Assembly: GCA_900319345.1 (NCBI GenBank)
Contig: ONNZ01000017.1
Coordinates: 1-44,035, forward strand
Length of the DNA: 44,035 bases
Direction: 5' to 3'
Origin: an uncultured Eubacteriales bacterium
GTDB lineage: Bacteria > Bacillota > Clostridia > Christensenellales > CAG-138
Translations under genes and position numbers: made by a program
Shown: piece after piece, positions 1-44,035 of the stretch
Position numbering within the stretch: the stretch's first letter is position 1
How the letters are laid out: every line of letters begins with the position of its first letter
The notes under the pieces: generated by a model
Database searches by the model: none
What the model was told of the DNA's origin: nothing
Seen by the model: the letters and a program-made list of their open reading frames with translations, nothing else

Positions 1-427
1 CGGGGCCTGCAGCGGGAATCCCGGCCCAGGCGGCTGGGGCGCCATTCTGCGCTGGAACGGCCACGAGCGGGAGCTCTCCGGCGGCGAGGCGCAGACCACC
101 AACAACCGCATGGAGCTCACCGCCGTGATCCAGGGCCTGCTGGCCCTGCGGGAGAGCTGCGTGGTGGAGCTCTGGTCGGACTCCAAGTACGTCATCGACG
201 CGCTGGAAAAGGGCTGGGCCTGGGGCTGGCGCAAAAAGGGCTGGGTCAAGAGCGACAAGAAGCCCGCTCTGAACCCGGATCTCTGGGCCATGCTGCTGGA
301 TCTGACGCGGCAGCACGAGATGCACTACCACTGGGTCAAGGGTCACGCCGACAACGAATTCAATAACCGCTGTGACAAGCTGGCCCGGGAAGCCGTGCAA
401 CGGATCGTTTCGGGCCAAAAGAGCTGA
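1..427 (+). CDS. rnhA: Ribonuclease HI, 3' part (5' end outside window)
   Basis: RNase HI degrades the RNA strand of RNA-DNA hybrids in the cytoplasm. The reading frame is open from base 2, so the start codon lies upstream of the window. The first visible residues, GACSGNPGPGGWGAIL, are the conserved N-terminal strand; the first catalytic Asp, which normally precedes this Gly, lies at or just before the window edge. The catalytic Glu is in NNRMELTAV, the next Asp in WSDSKYV, the active-site His in VKGHADNEFN and the last Asp in NNRCDKLARE. The C-terminus ends shortly after this helix, which is normal for the family. It is followed by about 80 bp without a gene and then the recombinase gene on the same strand. 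Identification is secure; only the N-terminus is missing. Confidence 0.95.
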   Translation, partial: GACSGNPGPGGWGAILRWNGHERELSGGEAQTTNNRMELTAVIQGLLALRESCVVELWSDSKYVIDALEKGWAWGWRKKGWVKSDKKPALNPDLWAMLLDLTRQHEMHYHWVKGHADNEFNNRCDKLAREAVQRIVSGQKS

Positions 428-458
428 TTTAGCTCAAATCTGTTACATTTCTGTTAAT

Positions 459-492
459 AACTATTCGTTAAACTTGTCTTTAACGAATAGTT
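459..492. repeat. Perfect 34-bp inverted repeat (14-6-14), candidate dif/XerS site
   Basis: The left arm AACTATTCGTTAAA (459-472) and right arm TTTAACGAATAGTT (479-492) are exact reverse complements around the 6-bp spacer CTTGTC. Two 11-14 bp arms around a 6-bp centre is the architecture of Xer/dif and related tyrosine-recombinase core sites. It lies 16 bp upstream of a XerS-like gene, and in streptococci and lactococci difSL sits directly upstream of xerS. It overlaps the predicted promoter of that gene, so autoregulation is possible too. An rnhA terminator is less likely, because the stem has only 3 GC pairs per arm and no clear T-run follows. Function is inferred; the repeat itself is seen. 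Confidence 0.6.
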
Positions 493-502
493 GTTTTAGA
501 AT
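474..502 (+). promoter_or_regulatory. Predicted sigma-A promoter of the xerS-like gene
   Basis: A -35 box TTGTCT (474-479) and a -10 box TAGAAT (497-502) are separated by exactly 17 bp. The -35 box lies in the centre of the 34-bp inverted repeat, so a protein bound there would block transcription. Only 6 nt (GAAGCC) separate the -10 box from the ATG at 509, which predicts a leaderless or nearly leaderless mRNA. Confidence 0.5.
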
Positions 503-508
503 GAAGCC

Positions 509-1612
509 ATGAGCGACTACCCCCTCCAACGAAAAAAAGATTACACACAGAAGCTTCGGACCGTGCTGTTGGAGCTCCCCAAATTTGCCGGTCTGTATTT
601 TCGCGCCATGGAATTGCAGACCAGCATCCTGACGCGATACGGATACGCTATAGATTTGAGAAACTTTTTCAAGTTCTGCACGGAGCAGGTGGACACCTTC
701 CAGGGCAAGTCCCCTGCCTCTCTGACGCTGGAGGACCTGGACAAGGTCACTGCCCTGGATATCGAGCTGTTTTTGGAGCACATGTCCCTCTATACGGGCG
801 ACGACGAGCGCGAACGGGAGAACAACGAGCGGGCCAAAGCGCGGAAATTGTCAGCTATACGGTCATTTTTTAAGTATTATCACCGTCAGGAGCTGATCAA
901 GAACAACCCCGCCTCCCTGGTAGATACGCCCAAGATACATGAAAAAGCCATCGTTCGGCTGGAAGCCAACGAGGTGGCCGATCTTTTGGATATCGCAGAA
1001 GCTGGCAACGGCCTTTCCGAGCGGCAAAAGCAGTATCATCAGGCCACGAAGGTCAGGGATACCGCCATTTTGACCCTGTTTTTGGGCACCGGCATCCGTA
1101 TCAGCGAGTTGGTAGGCATCGACATCGACGACGTGGACTTCGCCACGGACGCCTTCGTGGTCACCCGCAAGGGCGGCAACCAGGAGATGCTTTCCTTTGG
1201 ACCGGAGGTCCGAAACGCGCTGCTCGCCTATCTCGAGCAGCGGGAAGCCATGGAAGCCCTGCCCGGCAGCGAAAACGCCCTGTTCCTGTCCATGCAGCGC
1301 AAGCGGATCACCGCTCGGGCCGTGGAAAACCTGGTCAAGAAGTACGCCCGCATCGCCTCCCCCCTCAAGAAGATCACGCCCCATAAGCTCCGCAGCACCT
1401 ACGGCACCATGCTCTATCAGGAAAGCGGCGATATCTACCTGGTGGCGGACGTTTTGGGCCACAAGGACGTGAATACCACCCGAAAGCACTACGCCGCCAT
1501 CCAGGAGGAACGGCGGCGTCAGGCGACCAAGTATATCAAATTGCGGGAGGACCCTATTCCTCCCAGTCCAGATCGTCCGGAGAACCCGTCGAATCCCCCT
1601 GATCCACAGTGA
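509..1612 (+). CDS. xerS: XerS-like tyrosine recombinase
   Basis: This 367-residue protein is a complete tyrosine recombinase: N-terminal SAM-like core-binding domain (about residues 25-135) and a catalytic domain (about 175-340). The full catalytic set is visible: Arg197 (GTGIRISEL), Lys221 (TRKGG), His292 and Arg295 (PHKLR), His318 (LGHKD) and nucleophile Tyr328. Length, the LPKFAGLYF start, the ARKLSAIRSFFKYY helix and VRDTAILTLFLGTGIRISE resemble XerS of streptococci (about 356 residues), which alone does the job of XerC plus XerD in chromosome dimer resolution. A Pro-rich tail (about 350-367) overlaps the next gene by 59 bp on the opposite strand. No phage or transposon genes are nearby, which argues against a mobile-element integrase. 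The gene symbol is by similarity from memory. Confidence 0.75.
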   Translation: MSDYPLQRKKDYTQKLRTVLLELPKFAGLYFRAMELQTSILTRYGYAIDLRNFFKFCTEQVDTFQGKSPASLTLEDLDKVTALDIELFLEHMSLYTGDDERERENNERAKARKLSAIRSFFKYYHRQELIKNNPASLVDTPKIHEKAIVRLEANEVADLLDIAEAGNGLSERQKQYHQATKVRDTAILTLFLGTGIRISELVGIDIDDVDFATDAFVVTRKGGNQEMLSFGPEVRNALLAYLEQREAMEALPGSENALFLSMQRKRITARAVENLVKKYARIASPLKKITPHKLRSTYGTMLYQESGDIYLVADVLGHKDVNTTRKHYAAIQEERRRQATKYIKLREDPIPPSPDRPENPSNPPDPQ

Positions 1613-1838
1613 GGTCCATCTCGGGTTCCATACCCTCATTGGGGTCCAGGACGTACAGCCCGTCCCCTGCCCCGTCCATGAGGACGCGGCCGATGGGGAT
1701 CTCCCGATAGGCTTCGGTGATCTCCAGACACTTGAAGCAGTTGTCGCAAAGCTTGTTGGGGTCCAGCTCGCAGCGGTCCTCCTCGCAGGCGCCGCAGTCG
1801 TCACAGACGGCCTTCAGGCCCAGAATACACTTCTTCAT
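1554..1838 (-). CDS. Small cysteine-rich protein, unknown function
   Basis: A 94-residue acidic protein with eight Cys in the first 37 residues (4, 12, 15, 18, 23, 31, 34, 37), giving two CxxCxxC blocks separated by 12 residues. The rest has no Cys and ends in an acidic DDLDWEE tail. Such Cys spacing fits metal or iron-sulfur binding, but no known family is recognised. Its ATG overlaps the stop codon of the upstream PLP enzyme gene by 4 bp (ATGA), so it is probably translationally coupled and the last gene of the miaB-mutS operon. Its 3' end runs 59 bp into the 3' end of the convergent recombinase gene. The compact Cys pattern and coupling support it being real. Confidence 0.7.
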   Translation of the reverse strand: MKKCILGLKAVCDDCGACEEDRCELDPNKLCDNCFKCLEITEAYREIPIGRVLMDGAGDGLYVLDPNEGMEPEMDLTVDQGDSTGSPDDLDWEE

Positions 1839-3097
1839 CTCTCCCCCGCCTCCCCTTGCGCTAATACTGCCTCAGTGACCTCTAAAAGGGCCAGTTTGCC
1901 GTGCTCATAGGTGAGGCTGCCCTGCATGTATACGGCAAACGGCGGACGAATGGGGCCGTCTGCGCTCAATTCCGTGGTAGCGCCCTGGACGAAGGTGCCA
2001 GCTGCCATAATGACCGGGTCGTTGTATCCCGGCATGTCCCAAGGCTCCGGCGTCACGTCGCTGTCCACCGGGGAGGCGTGCTGGACCGCCTTGCAGAAGG
2101 CGATAAGCTCCTTCGGTTCCCTGAATCGAATGGATTGCACGATGTCGGCTCGAAGCTTATCCCCTTTCGGCATGACCTCATACCCCAGGCTGCCAAACAC
2201 TTCCCCGAAAAGCATGGCCGTCTTCAGGCATTGGAGCACCGTATGGGGCGCCAGAAACAGCCCTTCGAAGAAGGGCCGATAGGAGGCGGCGTAGGACCCT
2301 ACCTCCCGGCCGGAGCCGGGCACGGTGAGCCGGAAGCTGATCCGCTCGATCAGATCCTTTCGCCCGGCCACATAGCCGCCGGTAGGCGCGATGCCGCCGC
2401 CGCAATTCTTGATCAGGGACCCCATGATCACGTCCGCCCCCACGGCGGAGGGCTCCCTGTCCTCCGTGAACTCCCCGTAGCAGTTGTCCACAGCGATGAT
2501 GATATCCGGCCGGACCGCCTTGACCTGCCGGAACAGGCGCGCCATCCTCTCCACCGAGATGGCCTCCCGCCAGGCATAGCCCCGGGAGCGCTGCACGTAA
2601 AGCATCTTCACCTCGGGATGGCCCTGGATGCCCGCCAGGATGGCGTCGAGATCGAAGGGCTCCTCCCCCGTTTCCCTGAGCTCCGCCATGCGAAAACCGA
2701 TGCCGAACCGGGCGAGTGCGTTGGGCTCCCTGCCGGTCAAACCCACCGCCGTTTCCAGCGTGTCGTAGGGCTTGCCCGTGGCGGAGAATACCACGTCACC
2801 GGGCTCCAAAAGGCCGCTCAAAACCAGGAAGATGGCATGGGTCCCGTTGGCGATCTGGGGACGCACCAGAGCATCCTCCGTCTGCAAGGCTCTTGCGAAC
2901 ACCCGATCCAGGGCGTCCCGGCCCAAGTCGTCATACCCATACCCCTCCGTGGGCGCAAAGTGACGGGGCGAGACCGGCTCCGTCCGAAAGGCGTCCAGCA
3001 CCCGCTTCTCGTTGTGGAGGGCTATCTCCTCCAGCCGGGAAAAGGCTGGCTGCAGCCGCTGCTCCGCCGCCTTAATCCATTCATACACGTCGGTCAT
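1835..3097 (-). CDS. ynbB: PLP-dependent methionine gamma-lyase family protein (YnbB-like)
   Basis: This 420-residue protein belongs to the fold-type I PLP enzymes annotated as methionine gamma-lyase family or 'aluminium resistance protein', found next to hflX/glnR in Bacillus and often near miaA/hfq. The Schiff-base lysine is likely Lys230 in GSLIKNCGGG; the cofactor-binding stretch IIIAVDNCYGEF precedes it, and ANGTHAIFLVLSGLLEPGD lies near residue 85-105. The substrate is not established in this family. The start has a good ribosome-binding site (GGAG, 7 nt spacing) and lies 17 bp inside the 3' end of miaA. Its stop codon overlaps the start of the small Cys-rich gene. Confidence 0.85.
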   Translation of the reverse strand: MTDVYEWIKAAEQRLQPAFSRLEEIALHNEKRVLDAFRTEPVSPRHFAPTEGYGYDDLGRDALDRVFARALQTEDALVRPQIANGTHAIFLVLSGLLEPGDVVFSATGKPYDTLETAVGLTGREPNALARFGIGFRMAELRETGEEPFDLDAILAGIQGHPEVKMLYVQRSRGYAWREAISVERMARLFRQVKAVRPDIIIAVDNCYGEFTEDREPSAVGADVIMGSLIKNCGGGIAPTGGYVAGRKDLIERISFRLTVPGSGREVGSYAASYRPFFEGLFLAPHTVLQCLKTAMLFGEVFGSLGYEVMPKGDKLRADIVQSIRFREPKELIAFCKAVQHASPVDSDVTPEPWDMPGYNDPVIMAAGTFVQGATTELSADGPIRPPFAVYMQGSLTYEHGKLALLEVTEAVLAQGEAGER

Positions 3098-4022
3098 AGA
3101 TCGTCTCCTTCACGTACCGCTCTATCTCCCGGTACGCATCCTCGTAGTTTTCACAGTCGAACCAGCGGATGCGCTCGTCCCGCCGGAACCAGGTCAGCTG
3201 CCGCTTAGCGAACTGGCGGGTGGCCCGCTTGATGCTCTCCACCGCCGTTTCAAGGGGGACCTCCCCCTCCAGATAGGCTATAAGCTGAGCATAGCCGATA
3301 GCCTGCATGGCGGGCAGATGTCTGTCGTATCCCTTTGCTTTGAGCCCCCTGACCTCTTCCAAAAGACCCTGGGCCATCATCCGATCCACCCTACGGTCTA
3401 TGCCCGCGTAAAGCTTTTCTCGGGGCATATTTAAGCCGATGCGGACGGCCAGATAGCGGCTGTTTCGCTGAGCAGCTAGGTACTCCTGATTAAAGGCAGA
3501 AAAGGGTTTGCCGCTGAGCAGAAACACTTCCCTGGCACGAACCACCCGCTTTTTGTCGTTCACGTGGAGCTTTTGACCGGAGCGTCCGTCGTCCCCGGCC
3601 ATCTGCTCGAAAAACGCTTGGGGATCGGCATCGTAGGCCTGCTCCAATCGGTTCCGCAGCGCCTTGTCGGATGGAAGCGCGTACCCCATGTCCTCCAGCA
3701 CCGCATCGCAGTATAGGCCGCTGCCCCCCACCAGGATGGGCTGGACGTTTCGACGGTCAAGGTCCCTAAGCACCTCGTCCGCCGCCTGCTGAAAGGCCGC
3801 CACAGAAAACCCCGTATCGTTCGGGTCCACAATGTCGATAAGATGGTGAGGGACCCGCTGACGCTCCGCCGCGTCCGGCTTAGCGGAACCGATGTCCATG
3901 CCCCGATAGACGGCCACGGAGTCGATGGACAGGATCTCTCCCCCCCATTTCTCCGCGATCCGCAGCGCCGTCTCGCTTTTATGGCAGGCCGTGGGGCCGC
4001 ATATGAGCAGCAACGGTCTCAT
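3081..4022 (-). CDS. miaA: tRNA dimethylallyltransferase MiaA
   Basis: MiaA transfers dimethylallyl from DMAPP to N6 of A37 in tRNAs that read UNN codons; MiaB, at the head of the same operon, then adds methylthio. The 313-residue protein shows IDSVAVYRGMDIGSAKP (the DMAPP/tRNA-binding segment with the conserved Asp), VPHHLIDIVDP, LVGGSGLYCDAVL and a C-terminal RATRQFAKRQLTWFRRD. The start at 4022 overlaps the mutL stop by 4 bp (ATGA). The upstream extension of the open frame, to 4382, is in the wrong frame inside mutL and is rejected. Odd: the P-loop reads GPTACHKS, with His14 where the family and Walker A rule have Gly. Confidence 0.93.
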   Translation of the reverse strand: MRPLLLICGPTACHKSETALRIAEKWGGEILSIDSVAVYRGMDIGSAKPDAAERQRVPHHLIDIVDPNDTGFSVAAFQQAADEVLRDLDRRNVQPILVGGSGLYCDAVLEDMGYALPSDKALRNRLEQAYDADPQAFFEQMAGDDGRSGQKLHVNDKKRVVRAREVFLLSGKPFSAFNQEYLAAQRNSRYLAVRIGLNMPREKLYAGIDRRVDRMMAQGLLEEVRGLKAKGYDRHLPAMQAIGYAQLIAYLEGEVPLETAVESIKRATRQFAKRQLTWFRRDERIRWFDCENYEDAYREIERYVKETIYDRRV

Positions 4023-5917
4023 ACGATGCGCTTGAACATCTTTTCCATGTCCCGCTTGGAAAGCCGCGCCACCACCGGGCGCCCATGGGGACAGGTCAGA
4101 GGTATCCCCTGCTCCACATAGGTTTTCAGGAGGCTGACGATCTCCTCCTTGTGCAAGGGCTCGCCGCCCTTGACGGCATGCTTGCAGGAGGCGTAGATCA
4201 ACTTCTCCCGCACCAGCGCCTTCTTGGCGCCCTTCCCCGCCTCTCCGATGGCGTTGATGGCCTGATGAAGGGATTCTCCGTCGAAGACGATCCCGTTGAG
4301 CACCGGAACGGCGGTCAGATTGAGGCTGAGCACCCCCGTACGCTCGAAGCGGTAGCCCAGCTCCTCCAGCTCCTCTTGCCATTCCTCCACCAACTCGAAT
4401 TCCCGGGGCTGCAGCGTCAGCAGCTGCGGGATCAGCAGCTCCTGGGATGCGGCGGCCACATCCTGGGCGTTGAAGTCCTCATACAGCTTGCGCTCATGAG
4501 CCGCATGCTGATCGATGAGATATAGATCGTCCTCGTGCTGCACGATCCAATAGGTGTTGAAGGCGCAGCCGATGATGTTTACCGCAAAATCCAGCGGCAG
4601 GGCGTCCTGCTCCGCCTTCTTAGTCGCCGGGGCAGGCGGCTGCGGTCGGTTCCCAGCAACCGCGAACACCTCCACACGCGGGGGCTCCTGCTTATCCTCC
4701 ACCGGAGGTTTCTTTTGGAACGTATTGTAGGAATACCCGGCGCTGCTCTCCTTCAACACGGACCGGGGCGGGACCACCACCTGCTTCTTATATGCCTCCA
4801 CATAGCTGGTGGCCGGTCGTTTCTTCTCCATTTGTTCATAGGAGGTTTCCGAAAACGGCTGCCGCTCTGCTTTCGGCTCGACCTTCTCAACGGCATGTTT
4901 CGCCTGGTTCGGCAGCTGGACCTGAGGGATCACCGGCTGCCGAAGGGCTTGCGCGCAGGCCGCCGTCACGGCGTATTCCACCCGCGGCTGATCCACGAAG
5001 CGGACCTCCGTCTTGGCCGGGTGAACGTTCACGTCCACCTCCTCCTTGGCGATGGTGATATTGAGCAAAGCAAATGGATACCGGCCCGCCATCATACGGG
5101 TGTCGTAAGCCTTCTGGATGGCGGAAAAGATGCCGATGGAGCGGATGTACCGGCCATTGACGAACAGGGTCTCCATGGACCGGTTGGGCCGAGAGATCTC
5201 CTGGTTCCCGAGGAAGCCTTCGATCCGCACGTAGCCGTTGTCTAGGAGCACCGGCAGCAGCCGATCCGTGATGTGGGACCCGTAGATGCAGAAGATGGCG
5301 TTCTTCAGCTTCCCGTCCCCATAGGTCTCGTAGACGCATTTTCCGTTGCTGAGAAAACGGAATGCGATATCCGGGCGTCCCAGGATGGCTCGGGCCATGA
5401 AATCGCCGATATATCCGGCTTCCGAACGGGCAGAGCGCATGAATTTCAGCCGCGCCGGGACCTTGGCGAAGAGATTGTCCACCTGTACGGTGGTCCCGAA
5501 CACGCAGGAACAGGCCTCGTTAGACACCAGCCTGCCGTTGTCGAAGACGACTCGGGTGCCCCATTCCTCGCCGGGCACCCGCGTGGTCATGGTCACCAGC
5601 GATACTGCCCCGATGGATGCCAAAGCCTCACCTCTGAACCCCAGGGTCCCGATGGCGGCCAGGTCCTCCTGGGTGCTGATCTTGCTGGTGGCGTGCCTAA
5701 GAAAGGCCGTGGGGCAATCCTCCGGCTGGATGCCGCTGCCGTTGTCCGTGACGCGGATGGAGCTCAAACCTCCGTCCGTGATATCCACGGTGATGGCCGT
5801 GGCCCCGGCGTCCAGGGCGTTCTCGACCAGCTCCTTCACCACCGAGGCGGGGCGTTCCACCACCTCTCCGGCGGCGATCTGATTGGCTAACGCGGGCGGC
5901 AAAACCTTGATAAGCAT
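4019..5917 (-). CDS. mutL: DNA mismatch repair protein MutL
   Basis: MutL couples MutS recognition to strand incision. The 632-residue protein has the GHKL ATPase N-terminus: AAGEVVERPASVVKELVENA, the metal/ATP motif DNGSGI and GFRGEALASI. The C-terminal domain carries DQHAAHERKLYE, which fits the DQHAxxExxxxE metal-binding motif of endonuclease-type MutL, along with ACKHAV and CPHGRP, so this is expected to be an active latent nuclease as in other bacteria without MutH. A beta-clamp binding motif is plausible at QELLIP. A Pro/Lys-rich linker (about 345-430) joins the domains. The RBS (AGGAGG) overlaps the mutS stop region; only 3 bp separate mutS and mutL. Confidence 0.97.
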   Translation of the reverse strand: MLIKVLPPALANQIAAGEVVERPASVVKELVENALDAGATAITVDITDGGLSSIRVTDNGSGIQPEDCPTAFLRHATSKISTQEDLAAIGTLGFRGEALASIGAVSLVTMTTRVPGEEWGTRVVFDNGRLVSNEACSCVFGTTVQVDNLFAKVPARLKFMRSARSEAGYIGDFMARAILGRPDIAFRFLSNGKCVYETYGDGKLKNAIFCIYGSHITDRLLPVLLDNGYVRIEGFLGNQEISRPNRSMETLFVNGRYIRSIGIFSAIQKAYDTRMMAGRYPFALLNITIAKEEVDVNVHPAKTEVRFVDQPRVEYAVTAACAQALRQPVIPQVQLPNQAKHAVEKVEPKAERQPFSETSYEQMEKKRPATSYVEAYKKQVVVPPRSVLKESSAGYSYNTFQKKPPVEDKQEPPRVEVFAVAGNRPQPPAPATKKAEQDALPLDFAVNIIGCAFNTYWIVQHEDDLYLIDQHAAHERKLYEDFNAQDVAAASQELLIPQLLTLQPREFELVEEWQEELEELGYRFERTGVLSLNLTAVPVLNGIVFDGESLHQAINAIGEAGKGAKKALVREKLIYASCKHAVKGGEPLHKEEIVSLLKTYVEQGIPLTCPHGRPVVARLSKRDMEKMFKRIV

Positions 5918-5920
5918 GGG

Positions 5921-8557
5921 TCAATCCTCCTTGAGCGCGTCATGGTAGGCGTACAGCTTCTGCAACGCCATCATGGGGGTCATGTTCTCCAGATTCAGCG
6001 TTTTCATATCCGCCAAGATGGCCTTGTCCACTTGGTTATCCACCGTCTTTTGTGACTTATCCACGGATATTTCTTGATTATCCACCGTTTTTATGCGAGC
6101 CTTCTCATGCATAGTCGCCATGTCCGAATTCTCCAGGCCCTGGAGGATTTGCCCTGCCCGAGCGATCACCGCATCGGGGATGCCTGCGAGGCGCGCCACC
6201 TGCACGCCGAAGCTCTTATCGGCGCTGCCTCGGACGATCTTGCGCAGGAACAGGATGTCCTCCCCGATCTCCTTCACGGAGATGCGATAGTTCTTCACGC
6301 CGGGCAGCTGCCCTTCCAGCTCGGAAAGCTCGTGATAATGGGTGGCAAAGAGGGATTTGGCGCCGCAGGTATTCTCGTCAGCGATGAATTCCAGCACCGC
6401 CCAGGCGATGGAAAGACCATCGTAGGTGCTGGTCCCGCGCCCGATCTCGTCCAAGATGAGGAGGCTGTTTCGAGTGGCGTTGTTGAGGATGTTGGCCACC
6501 TCGCTCATCTCCACCATGAAGGTGCTCTGGCCCGAGGAAAGGTCGTCGCTGGCGCCGATACGGGTGAAGATACGATCCACCAACGAGATATGGGCCGATT
6601 CCGCCGGTACGAAGGCGCCCATATGGGCCATGAGCGCGATCAGCGCCACCATGCGCATATAGGTACTTTTGCCGGCCATGTTGGGTCCAGTGATGATAAG
6701 CAGCCGATTCTCCCCCTGATCCAGCAGCACGTCGTTGGGGATAAAGCCGTCCTGCAACGTCCGTTCCACGATGGGATGCCGACCGTTGCGGATGGAGATG
6801 ACCCCATCCTCGCCCATCTCGGGCCGCACGTACCGGTTCGTCACCGCCACCTGGGCGAAGGACGCATACACGTCCAGGCAGGAGATCAGCTGGGCGTTCT
6901 TCTCCAGCCGCCCGGTCTCCGGGAGCAATGCGTCCCGAATTTGGCTATAGAGCTCCCCTTCCAGCTTGATGAGGCGCTCGTTGGCCGTCAGGATGCGGTT
7001 CTCGATATCCTTCAGCTCCGGCGTGATGTACCGCTCGGCGTTGGTCAGGGTCTGCTTGCGCTGATAGTAGTAGGGCACCTGGCCCACGAAGGACTTGGTC
7101 ACCTCCAGGAAGTACCCAAAGACCTTGTTGAAGCCGATGCGCAGGTTCTTGATGCCCGTGCTCTCCCTCTCCCGGGTCAGCACGTCGTCCAACCACTTCT
7201 TGGCGTTGCCGGAGATGTCCCTGAGCTCGTCCACCTCCTCGTTGTACCCGGACCGGATCACGCCCCCTTCCTTCAGGTTGGGCGCGGGATCGTCGTCGAT
7301 GGCCCGGTCGATGAGGTCGATCATGTCCTCCATCCGATCCAGCTCCTGCCGGATACGGGTAAGCTCGTCAGAGGCGCAATCGGATATGACATCCAGGACC
7401 GGCCCGATCTGCCGCAGAGACCGGGACAGAGCCACGCAATCCCGGGGGTTGATGGTCCCATAAGCGATCTTGGAGCAGAGCCGCTCGATGTCGTAGATCT
7501 TGTCCAGGTGCTCCCTGAGCTTGGTGCGCAGGACCGTATTAGCAAAGAGTTCCTCCACCGCGTCCTGCCGGGAACGGATGACGGATATGTCCTGCAGAGG
7601 GCAGTCGATCCAGTTTCTGAGCATCCGGCGGCCCATAGCGGTCTTGGTCTCGTCCAACAGATACAGCAACGTGTTTTTGCCGCCGCTGCCTGTGCGGATG
7701 CCTTCGGTCAGCTCCAGGTTCCGCCGGGTGTTCACGTCCAGCTGCATGTATTCCGACCGGCTGACGACGGACAGGCGGCGGATATGGCTAAGGCCGTTCT
7801 TCTGCGTATCCTGAAGATACTGCATGAGCCCGCCAGCCGCCGAGATGGCCATGGGCATCTGCGCGCAGCCGAAGCCGTCCAGGGTGGAGACGTCGAAGTG
7901 TTTCTTCAGCACGTCTGTAGCCCGGGAAAGCTGAAAGATGCTGTCCGGTTGCTTCTCCAGATAGCACAGGCTTTGGAGCCGCTTCTTCACGTATTCCTGC
8001 TCAAAAAGAGCGTCGTTGGACACGCATTCGGTGGGGCCGATGCGGGTGATCTCGTCCAGCAGCGCCGCTTCTGGTTCCTTGCCGCGGATCTCCCCCGCCT
8101 TGAATTCGCCTGTGGATACGTCGGCGTAGGCATACCCGTAGCCGTTGCGAGCCGCATAGACGGACAGCAGATAGTTGTTCTTCCCCGCATCCAGCAGCTT
8201 TTCCTCGATGACCGTGCCGGGGGTGATGACCCGGATCACGGATCGTTCCACCAGCCCCTTGGCGAGGGCTGGGTCCTCCATCTGCTCGCAGATCGCCACC
8301 TTGTAGCCCCGGCTGATGAGCCGCTGGACATAGGTGTCCACGCTGTGATACGGCACGCCGCACATGGGCGCCCGTTCCGGCAGGCCGCAATCCCGACCCG
8401 TCAGGGTCAGCTCCATGATCTTGCTGCCCTCGATGGCGTCCTCGAAGAACATCTCATAAAAGTCGCCCAGCCGATAGAACAGGAAGCAGTCGGGATACTG
8501 CTCCTTCATCTGCAGATAGTGCCGCATCATGGGCGACATGCCTTCTACGATCTTCAT
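5921..8557 (-). CDS. mutS: DNA mismatch repair protein MutS
   Basis: The 878-residue MutS binds mispaired bases. The mismatch-reading Phe-x-Glu motif is in YRLGDFYEMFFEDA near the N-terminus, the Walker A is TGPNMAGKSTYMR, and the ABC-type signature region includes IGASDDLSSGQSTFMVEM, LLILDEIGRGTSTYDG and the His of ATHYHEL. The C-terminal ENMTPMMALQKLYAYHD is the normal family tail. Between the ATPase and this tail is a hydrophilic linker of three heptads beginning with T/S-V-D (about residues 822-842), whose DNA carries DnaA-box-like octamers every 21 bp. The ATG overlaps the stop of the upstream YmcA/YlbF-like gene (ATGA). Confidence 0.97.
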   Translation of the reverse strand: MKIVEGMSPMMRHYLQMKEQYPDCFLFYRLGDFYEMFFEDAIEGSKIMELTLTGRDCGLPERAPMCGVPYHSVDTYVQRLISRGYKVAICEQMEDPALAKGLVERSVIRVITPGTVIEEKLLDAGKNNYLLSVYAARNGYGYAYADVSTGEFKAGEIRGKEPEAALLDEITRIGPTECVSNDALFEQEYVKKRLQSLCYLEKQPDSIFQLSRATDVLKKHFDVSTLDGFGCAQMPMAISAAGGLMQYLQDTQKNGLSHIRRLSVVSRSEYMQLDVNTRRNLELTEGIRTGSGGKNTLLYLLDETKTAMGRRMLRNWIDCPLQDISVIRSRQDAVEELFANTVLRTKLREHLDKIYDIERLCSKIAYGTINPRDCVALSRSLRQIGPVLDVISDCASDELTRIRQELDRMEDMIDLIDRAIDDDPAPNLKEGGVIRSGYNEEVDELRDISGNAKKWLDDVLTRERESTGIKNLRIGFNKVFGYFLEVTKSFVGQVPYYYQRKQTLTNAERYITPELKDIENRILTANERLIKLEGELYSQIRDALLPETGRLEKNAQLISCLDVYASFAQVAVTNRYVRPEMGEDGVISIRNGRHPIVERTLQDGFIPNDVLLDQGENRLLIITGPNMAGKSTYMRMVALIALMAHMGAFVPAESAHISLVDRIFTRIGASDDLSSGQSTFMVEMSEVANILNNATRNSLLILDEIGRGTSTYDGLSIAWAVLEFIADENTCGAKSLFATHYHELSELEGQLPGVKNYRISVKEIGEDILFLRKIVRGSADKSFGVQVARLAGIPDAVIARAGQILQGLENSDMATMHEKARIKTVDNQEISVDKSQKTVDNQVDKAILADMKTLNLENMTPMMALQKLYAYHDALKED
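6024..6086. promoter_or_regulatory. Cluster of DnaA-box-like sequences inside mutS
   Basis: On the + strand TTATCCACC (6036-6044), TTATCCACG (6057-6065) and TTATCCACC (6078-6086) each match 8 of 9 bases of the DnaA box TTATCCACA and are spaced exactly 21 bp apart, two helical turns. A weaker TTGTCCACT is at 6024-6032. They encode the T/S-V-D heptads of the MutS linker. The spacing is seen; DnaA binding is inference, and a coding explanation (a heptad repeat with constant GTGGAT codons) is fully possible. Confidence 0.35.
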
Positions 8558-8940
8558 GCTTCCCCGTCTTTCTGTTCAGGTTTAGCAGCACAGGCTTCGG
8601 CGCAGCTGCTGCAATCCCCGCCGCAGGAGAAGGAAACGGTGCCCTTCACGGAGGCAAGGTATTCGTTCATGGCCTTATAAGCGGCCCGCAGCTCCACGAT
8701 CATGGGGTTTTGGCTCAGGATGAAGCCGATATAATCCATATCGTTGCTGAGGCGAACAGCTTCGTCAGCGTCGAAGCCCTCCGTCTGGATCATCTTGACC
8801 AGCCTGGCGCTGCCCTCCTCGTATTCCTTTACCATGGCGGACAACTCCGTATCGTCGTTGACCGCTCGCCGCGCCTTCATATACCGATGGATCTCATCGG
8901 CCGCCAGCACGTCCAGCATCCCTTTTTTCTTTTCTTCCAT
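8554..8940 (-). CDS. YlbF/YmcA family protein (RicA-like)
   Basis: This 128-residue helical protein fits the Com_YlbF family. In Bacillus subtilis the order is miaB - ymcA - (cotE) - mutS - mutL, so by synteny this is the YmcA/RicA equivalent; there RicA, RicF and RicT form a complex that carries [4Fe-4S] clusters and promotes RNase Y-dependent mRNA maturation. Typical features are DEIHRYMKARRAVNDDTEL and a long amphipathic helix. The last 25 residues contain CGGDCSSCAEAC, four Cys in a tight pattern suited to a cluster. The start at 8940 was chosen because GGAG lies 10 nt upstream; the longer frame up to 9084 runs into miaB. Its stop overlaps the mutS ATG. Confidence 0.8.
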   Translation of the reverse strand: MEEKKKGMLDVLAADEIHRYMKARRAVNDDTELSAMVKEYEEGSARLVKMIQTEGFDADEAVRLSNDMDYIGFILSQNPMIVELRAAYKAMNEYLASVKGTVSFSCGGDCSSCAEACAAKPEQKDGEA

Positions 8941-8947
8941 ATCCTTT

Positions 8948-10339
8948 TTACTCCATTCTTCCCAACAGGGAGTTCCGCGCACATTCTGTGACAGTAACCG
9001 TTTGATAGGTGCCCAGCAGCTTCTCGTCGCCGGGGAAATAGACCATCTTGAAGGTGTCAAGTTTCCCGAAGAGGACGGTCTCATTCCGCTTGTCGAAACC
9101 CTCGATCAGTACCTCTCCCCTGTGTCCCAGGTATCTGCGGTTGTTCTCCGCGGTCTTTCTGGCCTGCAGGTCGTTGAGGCGCTTCAGGCGCTCCTTCTTG
9201 ACCTGTTCCGGTATCTGGTCCTCCGCCTCCGCCGCCCTGGTACCCTTGCGGGGGGAATACTTGAAGGTGAAGGCCGCCGCATAGCCCACCTGATCCATCA
9301 GGGACAGAGTGTCCTCGAAATCCCTGTCGGTTTCCCCGGGAAAACCGACGATCACATCGGTGGTGAGCTCAATGTCCGGCACCGTCCGGCGCAGGTCCTC
9401 CACCAGTTTTAAATACCCTTCGCGGGTGTACCGGCGGTTCATCCTCTCCAAGATGGCGGTGCTGCCGGACTGGACGGGCAGGTGCATGTGGTGGCACACC
9501 TTGTCGTTCTCCGCGATGGCCGCCATGAGCCGAGGCGTCAGGTCCTTGGGATGGCTGGACATGTAGCGGATGCGGCGGATGCCGTCCACCCCGTTCACAG
9601 CCTTCAGCAGGTCCGCGAAGTCCACACCCATGCCCTTGCCGTAGGAATTAACGTTCTGTCCCAACAGGGTGATCTCCGTGATCCCCTGCTCCGCCAGGGA
9701 TCGGACCTCGGCCACCACCTCCAAAAGCTCCCGGGAACGCTCGCGCCCCCGCACGTAGGGCACGATGCAGTAGGAGCAGAAGTTGTCGCAGCCGAAGGTG
9801 ATGTTGACGAATGCGGAGAACGGGTTGGACCGCCGGGCGGGCAAGCCCTCGCATATGGCGAATCCCTCCTCCGAAGTCAGTATCAGCCGTTCCCCGTTCA
9901 GGGCGCTGAGCATCAGCTCCGGCAGCCGCCACAGCACGTTGGTGCCGAAGACGAAATCGACGAAGGGGAACCGGCGCATGACCTTCTTTGCTACGTCCGC
10001 CTGCTGCATCATGCAGCCGCAGATGCCGAGGATCAGATCGGGATCGGCTTCCTTCCGCTCCTTCAGCGCTCCGATATTGGCCAGGAGCCGCTTTTCGGCA
10101 TGATCCCGCACGCAGCAGGTGTTGAACAGGATCACGCTGGCGTCATCCTTGTTTTCAGCGGACCGATAGCCCATCTCCTGCAGAAGCCCGGCGATGGTCT
10201 CGGAATCCCGCACGTTCATCTGGCAGCCGTAGGTTTCGATATAATACGTTTTTTTCCGGCCATGGGCCCGGTCGTAGACCTCCTGGGCCATGCCCTTTTG
10301 CAGCTCTATTCGGTTTTGTTCGATCAAGTTTGCCCGCAT
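8948..10339 (-). CDS. miaB: tRNA-2-methylthio-N6-dimethylallyladenosine synthase MiaB
   Basis: MiaB is a radical SAM methylthiotransferase that converts i6A37 to ms2i6A37. The order is UPF0004 domain (YYIETYGCQMNVRDSE, then NTCCVRDHAEKR and GICGCMMQ giving the three auxiliary-cluster Cys), radical SAM domain (GCDNFCSYCIVPYVRGRERSR, CxxxCxxC) and C-terminal TRAM domain (RGEVLIEGFDKRN). The start at 10339 is preferred: GGAG at 10350-10353 is 10 nt upstream, while the alternative ATG at 10345 would leave 4 nt. This gives 463 residues. It heads the operon containing miaA, its partner enzyme, and has a TATAAT promoter in the divergent intergenic region. Confidence 0.95.
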   Translation of the reverse strand: MRANLIEQNRIELQKGMAQEVYDRAHGRKKTYYIETYGCQMNVRDSETIAGLLQEMGYRSAENKDDASVILFNTCCVRDHAEKRLLANIGALKERKEADPDLILGICGCMMQQADVAKKVMRRFPFVDFVFGTNVLWRLPELMLSALNGERLILTSEEGFAICEGLPARRSNPFSAFVNITFGCDNFCSYCIVPYVRGRERSRELLEVVAEVRSLAEQGITEITLLGQNVNSYGKGMGVDFADLLKAVNGVDGIRRIRYMSSHPKDLTPRLMAAIAENDKVCHHMHLPVQSGSTAILERMNRRYTREGYLKLVEDLRRTVPDIELTTDVIVGFPGETDRDFEDTLSLMDQVGYAAAFTFKYSPRKGTRAAEAEDQIPEQVKKERLKRLNDLQARKTAENNRRYLGHRGEVLIEGFDKRNETVLFGKLDTFKMVYFPGDEKLLGTYQTVTVTECARNSLLGRME

Positions 10340-10368
10340 GCACATAAAACTCCAATATAATCGAATGT

Positions 10369-10397
10369 ATTATAGCGTAAAAACGCGGCGGCGACAA
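10369..10397 (-). promoter_or_regulatory. Predicted promoter of the miaB-mutSL-miaA operon
   Basis: On the - strand a -35-like TTGTCG (10392-10397) is 17 bp from a perfect -10 TATAAT (10369-10374), about 30 nt before the miaB start. It is back to back with the promoter of the HerA-like gene. Confidence 0.6.
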
Positions 10398-10415
10398 CAT
10401 TATTTTTTCTTTCCC

Positions 10416-10444
10416 TTGTGCGCAGGCCGAAAGAATGATACTAT
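10416..10444 (+). promoter_or_regulatory. Possible promoter of the HerA-like/HAD operon
   Basis: TTGTGC (10416-10421) and TACTAT (10439-10444) are 17 bp apart on the + strand. Both boxes are weak matches. An excellent RBS GGAGGG follows at 10461-10466. Confidence 0.4.
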
Positions 10445-10473
10445 GACAATGATCTATTCAGGAGGGCTTGTTT

Positions 10474-11979
10474 ATGTTCTTCGACAATAAAGTGTATGCT
10501 GCCAACGTCCAGGGGGAAAAGCTGTTTTTACTGCCAAAGATGGCCAACCGCCACGGCCTCATCACCGGCGCCACCGGCACGGGCAAGACCGTGACCATGA
10601 AGGTGCTGGCGGAGAGCTTCTCCGACATGGGCGTGCCGGTATTTTTGGCGGACGTCAAGGGCGACGTGTCGGGCCTGGCTGAACCGGGGTTGGATTCGGA
10701 GGGCATGCAGAAGAGGATCGATCGGTTCGACCTCAGGGAATGCTGGAGCTACCGGGGCTACCCCGTGGCCTTCTGGGACATTTTCGGCGAGAAAGGCATC
10801 CCCGTCCGCATCAAGGTGTCGGACATGGGCCCCCTCATGTTCTCCCGTTTATTGGGGCTCACAGAGGTCCAGACGGGCATCCTCCACATCGTGTACCGGG
10901 TGGCGGACGACAACGGCTTGGAGCTCATTGATCTTAAAGACCTGCGCTCCATGCTCACCTACGTGAACGACAATCGAGCGAGCCTGGTCACCACCTACGG
11001 GAACGTGACGCCCCAAAGCATCGGCGCCATCCAGCGGGCACTGCTGCGGCTGGAGGACGAGGGCGGCAACATCTTCTTCGGCGAGCCCTCCATCTCCGTC
11101 TCCGATCTGCTGCGTTTGGATGAAAACGGCCATGGCCTGCTGAACATCCTGGACAGCACGAAGCTTATCCGCAGTCCCCTCATCTACAGCACCTTCCTCA
11201 TCTGGCTGGTGTCGGAACTGTTCGAGCGCCTGCCCGAGGTGGGCGACCCGGAGAAGCCTAAGGCGGTGTTCTTCTTCGACGAAGCCCATCTGCTCTTCCA
11301 AAACGCCCCTAAGGCCTTCCTGGAGAAGATCGTGCAGCTGGTGAAGCTGATCCGTTCCAAGGGCGTTGGCATCTATTTCGTGAGCCAAAGCCCCTCCGAT
11401 ATCCCCGGGGACGTGCTGGCCCAGCTCAGCAACCGCATCCAGCATGGACTTCGTGCTTACACCCCCTCCGAGATGAAAGCGGTGAAGGCTGCGGCCAATT
11501 CCTTCCGCCCCAATCCGAACCTGGATTCCGAGAAGGAGATCTTGAGCCTGGGCACGGGCGAAGCGCTGGTCTCCCTGCTGGACGAGAAGGGCATCCCCGC
11601 CATGGTGGAACGGGCCAACATCCTGCCGCCCCAGAGCCTGATGGGCATCGCACAGGAGGAAACCAGGGAAAGGATACTGGAAAGCGATCCCCTCTTTGCT
11701 TCCTACAAGGAGGCGGTGGACAACTATTCCGCCTATGAGAAGCTGAAGGAGGAAACGGACGCCAAGGAACAGGCGGCGCTGGCGGAGGCGGAGAAAAAGG
11801 CTGCAGAAAAGAAGGAAGCCGACCAAAAAAAGGCCGACGCCTCGAAAAAGAAGAAGCAAAGCTCTGTGGGCAAGGCCGCCAAGAAAGTGGCGAAAACAGC
11901 CACGAACTCCATCCTGAACCGAGTCGGAAGGAAGATCGGCAAGGCCATCGCCAGGGGCTTGTTCGGGAACTGGTTATGA
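10474..11979 (+). CDS. HerA-like ATPase (DUF853 family)
   Basis: This 501-residue protein matches the helicase HerA-like/DUF853 family (E. coli YjgR type), RecA-fold motor ATPases of uncertain role. Walker A is GATGTGKT near residue 30, Walker B is KAVFFFDEAHLLF near 265-275, and the C-terminal motor portion includes KGVGIYFVSQSPSDIPGDVLAQLSNRIQHGLRAY. Residues about 400-500 are a charged Ala/Lys/Glu-rich helix followed by a basic tail, possibly nucleic-acid binding. ATG at 10474 is chosen over TTG at 10468 because GGAGGG lies 7 nt before it. The stop codon overlaps the ATG of the HAD gene by 4 bp. Confidence 0.85.
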   Translation: MFFDNKVYAANVQGEKLFLLPKMANRHGLITGATGTGKTVTMKVLAESFSDMGVPVFLADVKGDVSGLAEPGLDSEGMQKRIDRFDLRECWSYRGYPVAFWDIFGEKGIPVRIKVSDMGPLMFSRLLGLTEVQTGILHIVYRVADDNGLELIDLKDLRSMLTYVNDNRASLVTTYGNVTPQSIGAIQRALLRLEDEGGNIFFGEPSISVSDLLRLDENGHGLLNILDSTKLIRSPLIYSTFLIWLVSELFERLPEVGDPEKPKAVFFFDEAHLLFQNAPKAFLEKIVQLVKLIRSKGVGIYFVSQSPSDIPGDVLAQLSNRIQHGLRAYTPSEMKAVKAAANSFRPNPNLDSEKEILSLGTGEALVSLLDEKGIPAMVERANILPPQSLMGIAQEETRERILESDPLFASYKEAVDNYSAYEKLKEETDAKEQAALAEAEKKAAEKKEADQKKADASKKKKQSSVGKAAKKVAKTATNSILNRVGRKIGKAIARGLFGNWL

Positions 11980-12632
11980 TCCCAACCGTGGAAACAAAGC
12001 CTTTCGCGATCTTCGATATGGACGGCACCCTGGTGGATTCCATGTGGGGCTGGAACGAGATATATATTACCTTCCTTGTGGCCCAAGGCGCCACCAATGA
12101 AGCTGCAAAGGAGATCGTCGCCCATACCGCGCACTTTACCACCTATGAGAGCGCCGAACTGTTTCGACAGTACCTGTCTCTCGACACTTCTGCCGCGGAT
12201 ATCGCCGCAGAACTCGACGCCCGCATGAAGGAGCTATATCAGAATGTGATTCAGGAAAAGACGGGCGTTCGCGCGTACCTGGAACGGCTCAGGAACGACG
12301 ATGTCCGCATGTGCGTCGTCTCCTCCACCCCTGAACCGCTGATCCACATATGCCTGGAAAGGCTTGGTTTATTGTCCTTCTTCTCGTTCATCCTCTCGTG
12401 CGAAGCCGTCGGCAAAGGCAAGGAAGAACCCGACGCCTACTTTGCTGCGGCGACGCGGCTGGGGGCGGCGCCTGCCGATACCGCCGTATATGAGGACTCT
12501 CCCACGGCCCTGCTGACAGCGAAAAGGGCTGGATTCTATGCCGTCGCGGTGCATGACGAATCAAATTTTGGGCATTGGGAAGAGATGTGCAGGAATGCGG
12601 ATGCTATAATATCGAATTGGCGAAAGATTTAA
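11976..12632 (+). CDS. HAD superfamily phosphatase (subfamily IA)
   Basis: The 218-residue protein has all HAD motifs: nucleophile and acid in FDMDGTLVDSM (motif I), VVSSTP (motif II), the Lys of GKGKEEPDAY (motif III) and VYEDSPTALLTAKRAGF (motif IV). The helical cap after motif I is that of phosphoglycolate phosphatase or beta-phosphoglucomutase-like enzymes. Which phosphate ester it hydrolyses cannot be told. It is translationally coupled to the HerA-like ATPase (ATGA), a pairing without an evident functional link. A copy of the tRNA-Leu 3' end begins 8 bp after its stop. Confidence 0.88.
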   Translation: MIPTVETKPFAIFDMDGTLVDSMWGWNEIYITFLVAQGATNEAAKEIVAHTAHFTTYESAELFRQYLSLDTSAADIAAELDARMKELYQNVIQEKTGVRAYLERLRNDDVRMCVVSSTPEPLIHICLERLGLLSFFSFILSCEAVGKGKEEPDAYFAAATRLGAAPADTAVYEDSPTALLTAKRAGFYAVAVHDESNFGHWEEMCRNADAIISNWRKI

Positions 12633-12640
12633 TGTATAAA

Positions 12641-12657
12641 GCGGGAAACAGGACTTG
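12641..12657 (-). repeat. 17-bp copy of the tRNA-Leu 3' end (direct repeat)
   Basis: GCGGGAAACAGGACTTG at 12641-12657 is identical and in the same orientation to 12793-12809, the T-arm/acceptor end of tRNA-Leu. The 135 bp between the two copies hold a hairpin and an inverted third copy. A 3' tRNA end repeated directly resembles attL/attR of an integrated element, but no element genes remain. Confidence 0.7.
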
Positions 12658-12679
12658 TTCTCGCCTGCGGGCTCAGACA

Positions 12680-12726
12680 GGGTTCGGCTCTGGGGCTCCA
12701 CCGGAGCCCCATTCACTACCGAACCC
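12680..12726. repeat. Long interrupted hairpin in the tRNA-Leu-derived region
   Basis: An outer stem GGGTTCGG/CCGAACCC (12680-12687 with 12719-12726) encloses an inner perfect 9-bp stem TGGGGCTCC-ACC-GGAGCCCCA (12691-12711). There is no T-run after either arm, so this is not an obvious terminator. It looks like a structured repeat unit or small non-autonomous element. Confidence 0.55.
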
Positions 12727-12811
12727 TTCAAGTCCTGTTTTGTTTCCCGCACCAATGAAAAAAGAGTCCATCCGGACTCTTTTTTCATTGGTGCGGGAAA
12801 CAGGACTTGAA
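12727..12811. repeat. 85-bp fold-back of the tRNA-Leu 3' end and its terminator
   Basis: The right arm (12774-12811: terminator half-stem, CCA, acceptor and T-arm of tRNA-Leu) is repeated inverted at 12727-12769, with a 4-nt loop ATCC. The arms are identical except for a 5-nt insertion (TTTTG/TTTGT) in the left arm. It looks like an inverted duplication of the gene's 3' end. Confidence 0.7.
12753..12788. terminator. Bidirectional intrinsic terminator between the HAD gene and tRNA operon
   Basis: AAAAAAGAGTCC-ATCC-GGACTCTTTTTT forms a 6-bp GC-containing stem extended by A/T tracts, giving a T6 run on both strands. It directly follows the CCA of tRNA-Leu on the - strand and can also end the + strand HAD transcript. 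Confidence 0.8.
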
Positions 12812-12875
12812 CCTGCATGAAATCGCTTTCACACGGACCTGAACCGTGCGCGTCTGCCAATTCCGCCATTCCCGC
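12789..12875 (-). tRNA. tRNA-Leu (anticodon CAG)
   Basis: The - strand folds into a class II tRNA: acceptor GCGGGAA/TTCCCGC, anticodon arm CACGG-TTCAGGT-CCGTG with CAG, a variable arm, T-arm with GGTTCAAGTCC, and encoded CCA. It is the last of seven tRNA genes, directly before the terminator. Copies of both its 3' and 5' ends occur next to it. Confidence 0.92.
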
Positions 12876-12900
12876 ATATAATTCCGCCATTCCCGCATAT
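12859..12900 (-). repeat. 21-bp tandem duplication of the tRNA-Leu 5' end
   Basis: Bases 12859-12879 and 12880-12900 are identical 21-bp units containing the first 17 bases of tRNA-Leu plus the ATAT leader. The upstream copy cannot form a tRNA and lies in the Tyr-Leu spacer, so it could compete as an RNase P or folding decoy. Seen directly; the effect is inferred. Confidence 0.85.
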
Positions 12901-12901
12901 T

Positions 12902-12986
<85 letters not shown>

Positions 12987-13007
12987 AAGTATAAAGCTGT
13001 CAAGGTT

Positions 13008-13082
13008 TGGAGCTGGTGAAAGGAGTCGAACCTTCAACCTACTGATTACAAATCAGTTGCTCTGCCATTGAGCTACACCAGC
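13008..13082 (-). tRNA. tRNA-Thr (anticodon TGT)
   Basis: Acceptor GCTGGTG/CACCAGC, D-arm GCTCAATGGCAGAGC, anticodon arm CTGAT-TTGTAAT-CAG with TGT, T-loop GGTTCGACTCC and encoded CCA. Confidence 0.93.
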
Positions 13083-13111
13083 AAGCTGGTGAGCCGATCT
13101 CTCGGAGAAAA

Positions 13112-13188
13112 TGGCGACCCGGAGGGGGCTCGAACCCCTGACCTCCAGCGTGACAGGCTGGCGTACTAACCAACTGTACTACCGGGCC
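13112..13188 (-). tRNA. tRNA-Asp (anticodon GTC)
   Basis: Acceptor GGCCCGG/CCGGGTC with one G-U pair, anticodon arm CCAGC-CTGTCAC-GCTGG with GTC, T-loop GGTTCGAGCCC, discriminator G73 as required for Asp, and encoded CCA. Confidence 0.94.
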
Positions 13189-13191
13189 GCG

Positions 13192-13268
13192 TGGTGGGCC
13201 TTCAGGGACTTGAACCCCGGACCGATCGGTTATGAGCCGACTGCTCTGACCAACTGAGCTAAAGGCCC
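13192..13268 (-). tRNA. tRNA with CAT anticodon (Met elongator or Ile2)
   Basis: Acceptor GGGCCTT/AAGGCCC, D-arm GCTCAGTTGGTCAGAGC, anticodon arm TCGG-CTCATAA-CCGA with CAT, and encoded ACCA. It lacks the unpaired 1-72 position of initiator tRNA. The loop CTCATAA occurs in both elongator Met and lysidine-modified Ile2 tRNAs, and the sequence does not settle which it is. Confidence 0.85.
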
Positions 13269-13288
13269 AATCAATTCCCAGAAGGAAA

Positions 13289-13363
13289 TGGTGACCCCGA
13301 GGAGAATCGAACTCCTGTTACCGCCGTGAAAGGGCGATGTCTTAACCGCTTGACCACGGGGCC
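13289..13363 (-). tRNA. tRNA-Glu (anticodon TTC)
   Basis: Acceptor GGCCCCG/CGGGGTC with one G-U pair, anticodon arm TCGCC-CTTTCAC-GGCGG with TTC, T-loop AGTTCGATTCT and encoded ACCA. Confidence 0.93.
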
Positions 13364-13368
13364 ACACC

Positions 13369-13445
13369 TGGTCGGGGTGAGAGGATTTGAACCTCCGGCC
13401 CCATGCTCCCAAAGCACGTGCGCTACCGGACTGCGCCACACCCCG
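13369..13445 (-). tRNA. tRNA-Pro (anticodon TGG)
   Basis: Acceptor CGGGGTG/CACCCCG, D-arm GCGCAGTCCGGTAGCGC, anticodon arm CGTGC-TTTGGGA-GCATG with TGG, T-loop GGTTCAAATCC and encoded ACCA. It is the first gene of the tRNA operon. Confidence 0.94.
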
Positions 13446-13477
13446 TAAAGCGCCACGCTGCTTTTCGCGACTTGACA

Positions 13478-13506
13478 AATATACATCATCGAACAGAAAA
13501 TGTCAA
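13478..13506 (-). promoter_or_regulatory. Strong promoter of the tRNA operon
   Basis: A perfect -35 TTGACA (13501-13506) lies 17 bp from a near-perfect -10 TATATT (13478-13483), about 30 nt before tRNA-Pro. This is the expected strength for a stable-RNA promoter. Confidence 0.85.
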
Positions 13507-13539
13507 TAGCTTTTTTGAAATAATGTCCTGTTCGCAAGG

Positions 13540-13576
13540 CCATATCTCCGCACCGTTTTGGGATGCGGAGATATGG
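13540..13576 (-). terminator. Hairpin after valS (weak terminator)
   Basis: A perfect 13-bp stem CCATATCTCCGCA/TGCGGAGATATGG with an 11-nt loop lies 12 bp after the valS stop. There is no T-run on the - strand, so termination may be incomplete and some valS transcripts could continue into the tRNA operon. Confidence 0.5.
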
Positions 13577-13588
13577 TTTGTTTGACGC

Positions 13589-16216
13589 TTACTCGTCCAG
13601 CGCTTCCCGACGCTCCTGAAGCTTTTTGAGCATGTCCTCCCCCGCCTGGAGCTTGCGGCGCTCCTCGTTGACCACCGCTTCCGGGGCCCGGGACACGAAC
13701 TTCTCGTTGCTCAGTTTGCCCTGGGCGCGGGCGATCTCGCCCTTCACCCGTTCGATCTCCTTGTCGATCCGCTCCCGTTCCTTATCGAGGTCCACCAGGG
13801 AGGCTAGGGGAATGAAAGCCTCCGCCTTCTCGCAGACGATATGTACGTCGCTCTTGAGGGCCTGGCCCCGCTGGTCGCTGATGGTGGTCTTCTCCACCCC
13901 GGCCAGCTTCAGCAGATACCCCTCCGCCCCTTCGAGAGCCTTGGGGTCGGCACAGATGATTCTCGCTTCGATCCGCTGAGCCGGGGGCACCTTCAGATCC
14001 GCCCGAATGTTGCGGATGTTCTTTACCAGGTCCATGATGGTCTCCATGGTGGCGCACTCCCTGGCGTAGAGCTGCCCCTCCTGGGCTTTGGGCCAGGCGG
14101 AGAGCATGATGGTCTCCTCATGGCCGGGGAGCTGCTGATAGAGCTCCTCCGTGATGAAGGGCATGAAGGGATGCAGCAGCTTCATGGAGGTGCTCAGCAC
14201 CTCGATAAGCACGGCGGACACGTTCTCCTTCTTCGCCGCGTCCTCCCCATACAGGGCGGACTTGGCCATCTCGATGTACCAGTCGCAGAACTCCGCCCAG
14301 ATGAAGTCGTAGATCTTCTCAGCGGCCAGGTTCAGCTCGTAGTCGTCCAGATTGTCCGTCACCTCTCGGGTGATCTCGTTGAGGCGGGACAATATCCACT
14401 TGTCGGCGGTGTCGAGGAGCTCCTCCCGGATGATGGGCTGGGTGTCCTCGGGGATGTTCATGAGCACGAAGCGGGCGGCGTTGTACACCTTGTTGCAGAA
14501 GTTCCGGGCGGACTCCACCTTCTCCCAGTAGAAGCGCATGTCGTTGCCGGCGGAGTTGCCGGTGACCAGGGAGAATCGCAGGGGGTCGGCGCCGTACTTT
14601 TCGATGATCTCCAAGGGATCGATGCCGTTGCCCAGAGACTTGCTCATCTTCCGGCCCAGGCTGTCCCGCACGAGGCCGTGAATGTACACGTTCTCGAAGG
14701 GGGGCTTCTTCATGACCTCCATGCCGAAGGTGATCATGCGGCTCACCCAGAAGGTGATGATGTCATAGCCGGTCACCAGGGTGCTGGTGGGATAGAAGTA
14801 GTCGAGCTCCGCCGTCTTCTCGGGCCAGCCCAGCGTGGAGAAGGGCCAGAGACCGGAGGAGAACCAGGTGTCCAGCACGTCCTCGTCCTGCCGGAGCTTG
14901 CCGCCGCAGATGGGGCACTTCTCCGGCGCTTCTTCCTCGCAGAACACGCCGCCGCAGTCGTCGCAGTAGTACACAGGGATCCGATGGCCCCACCACAGCT
15001 GACGGGAGATGCACCAATCCCGGATGTTCTCCATCCAGTTGAAGTAGGGTTTGGAGAATCGCTCGGGGATGAACTTCACCTGGCCGGAGCGCACCGCCTC
15101 GAGAGCGGGCTCCGTCAGGGGCTTCATGTCCACGAACCACTGCTTGGACACGATGGTCTCGATAGTGGTGTGGCAGCGGTAGCAGGTGCCCACGTTGTGG
15201 GTGTAGTCCTCGATCTTCACCAGGTTCCCGCTCTTTTCAAGGTCCGCCACGATGTTCTTCCGGCACTCGAAGCGCTCCTGACCGCAGTACTGGCCGCCGT
15301 TTTCGTTGATATAGCCTTTCTCATCGAAGACCTTCAGTATAGGCAGACCGTGCCGCTGGCCCACCTCGAAGTCGTTGGGATCGTGGGCGGGGGTGATCTT
15401 CACGGCGCCGGTGCCGAACTCCATCTCACAGTATTCGTCCCCCACGATGGGGATCTCCCGGTTCACGAGGGGCAGGATCACCGTCTTGCCGATGATGTCC
15501 TTATACCGCTCGTCCTCCGGGTTCACGGCGATGGCCGTATCGCCCAGCATGGTCTCGGGCCGGGTGGTGGCCACGGTGATGGAATATGACTTGTCGGGAG
15601 CGTCGTAGCGGATGTGCCACAGATGGCTCGCCTGGGTCTCGTATTCCACCTCGGCGTCACTGAGGGCGGTCTTGCAGTCGGGGCACCAGTTGATGATACG
15701 GTCGCCCCGGTAGATGAGCTTCTTATCGTAGAGGGACTTGAAGACCTTGACCACGGCCTTGTTGCAGCCCTCGTCCATGGTGAACCGTTCCCGCTCCCAA
15801 TCGCAGGAGGAGCCCATCTTCCTCAGCTGCTTCACGATGGTGGAGCCGTATTCTTCCCGCCACTGCCAGGCGCGCTTCAAAAAGCCCTCCCGGCCGATGT
15901 CCTTCTTGGTCAGGCCCTCCTCTGCCAGGGCTTCTACGATCTTCACCTCGGTGGCGATGGAGGCGTGATCCGTGCCCGGCAGCCACAGCATCTCATATCC
16001 GGACATGCGCTTATAGCGGGCGATGGCGTCCTGCAGCGTATTGTCCAGGGCGTGGCCCATGTGGAGCTTACCCGTGATGTTGGGGGGCGGTATCACGATG
16101 GTGAACGGGGTCTTCTCCGGGTTGGGCTCGGCGTGGAAATAGCCGCTCTTCTCCCATTTCTCGTACCATTTGCTCTCCACGATCTGATGATCGTAGGTCT
16201 TCGGCATCTCTTTCAT
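13589..16216 (-). CDS. valS: Valyl-tRNA synthetase
   Basis: ValRS (875 residues) charges tRNA-Val and edits mischarged Thr. HIGH signature is in PPPNITGKLHMGHALDN (about residues 42-58), the CP1 editing domain includes TVATTRPETMLGDTAIAVNP, and KMSKS is in GRKMSKSLGNGIDPLE (about 525). A zinc-ribbon-like CDDCGG...CPICGG lies in the middle. The C-terminus is the usual coiled coil (DLDKERERIDKEIERVKGEI). RBS GGAG is 6 nt before the ATG. A T-box leader and its own promoter precede it, so expression should follow uncharged tRNA-Val. Confidence 0.97.
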   Translation of the reverse strand: MKEMPKTYDHQIVESKWYEKWEKSGYFHAEPNPEKTPFTIVIPPPNITGKLHMGHALDNTLQDAIARYKRMSGYEMLWLPGTDHASIATEVKIVEALAEEGLTKKDIGREGFLKRAWQWREEYGSTIVKQLRKMGSSCDWERERFTMDEGCNKAVVKVFKSLYDKKLIYRGDRIINWCPDCKTALSDAEVEYETQASHLWHIRYDAPDKSYSITVATTRPETMLGDTAIAVNPEDERYKDIIGKTVILPLVNREIPIVGDEYCEMEFGTGAVKITPAHDPNDFEVGQRHGLPILKVFDEKGYINENGGQYCGQERFECRKNIVADLEKSGNLVKIEDYTHNVGTCYRCHTTIETIVSKQWFVDMKPLTEPALEAVRSGQVKFIPERFSKPYFNWMENIRDWCISRQLWWGHRIPVYYCDDCGGVFCEEEAPEKCPICGGKLRQDEDVLDTWFSSGLWPFSTLGWPEKTAELDYFYPTSTLVTGYDIITFWVSRMITFGMEVMKKPPFENVYIHGLVRDSLGRKMSKSLGNGIDPLEIIEKYGADPLRFSLVTGNSAGNDMRFYWEKVESARNFCNKVYNAARFVLMNIPEDTQPIIREELLDTADKWILSRLNEITREVTDNLDDYELNLAAEKIYDFIWAEFCDWYIEMAKSALYGEDAAKKENVSAVLIEVLSTSMKLLHPFMPFITEELYQQLPGHEETIMLSAWPKAQEGQLYARECATMETIMDLVKNIRNIRADLKVPPAQRIEARIICADPKALEGAEGYLLKLAGVEKTTISDQRGQALKSDVHIVCEKAEAFIPLASLVDLDKERERIDKEIERVKGEIARAQGKLSNEKFVSRAPEAVVNEERRKLQAGEDMLKKLQERREALDE

Positions 16217-16227
16217 AAACTTCTCCT

Positions 16228-16482
16228 CTCAAAAAACAAATCGCCCGCTTCGTCAAAGGACGAAGCGGGCGCTCGCGGTACCACCTTTGTTAAACAGGGT
16301 CTCCCCCGTTTCCCTCGAAGCTATAACGCAGCGTCTGCGTGCAGCACTACTGGCCTTTCGGCTTTCCCGCCGCAGGGCTAAAAAGCGACCTTCCACCCGA
16401 TCTCGACAGCGCCCTTTCAGCAGTGCGGACGCCTCTCTGAGAGGAAATGGGGTGTACTCCTCTTTCTCACAGCCCATATTTG
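16228..16482 (-). promoter_or_regulatory. T-box riboswitch, Val-specific
   Basis: The leader contains the T-box core AAGGTGGTACCGCG (16274-16287), which pairs with the uncharged tRNA acceptor end in the antiterminator. The AGAGAG and GCTGAAAG elements of Stem I and an AGTA near its 5' side are present. A GTC at 16405-16407, followed by GA, is a plausible Val specifier codon. The core is followed by a strong terminator hairpin. T-box identity is secure; the specifier position is inferred. Confidence 0.9.
16229..16271 (-). terminator. T-box terminator of valS
   Basis: CGCCCGCTTCGTC-CTTT-GACGAAGCGGGCG forms a 13-bp GC-rich stem (16242-16271) followed on the - strand by a T-rich run (ATTTGTTTTTT), ending 13 nt before the valS ATG. 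Confidence 0.9.
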
Positions 16483-16487
16483 TGGTG

Positions 16488-16516
16488 ATTCTACTCCCTC
16501 ATAGGGCGTTTGTCAA
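16488..16516 (-). promoter_or_regulatory. Promoter of valS and its T-box
   Basis: A perfect -35 TTGACA (16511-16516) is 17 bp from -10 TAGAAT (16488-16493). The -35 box overlaps the stop codon of the upstream lipoprotein gene, so upstream transcription may run through it. Confidence 0.8.
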
Positions 16517-17934
16517 CCTTGTTTTTGATAGAGTGCGACCATATATTCTTTTAGCTCCCGGAAGGGCCCGGGGCCGGCCGCCAGGTAATCCTGGAGAAAC
16601 CGTCGTTCGTTTTCGCAGCCTGCGTCCAGGGCGGCCTGACAGATGTCCAGATATTGATAATACCCGTAGGAAGCGATCACACACTCGAAGGGATCGAACA
16701 TGGCGGCATCATACAGATACTTGGTAAAGGACTCAGCGCCCCAGCTCTTCAGGTATTCCGCCAAGTCCTCTATGGAATAGCCGTAATAATGGATCAGCAG
16801 GGCCGAGATGCCCGTCAGGGTTTTGTACAGCATCTCCTCGTACCAGCGATACTGAACGTATTCGAGCTCGAAATCGTCCAGATAGGATATGACGGCATAG
16901 GAGCCGTGGACCGCGAGACCTGCCAGATATCCGTCTGGTGCGCTGGCCCATCGGGCCTGTTGGTCCTCTGGCGCCTGCGCGCCATAGGCCTTCAGAAACG
17001 TCATGCCCGGGTAATAGCGGAAAGCGAGCTGCAGCAGGTCCATCTCCTTTTCCTGTTCGGTCACATAGGCGACCGGCAGCATGGATCCATCCGGCAGGGA
17101 GCAAAGGTCTTGGGTGATCCGGCGCAGCAGGGACAAATTCCTGTCAAACGAGCCCAACGATATGGGCTCCTTCCTGCGCACGACTTCCGGATCGGCCTTT
17201 ATGGAGGCGCTGAGAGCATAGGCCTCCGTTTGACAGAGCTCGTCCAAGGCGTTCCAAATCGTATCGAGATCGACGGGTTCTCCCATATATCTCGATAGAA
17301 CGGTCATATATTCCCGGGCGCCGTTCCTACTCAAGGTGAAGAAGGACACCGTCCTTGGCTCCATGGAGACGAGGTCCTGCAGCAGGGCGTCGATGGATTC
17401 ACGATACGCCTCGATGGGCAACGCTTCTCCCTCTCCGGCGCATTTCGAATAGGCATCCTCAAGATCGGCCAACATGCTCTCGGATACGAGCTCCGTCAGG
17501 ACGTCGATAGTGCTTTCCTTTCGTTCCTCCGTCAGCGTCCGGCCCCTTTCAAAAAGGAGTCGAAGGGTTTGATCCATCTCTTCTGCCTGAGCGATGATGG
17601 CGGAAAGGCGATTATGGAAATCCTGCTTGGAAAGATCCTTGTCCGAAAGCAAGGCGCGGATCTGAGAAAAGAGCGGCTCCCCGTCCTGGGAGAGCACTTC
17701 CTCCGCAAAGAGGGGCTCCGTATCGAACACGGGCGCAAAGGTAGCTAAAGCAGGCCGAGGTGGCTCCATGGCCGCTGGCGTAGGCGATGCCTGCGGCGGC
17801 TGGATGGTTGGAGCAGCGGTCGGCATCTCGTGGGCGATATAGTCTCCCTTGCTCTCCGGGCGTGGAGATATGGTCCTCTGTCTGCAGCCTACGAGCAGCA
17901 GCAGGGCAAGCAGGATACAGCTCAAGCGTTTCAT
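16513..17934 (-). CDS. Lipoprotein, DUF885-like with degenerate zinc motif
   Basis: A 473-residue exported protein with a signal peptide and lipobox (LLVGC, lipidated Cys17) and a Pro/Thr-rich linker to about residue 70. The rest is all-helical. The segment LAFRYYPGMTF (about residues 303-313) aligns with the zinc site of DUF885 peptidase-like proteins, usually LAHEGYPGHLY, and the C-terminus (ALLIHYYGYSIEDLAEYLKSWG, then ASYGYYQYLDICQAAL) matches the family's end. The HE...H ligands are replaced by Phe305, Arg306 and Met311, so catalysis is unlikely. It is the last gene of the abcF-polA operon; ATG overlaps the rluD stop. Family assignment is from remembered motifs, not a search. Confidence 0.6.
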   Translation of the reverse strand: MKRLSCILLALLLLVGCRQRTISPRPESKGDYIAHEMPTAAPTIQPPQASPTPAAMEPPRPALATFAPVFDTEPLFAEEVLSQDGEPLFSQIRALLSDKDLSKQDFHNRLSAIIAQAEEMDQTLRLLFERGRTLTEERKESTIDVLTELVSESMLADLEDAYSKCAGEGEALPIEAYRESIDALLQDLVSMEPRTVSFFTLSRNGAREYMTVLSRYMGEPVDLDTIWNALDELCQTEAYALSASIKADPEVVRRKEPISLGSFDRNLSLLRRITQDLCSLPDGSMLPVAYVTEQEKEMDLLQLAFRYYPGMTFLKAYGAQAPEDQQARWASAPDGYLAGLAVHGSYAVISYLDDFELEYVQYRWYEEMLYKTLTGISALLIHYYGYSIEDLAEYLKSWGAESFTKYLYDAAMFDPFECVIASYGYYQYLDICQAALDAGCENERRFLQDYLAAGPGPFRELKEYMVALYQKQG

Positions 17935-18872
17935 GTAACGATCTCCTCCTTCGGCAAGGGGAACTCACCGGGATACCCCAGCCGCTTCAGCGCGCGCCGC
18001 ATGTCCTCCGGCAAAGGCGCCTCGAAGGACATGGGCTCTCCCGTCACCGGATGCGTCAGCTGCAGCCGCCAGCCGTGAAGGGCCTGCCCCTCCATGCCCA
18101 GGGTGTTTTTGCCGCTGGAATAGACCTGATCCCCCACCACCGGGTGATGGATATGGGCCATGTGGACGCGGATCTGGTGGGTCCGCCCCGTCTCCAGCTC
18201 CAAGGCAAGGACGGTCACGCTGGAAAACCGATACAACACCTTAAAATGGGTCACGGCTCGGCGACCGTTCTCCACCACCGCCATGCGCTTTCGCTCGGTG
18301 GGATGGCGACCGATGGGTGCGTCCACCGTACCGGAATCCTCCTTGATGTTCCCCGCCACCAGGGCGATATAGCTTCGATGGGCGGAATGATCGGCAAACT
18401 GACGGGCCAACCTCTCATGGGCCGTGTCGTTCTTCGCCACCACCAGCAGGCCGCTGGTCATCTTGTCGATCCGGTGCACGATGCCGGGGCGTATCTGGCC
18501 GCCGATGGAGGAAAGGTCGCCGAAATGGTACAGTAGCGCGTTCACCAGCGTCCCCGACTCGTTCCCCACTGCCGGATGGACCACCATACCCCGGGGCTTG
18601 TTCACCACGCAGATATCCCCATCCTCATAGACGATATCCAACGGGATGTCCTCCGGAACCAGTTCGATGGGCTTTGCTTCGGGCACCGTGTATCGGACCG
18701 TATCTCCAAGGCGGACCATGTCGCTCCGTCGGCAGGTACGGCCGTTGACGATGACCAGTCCCTCCTCGATCAGGCTCTGGGCCCGTGAGCGGGACAGTTC
18801 CGTCATTTCCGACAGGCAAAGGTCCAACCGCCGGTATTCCTTATCCGCGATGAGCAATTCCTCGGCACTCAT
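17931..18872 (-). CDS. rluD: Pseudouridine synthase, RluA/RluD family
   Basis: This 313-residue enzyme isomerises uridine in rRNA (RluD makes the helix 69 pseudouridines of 23S rRNA). It has an N-terminal S4 RNA-binding domain (RRLDLCLSEMTELSRSRAQSLIEEGLVIVNG) and a catalytic domain with Asp136 in GIVHRIDKMTSGLLVVAK, plus LETGRTHQIRVHMAHIHHPVVGD near the end. The start at 18872 is set by the ATGA overlap with the lspA stop; the longer frame to 19316 is antiphase lspA. Exact target among RluA-family members cannot be fixed; lspA-rluD adjacency is common in Gram-positives. Confidence 0.9.
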   Translation of the reverse strand: MSAEELLIADKEYRRLDLCLSEMTELSRSRAQSLIEEGLVIVNGRTCRRSDMVRLGDTVRYTVPEAKPIELVPEDIPLDIVYEDGDICVVNKPRGMVVHPAVGNESGTLVNALLYHFGDLSSIGGQIRPGIVHRIDKMTSGLLVVAKNDTAHERLARQFADHSAHRSYIALVAGNIKEDSGTVDAPIGRHPTERKRMAVVENGRRAVTHFKVLYRFSSVTVLALELETGRTHQIRVHMAHIHHPVVGDQVYSSGKNTLGMEGQALHGWRLQLTHPVTGEPMSFEAPLPEDMRRALKRLGYPGEFPLPKEEIVT

Positions 18873-19369
18873 GATTCCGTTTTCTTTTCCTTCTTGGGAA
18901 AGCACGATTCCATCAGATCGAAGGTGGTGGTTTTGCCCTTCACGAAGAACGTCTCGATCACCAGCAGGGCCGCGGCGATGGTGATGGCGCTGTCCGCCAC
19001 GTTGAACACAGGGAAATTGATGAGGCTGAAATAGATCATGTCCCGCACGTAGCCCAGAAAGACCCGGTCGATCAGGTTGCCGATGGCCCCGGCGAACAGA
19101 AGGGACAGGATGACGCGGGTGAGCACCGTCATATCCTTCCGCTTTTTGGCGTAAAACCAGACGAGGATGCATAAGAAGACGAAGGTAGCTACCAGGAACA
19201 CGATCCGCCAGCCCTGCATGAGCCCCCAGACCGCCCCGCGATTCTCCAGATACGTCAATTCCAGCGCCCCGGGAATCAACACCAGGGGCTGACGGCTGAG
19301 GGCTCTCTCGGCCCAAATCTTCGTGCCTTGATCCAGCAACAGGATCACGATCGCCAACACAAACTCCAT
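18869..19369 (-). CDS. lspA: Lipoprotein signal peptidase
   Basis: LspA is a membrane aspartyl peptidase that cleaves prolipoprotein signal peptides; the two lipoproteins encoded in this window are expected substrates. The 166-residue protein has four hydrophobic segments. Catalytic Asp residues are in GNLIDRVFLGYVRD and FPVFNVADSAI, and the N-terminal DQGTKIWAE is typical. A short basic tail (KKEKKTES) follows the last helix. The start at 19369 was chosen because the protein begins directly with the first membrane helix, with GGAG 9 nt upstream. Confidence 0.95.
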   Translation of the reverse strand: MEFVLAIVILLLDQGTKIWAERALSRQPLVLIPGALELTYLENRGAVWGLMQGWRIVFLVATFVFLCILVWFYAKKRKDMTVLTRVILSLLFAGAIGNLIDRVFLGYVRDMIYFSLINFPVFNVADSAITIAAALLVIETFFVKGKTTTFDLMESCFPKKEKKTES

Positions 19370-19370
19370 A

Positions 19371-19979
19371 TCAGTGGTCTCCGTTCCTCTGCGCAAGATC
19401 GGGATACAGCCGCTCATAAACGCCCTTGGCGCTCTGGACCCGACCCACATACTTGTTGGTTTCGGGGTAAGGAATGTAGAGGATGGACCCGTCCTCCTTC
19501 TTCCCATACTCCTTCAGCCACTGACGGACCCGGCCAGGCCCGGCGTTATAGGCGGCCAGCGCCACGCTCTCGGTGCCGAACTCGTCCAGCAGCTTTCTAA
19601 GATAATTGCAGCCCAGGCGGATGTTCAAAGCAGGTTCCGTGAGCCGATCCTCCGTCACGCCCTCGATCTCCAGCAACTCCGCTTCCTCCAAGCCCGTGGC
19701 GGGCATGAGCTGCATCAGGCCCAGGGCACCCACGTTGCTCCTGGCCTCAGGGCGAAAAGCGCTCTCCGTGAAGATGACGCCGCACACCAGATAGGGGTCC
19801 AGGTCGAATTCCTCCGCCGACGCCAGTATTTCCGCCTCATAGGCCAGCTTGTATTTGGAGCGCAGCAGGGCCGGACGGCCGTAGAAGAAATAGCCGCACA
19901 GCAGCGCTGCCAGCAGGATCAGCGCCAATAAGGCGCAGACCAGCTTATGATCATCGATCCATAGTTTCCAGGAGCTCAT
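19371..19979 (-). CDS. Lytic transglycosylase (Slt family)
   Basis: A 202-residue membrane-anchored murein lytic transglycosylase. One hydrophobic N-terminal segment (LVCALLALILLAALLCGYFFY) is followed by the Slt domain: catalytic Glu72 in FTESAFRPEARSNVGALGLMQLMP, NIRLGCNYLRKLLDEFG and ALAAYNAGPGRVRQWL. It cleaves glycan strands with formation of 1,6-anhydroMurNAc. The ATG at 19979 lies 29 bp inside the end of coaE and has GAGG 10 nt upstream; frame extension to 20192 is antiphase coaE. Only 1 bp separates its stop from the lspA start. Confidence 0.92.
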   Translation of the reverse strand: MSSWKLWIDDHKLVCALLALILLAALLCGYFFYGRPALLRSKYKLAYEAEILASAEEFDLDPYLVCGVIFTESAFRPEARSNVGALGLMQLMPATGLEEAELLEIEGVTEDRLTEPALNIRLGCNYLRKLLDEFGTESVALAAYNAGPGRVRQWLKEYGKKEDGSILYIPYPETNKYVGRVQSAKGVYERLYPDLAQRNGDH

Positions 19980-20568
19980 CGAACACTTCCCTCGTTTTTG
20001 TTTCCAGCTCCTCCAGGGAGCCGTTGTTGCGGATGACCAAATCCGCCCGCTTGACCTTTTCCCGATCCGGCATCTGGGCCCGTATCCGCCGCAAAGCCGC
20101 TGCCTTGGTGGAGCCGTCTCGCGCCACGATGCGCTGGATGCGCAGGCTCTGCCGAGCGGTGACCACCACGGTCTTCGCCACCTCTTTTTCATACCCTGTT
20201 TCGAACAGCAGCGGCACGTCCCACACGATCAGCCGCTGGGGCGTCTCGGCAAAGGCCCTTTCGGAATCGGCGAGGATCACCTCATGCACATAGGGATGGA
20301 TGATTCCGTTCAACGCCGCGAGGGCCTCGGGATCGGAGAAGACGATGGACGCCACCAACTTCCGGTCTATGGCCCCGTCGGGCAGCAGGATATGCCGTCC
20401 AAAGGTTTCCACGGTCTGCTCGTAGCAGGGGGTGCCCACATCGAGGGCGTGACGGGATATGTCGTCCGCGTCCGCCACGAAGGCGCCCCAGGTCCGAAAC
20501 AGGTCCGCAACGGTGGATTTTCCGGAGGCGATGCCTCCCGTCAGGCCGATGGCTGTATAGGCGCTCAT
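19951..20568 (-). CDS. coaE: Dephospho-CoA kinase
   Basis: CoaE phosphorylates the ribose 3'-OH of dephospho-CoA, the last step of CoA synthesis. The 205-residue protein opens with the P-loop GLTGGIASGKSTVADLF, followed by FVADADDISRHAL, LVASIVFSDPEALAALNGIIHPYV and VWDVPLLFETG, all family hallmarks. Its ATG overlaps the polA stop by 4 bp; the polA-coaE-slt order is common in Clostridia. Confidence 0.96.
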   Translation of the reverse strand: MSAYTAIGLTGGIASGKSTVADLFRTWGAFVADADDISRHALDVGTPCYEQTVETFGRHILLPDGAIDRKLVASIVFSDPEALAALNGIIHPYVHEVILADSERAFAETPQRLIVWDVPLLFETGYEKEVAKTVVVTARQSLRIQRIVARDGSTKAAALRRIRAQMPDREKVKRADLVIRNNGSLEELETKTREVFDELLETMDR

Positions 20569-23120
20569 TTCGTATCGTACCAGCTCTTCCCGGTGGCGGC
20601 TTCGGCAATCAGCTTCACCTTCAGGTCGGCCACCTTTTCCATGCAGGATTCCATGAGCTGCCGGATGGTCTCGGCCTCCCCTTCCGGGGCGTCCACGATC
20701 AGCTCGTCATGGATCTGCAGCACCAGCCGTCCCTGCAGGCCCGCCTCCCGCAACGCCTTGTCCACGTGGACCATGGCGATCTTGATGATGTCCGCGGCGC
20801 TGCCCTGGATGGGCATGTTCATGGCCACCCGTTCGCCGAAGCTCCGGGTGTTGTAGTTGCTGCTCTTTAGCTCCGGCATGGGGCGGCGGCGGCCGTAGAT
20901 GGTCTGGGCGTAGCCCTTTTCCTTGGCTTTCTCCACGCATCCTTTCAAATACGCCTGAACGCCGGGGTACCGCTCGAAGTAGCGCTTGATGTAACTGCCT
21001 GCCGTCTTCACGGGGATGCCCAGGTTTTGCGCGAGACCGAAATCGGAGATGCCATAGACGATGCCGAAGTTCACGGCCTTGGCGGCGCTGCGCTGCTCCT
21101 TGGTCACCTCGTCGAAGTGCGTATGGAACACCTCCGCGGCCGTGCGGCGGTGGATGTCCGCCCCGGAGTTGAAGGCGTCGATCAGATTCTCGTCCCCGCT
21201 GATATGCGCCAAAAGCCGAAGCTCGATCTGGGAATAATCCGCCCCTACCAGCACGTTGCCCGGGGACGCCACGAAGGCTTTTCGGATCTCCCGCCCCTCC
21301 GCCGTGCGCACGGGGATGTTTTGGAGATTGGGCTCCGCGCTGGAGATGCGGCCGGTGGCCGTCACGCACTGCTTGAAACTGGTGTGGACCCGGCCGTCGT
21401 CAGCGATGGATTTTATGAGTCCCTCCACAAAGGTGGCGTCCACCTTGGCGACGAAGCGGTACTCCGTGATCAGGGGCACGATGGGGTGCCTGTCCTTCAG
21501 GGCTTCCAGGGTGTCGCTATCGGTGGAATAGCCGGTCTTGTTCTTCTTCTGCGGGGGAAGACCCAGCTTTTCAAAGAGGATGGTCCCCAGCTGCTTGGTG
21601 GACAGGATGTTGAACCGCTCCCCCGCCTGGGCGTATATCTGCTCCGCCAGATCGGCTTGCCGCTGGGAGAACACCTCGTGGAGGTGAGAGAGCACCGAAC
21701 GATCCAGGGCGAACCCTCTGCTCTCCATGGAGAAGAGCACATCCGCAAGGGGCATCTCCACCTGATCGTAGAGGAAGCTCATGCCCTTTTCGGTCAGCTC
21801 CGCCATCATCTCCTCCATCAGTGGGAACAGCAGCCCGGCGGTGGGCGTCTTGCTGTTCATGCGCTCGAAGCAGAGAGCCGCGAAGCTGTCGATGGGATGG
21901 TTGCTGTTCAAGAGATAGTCGGCGATCATGGCGTCGAACAGGATAGGCGACGGCGCGACACCGTCCTCCCGCCACGCATGGAGCAGGGCCTTCTTGTCGA
22001 AGGTCAGCACCCTTTTAGGCTTGCCAGAGAAAAGGACCTCCAGCAGCTCCCTGCGCGTCACCGGCTCGTCGAAGAGGGTGTTGCCGCCGATGAACTGATA
22101 GGACTTTTCTCCGTCGTATGCGAAGGAGAATCCCGGCGCGATGATCAGCGCCAGCTGTTCAGCATCTTCATGACCGCGGGCTACGGTTTTCACATCCTCC
22201 AAAGAGGTGAGCTCCACCGTTTCGCAGGCAGGCCTATCCGCCTTCGGTTTGGTCTCCTCCGCTGCGGGCAGCCGGGAAAGGATACTCCTCAACCCCAGCT
22301 TTTCCAGGCTCTCCCGAGCACTGGACAGCTTGCCTTCGTCGAACAGGCAGTCCTTCAACTCCGTCTCCACGGGGGCGACGGTGGTGATGGTGCCCAGCCA
22401 GTAGCTCAACCGGGCGGAGGCTTCGTTTTCCCGAACCCGTTCCCCCAGCTTTCCTTTGATCTCATCCTTATGGGCATATACGCCGTCCAGATCGCCGTAG
22501 CTTTCCAGGAGCTTCAAGGCGGTCTTCTCCCCCACGCCGGGCACGCCGGGAATATTGTCGGAGGAATCCCCCATCAATGCCTTCAAATCCCGCATGTGAT
22601 CCGGGGTAAGGCCGTAGGCCTCCTTCAGTGTTTCAGGATCGTATTCCACCGTGTCCGTGATGCCCTTCTTGGTGAGGAGCACATGGGTGTGATCTGTGGT
22701 GAGCTGCAGGGCGTCCCTATCCCCCGTGACCAGCAGCACGTCCAGGCCAGCCTTTTCCGCCCGCCGGGACAGGGTGCCCAGGATGTCGTCCGCCTCGTAG
22801 GAGGGGCACTCCACCACGGGGATGTCCATCTCCCGCAGGATGTCCTTTAGAATAGGCATCTGGGTCCTGAGCTCGTCTGGCGTGGGCCGACGGCCGGCCT
22901 TGTATTCGTCGTATTTCAGGTGACGGAAGGTGGGCCCGTGCACGTCGAAGGCCACGGCCATGTGGCTGGGCTTTCGATCCACCAACTTGAGGAGCATGCC
23001 CAAAAAGCCGTGGAGCGCGCCCGTAGGCGTGCCGTCCCGGCTGTTCATGGGCGTCTGGAGGGCGAAGAACGCCCGATACATCAAGCTGTTCCCGTCGATG
23101 ATGATAAAGGGATGGTCCAT
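20565..23120 (-). CDS. polA: DNA polymerase I
   Basis: Pol I (851 residues) fills gaps and removes RNA primers. The 5'-3' flap nuclease domain begins at IIDGNSLMYRAFFAL and continues through VECPSYEADDILGTL, LLVTGDRDALQL and LMGDSSDNIPGVPGVGEKTA. The middle domain lacks the acidic 3'-5' exonuclease motifs, as in Bacillus-type Pol I, so proofreading is not expected. Polymerase motifs A (GADYSQIELRLLAHISGD), B (RSAAKAVNFGIVYG) and C (LQIHDELIVDAP) are intact. ATG at 23120 is preferred over GTG at 23126 because AAGGAG is 5 nt upstream. Only 2 bp separate it from pdp. Confidence 0.97.
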   Translation of the reverse strand: MDHPFIIIDGNSLMYRAFFALQTPMNSRDGTPTGALHGFLGMLLKLVDRKPSHMAVAFDVHGPTFRHLKYDEYKAGRRPTPDELRTQMPILKDILREMDIPVVECPSYEADDILGTLSRRAEKAGLDVLLVTGDRDALQLTTDHTHVLLTKKGITDTVEYDPETLKEAYGLTPDHMRDLKALMGDSSDNIPGVPGVGEKTALKLLESYGDLDGVYAHKDEIKGKLGERVRENEASARLSYWLGTITTVAPVETELKDCLFDEGKLSSARESLEKLGLRSILSRLPAAEETKPKADRPACETVELTSLEDVKTVARGHEDAEQLALIIAPGFSFAYDGEKSYQFIGGNTLFDEPVTRRELLEVLFSGKPKRVLTFDKKALLHAWREDGVAPSPILFDAMIADYLLNSNHPIDSFAALCFERMNSKTPTAGLLFPLMEEMMAELTEKGMSFLYDQVEMPLADVLFSMESRGFALDRSVLSHLHEVFSQRQADLAEQIYAQAGERFNILSTKQLGTILFEKLGLPPQKKNKTGYSTDSDTLEALKDRHPIVPLITEYRFVAKVDATFVEGLIKSIADDGRVHTSFKQCVTATGRISSAEPNLQNIPVRTAEGREIRKAFVASPGNVLVGADYSQIELRLLAHISGDENLIDAFNSGADIHRRTAAEVFHTHFDEVTKEQRSAAKAVNFGIVYGISDFGLAQNLGIPVKTAGSYIKRYFERYPGVQAYLKGCVEKAKEKGYAQTIYGRRRPMPELKSSNYNTRSFGERVAMNMPIQGSAADIIKIAMVHVDKALREAGLQGRLVLQIHDELIVDAPEGEAETIRQLMESCMEKVADLKVKLIAEAATGKSWYDTK

Positions 23121-23122
23121 GC

Positions 23123-24442
23123 TCACTCCTTCACGATCGCGTACACCAGGGGTGAAGGTCCGGGCTTCTCCTGAGATATGGTCATGCTCTCATGGAGCAG
23201 GGCTATCGCTTCTTCAAGATGGGATTCATCATTCACATACAGGGTGCAGAAGGGCTCCTTGACGGAAACGGCGTCGCCCACCCGTTTGTGCATGACGAGG
23301 CCCACCGCCGGATCGATGGCGTCCTCCTTCTTGGCCCGACCGGCCCCCAGCATCTGGGAGGCGATGCCGATCTTTTCCGCCACCAGGCCAGAAAGATACC
23401 CGTCCTGCAGGGGATAGACCTCCACCAGGCGGCGGACGCGGCACAGCTCCTTGATCTTTTCCGCATCGATATAGGCTGGATCGCCGCCCATGGCTTCGAT
23501 CATCCGACGCAGCTTTTGAAGCCCCGCGCCCGAGCGCAAGGCGTGAAGCAGCTTCTCCTTCCCCTCCGCTTCCGTCTTGACGATGTCGCTGAGCATGAGC
23601 ATATGGGCGCCTAAAAGGAGGCTCACCTCCACCAGAGGCTCGTCCTCGGGGACCAGGCCGGAAAGGACGTTCACCGCCTCCTGGACCTCCAGAGCGTTGC
23701 CCACCGCAAGGCCCAGGGGCTGGTTCATATCGGTGATGATGGCCTCACACCGGCGGCCGAGATGGGCCCCAATGCGCACCATAAGAGAGGCCAGCTTCTT
23801 GGCGTCCTCCACCGTGCGCATGAAGGCGCCGGAGCCTACCTTTACGTCCAGCACGATGGCGTCCGCGCCGGCGGCCAGCTTCTTGCTCATGACGCTGGAG
23901 GCGATAAGGGGCGTGCTGCCGATGGTGGCGGTCACGTCCCGAAGGGCATACAGCTTCTTGTCAGCGGGGACCAGGTTTCCGGATTGGCCGATGACCGCAA
24001 GACCGTTTTCCCGCACGATGTCCATGAATCGGTCCAAGGGCTGCTCGATGTTCACGCCGGGGATGGATTCCAGCTTGTCCAAGGTTCCGCCCGTGTGGCC
24101 CAAGCCCCGGCCGGACATCTTGGCCACCGTGCCGCCGCAGGCTGCCACCAGGGGCGCCACGATCAGGGTGGTGGTATCGCCGACGCCGCCGGTGGAATGC
24201 TTGTCCACCTTGACGCCCTTGAGGGGGGACAGGTCCACCGTGTCCCCGCTGTGCATCATCACGTCAGTGAGGATAGCGGTCTCCCGGTCCGTCATGCCGC
24301 GAAACACCACGGCCATGAGGAAGGCGGCCACCTGATAGTCGGGGACCTGCTCCTTCACGTACCCCAGGATCAGCTCCTCGATCTCCTCACGGGTCAGCTC
24401 TCCGCCGTCGCGCTTCTTTTCGATAATATCGACGATACGCAT
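23123..24442 (-). CDS. pdp: Pyrimidine-nucleoside (thymidine) phosphorylase
   Basis: The enzyme converts thymidine, deoxyuridine or uridine plus phosphate to base and (deoxy)ribose-1-phosphate. The 439-residue protein is collinear with the family: N-terminal helical domain (VDIIEKKRDGGELTREEIEELI), KVDKHSTGGVGDTTTLIVAPLVAACGG for phosphate binding, the signature KMSGRGLGHTGGTLDKLESI, and GADAIVLDVKVGSGAFM. The C-terminus has VGDAVSVKEPFCTLYVND. GGAGG is 8 nt before the ATG. Its first 49 bp overlap the end of the upstream hypothetical gene. Confidence 0.93.
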   Translation of the reverse strand: MRIVDIIEKKRDGGELTREEIEELILGYVKEQVPDYQVAAFLMAVVFRGMTDRETAILTDVMMHSGDTVDLSPLKGVKVDKHSTGGVGDTTTLIVAPLVAACGGTVAKMSGRGLGHTGGTLDKLESIPGVNIEQPLDRFMDIVRENGLAVIGQSGNLVPADKKLYALRDVTATIGSTPLIASSVMSKKLAAGADAIVLDVKVGSGAFMRTVEDAKKLASLMVRIGAHLGRRCEAIITDMNQPLGLAVGNALEVQEAVNVLSGLVPEDEPLVEVSLLLGAHMLMLSDIVKTEAEGKEKLLHALRSGAGLQKLRRMIEAMGGDPAYIDAEKIKELCRVRRLVEVYPLQDGYLSGLVAEKIGIASQMLGAGRAKKEDAIDPAVGLVMHKRVGDAVSVKEPFCTLYVNDESHLEEAIALLHESMTISQEKPGPSPLVYAIVKE

Positions 24443-25404
24443 CCTTTGTCCCTCCTGTCTATTTTGACGTCCTCGGTCTTGATCCGTCCGTCAGCATCGT
24501 ATTCGGTCAGGATCACCCTGTCGTACAAGCGCAGCTGCCGGGAAAGATCGTACAATACCTCCGCATCCTCCATGGGCTCCGCTTCGCTGTTCGGCGGATT
24601 GAGCCCTTTGGCGCATAGATGGATATTGGTGAATCCCCTGTCCTTCGCGATGCGGATGGCCTTGCCAAGGCCGTATCCTTCGTCCAGGGGAGCAGCTATA
24701 TCCGGCACGGTGAATCCATCGATCAACAGCCGATACCCCGGCAGCACGCCGAAGAGGCAGCGATGCCTGGTGCCGGAGGCATCCGGGATCATCTCCGAGA
24801 AAAGCCGCCCGTGTTGGAAGGCCACAGCCGTATAGACCGCCCCTTCGCCGCCGGGGCTCATGGGCAGGATCTTTAGATACAGCCCTTCATCCTGCTCGTA
24901 CAGCTGCCGCATGGTCTCTCGGCACAGGGCATCCCGTTCCCGGAAGGGCAGCTCTCCCTTCGGCAGGATCAGCGCCCGGGTGTGGAACGGTGCCTTCTGC
25001 CGCAATTCGATCCGATCCGGGAGCAGGCCTTCCGCTCCCTCCTTCGGAACGACGCTTCTATCCGGCGTGATATCCGCCAACGCCTTGACGTGAGTGTACA
25101 GTTCCAAATAGTTCTCCTGGACCACCGGCACATGGAGGGCCAGCGCGCTCATGAGCCGCCCGTCCTTTCGCCACAGCAGGCTGTTTTTCCGGCTGGGGGT
25201 GATGCTCTTGGGGGCGACGATGGCCATATAAATCAGCCGATCCGGGTCGAACACCTCCGCCGATTCCGCCTCCAACAGGGTGCTGTCCGTTAGATCGGCA
25301 TAGCGGAGGGCCGGCAACACATAGGACCAGCACCGCTTCTTGGTCTCCAAAGAAAAATTGTCCACCGGGAATCGAAATCCGATGGGAAAACCGCCCCAGT
25401 TCAT
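24394..25404 (-). CDS. Conserved-looking hypothetical protein, no family recognised
   Basis: A 336-residue soluble protein without signal peptide, membrane helix or known motif. Gly-rich stretches are ILPMSPGGEGAVYTAV and LLIDGFTVPDIAAPLDEGYGLGKAI. It starts at the ATGA overlap with the ABC-F stop codon, and its end lies 49 bp inside pdp, so it is embedded in a co-transcribed chain of housekeeping genes, which supports it being a real gene. Cys are few and show no metal pattern. The C-terminal 40 residues are hydrophilic. No function is proposed. Confidence 0.75.
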   Translation of the reverse strand: MNWGGFPIGFRFPVDNFSLETKKRCWSYVLPALRYADLTDSTLLEAESAEVFDPDRLIYMAIVAPKSITPSRKNSLLWRKDGRLMSALALHVPVVQENYLELYTHVKALADITPDRSVVPKEGAEGLLPDRIELRQKAPFHTRALILPKGELPFRERDALCRETMRQLYEQDEGLYLKILPMSPGGEGAVYTAVAFQHGRLFSEMIPDASGTRHRCLFGVLPGYRLLIDGFTVPDIAAPLDEGYGLGKAIRIAKDRGFTNIHLCAKGLNPPNSEAEPMEDAEVLYDLSRQLRLYDRVILTEYDADGRIKTEDVKIDRRDKGCVSSILSKRSATAES

Positions 25405-27332
25405 GCTTCGCCCTCCTTTTCCAACTGTGCCCTCTCTTTTTCAGCTCGTTCCAGCGCTTCGTAGAGCTGGCTCTCCTCGTTCTGAAGCTGGCCCAACGCC
25501 ACGCAGAGCCGCTGCATCGCTTCAAAATCCCCTCGAGTCTCCGCCTGGGCGATGTCCGATTCGGTCCGTGCCTGGGCCCTCTCGTTCTCCTCGATGGCCC
25601 TCTCCTGCTTGGTGATCTCCTGCCGGGCCGCTGCCAGCGCCGCCTTGTATTCCTTCTGTTTCAGATAGTAGTTGTTTCGGTTCTCCGGCGGCTGCTTCTC
25701 CTGCTTCTGCTGCATGGGCGTGACGCGGAGGCGGTCGAAAACGCTCTGCTGGTCCTCCTCCTGCTCCACAAACCCGTTTTTCTCCAACAGCACCACCCGA
25801 TCCGCCAAACGCTCCACCAGATACCGGTCGTGCGTCACGATCAGGATCGTGCCGCCGAAGGCCTCCAGCGCCCGTTCCAGCACCTCGCAGCTAGCGATAT
25901 CGAAGTGGTTCGTAGGCTCGTCCAGCAGCAGCACGTTGGCGCCGCCCATCACCAGCTGCAGGAGCTTGATCCTGGCCCGTTCCCCGCCGGACAGGGTGCC
26001 GACGCGCTTATAGATGTCGTCCCCGCGGAACAGGAACGCGCCCAGATAATTGCGCAGCTCCCCTTCCAGCGCGTGGGGAAAGGCGTTCTGCATCTCCTCC
26101 AAAATGGTACAGTTCGGGTCCAAGCTGTCGGTGTTCTGCTGGAAATACCCCAGCCGGACCCCGGCGCCCAGGCGGAAATGGCCCTCCGTGGGCATCAGCT
26201 GTCCCGTCAGCACCTTCAGGAAGGTGGACTTCCCGCAGCCGTTGGCACCCACCAGGCACACTGTCTGCCCCTTCCAGATGAGCAGGTCTCCGTGCTGGAA
26301 AACCGTTTTATCCCCGTAGGACACGCCCAGGTCCCGCACGTCGATGATCTCATTCCCTGAAGGCTCCGTGCCCCGAAAATGGAAGTGGATGGAGGCCGGG
26401 TCCTTCTCGGGGGGCACCAGTCCCTCCTTCAGCCGCTCGATCTGCTTCTCCTTGGAAGCGATGGTCACATAGTTTCGCTCCTGGTTCCAACGGCGCTGCT
26501 GGGCGATGATGCCTTCGATCCTTTTTATCTCCTTCATGGTCTGCTGATACCGGCGAGCCGCGATCTGCCGCTCGTCCATCTTCAGCTCCACATGCCGCGT
26601 ATAGTTCCCCCGGGTGGCGATCAAATGGCCGTTCTCCAGCTCCAACACTCGGTTCACCGAGGCATCCAGGAACGCGCGGTCGTGGGAAACCAGCACGTAG
26701 GCGCCCTTGTAGGTGCTTAAATACTCCTGCAGATAGCAGATGGCAGCCACGTCCAGGTTGTTGGTGGGCTCGTCCAACAGCAGCAGGTCCGCCTTCTTCA
26801 GGATGGCCTTAGCCAGCATGGCTTTGGCGATCTGACCGCCGCTGAACTGGACCACGGGCCTTGCCAGCTCCTCCTCCGTAAAGCCAAGGCCCATCAAAGC
26901 GGAGCGGGTCATGCTCCGAAAGGTGAGCCCGCCCTCCTGCTGAAAGCGCTCCATGAGTTTGAACTGCCGGTCGATGAGCCGACGCCGCTCTTCGTCCTGA
27001 GCCGTTTCGATGCGCGCGGAGATCGTGGAAAGCTCCTGCTCCCAGGACAGCAGCGCCTCATGGGCCGTCAGGACGAAGTCGTAGAGGGTCGTGTCCTCCG
27101 GCAGCTTCGGCAGCTGCTCTACGCAGGCCACGGCGCACTGTGGGCTGATGGAGATATACCCCCCATCCGGACGGACGGCGCCAAGCATCATCTGGATCAG
27201 GGTGGATTTCCCGCAGCCGTTAACGCCGATAAGGCCGATATGATCCTTCGGCCCCACCTCAAACGATATATCGGAAAACAGGAGCCTGTCGGCAAACTCT
27301 TTCCGTACCTGGACAACATTCATGATAGCCAT
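25401..27332 (-). CDS. ABC-F family ATPase
   Basis: This 643-residue protein has two ABC ATPase domains and no membrane segments, the ABC-F layout; such proteins act on the ribosome in translation control or antibiotic protection. Domain 1: Walker A GVNGCGKST, signature FSGGQIAKAMLAKA, LLLLDEPTNNLD. An inter-domain linker (about 240-325) is rich in charged helix. Domain 2: GANGCGKST, LSGGERARIKL, VLLLDEPTNHFD. A long C-terminal coiled coil (about 540-643) follows, as in Uup/YdiF-like members. Start at 27332 is chosen as the first in-frame ATG with GGA upstream. It is the first gene of the operon running to the DUF885-like lipoprotein. Confidence 0.92.
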   Translation of the reverse strand: MAIMNVVQVRKEFADRLLFSDISFEVGPKDHIGLIGVNGCGKSTLIQMMLGAVRPDGGYISISPQCAVACVEQLPKLPEDTTLYDFVLTAHEALLSWEQELSTISARIETAQDEERRRLIDRQFKLMERFQQEGGLTFRSMTRSALMGLGFTEEELARPVVQFSGGQIAKAMLAKAILKKADLLLLDEPTNNLDVAAICYLQEYLSTYKGAYVLVSHDRAFLDASVNRVLELENGHLIATRGNYTRHVELKMDERQIAARRYQQTMKEIKRIEGIIAQQRRWNQERNYVTIASKEKQIERLKEGLVPPEKDPASIHFHFRGTEPSGNEIIDVRDLGVSYGDKTVFQHGDLLIWKGQTVCLVGANGCGKSTFLKVLTGQLMPTEGHFRLGAGVRLGYFQQNTDSLDPNCTILEEMQNAFPHALEGELRNYLGAFLFRGDDIYKRVGTLSGGERARIKLLQLVMGGANVLLLDEPTNHFDIASCEVLERALEAFGGTILIVTHDRYLVERLADRVVLLEKNGFVEQEEDQQSVFDRLRVTPMQQKQEKQPPENRNNYYLKQKEYKAALAAARQEITKQERAIEENERAQARTESDIAQAETRGDFEAMQRLCVALGQLQNEESQLYEALERAEKERAQLEKEGEA

Positions 27333-27401
27333 ACTTTTCCATATGCAGTATAGCACACAATACGTATAATGGGAACCTTTTGCAAAAAATTCAAACTTTG
27401 G

Positions 27402-27432
27402 ACATGACGAAAAAGGTCGAGTCATGTATACT
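27402..27432 (+). promoter_or_regulatory. Promoter of the NlpC/P60 gene with overlapping inverted repeat
   Basis: The -35 ATGACG (27404-27409) and -10 TATACT (27427-27432) are 17 bp apart. The 7-bp arms ACATGAC (27402-27408) and GTCATGT (27421-27427) are exact reverse complements around 12 bp and touch both boxes, which suits an operator for a dimeric regulator. Function is inferred. Confidence 0.45.
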
Positions 27433-27454
27433 GATATAGAGGCAAGGAATGACC

Positions 27455-28726
27455 ATGAAACGCCGTAAACTCCCCTATGTCCATATGTTGCCGCGGATCC
27501 TGATCGGGGTCCTTTTCTTCGGTGTCCTTTTGGCGCTTCTGTTCGTGCCCATGATCTCCCGAAACATCCTGTTCGTCAGCTCCCTGGCGGACGCTGCCTC
27601 TCCCGTGCCTACGGACACGGCGATCCCTTCCCCAACCACCTTTTCCCCCACGCCCATATCCACCGCCGTGCCGCCTACGGAGACCCCGTCCGAGGTAGCC
27701 GCTACGCCGGCGTCCGACGTGGTGACCCTCTCCGTCTACACCACGCTCCGCCTGGGAGACGACAACGCGTCCGTCGTCACCCTGCAACAGCGGTTGACCG
27801 ATCTTGGGTATTTGGATTCCGATATGCCCGGGTCTCAGTATAACGAGTCCATCGAAAGCGCCGTCGTGCTGTTCCAGCGCGCCTGCAACATGGCCCAGAC
27901 CGGCATCGCCGACGGCGACACGCAGACCTCTTTATATGCGGAGAATGCCCAGACCTACCGGATCAAGCGGCCGGACATCGGGACCGACGTGCTGCGTCTG
28001 CAGCAGCGGCTGGCGGAGCTGGGATACTATACGGACCGGATCAACGGCTATTTCGGTCCCCACACGGAGCAGGCGGTCATGCTCTTCCAAGCCATCAACG
28101 GTCTGGAAGTTCGGGGAGAACTCAATTTCGATGCATGGAGCCTCCTCTATTCGGACGACGCCCTGCCCCTTCCGGCCCTGCCTACGGATACGCCCACGCC
28201 CAGGCCCACCCCCAAGCGCACCTCCTCCAGCCATTCGACGAAGGATACCAGCAGAGGTACCGCCAAGGCAACGGCGAAAAAAACGGAGGGACAAAATCCA
28301 GCAACGCCCAAGCCCGCCGCGACCAAGGCGCCTTCCTCCAGCAAAAAGACCTATTCCAGCATCGTGGCCGCCGCCCAGGACCAGTTGGGCAAGCCCTATG
28401 TGTGGAGCGCCGAAGGGCCCGATTCCTTCGACTGTTCCGGCCTCGTATACTATTGTCTTCGGCAAAGCGGCCACTATGCCAGCCGTCAGAGCGCCCGGGG
28501 CTATTCGCAAAACGGCAGCTGGAAGCTGATCACCTCCATGGACGATCTGCAGGCCGGGGATCTGGTGTTCTTTAAAAGCGATTCAAGCGATTCTGTTAAC
28601 CATACCGGCATCTGTATCAGCGGCAGCACCATGATCCACGCCTCCTCCTCCAAGGGGCAGGTGGCGCGCAGCAGCCTCCATCAGGCTTATTGGGAGCGCA
28701 ATTTCGTTTGCGGCAGGCGTCCATGA
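27455..28726 (+). CDS. Membrane-anchored NlpC/P60 cell-wall hydrolase with two peptidoglycan-binding domains
   Basis: A 423-residue exported enzyme. A basic N-terminus and one membrane helix (about 12-35) are followed by a Pro/Thr-rich stalk (about 48-90), two PG_binding_1 domains (LRLGDDNASVVTLQQRLTDLGY; IGTDVLRLQQRLAELGYY), a second Ser/Thr/Lys/Ala-rich linker (about 245-300) and a C-terminal NlpC/P60 domain. The catalytic Cys327 (DSFDCSGLVYYCL) and His383 (VNHTGI) are present, with a further His at 395 (IHASS). The family cleaves the D-Glu-diamino acid bond of stem peptides. ATG at 27455 is chosen since AAGGA lies 6 nt before it; the earlier ATG at 27449 would leave almost no spacing. Confidence 0.9.
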   Translation: MKRRKLPYVHMLPRILIGVLFFGVLLALLFVPMISRNILFVSSLADAASPVPTDTAIPSPTTFSPTPISTAVPPTETPSEVAATPASDVVTLSVYTTLRLGDDNASVVTLQQRLTDLGYLDSDMPGSQYNESIESAVVLFQRACNMAQTGIADGDTQTSLYAENAQTYRIKRPDIGTDVLRLQQRLAELGYYTDRINGYFGPHTEQAVMLFQAINGLEVRGELNFDAWSLLYSDDALPLPALPTDTPTPRPTPKRTSSSHSTKDTSRGTAKATAKKTEGQNPATPKPAATKAPSSSKKTYSSIVAAAQDQLGKPYVWSAEGPDSFDCSGLVYYCLRQSGHYASRQSARGYSQNGSWKLITSMDDLQAGDLVFFKSDSSDSVNHTGICISGSTMIHASSSKGQVARSSLHQAYWERNFVCGRRP

Positions 28727-29607
28727 GCTGCGATCTTTGTCCCCGTCTCTGCAACGTAGACAGGCATAGTCAGCGCGGCTTTTGCGGCTGCGACGATACC
28801 ATGCGCATCGCCCGGATAGGGCTGCACCGATATGAGGAACCCTGCATCTGCGGGGACGGCGGCTCTGGGGCCGTCTTCTTCTCCGGATGCAATCTTCGGT
28901 GCGTATTCTGTCAAAACAAAGTGCTTCAAACCGGCAAGGTCGGTCAGACCTTCACGCCGGAATCCTTGGCTGCGGCCATGCTGGAATTGGAGCGCATCGG
29001 CGCTCAAAACATCAATTTGGTCACGCCCACACCCCATGTGAACGGCATCTTACGCGCGTTGGATATGGCCAGGGATGACGGTCTGTCCCTTCCCATCGTC
29101 TACAATACCAACGGATATCTGACTGTGGATACTGTGGATAAGTTAAAAAGTCATGTGGATATCTGGCTTCCGGACTTCAAATATCACGATCAGCGGCTGG
29201 CGGACCGGTTCTCCAGCGCCCCTCGCTATTTCGAAACCGCGCTGGCTGCCATTGGCCGCATGTTGGAAGTCAGTGGACAATTAGACTTGGACGAATCTGG
29301 CCGCGCAAAAAAAGGTGTCCTGATCCGACACCTGGTGCTGCCTGCCTGTGTATTCGATACCCGGGACGTGCTGTCCGCCATCAAAACCCATTTCGGAACG
29401 GACACCTATCTTTCCCTGATGCATCAGTTCACGCCCCAGCCGGATGGCAAAGCGCCCTTCAATCGGCGGCTGACCAAGCGTGAATACGAAAGCGCCGTGA
29501 ACGCTTGCCTCGACTTGGGCTTTACCCGTGTATACATCCAGGACGCGCTGTCCGCCTCCTTCGCCTATACGCCGGACTTCTCGAACGAGGTCATCGTTCA
29601 GGCCTGA
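28723..29607 (+). CDS. PflX-like radical SAM protein (COG1313 type)
   Basis: A 294-residue radical SAM protein related to pyruvate formate-lyase activating enzyme. The SAM cluster motif is Cys56, Cys60, Cys63 in SGCNLRCVFCQN. The N-terminus MSCDLCPRLCNVDR...GFCGC supplies a second set of Cys, as in the PflX group. NLVTPTPHVNGI, YNTNGY and VDIWLPDFKY are typical internal motifs. The target is unknown; glycyl-radical enzyme activation or another modification is possible. The start overlaps the NlpC/P60 stop (ATGA), so the two are translationally coupled. Its end overlaps the convergent HAD gene by 10 bp. A group of DnaA-box-like octamers lies within it. Confidence 0.85.
   Translation: MSCDLCPRLCNVDRHSQRGFCGCDDTMRIARIGLHRYEEPCICGDGGSGAVFFSGCNLRCVFCQNKVLQTGKVGQTFTPESLAAAMLELERIGAQNINLVTPTPHVNGILRALDMARDDGLSLPIVYNTNGYLTVDTVDKLKSHVDIWLPDFKYHDQRLADRFSSAPRYFETALAAIGRMLEVSGQLDLDESGRAKKGVLIRHLVLPACVFDTRDVLSAIKTHFGTDTYLSLMHQFTPQPDGKAPFNRRLTKREYESAVNACLDLGFTRVYIQDALSASFAYTPDFSNEVIVQA
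29124..29162. promoter_or_regulatory. DnaA-box-like octamers inside the radical SAM gene
   Basis: TGTGGATAC (29124-29132), TGTGGATAA (29133-29141, the exact complement of the DnaA box TTATCCACA) and TGTGGATAT (29154-29162) occur within 39 bp, spaced 9 and 21 bp. They encode TVDTVDK...VDI, which replaces a usually variable part of the family. DnaA binding is inference. Confidence 0.3.
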
Positions 29608-30407
29608 TCCTGCAGCACATACCGCTCCAGGAACCAGGCCACGCCCTCTTCGCTTTGAGCCGGGATGATCATATCAGCCACCGCCTGCACACTCTCCTTG
29701 CCGTTCTTCACACAGCAGCCCACGCCCGCCCACTCGATCATGTCCTGATCCAGGGTGTTGTCGCCGATGGCGGACGTCTCCGTCCTGTCGATACCCAACT
29801 GCTCGGCAAGAGTCTTTACGGCCGAACCCTTCGTGACCCCGATATCGCCGATCTCGATGAACCCGGGTTTGGAACCGAGGGCATGCAGGTGCTTGGGCAG
29901 CCGCTCCGCCACGAGGCGCTTGCAGGCCTCCTCCTGCTCCGGAGGCGCGTAGATCAGCACCTTGGGCACCCGGGACAGATCATGCTCCAGCAGCTTTTCG
30001 TCCGTACGCCAGGGGAGCTTCTGATAGGCGCAGTACTCCTTGGCAAAGTCCGTCATATGTTGGAAGATCACCTCATCCCCCTGATATATCTGCACATGAA
30101 GGTCCAGATCGTTGGCGATGCGGATGCAGCTGGCCACGTCCTCCTCGGTCAGAAACCGATGGATGCGTGGGGAACCGGTGGCGTAATCCGCCACCAGAGC
30201 GCCGCCGAAGCAGATGATGTAGTGGAACCCCTCCCCCAGCTGCCGACGGATGGCTTCCGTGCCCAGATACCCGCGGCCCGTGGCCAGCACGATCTCCACG
30301 CCCTGGGCCTGAGCCTTACGAAGGGCGTCCAATGACCGCTGCGGAACGATGGAGGAATGATCCACCAGGGTATCGTCGATATCCAAAGCCACCAATCGAA
30401 TGCTCAT
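29598..30407 (-). CDS. Cof-type HAD phosphatase (subfamily IIB)
   Basis: A 269-residue HAD-IIB phosphatase. Motif I is VALDIDDTLVDHSS, motif II is VLATGRGY, the IIB cap is inserted in the middle, then Lys of VTKGSAVKTLAEQLGI and motif IV SAIGDNTLDQDMIEWAG. Members act on sugar phosphates, nucleotides or pyridoxal phosphate; substrate is not predictable. It follows folC by 3 bp on the same strand and is probably co-transcribed. Its last 10 bp overlap the end of the convergent radical SAM gene. Confidence 0.92.
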   Translation of the reverse strand: MSIRLVALDIDDTLVDHSSIVPQRSLDALRKAQAQGVEIVLATGRGYLGTEAIRRQLGEGFHYIICFGGALVADYATGSPRIHRFLTEEDVASCIRIANDLDLHVQIYQGDEVIFQHMTDFAKEYCAYQKLPWRTDEKLLEHDLSRVPKVLIYAPPEQEEACKRLVAERLPKHLHALGSKPGFIEIGDIGVTKGSAVKTLAEQLGIDRTETSAIGDNTLDQDMIEWAGVGCCVKNGKESVQAVADMIIPAQSEEGVAWFLERYVLQDQA

Positions 30408-30410
30408 CTG

Positions 30411-31682
30411 TTACGCTCCCTTCCCCATGGCATTGCGCACGTCCCCGGCCATATACAGGGATCCGATAGCCAGCAGCACGTCCTCAGGCTCCGCCTCCCG
30501 AAGCATCCTCTCGACGCCGTCCTGCACCGTGCCCGCCGGTTCCGCCTTGCCACCCAGGGCCCGTATCTCCTCTGCCAGCGCTTCCGCGCCCATGGCCCGA
30601 GGCGAATCGGGCCTTACGGTGACGAAGCACTTGGCCTGAGGCAGCAACTGCCGGATCATATCCCCGTGGTCCTTGTCCGCCATGACGCCCATCATCACCT
30701 TCACCTTCCGATCCGGGAACAGCTCCTGCAGCGTCTCCGCCGCAGCATGGAAGCCGTGGGGATTGTGGCCACCGTCCAGCAGGAACACCGGCTTTTCGGA
30801 CAGCAGCTCCATCCGAGCCGGCCAGCAGACCGCAGCCATGCCCTCATAGACCGCTGCATCGGGGATGGACAGGCCCGCTTGATGCAATTCCTCCACCGCC
30901 GTAAGGACCAGGGCGGCGTTTTTGACCTGATGGCTGCCGATCAGAGGCAGATGGATATGGCTGTAGGGACCGAAGGACAGATCGTGGCCCTTCAACGTGT
31001 GCGCATGGTCCGTGATCCGGCTGTGATCGGTGACCACCAGCCGGGAGCCGACCCGCTGGCAGGTATCGGAAAACACTCGGTCCGCCTCTGGGTTCTCCCC
31101 ATAGATCAGCGTGGTGCCGCCGGGCTTGATGATGCCGGCCTTGGCGGAGGCGATCTCGGTCATGGTGTTGCCCAGGTACTTCATGTGGTCGAAGCCCATG
31201 GCGGTGATGATGGTGAGCAGGGGCGTATCAATCACGTTGGTGGAGTCGAATTCCCCGCCCATACCCACCTCCAGGACCACCACGTCGCAGCGCTGCTCCC
31301 TGTAATACAGCATGGCCGCGCAGGTGATGAGCTCGAATTCGGATGGCTGACGGGGCATGGCGTCCACGATGGGCCGGATGCGCTCAAAGATATCCACCAG
31401 GTCCTGATCGGAGATGGGCTTTCCGTTCAAAGCGATGCGCTCGTTGAAGCGATTGACGAAGGGAGACGTGTATAGGCCCGTCCTGTATCCCGCGGCCTGC
31501 AGGATGGAGGCCAGCATGGCGCAGGTGGAGCCCTTGCCGTTGGTCCCCGCTACATGGATGAACCGCAGATCGTTTTGCGGGTTACCCAACAGGGCCAGCA
31601 ACTCTCGAGTGCGGGCAAGGCCGTCCTTGGTGCCCTTCCAGTAGGCGCTGTGTATATAGGCTATAGTTTCTTCGTAATTCAT
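30411..31682 (-). CDS. folC: Folylpolyglutamate/dihydrofolate synthase
   Basis: FolC adds glutamate to folates, and in many bacteria also to dihydropteroate. The 423-residue protein has the P-loop VAGTNGKGSTCAMLASIL near residue 45, the folate-binding TSPFVNRFNERI, VVLEVGMGGEFDSTNVI and the C-terminal DGGHNPHGF of Mur-ligase-type enzymes. A TATAAT promoter lies upstream. The RBS is weak (GGCGG). In many Clostridia folC follows valS; here they are separated by some 15 kb. Confidence 0.95.
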   Translation of the reverse strand: MNYEETIAYIHSAYWKGTKDGLARTRELLALLGNPQNDLRFIHVAGTNGKGSTCAMLASILQAAGYRTGLYTSPFVNRFNERIALNGKPISDQDLVDIFERIRPIVDAMPRQPSEFELITCAAMLYYREQRCDVVVLEVGMGGEFDSTNVIDTPLLTIITAMGFDHMKYLGNTMTEIASAKAGIIKPGGTTLIYGENPEADRVFSDTCQRVGSRLVVTDHSRITDHAHTLKGHDLSFGPYSHIHLPLIGSHQVKNAALVLTAVEELHQAGLSIPDAAVYEGMAAVCWPARMELLSEKPVFLLDGGHNPHGFHAAAETLQELFPDRKVKVMMGVMADKDHGDMIRQLLPQAKCFVTVRPDSPRAMGAEALAEEIRALGGKAEPAGTVQDGVERMLREAEPEDVLLAIGSLYMAGDVRNAMGKGA

Positions 31683-31708
31683 AGGCGACCGCCTTCTTGT
31701 TTTTTGTC

Positions 31709-31736
31709 ATTATACCACGACCGATGCACATTGCAA
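31709..31736 (-). promoter_or_regulatory. Promoter of folC-HAD
   Basis: A perfect -10 TATAAT (31709-31714) has a -35-like TTGCAA (31731-31736) at 16 bp spacing. It sits directly after the terminator of the upstream CofE-like gene. Confidence 0.65.
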
Positions 31737-31737
31737 A

Positions 31738-31770
31738 GCAAAAAGAAAGCCCGCCGAAAACAGCGGGCTT
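31738..31770 (-). terminator. Terminator of the CofE-like gene
   Basis: AAGCCCGC/GCGGGCTT (31747-31754 with 31763-31770) forms an 8-bp stem with an 8-nt loop, followed on the - strand by TCTTTTT. It lies 12 bp after the stop codon. Confidence 0.88.
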
Positions 31771-31782
31771 GTCGTCTATGGT

Positions 31783-32964
31783 TTACTCGTCAGCGTAGTT
31801 GTTGAAGTAGTTCTGGACCAGCACGATGGGCGTTCCCTTGTCGCCGCTGCCGCTGGTGAGATCGCACAGGGAGCCGATAAGGTCGGTGAGCCGCCGGGGC
31901 GTGGTCCCCTGGGACACCATCTGACCCTTTAGGCTGGCGTTCTTCTCCCGGATGCGCTGCTGGATGGCTTCACGGAGCTCCGCTCCGCTGAGACCTTTGA
32001 AGTCGTTGTCGGCCAGATACTTGAGCTTCAGCTCGTTGGGCAGGCCGTTGAGCCCCGCCGTGAAGCCGGGAGAGACCACCGGGTCCGCCAGCTCCCAAAT
32101 CTTGCCCACCGGGTCCTTGAAAGCGCCGTCGCCATAGACCATGGCCTCCACATGGACGCCGGTGCGGGCGATGAACTCCGCCTGGATGGCTTCCGCCACC
32201 TCCTGGGCGTTCTTGGGAAACAGCTTGACGGTGTTCTCCGTGGCCTTATTGGAGCCCAGGAGGCCATACTCCGGCTGGCAGCCGCTGCCGTCCACGGGCT
32301 CGTTCATGATATCGCACAGGGTCAGGACCTTCTTGGCCCCGGCCTTCAGCAAACGCTTCTTGGTCCGCTCCCGCTCATGGATGTTGGCGCAGAGCACCGT
32401 ATCCGTATACGCCAGGACCGCCGCCGGGTCGTTGGAGAAGACGATCTGTGCCTCCGCCCCTTCCTCCTCGATGAGGCTCCGGTAGTACTCCACGTAGTTG
32501 ACGCCGGTGAAGGTGTGCTTGGGCTCGCCGAACAGCTTGATGAATTCCGCCACGGACAGGGTATCGGAATAGGGATTCAGGCCGGAATCCAACAGAGCGT
32601 CCTCGTCGATCAGGTGGTTCCCCTCTTCGTCCGCCGGATAGGACAGCAGCACCACGACCTTCTTGGCGCCGCGGGCGATGCCCCTCAAACAGATGGCGAA
32701 GCGGTTGCGGCTCAGGATGGGAAAGACCACACCCACGGTGTCGCCCAGCTTCCTCTGCACGTCGTTAGCGATGTTGTCCGTGGTGCAATAGTTGCCGTCG
32801 GCCCGGGCCACGACGGCCTCGGTCACCGCCACCACGTCCCGATCATGGAGCACGAAGTGCTCCTTTTCCGCCGCCTGCAGCACGGAATCCACAACGATGG
32901 AAACGATGTCGTCTCCCTGACGAATGATGGGGGCTCGAATGCCCCGTGAAATCGTACCTGCCAT
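31783..32964 (-). CDS. CofE-like (coenzyme F420-0:L-glutamate ligase family) protein
   Basis: The 393-residue protein has the CofE-type N-terminal fold: GTISRGIRAPIIRQGDDI, DRDVVAVTEAVVARADGN and FPILSRNRFAICLRGIARGAKKVVVLLSYP. CofE adds glutamates to F420-0 in methanogens and actinobacteria, but Clostridia are not known to make F420 and no other F420 gene is visible here, so the substrate is probably different. A long C-terminal region (about 180-393) goes beyond the core ligase and includes VYGDGAFKDPVGKIWELADP. It is a single-gene unit with strong promoter, good RBS (AGGAG) and terminator. Family call is from motifs; function is open. Confidence 0.75.
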   Translation of the reverse strand: MAGTISRGIRAPIIRQGDDIVSIVVDSVLQAAEKEHFVLHDRDVVAVTEAVVARADGNYCTTDNIANDVQRKLGDTVGVVFPILSRNRFAICLRGIARGAKKVVVLLSYPADEEGNHLIDEDALLDSGLNPYSDTLSVAEFIKLFGEPKHTFTGVNYVEYYRSLIEEEGAEAQIVFSNDPAAVLAYTDTVLCANIHERERTKKRLLKAGAKKVLTLCDIMNEPVDGSGCQPEYGLLGSNKATENTVKLFPKNAQEVAEAIQAEFIARTGVHVEAMVYGDGAFKDPVGKIWELADPVVSPGFTAGLNGLPNELKLKYLADNDFKGLSGAELREAIQQRIREKNASLKGQMVSQGTTPRRLTDLIGSLCDLTSGSGDKGTPIVLVQNYFNNYADE

Positions 32965-33002
32965 AGCTTGTTTCTCCTTTTCTTTGGCAAAAAACAGATT
33001 AT

Positions 33003-33031
33003 AAAATACCGTAATCCGTACCTGATGTCAA
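33003..33031 (-). promoter_or_regulatory. Promoter of the CofE-like gene
   Basis: A perfect -35 TTGACA (33026-33031) is 17 bp from -10 TATTTT (33003-33008); TATAAT just downstream of it is an alternative -10. An 18-bp AT-rich palindrome abuts the upstream edge. Confidence 0.7.
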
Positions 33032-33048
33032 GAAAAATATATTTTTCT
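33031..33048. repeat. Perfect 18-bp AT-rich palindrome upstream of the CofE-like promoter
   Basis: AGAAAAATATATTTTTCT is self-complementary over all 18 bases. It touches the -35 box of the CofE-like gene and lies 30 bp after the nfnB stop. It could be an UP element, a repressor operator or part of an nfnB 3' hairpin. No T-run follows, so termination is less likely. Confidence 0.6.
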
Positions 33049-33077
33049 CACCCAAATTATCTTTGTGTCCGATCCCG

Positions 33078-34469
33078 TCACTGTTTACTCTGGATGTACT
33101 TATCCATGGCGGCGGCGGCTTTCTTCCCCGCGCCCATGGCCAGGATGACCGTGGCCGCTCCTGTGACGGCATCGCCCCCCGCGTAGATGCCTTCGCAGGA
33201 GGTGAGACCGTCCTCGTCAGTGATGATGCCGCCCCAGCGCTGGGTGGCCAAGCCTGCCGTAGTGGACTTGATCAGCGGGTTGGGGCTGGTGCCCAGGGCC
33301 ATGATGACGCAGTCCGTCTCCAGCTCGAATTCGCTGCCCGGGATCTCCACGGGACGGCGGCGGCCGGAGGCATCCGGCTCGCCCAGCTCCATGCGGATGC
33401 AGCGCATGATGACCACGTTGCGGTTGCTGTCGCCGATCAGCTCCACGGGATTGTTCAACAGCTTGAAGATGATGCCCTCCTCCATGGCGTGCTCCACCTC
33501 CTCCTTCCGGGCAGGCAGCTCCTCCAGAGAACGGCGATAGACGATGGTCACCGTTTCGGCCCCCAGCCGCAAGGCGCAGCGGGCCGCGTCCATGGCCACG
33601 TTCCCGCCGCCCACCACGGTCACGTTTTTGGCGTGCTGGATAGGGGTGTTGGCGTCGGGCTCATAGGCTTTCATCAGGTTCACCCGGGTCAAAAACTCGT
33701 TGGCGGAATAGACGCCCTTCAGGTTCTCCCCGGGGATGTTCATGAATTTGGGGAGGCCGGCACCGGAGCCGATGAACACCGCTTCATACCCCTCCTGCTC
33801 CATGAGCTCCTGGACGGACAACACTCGGCCGATGACCATGTTGGTGAGCACCTTCACGCCCATCTGCTGCAAGCCCTCGATCTCCCGCTTCACGATGGCC
33901 TTGGGCAGACGAAACTCGGGGATGCCGTAGCTCAGCACACCGCCTGCCACATGAAGGGCTTCGTAGACGGTCACGTCGTAACCCTTCCTGGCCAGATCCC
34001 CGGCGCAGGTAAGCCCCGCCGGGCCGGAACCCACCACGGCCACCTTGTGCCCGTTCTTTTCCGGCACGAAGGCAGCGCCTTCAGCGTGGGCGTTGTGGTA
34101 ATCGGCCACGAACCGTTCCAGCCGCCCGATGCCCACGGGCTCGCCCTTGATGCCCCGCACACAGTACTTCTCGCACTGGCTCTCCTGGGGGCAGACCCGG
34201 CCGCACACGGCGGGCAGAGCGCTGTCTGCGGCGATGACCTGATACGCGCCCTCAAAATCTCCCTCCCGGATCTTGGCGATGAACTCCGGGATGTGGATGT
34301 TCACGGGGCAACCCTGGACGCAGGGAAAGTTCCTGCAGTTGAGGCACCGCTGGGCTTCGTCCAATGCCAGCTCCTCCGTGTATCCCAATGCCACCTCGTC
34401 GAAGTTGTGGGCCCGCACCTGAGGGGCCTGGCTGGGCATAGGATTCTTTTCCTTTCGCATGTTGGCCAT
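33078..34469 (-). CDS. nfnB: NADPH-dependent glutamate synthase-like flavoprotein, NfnB type
   Basis: A 463-residue GltD-like flavoprotein. The N-terminus has two [4Fe-4S] motifs: CLNCRNFPCVQGCPVNIHIPEF and CGRVCPQESQCEKYC. FAD and NAD(P)H sites follow: VAVVGSGPAGLTCAGDLARKGYDVTVYE (about 143-170) and VTVVGGGNVAMDAARCALRLGAETVTIVYRR (about 280-310). It starts directly after the nfnA stop, with GGAGG overlapping the end of nfnA. A NfnA-NfnB pair catalyses electron-bifurcating transfer between NADPH, ferredoxin and NAD+. It is often annotated gltA (homotetrameric glutamate synthase); pairing with NfnA makes the Nfn role more likely. Confidence 0.88.
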   Translation of the reverse strand: MANMRKEKNPMPSQAPQVRAHNFDEVALGYTEELALDEAQRCLNCRNFPCVQGCPVNIHIPEFIAKIREGDFEGAYQVIAADSALPAVCGRVCPQESQCEKYCVRGIKGEPVGIGRLERFVADYHNAHAEGAAFVPEKNGHKVAVVGSGPAGLTCAGDLARKGYDVTVYEALHVAGGVLSYGIPEFRLPKAIVKREIEGLQQMGVKVLTNMVIGRVLSVQELMEQEGYEAVFIGSGAGLPKFMNIPGENLKGVYSANEFLTRVNLMKAYEPDANTPIQHAKNVTVVGGGNVAMDAARCALRLGAETVTIVYRRSLEELPARKEEVEHAMEEGIIFKLLNNPVELIGDSNRNVVIMRCIRMELGEPDASGRRRPVEIPGSEFELETDCVIMALGTSPNPLIKSTTAGLATQRWGGIITDEDGLTSCEGIYAGGDAVTGAATVILAMGAGKKAAAAMDKYIQSKQ

Positions 34470-35312
34470 TTACTTCACCTCCATGGAAAACAGGTTGCAG
34501 GCCGCTTCACGGGCCTTAGCTTCGAAGGGTTTATAGGCGGCGCAGCGGGCCATGGCTTCGTCGAAGTCCACCTGATGCCCGTCGAAGTCAGGGCCGTCCA
34601 CGCAGGCGAACTTCATCTTGCCGCCCACGGTCAACCGGCAGCAGCCGCACATGCCCGTGCCGTCGATCATGATGGGATTCATGGAGACCACGGTCTTGAT
34701 CCCGTACTCCTTGGTGAGGCGGCAGACGAACTTCATCATGATGAGGGGCCCGATGGCGATGACCTGGTCGTATTCCCTGCCACTGTCGATCAGCTTCTTC
34801 AGGGCGTCCGTCACCAGGCCCTTATCGCCCCAGGAGCCGTCGTCGCTGACGGGGACGAAATTGGTGCTGTTAGCCCGGAACTCGTCCTCCAGGATGACCA
34901 GGTCCTTAGACCGGAACCCGGCCACGGCGTCCACCTCGCAGCCCTGCTCGAAGAGCTTCTTGGCCACCGGGAAGGCGATGGCGCAGCCCACGCCGCCGCC
35001 GATGACGGCCACACGCTGCAAACCCTCCGTCTCCGTAGGCTTGCCCAGGGGCCCTACGAAATCGGGGATGCTCTCCCCCTGCTGCTTATGATTCAGCTTC
35101 TCGGTTGTGGCGCCGACGATCTGGAAGATGATGTCCACGGTGCCCGCTTCCCGATCGTATCCGGCCACGGTCAAGGGGATCCGCTCCCCGTTCTCCTCCA
35201 CCCGAAGAATGATGAACTGGCCCGGCTGGACCTTCCTGGCCACCAGGGGCGCTTCGATGCTCATGCGCGTCACGGAAGGGTTCAAGGGCTCCTTCCTCAC
35301 GATACGGTACAT
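34470..35312 (-). CDS. nfnA: FAD/[2Fe-2S] oxidoreductase subunit, NfnA type
   Basis: A 280-residue ferredoxin-NADP reductase-like subunit with FAD-binding barrel (PGQFIILRVEENGERIPLTVAGYD) and NAD(P)-binding domain (VAVIGGGVGCAIAFPVAKKLFEQG). The C-terminal Cys motif DGTGMCGCCRLTVGG...KFACVDGPDFDGH binds the [2Fe-2S] cluster, as in PyrK and NfnA. It stands directly before nfnB and after sdaAA. Start 35312 (MYRIVRKE) was chosen for its AGGAGG; the longer in-frame start lacks support. PyrK is excluded as no pyrD is adjacent and nfnB follows. Confidence 0.88.
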   Translation of the reverse strand: MYRIVRKEPLNPSVTRMSIEAPLVARKVQPGQFIILRVEENGERIPLTVAGYDREAGTVDIIFQIVGATTEKLNHKQQGESIPDFVGPLGKPTETEGLQRVAVIGGGVGCAIAFPVAKKLFEQGCEVDAVAGFRSKDLVILEDEFRANSTNFVPVSDDGSWGDKGLVTDALKKLIDSGREYDQVIAIGPLIMMKFVCRLTKEYGIKTVVSMNPIMIDGTGMCGCCRLTVGGKMKFACVDGPDFDGHQVDFDEAMARCAAYKPFEAKAREAACNLFSMEVK

Positions 35313-35340
35313 GTCTCGTCCTCCTCTATCACAGATATCT

Positions 35341-36222
35341 TTATTCAATACTTCTGATCTTTTCCGCGATCTTCTGGGCCGTGGGCGTGGCGGCGATGCC
35401 GCCCCGGGCCGTCTCCCTGAGATCCGGGTGCATCATGCGGCCCACGTTGCGCATGGCCGTGACTACCTCGTCGAAGGGGATGATGCTCTCTATCCCCGCC
35501 ATGACCATGTCGCTGCACAGCACGGCGTTGGCCGCGCCGATGGCGTTGCGCTTGATGCAGGGGCACTCCACCAGGCCTGCCACCGGGTCGCATACCAAGC
35601 CCATCACATTCTTTAGAGCGATGGCTGCCGCGTGCAGGCACATCTCCGGCGTGCCGCCCCGAAGCTCCGTCAGGGCGCTGGCCGCCATGGCCGCCGCGGA
35701 ACCGGTCTCCGCCTGGCAGCCGCCGGAGGCGCCGGCGATGCTGGCGTTGCGGGCGATGATCATGCCGATGGCGCCCGCGTTGCACAGTCCTGCGATCAAC
35801 TGCTCCTCGCTGAGATCATGGGCGTCGCCGTACTGGATGAGCACGGCGGGCAGGATGCCGCTGGCCCCCGCCGTGGGCGCCGCCACGATCCGACCCATGG
35901 AGGCGTTCACCTCCGTCACGGCCATGGCAGAGGCCACGATCCGTGTCATCTCCCGGCCCATGACCGCGCTGTCCGTGAAAGCCATGAGCTTGTCGGCGTC
36001 CTCGCCCATGAGGCCGGTGATGGACACCTGCTGCTCCTCGAGACCCACCCGGATGCTCTCCCGCATGACCTCCAGATCGAGCCGCATCTCGGACATGATC
36101 CCGTCCCGGTCCATCTCCTCCCGAGACAGCTCCGCCAGTATCGCCGCTTCGCTGATGGGGATCTGCTCTGAATGGCAGATTGCCAGCAGCTCCTGACCGT
36201 TCGTAAAGGTATGATCTATCAT
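35341..36222 (-). CDS. sdaAA: L-serine dehydratase, iron-sulfur dependent, alpha subunit
   Basis: The alpha subunit (293 residues) holds the catalytic [4Fe-4S] cluster that deaminates L-serine to pyruvate and ammonia. Conserved features are AAPTAGASGILPAVLIQY, GASGGCQAETGSAAAMAASALTEL and VCDPVAGLVECPCIKRNAIGAANAV, giving the cluster Cys. ATG at 36222 is chosen over TTG at 36231 because GGAGG lies 10 nt before it, and it overlaps the sdaAB stop (ATGA). nfnA follows within 30 bp. Confidence 0.94.
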   Translation of the reverse strand: MIDHTFTNGQELLAICHSEQIPISEAAILAELSREEMDRDGIMSEMRLDLEVMRESIRVGLEEQQVSITGLMGEDADKLMAFTDSAVMGREMTRIVASAMAVTEVNASMGRIVAAPTAGASGILPAVLIQYGDAHDLSEEQLIAGLCNAGAIGMIIARNASIAGASGGCQAETGSAAAMAASALTELRGGTPEMCLHAAAIALKNVMGLVCDPVAGLVECPCIKRNAIGAANAVLCSDMVMAGIESIIPFDEVVTAMRNVGRMMHPDLRETARGGIAATPTAQKIAEKIRSIE

Positions 36223-36878
36223 AGGGTGCAAGCCTCCGTGATGCCGTCTACATTGTTCACGATCCGCCGACGGGTAGCTTCATCCACAGGCGTGTCCGTC
36301 TCGATGACCATGCAGGCCCCCTGCCGCCGTTCGGACCGAAAGACCTTCATGAAGGCCACGTTGATCTTTTCCAGTGCCAGGATGGAGGTGACCTTGGAGA
36401 TGATGCCCGGCGCGTCCTGATGGAAGCAGACGAGGGTCGGGTATTCGCCGGAGAAGCTGACCTCCATGCCGTTGATGGAGGTGACCCGGATGCGGCCGCC
36501 GCCGATGGAGGTGCCGATGTAGGTATACTCCTTCCCGTCCTCCCCCTGTACGTAGACCCTGGCGGTGTTGGGATGCTCCGGCTCCTCGCTGCTGAAGAAC
36601 ACGGGGATGTCCACGTCCGCTTCTTTCGCCAGGAGCTTGGCGTAGCGAATGGTGCCCTGGTCCGGGTTCACGCCCAGGATGCCCGCCACGATGGCGGTGT
36701 CCGTGCCGTGGCCCCTGCCTGTCTCGGCAAAGGAGCCGTAGAGGGTCACCCGGGCGGCCTTCACCTTGCCGTTCACCAGGCGGTTCGCCACCTGACCGAT
36801 GCGCACCGCGCCGGCCGTATGGGAGCTGGAAGGGCCGATCATCCGCGGCCCGATGATGTCGAAGAGACTGATGCTCAT
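36219..36878 (-). CDS. sdaAB: L-serine dehydratase, iron-sulfur dependent, beta subunit
   Basis: The beta subunit (219 residues) pairs with SdaAA. N-terminal LFDIIGPRMIGPSSSHTAGAVRIG is the family signature, RGHGTDTAIVAGILG follows, and the C-terminus (about 148-219) is an ACT domain (FHQDAPGIISKVTSILALEKINVAFMKVFR), which senses serine in this enzyme type. Start 36878 has AAGGA 5 nt upstream; frame extension to 37040 is rejected. It is first in an operon sdaAB-sdaAA-nfnA-nfnB; a -10-like TATACT is at 36916-36921, but no good -35 was found. Confidence 0.94.
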   Translation of the reverse strand: MSISLFDIIGPRMIGPSSSHTAGAVRIGQVANRLVNGKVKAARVTLYGSFAETGRGHGTDTAIVAGILGVNPDQGTIRYAKLLAKEADVDIPVFFSSEEPEHPNTARVYVQGEDGKEYTYIGTSIGGGRIRVTSINGMEVSFSGEYPTLVCFHQDAPGIISKVTSILALEKINVAFMKVFRSERRQGACMVIETDTPVDEATRRRIVNNVDGITEACTL

Positions 36879-36983
36879 GGGGTTCCTTTCATAAAGCACA
36901 CAAAATCCTTTATACAGTATACCATGCCGTACTTCAGAAAAAAAGGGCGAAACTAGTTCCTGTGTCAAATATTTCGTCGCCGT

Positions 36984-37023
36984 TCCAAAAAGCAAGACCC
37001 CGAAGCCATAGGGCGACGGGGTC
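36984..37023 (-). terminator. Terminator of the HU gene
   Basis: GACCCCG/CGGGGTC (36996-37002 with 37017-37023), extended by an inner GCC-CTAT-GGC, is followed on the - strand by TTGCTTTTT. A smaller hairpin GCATCC-TGA-GGATGC lies before it at 37037-37051. Confidence 0.85.
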
Positions 37024-37064
37024 GATATATGCTGTTGCATCCTGAGGATGCCTAAAATCTTTCG

Positions 37065-37337
37065 TTAGTTCAGGATCTCCTTGAGGGACTTGCCGGCCTT
37101 GAAGGAGGGTGCCTTGGAAGCGTTGATGCTGATGACTTCACCGGTCATGGGGTTGTGGCCCTTGCGGGCAGGACGATCCTTCGCCTCGAAGGCGCCGAAG
37201 CCCACCAGAGAGACCTTCTCGCCATTCTTCAGGGTTTCCATAATGGTATCCAGAACGCCGTTGACGACCTTGTCCACGTCCTTGCGGGAAACGGCGGTTT
37301 TTTCAGCTACGACAGCAATAAGTTCAGCCTTGTTCAT
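37065..37337 (-). CDS. hup: DNA-binding protein HU
   Basis: HU is a small dimeric nucleoid protein. The 90-residue sequence matches the family over its length: MNKAELIAVVAEKTAVSRKDV, FGAFEAKDRPARKGHNPMTGE (the DNA-gripping arm with the intercalating Pro) and the end FKAGKSLKEILN. GGAGG precedes the ATG at 37337; longer in-frame starts are rejected. It is a single-gene unit with its own promoter and terminator. Confidence 0.97.
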   Translation of the reverse strand: MNKAELIAVVAEKTAVSRKDVDKVVNGVLDTIMETLKNGEKVSLVGFGAFEAKDRPARKGHNPMTGEVISINASKAPSFKAGKSLKEILN

Positions 37338-37374
37338 GAGTGTTCCTCCCATTTTCTTTTTTCGAACGGGTTTT

Positions 37375-37403
37375 ATTTTAACAGTGATGGCAGACAAAAT
37401 CAA
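37375..37403 (-). promoter_or_regulatory. Promoter of the HU gene
   Basis: -35 TTGATT (37398-37403) and -10 TAAAAT (37375-37380) are 17 bp apart, about 38 nt before the ATG and directly after the mazG stop. Confidence 0.7.
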
Positions 37404-37421
37404 GACCCTATTTAAGAAAAA

Positions 37422-38843
37422 TTAATGGAATTCCGTTGTTTTTGCTTTGTTCCAGTACTCGTCCATTTCCGACAGCGTCATGTCCGTCAGCTTTTTCCCC
37501 GCGGCCTCAATGTTTTTTTCCATCTGTTCGAACCGAGAGATGAACTTGTCCGTGGCCCGATGAAGGGTCTCCTCCCCATCGAAACCCAGCAGCCGACAGA
37601 CGTTCATGGCGGAAAAGAGCAGGTCTCCCATCTCCTTTTCCACATCCTTGCCCTGGGCCATGGCGGCCTTGAGTTCCTCCGTCTCCTCTCCGATCTTGTA
37701 GAACGCGTCGGCAGCAGTATCAAAATCGAAGCCCACCTTCCGGGCCTTCTTCTGTACCTTCTCGCAGCGCAGCAGGGCCGGGAAGCTCCTGGGCACGCTC
37801 TTGAGGGAGGCGGTCACGGTCTGCTGTCCCTTCTCCTTCTGTTTGAGGGCGTCCCAATTCTTCAGTACCTCCTCGCTGGAACTGACGTGGACGGAGCCGA
37901 AGACGTGAGGATGGCGATAGATCAGCTTGCGGACGATCTCTGTGGTCACGTCCCTGTCGTCATACCGCCCCTGCTCCTCGCCGATGATGGGATGGAACAG
38001 CACGTTCATCAGCAAGTCGCCGCACTCCTCCACCATGTGCTCGTCGCTGCCCTCGTCGATGGCGTCCATGAGCTCGTAGCATTCCTCCCGAAGGTCCTTC
38101 TTCAGGCTCTCGTGGGTTTGTTCCCGATCCCAGGGGCAGCCGTCGGGCGCCCGAAGACGCCGCATCACGGTCAACAGGTCCTCATACCCGTAGGTCTGCT
38201 TCTTGTCGAAGGGCAACGCTGGCACGTACAGCACGGTGGACGCGAAGAAGCCCTTCTCCCGGTCCAGGGCATACAGGGGCAGGGTGCGTTTGATATAGGC
38301 CCCGGAGGGCTGCTGTATGGCCAGGGTGACGGGATGCTCGTCCGGATAGAACCGCTGCAGCTTCAGCTTGACCTCTCCGGCCAGCAGCGGGTTGTCCAGC
38401 TCCGAAACGTACAGCGCTGCATCCGTGTCCATATTCTGCGGCAGGTCGTTGGCCGTGTACACCTGCCCCTCCGCTGCCTCCGGGAACGCCGCCAGGTAGT
38501 ACGGAACGCCAGGCAGCTGGATCAGCTCGAATCCCTTTTGCTCGCAGGCCCTTTCGATGCTGGGCAGCTGGCTGAAGCACCCCCCGCCCATGACGGCGTA
38601 GACGGCAGAGCCGCCGGAGGTGAGCCTGTCCGCGATGGCGGCGTTGAGCTCGTCGTAATCGGACGCCCCCGCATAGAGATCGTCCATGGAAACGAAGGGC
38701 AGCCCTGCCTCCAGCACGGGGCGGGCTGAAGGATGCTCCTGGGTCTGCAGATACAGCTTGGTCGCCGATTCCACAGCTTTCCAGGCAGAGAGCGTCAGCG
38801 TGTCGGGGGTGCTCAGGGGAGCAATGGTCAATGTTTTTTTCAT
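37422..38843 (-). CDS. mazG: MazG nucleotide pyrophosphohydrolase with degenerate tetrapyrrole-methylase domain (YabN type)
   Basis: MazG removes pyrophosphate from (d)NTPs. In this 473-residue protein, residues about 225-470 hold two MazG units: LRAPDGCPWDREQTHESLKKDLREECYELMDAI...EECGDLLMNVLFH with the Glu/Asp metal ligands, and a second unit KIGEETEELKAAMAQ...EKEMGDLLFSAMNVCRLL. Residues 1-220 follow the tetrapyrrole (SAM-dependent) methylase fold found in Bacillus YabN, including KLKLQRFYPDEHPVTLAI and LPLYALDREKGF, but the Gly-rich SAM loop near the N-terminus is IAPLSTPDT and the PGHP-like loop is MGGGCFSQ. The methylase part is therefore likely inactive. It follows murJ by 4 bp. Confidence 0.9.
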   Translation of the reverse strand: MKKTLTIAPLSTPDTLTLSAWKAVESATKLYLQTQEHPSARPVLEAGLPFVSMDDLYAGASDYDELNAAIADRLTSGGSAVYAVMGGGCFSQLPSIERACEQKGFELIQLPGVPYYLAAFPEAAEGQVYTANDLPQNMDTDAALYVSELDNPLLAGEVKLKLQRFYPDEHPVTLAIQQPSGAYIKRTLPLYALDREKGFFASTVLYVPALPFDKKQTYGYEDLLTVMRRLRAPDGCPWDREQTHESLKKDLREECYELMDAIDEGSDEHMVEECGDLLMNVLFHPIIGEEQGRYDDRDVTTEIVRKLIYRHPHVFGSVHVSSSEEVLKNWDALKQKEKGQQTVTASLKSVPRSFPALLRCEKVQKKARKVGFDFDTAADAFYKIGEETEELKAAMAQGKDVEKEMGDLLFSAMNVCRLLGFDGEETLHRATDKFISRFEQMEKNIEAAGKKLTDMTLSEMDEYWNKAKTTEFH

Positions 38844-38847
38844 ATCG

Positions 38848-40446
38848 TCAATCCTTGCGCAAGAATCGTTTGATGCGGCCGCCGCCGGGGATGCTGTCCA
38901 GCTCCTCCGCCGTAAAGAGCTCCGTCATCATGGCCATGACAAAGTATACGCCCACGCCAACCAGGACGGAGGCGATGGTGGTGATCATCCCAGGTCGGAT
39001 GGCATGCAGACCCAAATAGGCAAAATATACGGCCGCGCCCATGGCCAGCGAGCAGACCAGGGGTTTGAGGAACATATTCCAGACCCGTACCCGGAGGCCG
39101 GTCAGCCGCAGGACCAGCACCATGTCGAGGATGCCTGCCACCCCGTAGCAGACCACGTTGGAGATGGAGGCACCCAGGATGTTGACCTTCGGCATGGACA
39201 GAAAGATATAGTTGGAGACCACCTTCAATATGCCGCCCGCCAGCAGGCTCCACACGGGCCAGCTCTGCCGTCCCATGCCCTGCAGGGCTCCCGTCATGGT
39301 CTGGACCAGGGAGATGAAGATGACGCTGAGGGACGCCACCCGCATGATGCTGGTGGCAATAGCCAGGGATTCGGGCTGGATGCTGCGAAAGAGCATCTGG
39401 ATGATGGGACCGCCCAGTACGAACAGGCCCACAGCGCAGGGCATGCCGATGGCCATGGAGAGCTTGAGGCCGAGGCCCGCGAAATGGTGCATCCCCTCCC
39501 TGTCCCTTCTGGCCCGAGCGCCGGAGATGGCTGGCACGATGGACATGGCGAGGGCCGTGGTCAGGGAGGCGGGCAGATTGATCAGGGAGCGAACGTTGGT
39601 GGACAGGGCCACGTACCGCTGGTTGACGGCGGCCTCGTCCATATACCGGCCCATGCAGGCGAAGATCATCTTCACGTCCAGCATGCTGGTGATGGGGATG
39701 ATGGACGCCCCCAGGGTGATGGGAATGGCGATCCGAAGGAGCTCGGGGATCACGGGCCTGTCGTCCGCCGGAGTGCGGCTGGCGTCGATGGGCATATACA
39801 GTCGCCGATTCCGGATGCGGAAGGCCATGACCACCAGCAGGGCCACGAATTCAGACACGGTGATGCCCAACAGCAGCCCCGCCGCCCCGTATTCCGGCCC
39901 GCGGGATATCCAGCGGGCGGCCAGCATGAGCCCCACCACGCATTTGATCACCTGCTCCGTCAGCTGAGAGAGGCCCGTGCCCGTCATATGCTGGGCGCCC
40001 TGCAGATACCCCCGATAGGCGCACATGCAGGAGACGAAGAACAGGGCCGGCGCCAGGGAGGTGAAGGAAAGGATATAGGTGTCGTCCTTGCCAAGGACGC
40101 TGTTGGCGAAGAAGCTGGCACCGAAGTACAGGACGGCTGTGGTCACCAGACCCACGACGGCCAGCAATATCAGCGCCCGCCGGAACACGCGCCGTGCCCC
40201 GGCGAAGTCGCCCGTACTGAAGCGCTCGGACACCATGCGGGAGATGGCGGTGGGCACGCCGGAGGAGGAGATGATCAACAGCCAGGAATAGAACGGGAAC
40301 ACGACCTCATAGTAGACCATGCCCGCCTCACCGATGATATCATATGCCCAGATGCGGATGAACACGCCGATGATCTTGCACAGGACCCCAGCAAAGGCAA
40401 GGATGGCTGCTCCCGCAACAAAGGATGTCTTCTTCGTCTGTTCCAT
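38848..40446 (-). CDS. MurJ/SpoVB-type flippase (MATE-like polysaccharide biosynthesis protein)
   Basis: A 532-residue integral membrane protein with about 14 hydrophobic helices, of the MOP exporter group that includes lipid II flippase MurJ and stage V sporulation protein B. The start GAAILAFAGVLCKIIGVFIRI and the internal SSSGVPTAISRMVSERF are typical of SpoVB-like members. It probably flips lipid-linked wall precursor. The start at 40446 has no RBS and follows a promoter by 7 nt. It lies downstream of two cell-wall peptidase genes. Confidence 0.87.
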   Translation of the reverse strand: MEQTKKTSFVAGAAILAFAGVLCKIIGVFIRIWAYDIIGEAGMVYYEVVFPFYSWLLIISSSGVPTAISRMVSERFSTGDFAGARRVFRRALILLAVVGLVTTAVLYFGASFFANSVLGKDDTYILSFTSLAPALFFVSCMCAYRGYLQGAQHMTGTGLSQLTEQVIKCVVGLMLAARWISRGPEYGAAGLLLGITVSEFVALLVVMAFRIRNRRLYMPIDASRTPADDRPVIPELLRIAIPITLGASIIPITSMLDVKMIFACMGRYMDEAAVNQRYVALSTNVRSLINLPASLTTALAMSIVPAISGARARRDREGMHHFAGLGLKLSMAIGMPCAVGLFVLGGPIIQMLFRSIQPESLAIATSIMRVASLSVIFISLVQTMTGALQGMGRQSWPVWSLLAGGILKVVSNYIFLSMPKVNILGASISNVVCYGVAGILDMVLVLRLTGLRVRVWNMFLKPLVCSLAMGAAVYFAYLGLHAIRPGMITTIASVLVGVGVYFVMAMMTELFTAEELDSIPGGGRIKRFLRKD

Positions 40447-40453
40447 AGGATTT

Positions 40454-40482
40454 AGTATACAACCATGTCCGGGGACTTGCAA
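40454..40482 (-). promoter_or_regulatory. Promoter of murJ/spoVB, predicting a leaderless mRNA
   Basis: -35 TTGCAA (40477-40482) and -10 TATACT (40454-40459) are 17 bp apart. Only AAATCCT (7 nt) separates the -10 box from the ATG, and no Shine-Dalgarno sequence exists, so transcription should start at or next to the start codon. Confidence 0.55.
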
Positions 40483-40488
40483 CGGGTT

Positions 40489-41772
40489 TTATGGGGATAA
40501 TGTGATGCCCCGAATCAAAATGGGTAAGTTCTCCCCATAGATCTCTTCGAATTGCGACAGCGGCAGGGGGTTCTCTCCCCTTCCGGCCTCGATGGTGAAC
40601 CCGGGACGGCCCCAGGTCTGGATGAACCAATCATTGTACCCCGCATGACCGCTTTCGTAGGGCGTGCTTTCCAGAGCATACCCGCTGCTTTGGCTCATGG
40701 CCTCGCCGATCCTTTTTGCGTCGGTCGCCGCTGTGTCGTCGTACTGCCAATAGATGGTCTTGCCCTGGGTATGGTAGGACAGGGTCAGGGAGAAATCGTT
40801 TTCTTTGGTCCAGGCCGCCATAGCCCTATTCTCCGGTGTGATCAGCGGGGCGCTGCCCACGTAGTCCCTGGGCCCAGGCCGGGTGTATCCCTGATCGAAC
40901 TTGATCCGCCGGGCGATGTCCCACCCCGCCGGGTACTGCAGATTCAAATCCACGCCGGTGATGTTGCTCTTCCACCCCTCCGGGAACGGGATATGGGGGT
41001 AATACGAGGCCAATGCGCTGGCCTGCCCGTAGAAGCTGTCCTGGGGGCTCAGCGCGCCGTTGACCAGGTCCACCCCGTCCGGATTGACCAGAGGTACCAT
41101 GTGGAGGGTCGCCGTCTCATACAGCTCCCTGGCCGGTACGCCGCCGATGAAGCCCCCATGGGCAAAGGCGGCTGCGTATTCCTCCAGAAAGCGAAGCAGC
41201 ACCGGCACGGTGATCCACTCGTTGGCATGGTGGGCGGCGTTATACCCCACCCGCCTGCTGCCGGTGCCTATGGTTACCGCCTGGATGCATCGTCCCATAA
41301 CGCTGCGCCCGATCTCATGGAGCGATAAAAAGGGATAGCGCATAATAAGTCCCTTGAGCATCAACCCCGTCAGGAGGCTGGAATAGGGGATCGTATGGGT
41401 CACCACCGAAAAGCCGAGGGGGATCGTCAGTGTGGAGCCGATGGAAAGCCCTTCCGGGTCCAGAGAAGGGTTGGCAATCCGCAGCGCTTCCATGGTGGTA
41501 CCGTACCGCTTCGCCAGCTGATAGATGGTATCCCCCGCCGTGATCCGATGGAGGGTATAGCCGGTGATGTAGGGATAGAGGGCCGCCCAGGTCAGCTTAC
41601 CGGCGACCCCGTCCGCAGCAAGGCCCTGTTCCCGCTGGAACTGCTGCAGGGCTTTGGTCGTCCGTCTTCCGCATATCCCGTCCGCATTCCCCGGCTCCAG
41701 GCCCGCCCGAGAAAGGGCGTATTGCAGGAGCTTTGCCGCATATCCCTCCATCCCATACTTTACTTCCTTCAT
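40489..41772 (-). CDS. M14 gamma-D-glutamyl-diamino acid peptidase with PG-binding and LysM domains
   Basis: A 427-residue peptidoglycan peptidase: N-terminal PG_binding_1 domain (about 4-70; GRRTTKALQQFQREQGLAADGVAG), LysM (about 75-118; ITAGDTIYQLAKRYGTTMEALRIAN) and an M14 zinc carboxypeptidase domain. The zinc ligands His182 and Glu185 are in HHANEW; MVPLVNPDGVDLV, LNLQYPAGWD and a late FTIEAGRG with the catalytic Glu are also seen. This matches endopeptidase I of Lysinibacillus sphaericus. No signal peptide is present, unusual for a wall enzyme but as reported for the spore enzyme. AGGAG precedes the ATG. It follows the M3 gene by 18 bp. Confidence 0.9.
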   Translation of the reverse strand: MKEVKYGMEGYAAKLLQYALSRAGLEPGNADGICGRRTTKALQQFQREQGLAADGVAGKLTWAALYPYITGYTLHRITAGDTIYQLAKRYGTTMEALRIANPSLDPEGLSIGSTLTIPLGFSVVTHTIPYSSLLTGLMLKGLIMRYPFLSLHEIGRSVMGRCIQAVTIGTGSRRVGYNAAHHANEWITVPVLLRFLEEYAAAFAHGGFIGGVPARELYETATLHMVPLVNPDGVDLVNGALSPQDSFYGQASALASYYPHIPFPEGWKSNITGVDLNLQYPAGWDIARRIKFDQGYTRPGPRDYVGSAPLITPENRAMAAWTKENDFSLTLSYHTQGKTIYWQYDDTAATDAKRIGEAMSQSSGYALESTPYESGHAGYNDWFIQTWGRPGFTIEAGRGENPLPLSQFEEIYGENLPILIRGITLSP

Positions 41773-41790
41773 CTCCCTCTCCTTTCTGGT

Positions 41791-43479
41791 TTATCCCTGC
41801 AGCAGATGGTCCGCCAGCCCTTCGATCCAGGCCGCCAATGCACGAATGCTTTCCTCCGCCAGCACATCCCGGCCGACGACTTCCGTAAAGGATGCCCCGG
41901 CTTTACGCTTCAACGATCGGCGATAGCCCCTGTTCCCGTCTTGGACCAAGGCCATGGCCCCCAACATGCTGACGCCGTAGCTCACGTAGTAGAAGGGGAA
42001 CTGGAAGGTATGCCCGATCTCGGTCCATTCCCTGCCCTCGTAACCAAACAATCTATCGAAGCCGTACTCCTTCGAAAGGTAGCCGTACAGACGATTGAGC
42101 GATTCCACAGTGGGGTGTTTCAACCCATAGGCCAACTGCTGAAACTCGTCCTCCATGAACCCGGACAGGATGGCGTAGAGGGCGTTCATGAGCCAACAAA
42201 GGCGGGCGGCGGTGGCGTATCGGCCGAAAATGGCCTCGTATTGGGGCAGCATCAGCAGCTCGAACCCCTGGGCGTCCGTTTCGGCCAGATCCAGGTCCTC
42301 CGGGGCGTAATAGGTGCCCTCCGGGTTGGTATAGTAGCTGAGAAAGTGTCCGAACTCGTGGATCATGGTGAAGACAGAGGAGGCGTCGTCCTCCCATTGG
42401 GTGAACAAAAAGGGGCAGCTGTAATTGGATAGATAGGTGGTGAAGCTGCCCTGCAGCTTTTGCTTGGACGGCTGGCTGTCGTAAAGGCCCAGGGCCAGCA
42501 TATACCGCCAAGCTTCCCCCGCGCCGGGCACGGCACGCTCCGTCGCCTGCTCCATGGCGGCCATGAACTGATCCTCCGAAAAGGACGCCCCGCTAAGATA
42601 CCGAAGATCGTTTTCACACCGCTCCTGCAAGCGAATATACAGGGGTACGAAGACCTGTTTCACGATCTGAGCGGCAGCTAATGCCTGCTCCGGCGTGTAC
42701 TCTCGGCCGAAGGCCGCATATTGGCTCTCCGCATAGCTCGCGTACCCGCCCTCCTTGGCCATTTCACGGCGCAGAGAGAGGAGCTCCAAATAGATATCTC
42801 CCGCCGACCGGTTCTTTTCGATCCCGTAGCGCTCCAGGACTTCCAGAAATGATTGCAGAGTCATATCCTCGTCCTGCATCAACTCCGTCATGGTCCAAGT
42901 CCGCCCCTTATACTCTACCTGGAATTCGGCGTCGAGCCGTTCATACCGGCGGCACAGCTCATCCTCCCGTTCCCGCAAAGCAAGAAGGGCTGCATCGTCC
43001 TGGCGTCCGATCCGCTCCAAGGCTTCCGCATAGGTTGGCCCACGCTCCCGATGGTACCCCCACCGATCCATGAGCACCTTCTCCAACCGAGCCAGCCTGA
43101 TCTGGATGGCATACAAGGAGCTGTTCAGCCGGCCGTATTCCGCCGCCCTTTGCGCATCCGTCACGTTTTGGGAGTAGCGCACGTAGGCGAGGGATGTTGC
43201 TCCGACCAGCTGGCTATACGCCTGCACCTGGTCCTCATAGATGGAGATGCAGGTCTTTGGATCGGACGATCCGTCCAGGTCCCCCAGCGCACGGTCGAGG
43301 ACCTTTATCACCGCATCCGGATCAGGATAGGACAACACCATGTCGTCAAATCGGATCCACCCATGCCGCTGGTCCATGAGGCGGTCCATGCGAAGATAGG
43401 AACGGGCCACCCGCTTCGCCGGGCTGCACCCGCAAAGGATCAACAAGATGGACAGCAACAGGCTCAAAACACGCTTCAT
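41791..43479 (-). CDS. M3 family metallopeptidase lipoprotein (oligoendopeptidase F-like)
   Basis: A 562-residue zinc peptidase. The signal peptide ends in lipobox LCGC (lipidated Cys18), so it is anchored outside the membrane. Zinc ligands are His374, His378 in IHEFGHFLSYY and probably Glu400 in AETDAQGFE, 26 residues later, as in AEVASTFNE of PepF-type enzymes. IGHTFQFPFYYVSYG near the end is the substrate-binding Tyr/His region. Overall identity to PepF looks low. There is no RBS; TATACT is 5 nt before the ATG. First gene of the M3-M14-murJ-mazG cluster. Confidence 0.87.
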   Translation of the reverse strand: MKRVLSLLLSILLILCGCSPAKRVARSYLRMDRLMDQRHGWIRFDDMVLSYPDPDAVIKVLDRALGDLDGSSDPKTCISIYEDQVQAYSQLVGATSLAYVRYSQNVTDAQRAAEYGRLNSSLYAIQIRLARLEKVLMDRWGYHRERGPTYAEALERIGRQDDAALLALREREDELCRRYERLDAEFQVEYKGRTWTMTELMQDEDMTLQSFLEVLERYGIEKNRSAGDIYLELLSLRREMAKEGGYASYAESQYAAFGREYTPEQALAAAQIVKQVFVPLYIRLQERCENDLRYLSGASFSEDQFMAAMEQATERAVPGAGEAWRYMLALGLYDSQPSKQKLQGSFTTYLSNYSCPFLFTQWEDDASSVFTMIHEFGHFLSYYTNPEGTYYAPEDLDLAETDAQGFELLMLPQYEAIFGRYATAARLCWLMNALYAILSGFMEDEFQQLAYGLKHPTVESLNRLYGYLSKEYGFDRLFGYEGREWTEIGHTFQFPFYYVSYGVSMLGAMALVQDGNRGYRRSLKRKAGASFTEVVGRDVLAEESIRALAAWIEGLADHLLQG

Positions 43480-43484
43480 GGAGA

Positions 43485-43490
43485 AGTATA
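43485..43490 (-). promoter_or_regulatory. -10 box close to the M3 lipoprotein start
   Basis: TATACT lies 5 nt (TCTCC) before the ATG. No good -35 was found at 16-18 bp spacing. No Shine-Dalgarno sequence is present, so a leaderless transcript is likely if this box is used. Confidence 0.35.
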
Positions 43491-43532
43491 TGCGTTGAAC
43501 GATCCCATGCTGTCCGTATAAAAAAAGTTCAT

Positions 43533-43561
43533 TTGTCTTTTAGTCGGAAATATGATATACC
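43533..43561 (+). promoter_or_regulatory. Promoter of the D-Ala-D-Ala ligase gene
   Basis: -35 TTGTCT (43533-43538) and -10 TATACC (43556-43561) are 17 bp apart. GGAG at 43579-43582 is the RBS, 7 nt before the ATG. Confidence 0.6.
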
Positions 43562-43589
43562 ATAGAAAACCGTTTTATGGAGCAAATAC

Positions 43590-44035
43590 ATGAAGATCGT
43601 CGTATTAGCCGGTGGGTTGTCCCCCGAACGGACCGTGTCCTTGTCCAGCGGCACCATGGCCTGCAACGCCTTTTTGAAGGCGGGACATCAGGCCATTCTG
43701 CTGGACCTGTTTTTCGGTATGCCTGAACTCACTATCGACATCGATCAGCTGTTTGAAAACGCAAAGCCCCTGCCCCCTGCTCCCATTTCGGAGACGGAAC
43801 CGGACCTGGCTGCCATTGCGGCTTCCCGGCCCTCGGGTTGGTCCGACCGCATCGGTCTCAACGTCATCGAAATCTGCCAAAAGGCGGATATCGTTTATAT
43901 GGCCCTGCACGGGGCAGACGGTGAGAACGGCTCTGTCCAGAAGGTGTTTGACGAACACGGTATCCGTTATACGGGCAGCGGCCCCGAGGGCTGCCGCCTG
44001 AGCATGGATAAGCATGCCGCCAAGGAGGTATTCGG
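43590..44035 (+). CDS. ddl: D-alanine--D-alanine ligase, 5' part (runs off window)
   Basis: The frame from ATG 43590 stays open to the window end (148 full codons). It starts MKIVVLAGGLSPERTVSLSSG, the N-terminal ATP-grasp ligase signature with the Ser/Glu residues that bind the first D-Ala, followed by DIVYMALHGADGENGSVQKVFDEHGIRYTGSG and SMDKHAAKEVF, all characteristic of Ddl. The insert between about residues 45 and 75 (PLPPAPISETEPDLAAIAAS) is longer than in many Ddl proteins. Ddl makes the D-Ala-D-Ala dipeptide for peptidoglycan, in line with the wall genes next to it. ATP and Mg sites lie beyond the window. Confidence 0.92.
   Translation, partial: MKIVVLAGGLSPERTVSLSSGTMACNAFLKAGHQAILLDLFFGMPELTIDIDQLFENAKPLPPAPISETEPDLAAIAASRPSGWSDRIGLNVIEICQKADIVYMALHGADGENGSVQKVFDEHGIRYTGSGPEGCRLSMDKHAAKEVF

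Follow-up and report, generated by a model that had tools for sequence, protein, structure and literature searches.

Positions 459 to 1612 of the window, which is the whole stretch of 44,035 nucleotides analysed here, can be read as an Xer/dif module in which chromosome dimers would be resolved by one recombinase in place of the usual two enzymes; judging from the sequence, we give this reading a probability of about 0.88. An earlier note on this DNA had proposed that a dif module with its own single recombinase exists here, outside the classical hosts of XerS, and this proposal is supported by the co-occurrence of gene and site, the single site per genome, the location of the site at the skew terminus in most of the relatives examined, and the absence of any XerD above the curated cut-off. 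The features of the window are given below.

Positions 459–492: dif-type site, two 14-bp inverted arms with a 6-bp spacer; arms exact, covariance match of 57.3 bits.
Positions 459–472: left arm, AACTATTCGTTAAA.
Positions 473–478, plus strand: spacer CTTGTC, asymmetric; proposed crossover region that would give the direction.
Positions 479–492: right arm, TTTAACGAATAGTT.
Positions 474–479, plus strand: −35 box TTGTCT, overlapping the spacer by five of its six bases and reaching one base into the right arm.
Positions 497–502, plus strand: −10 box TAGAAT, 17 bp from the −35 box.
Positions 509–1612, plus strand: Xer-type tyrosine recombinase, 367 amino acids, complete open reading frame.
Positions 2–427, plus strand: end of rnhA (ribonuclease HI; NCBIfam PRK00203 above cut-off), the upstream neighbour outside the module.

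The exact 14-6-14 inverted repeat ahead of a complete tyrosine recombinase gene, described in the earlier note, is present as stated there, with exact arms and an open reading frame of 367 amino acids. The TTGTCT-17-TAGAAT promoter with its −35 box in the spacer was likewise read at positions 474–502, where the last base of the −35 box falls in the right arm. The ATG of the recombinase lies 16 bp past the end of the repeat, and the genes miaA, mutL, mutS and miaB follow downstream on the opposite strand. With up to three mismatches allowed, the site occurs at one place in the window and at one place in the window's own assembly (68 contigs totalling 2.14 Mb, with a completeness of 90%), where the covariance model likewise finds a single place, and it was matched by none of 100 dinucleotide shuffles. 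Because the −10 box ends 6 bases ahead of the ATG (positions 497–511), the mRNA in the window's genus may be leaderless; the orthologues of other genera have a longer leader, many of them with a GGAGG-like ribosome site. Elsewhere in the window, seven clustered tRNA genes lie at positions 12789–13445 on the minus strand, and a 503-residue open reading frame at positions 10468–11979 has a weak, sub-cut-off match to the DNA-translocating ATPase CedD.

The gene and the site were followed through 61 genomes, consisting of the window's own genome and 60 relatives. Matches to the recombinase were obtained in 56 genomes, and one of them (G054, with a match of 26% identity) was set aside, which leaves 55 with an orthologue. 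With a strict pattern, the site is detected in 30 of the 61 genomes, once in each. A covariance model of the site, built from 39 variants taken partly from the same genomes that were searched, finds it in 53 of the 61, at a single place in 52 of these; the remaining one, G056, has a second, weak place. The site is present in 53 of the 55 gene-bearing genomes and in none of the six that lack the gene (Fisher p 5e-7). A lack of conservation of the repeat near orthologous genes, which the earlier note had held to speak against the module, was not encountered. Because the model was built partly from them, matches in the source genomes come as no surprise; its construction does not, however, dictate that each genome has one place only or that genomes lacking the gene lack the site as well. 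The two gene-bearing genomes with no model match are G048, where the gene is in two pieces, and G057, where a diverged repeat is visible upstream. The six genomes lacking both gene and site include four that are 70–80% complete, together with G043 and G054, which are 95–97% complete. G043 (95% complete) also gave no match to the XerD model, and G054 has a XerD-like protein at 207 bits; loss and replacement of the module are possible in these two.

In all 51 genomes that have both on the same contig, the site precedes the gene; the two are no more than 200 bp apart in 43 and no more than 1.3 kb apart in 50, the distance mostly ranging from 16 bp to more than 1 kb. The exception is G038, where 53.7 kb separate the site from the gene. 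Site and gene are on separate contigs in G031 and G053, the latter having a second, partial copy of the gene. The same spacer, CTTGTC, is found in many relatives of the window's family. In a filtered survey, 22 rows initially appeared without a site. When these were rechecked, a site was seen in other searches for four (L011, L037, L025 and L175), the site of the genome was farther off or on another contig for L021/L173, L033/L174, L149, L156, L162 and L170, and L060 has its site at position 236. Four further rows (L082, L084, L085 and L086; 29–33% identity) are not orthologues, and no site was found for L059, L062, L065, L073 and L171 among the 22.

The symmetry of the arms is kept as their sequence changes. 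In a set of 39 distinct sites, complementary bases occupy 518 of the 546 mirrored cells, compared with a mean of 440 and a maximum of 459 in 1000 shuffles; as the sites are related by descent, this count is not to be read as a probability. Changes in one arm are paired with changes in the other, as in CTCTTCG/CGAAGAG for CTATTCG/CGAATAG and CGCAAAA/TTTTGCG for CGTTAAA/TTTAACG. On these sequence comparisons, the arm symmetry appears to be under selection.

The Xer complement of these genomes is consistent with a single enzyme. The window's own assembly, at 90% completeness, contains PF00589 at three places, of which one is Xer-type, and a search of it for a second Xer found none. The other two places (L002 and L003, on contigs C39 and C17) are integrase-like and of the mobile-element type, and each of these genes is seemingly split over two frames, as judged by reading. 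The earlier note had held that canonical xerC and xerD together with a separate dif would speak against the module; a XerD above the curated cut-off was found in none of the 61 genomes, and XerD-like proteins with sub-cut-off scores of 207–280 bits occur in G040, G044 and G054. The same model is passed by 6 of 19 other Bacillota genomes and in 4 of 14 named control genomes, and it is not passed by two XerS-bearing genomes of family f156. FtsK with a gamma domain is encoded in the window's own genome and in 58 of the 61 genomes overall.

The position of the site relative to the replication terminus was determined in ten relatives with long contigs, where the terminus was taken as the maximum of the cumulative GC skew. 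The maxima were sought in stretches of 60–140 kb around the gene, except in G038, for which the whole contig was used; because the stretches were chosen around the gene, the independence of the following positions is limited.

G005: GC-skew maximum at 70503, site start at 70876.
G012: GC-skew maximum at 183517, site start at 183324.
G037: GC-skew maximum at 125344, site start at 126086.
G050: GC-skew maximum at 131793, site start at 131836.
G030: GC-skew maximum at 197690, site start at 198578.
G024: GC-skew maximum at 140094, site start at 137020.
G044: GC-skew maximum at 190078, site start at 193815.
G035: GC-skew maximum at 205540, site start at 211338; weak skew.
G038: GC maximum at 50453, AT and combined maximum at 64195, site start at 64304; gene at 118031.
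G007: no GC turning point; AT maximum at 157888, site at 158991.

In eight of the ten contigs, no more than 6 kb separate the GC-skew maximum from the site, and in five no more than 1 kb. For G007, the AT skew peaks 1.1 kb away from the site. The clearest case is G038, in which the AT and combined skews turn 109 bp from the site and not at the gene, which lies at 118031; the GC maximum of this contig is 13.9 kb from the site. Farther out, the sign of the skew is mostly kept in the sampled stretches of G005, G012, G037, G044, G050, G024 and G030. The window opens its contig, which leaves 458 bp ahead of the site, and the terminus position is taken from the relatives; GC skew is negative in 19 of the 22 two-kb blocks of the window, the sign that these relatives show beyond the terminus. 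The earlier note had associated dif with the skew minimum, which needs correction, as the terminus corresponds to the cumulative-skew maximum in the relatives.

The residues R197, K221, H292, R295, H318 and Y328 of the recombinase are unchanged in 27 of 27 aligned relatives, and their assignment as the catalytic R-K-H-R-H/W-Y set follows the family pattern given in the accessible part of PMC5357621. The structure model of the protein has a mean pLDDT of 81.5 and a pTM of 0.56. Its best fold matches in the PDB include XerA, XerD and XerH, with query TM-scores of at most 0.45; because these overall scores are low, the matches back the fold class only. The recombinase-like phage repressors MrpR and SroF are also among the fold matches, and Cre is a distant one (E about 1e-4).

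A −10 box at 16–18 bp from a −35 box in the spacer is present at 32 of 40 sites, compared with a mean of 2.3 and a maximum of 8 in 500 shuffles; these are sites in the orientation of the window from relatives of at least 57% identity, and close relatives inflate the count. The overlap was found at 2 of 11 sites in more distant relatives and at 2 of 9 flipped sites, several of which have, by eye, a promoter-like pair just downstream. Because of these two low counts, the promoter overlap is placed outside the core mechanism; close to the window it is a genuine feature, but the module can do without it. Within the window's family, an enzyme bound to the site would also mask the −35 box of its own gene and thereby limit its expression, an effect to which we would give slightly less than even odds.

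This overlap bears on the reading that competes best with the module, in which the repeat is an operator only, bound by the recombinase or another regulator in the manner of MrpR and SroF, with no crossover. The promoter that the repeat overlaps is conserved in the window's family, and the presence of those two repressors among the fold matches points the same way. However, the overlap is missing at seven of the nine flipped sites, and the gap between site and gene is anything from 16 bp to more than 1 kb and reaches 54 kb in G038, while G031 and G053 have the two on different contigs. A position at the terminus is not required of an operator, yet the site of G038 marks the turning point of the AT and combined skews, and the catalytic residues are invariant. 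We therefore consider an operator without recombination improbable.

The earlier note had called the enzyme XerS-like. XerS is the top NCBIfam model, although its score of 191.5 bits is below the cut-off of 267; the XerC and XerD models are not passed either (176.9 bits against 335.15 and 161 bits against 329.6). The recombinase is 25–32% identical to the XerS rows and 25–37% identical to the XerC/D-like rows. In an unrooted tree of 81 rows, which was computed without XerH or XerL rows, the 19 XerS rows form a branch of their own (support 100/99) and 25 XerC/D rows form another (99/92). A third branch (97/85) unites 30 window-type rows with three of the same class and four long-branched others, and the XerS rows lie on its far side from the window rows. 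Christensenella hongkongensis (L057) and several Lachnospiraceae are placed among the window-type rows, which makes Christensenellales the probable order. The enzyme is, on its sequence, best classed as a Xer-type recombinase and not as XerS, and the XerS-like identity is given up. A member of XerS that had spread into this order with a variant difSL would account for the equal size, the equal layout of gene and site and the best NCBIfam model, and the unrooted tree leaves room for a sister relation. The score under the cut-off, the low identity and the separate XerS branch speak against such a spread, as does a site sequence unlike difSL, the difSL pattern itself being found upstream at 3 of 13 XerS loci checked. 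This origin appears even less probable than the operator.

That the protein is the integrase of a mobile element and the repeat its attachment site is very improbable: integration is a common role of tyrosine recombinases and the arm motif is present in viral contigs, as described below, but there is one orthologue in 55 of the 61 genomes, the site occurs once in 52 of the 53 genomes that have it and is positioned at the skew terminus, and the neighbours rnhA, miaA, mutL, mutS and miaB are housekeeping genes. Equally improbable is an origin of the repeat by chance or as the terminator of rnhA, in favour of which its place just after that gene could be cited, in view of the shuffles, the conservation with paired changes and the AT-rich arms; a chance repeat is refuted by the conservation in 53 of the 55 gene-bearing genomes.

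In the one-enzyme dif module, each of the two identical arms would be occupied by one monomer, and the pairing of two sites would assemble the enzyme into a tetramer. Cuts would be made by Y328 where arm and spacer meet, and strands exchanged twice across the 6-bp spacer would separate a chromosome dimer into monomers. With both arms the same, the direction and the order of the strands would have to come from the asymmetric spacer, the flanking DNA or FtsK, and FtsK with its gamma domain probably activates the reaction at the septum.

Outside the relatives, the site model gives matches with E of at most 0.001 in 6 of 249 Bacillota genomes (the window's own, G063, G099, G177, G262 and G288). 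In G099 and G177, the site lies just upstream of a Xer-like gene, and each genome has four matches to the XerD model, none of them above the cut-off. Exact 14-6-14 palindromes were also seen upstream of Xer-like genes of other Bacillota (L432, L433, also as L126 and L128, and L144), with AAAA/TTTT inner ends and different outer arms. The arm ATAACTTCGCAAAA at L432:1501–1534 has its first nine bases in common with the loxP arm, by chance or by kinship.

The motif CTATTCGNNAAAN6TTTNNCGAATAG occurs in at least 120 viral stretches (IMG/VR contigs, L269–L388), and the reversed motif used as a control occurs in none; the stricter window-type arms are found in 8. The sites in these at least 120 stretches have varied spacers and often unequal inner bases, and they are mostly intergenic and often beside terminase genes; no second such site was found in any viral stretch examined among the matches listed. 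Among the matches listed, the site is within 1.3 kb of the largest terminase cluster in 35 of 36 stretches, within 1.5 kb of a second terminase cluster in 16 of 26, and within 501 bp of a small-subunit terminase cluster in 22 of 25, where each cluster was named from one representative. A PF00589 protein, that is, an integrase of their own, is present in 11 of 20 larger viral records chosen from the at least 120, and because of this the reading of the sites as attP of integrase-less phages was dropped. A motor-only FtsK/SpoIIIE-like protein of about 250 amino acids lies 0.2–3 kb from the site in L375 (2103–2888) and in 11 more viral contigs, and is possibly a phage activator of the host recombinase.

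The recombinase protein (P0001) used as a query against the viral contigs found no relative. A tblastn search of 90 of the at least 120 viral loci gave four window-type proteins. L272, L324, L325 and L329 are small contigs of isolate genomes with a window-type recombinase of 52–54% identity less than 1 kb from the site, and L272 and L324 also hold a replication initiator; perhaps they are small elements integrated at the host dif. A blastn search of the 34-mer against named phages gave four records, three of them at E 1 or worse; the fourth, from a human fecal phage (MT835477.1:26211–26244), matches over all 34 bases at 88% (E 7e-4). The protein search against plasmids gave 2756 records, all below 60% identity; the ten matches listed are at 28–35%.

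In phage P1, lox lies near pac. The placement of the viral sites beside packaging genes recalls this arrangement, which may serve as a lead. A wider picture could then be drawn, speculative and on balance doubtful, in which a further one-enzyme type with fully symmetric sites of loxP geometry replaces XerCD in most of the order and part of the Lachnospiraceae, and in which the host-type site is found by the packaging genes of tailed phages from these habitats, so that the host enzyme, and not a phage Cre, would circularise or resolve their DNA as in P1 lox/pac.

Few one-enzyme dif systems are known, and the present one would add a further clade, with fully symmetric sites, that spans an order of the gut and rumen. 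The clade is named in none of the titles and abstract openings listed by the literature searches, which covered open-licence PMC papers, and the data of a broad survey such as PMC8138268 may include its proteins. Natural separations of gene and site exist in G038 and, by contig, in G031 and G053, and the setting of strand order with identical arms and identical monomers becomes testable. In draft genomes of these bacteria, most of them uncultured, the site can serve to locate the terminus from sequence, and the enzyme and its site are a possible compact Cre-like tool.

The known single-enzyme systems, as far as the accessible parts of PMC5357621, PMC2731167 and PMC9765430 describe them, are XerS, XerH, archaeal XerA and XerL. 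XerS/difSL of streptococci and lactococci resembles the present module in having one recombinase of about 360 amino acids, a site beside the gene at the terminus and A/T-rich inner arm ends (accessible part of PMC5357621). According to the same text, difSL has 31 bp with imperfect arms and an 11-bp centre, whereas the window site has 34 bp with exact arms and a 6-bp spacer, and XerS belongs to a separate clade with 25–32% identity to the window enzyme. XerL/dif of Legionella and Coxiella also combines a single recombinase with uninterrupted inverted-repeat arms, described in the available text of PMC9765430 as 10 and 12 bp long, compared with 14 bp here; the comparison is one of descriptions. 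The earlier note had regarded the perfect symmetry as unlike known dif sites, but the XerL sites are a precedent (PMC9765430, as far as accessible), and because their arms are already uninterrupted, symmetry alone is not new. The Legionella xerL gene lies more than 400 kb from dif by the same partial source (PMC9765430), whereas the window-type gene usually adjoins its site. XerH/difH of Campylobacter and Helicobacter shares the single recombinase, often adjoining its site, and the hexanucleotide centre (accessible parts of PMC5357621 and PMC2731167); it differs in that the profile match of the window enzyme to XerH (5jjv, 5.4e-12) is weaker than that to XerD (1a0p, 6.6e-31). With XerC/XerD/dif, the module shares the Xer fold, the presumed role and the presence of the FtsK gamma domain; unlike that system, it has one enzyme and identical arms, and the XerD cut-off is passed in 0 of the 61 genomes. 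Cre/loxP of phage P1 is alike in having one enzyme and a 34-bp site with perfect arms. The cleavage points of loxP are 6 bp apart, which makes its geometry 14-6-14 as well. The window site differs from loxP in being chromosomal and, in relatives, located at the terminus, and the fold match of its enzyme to Cre is distant.
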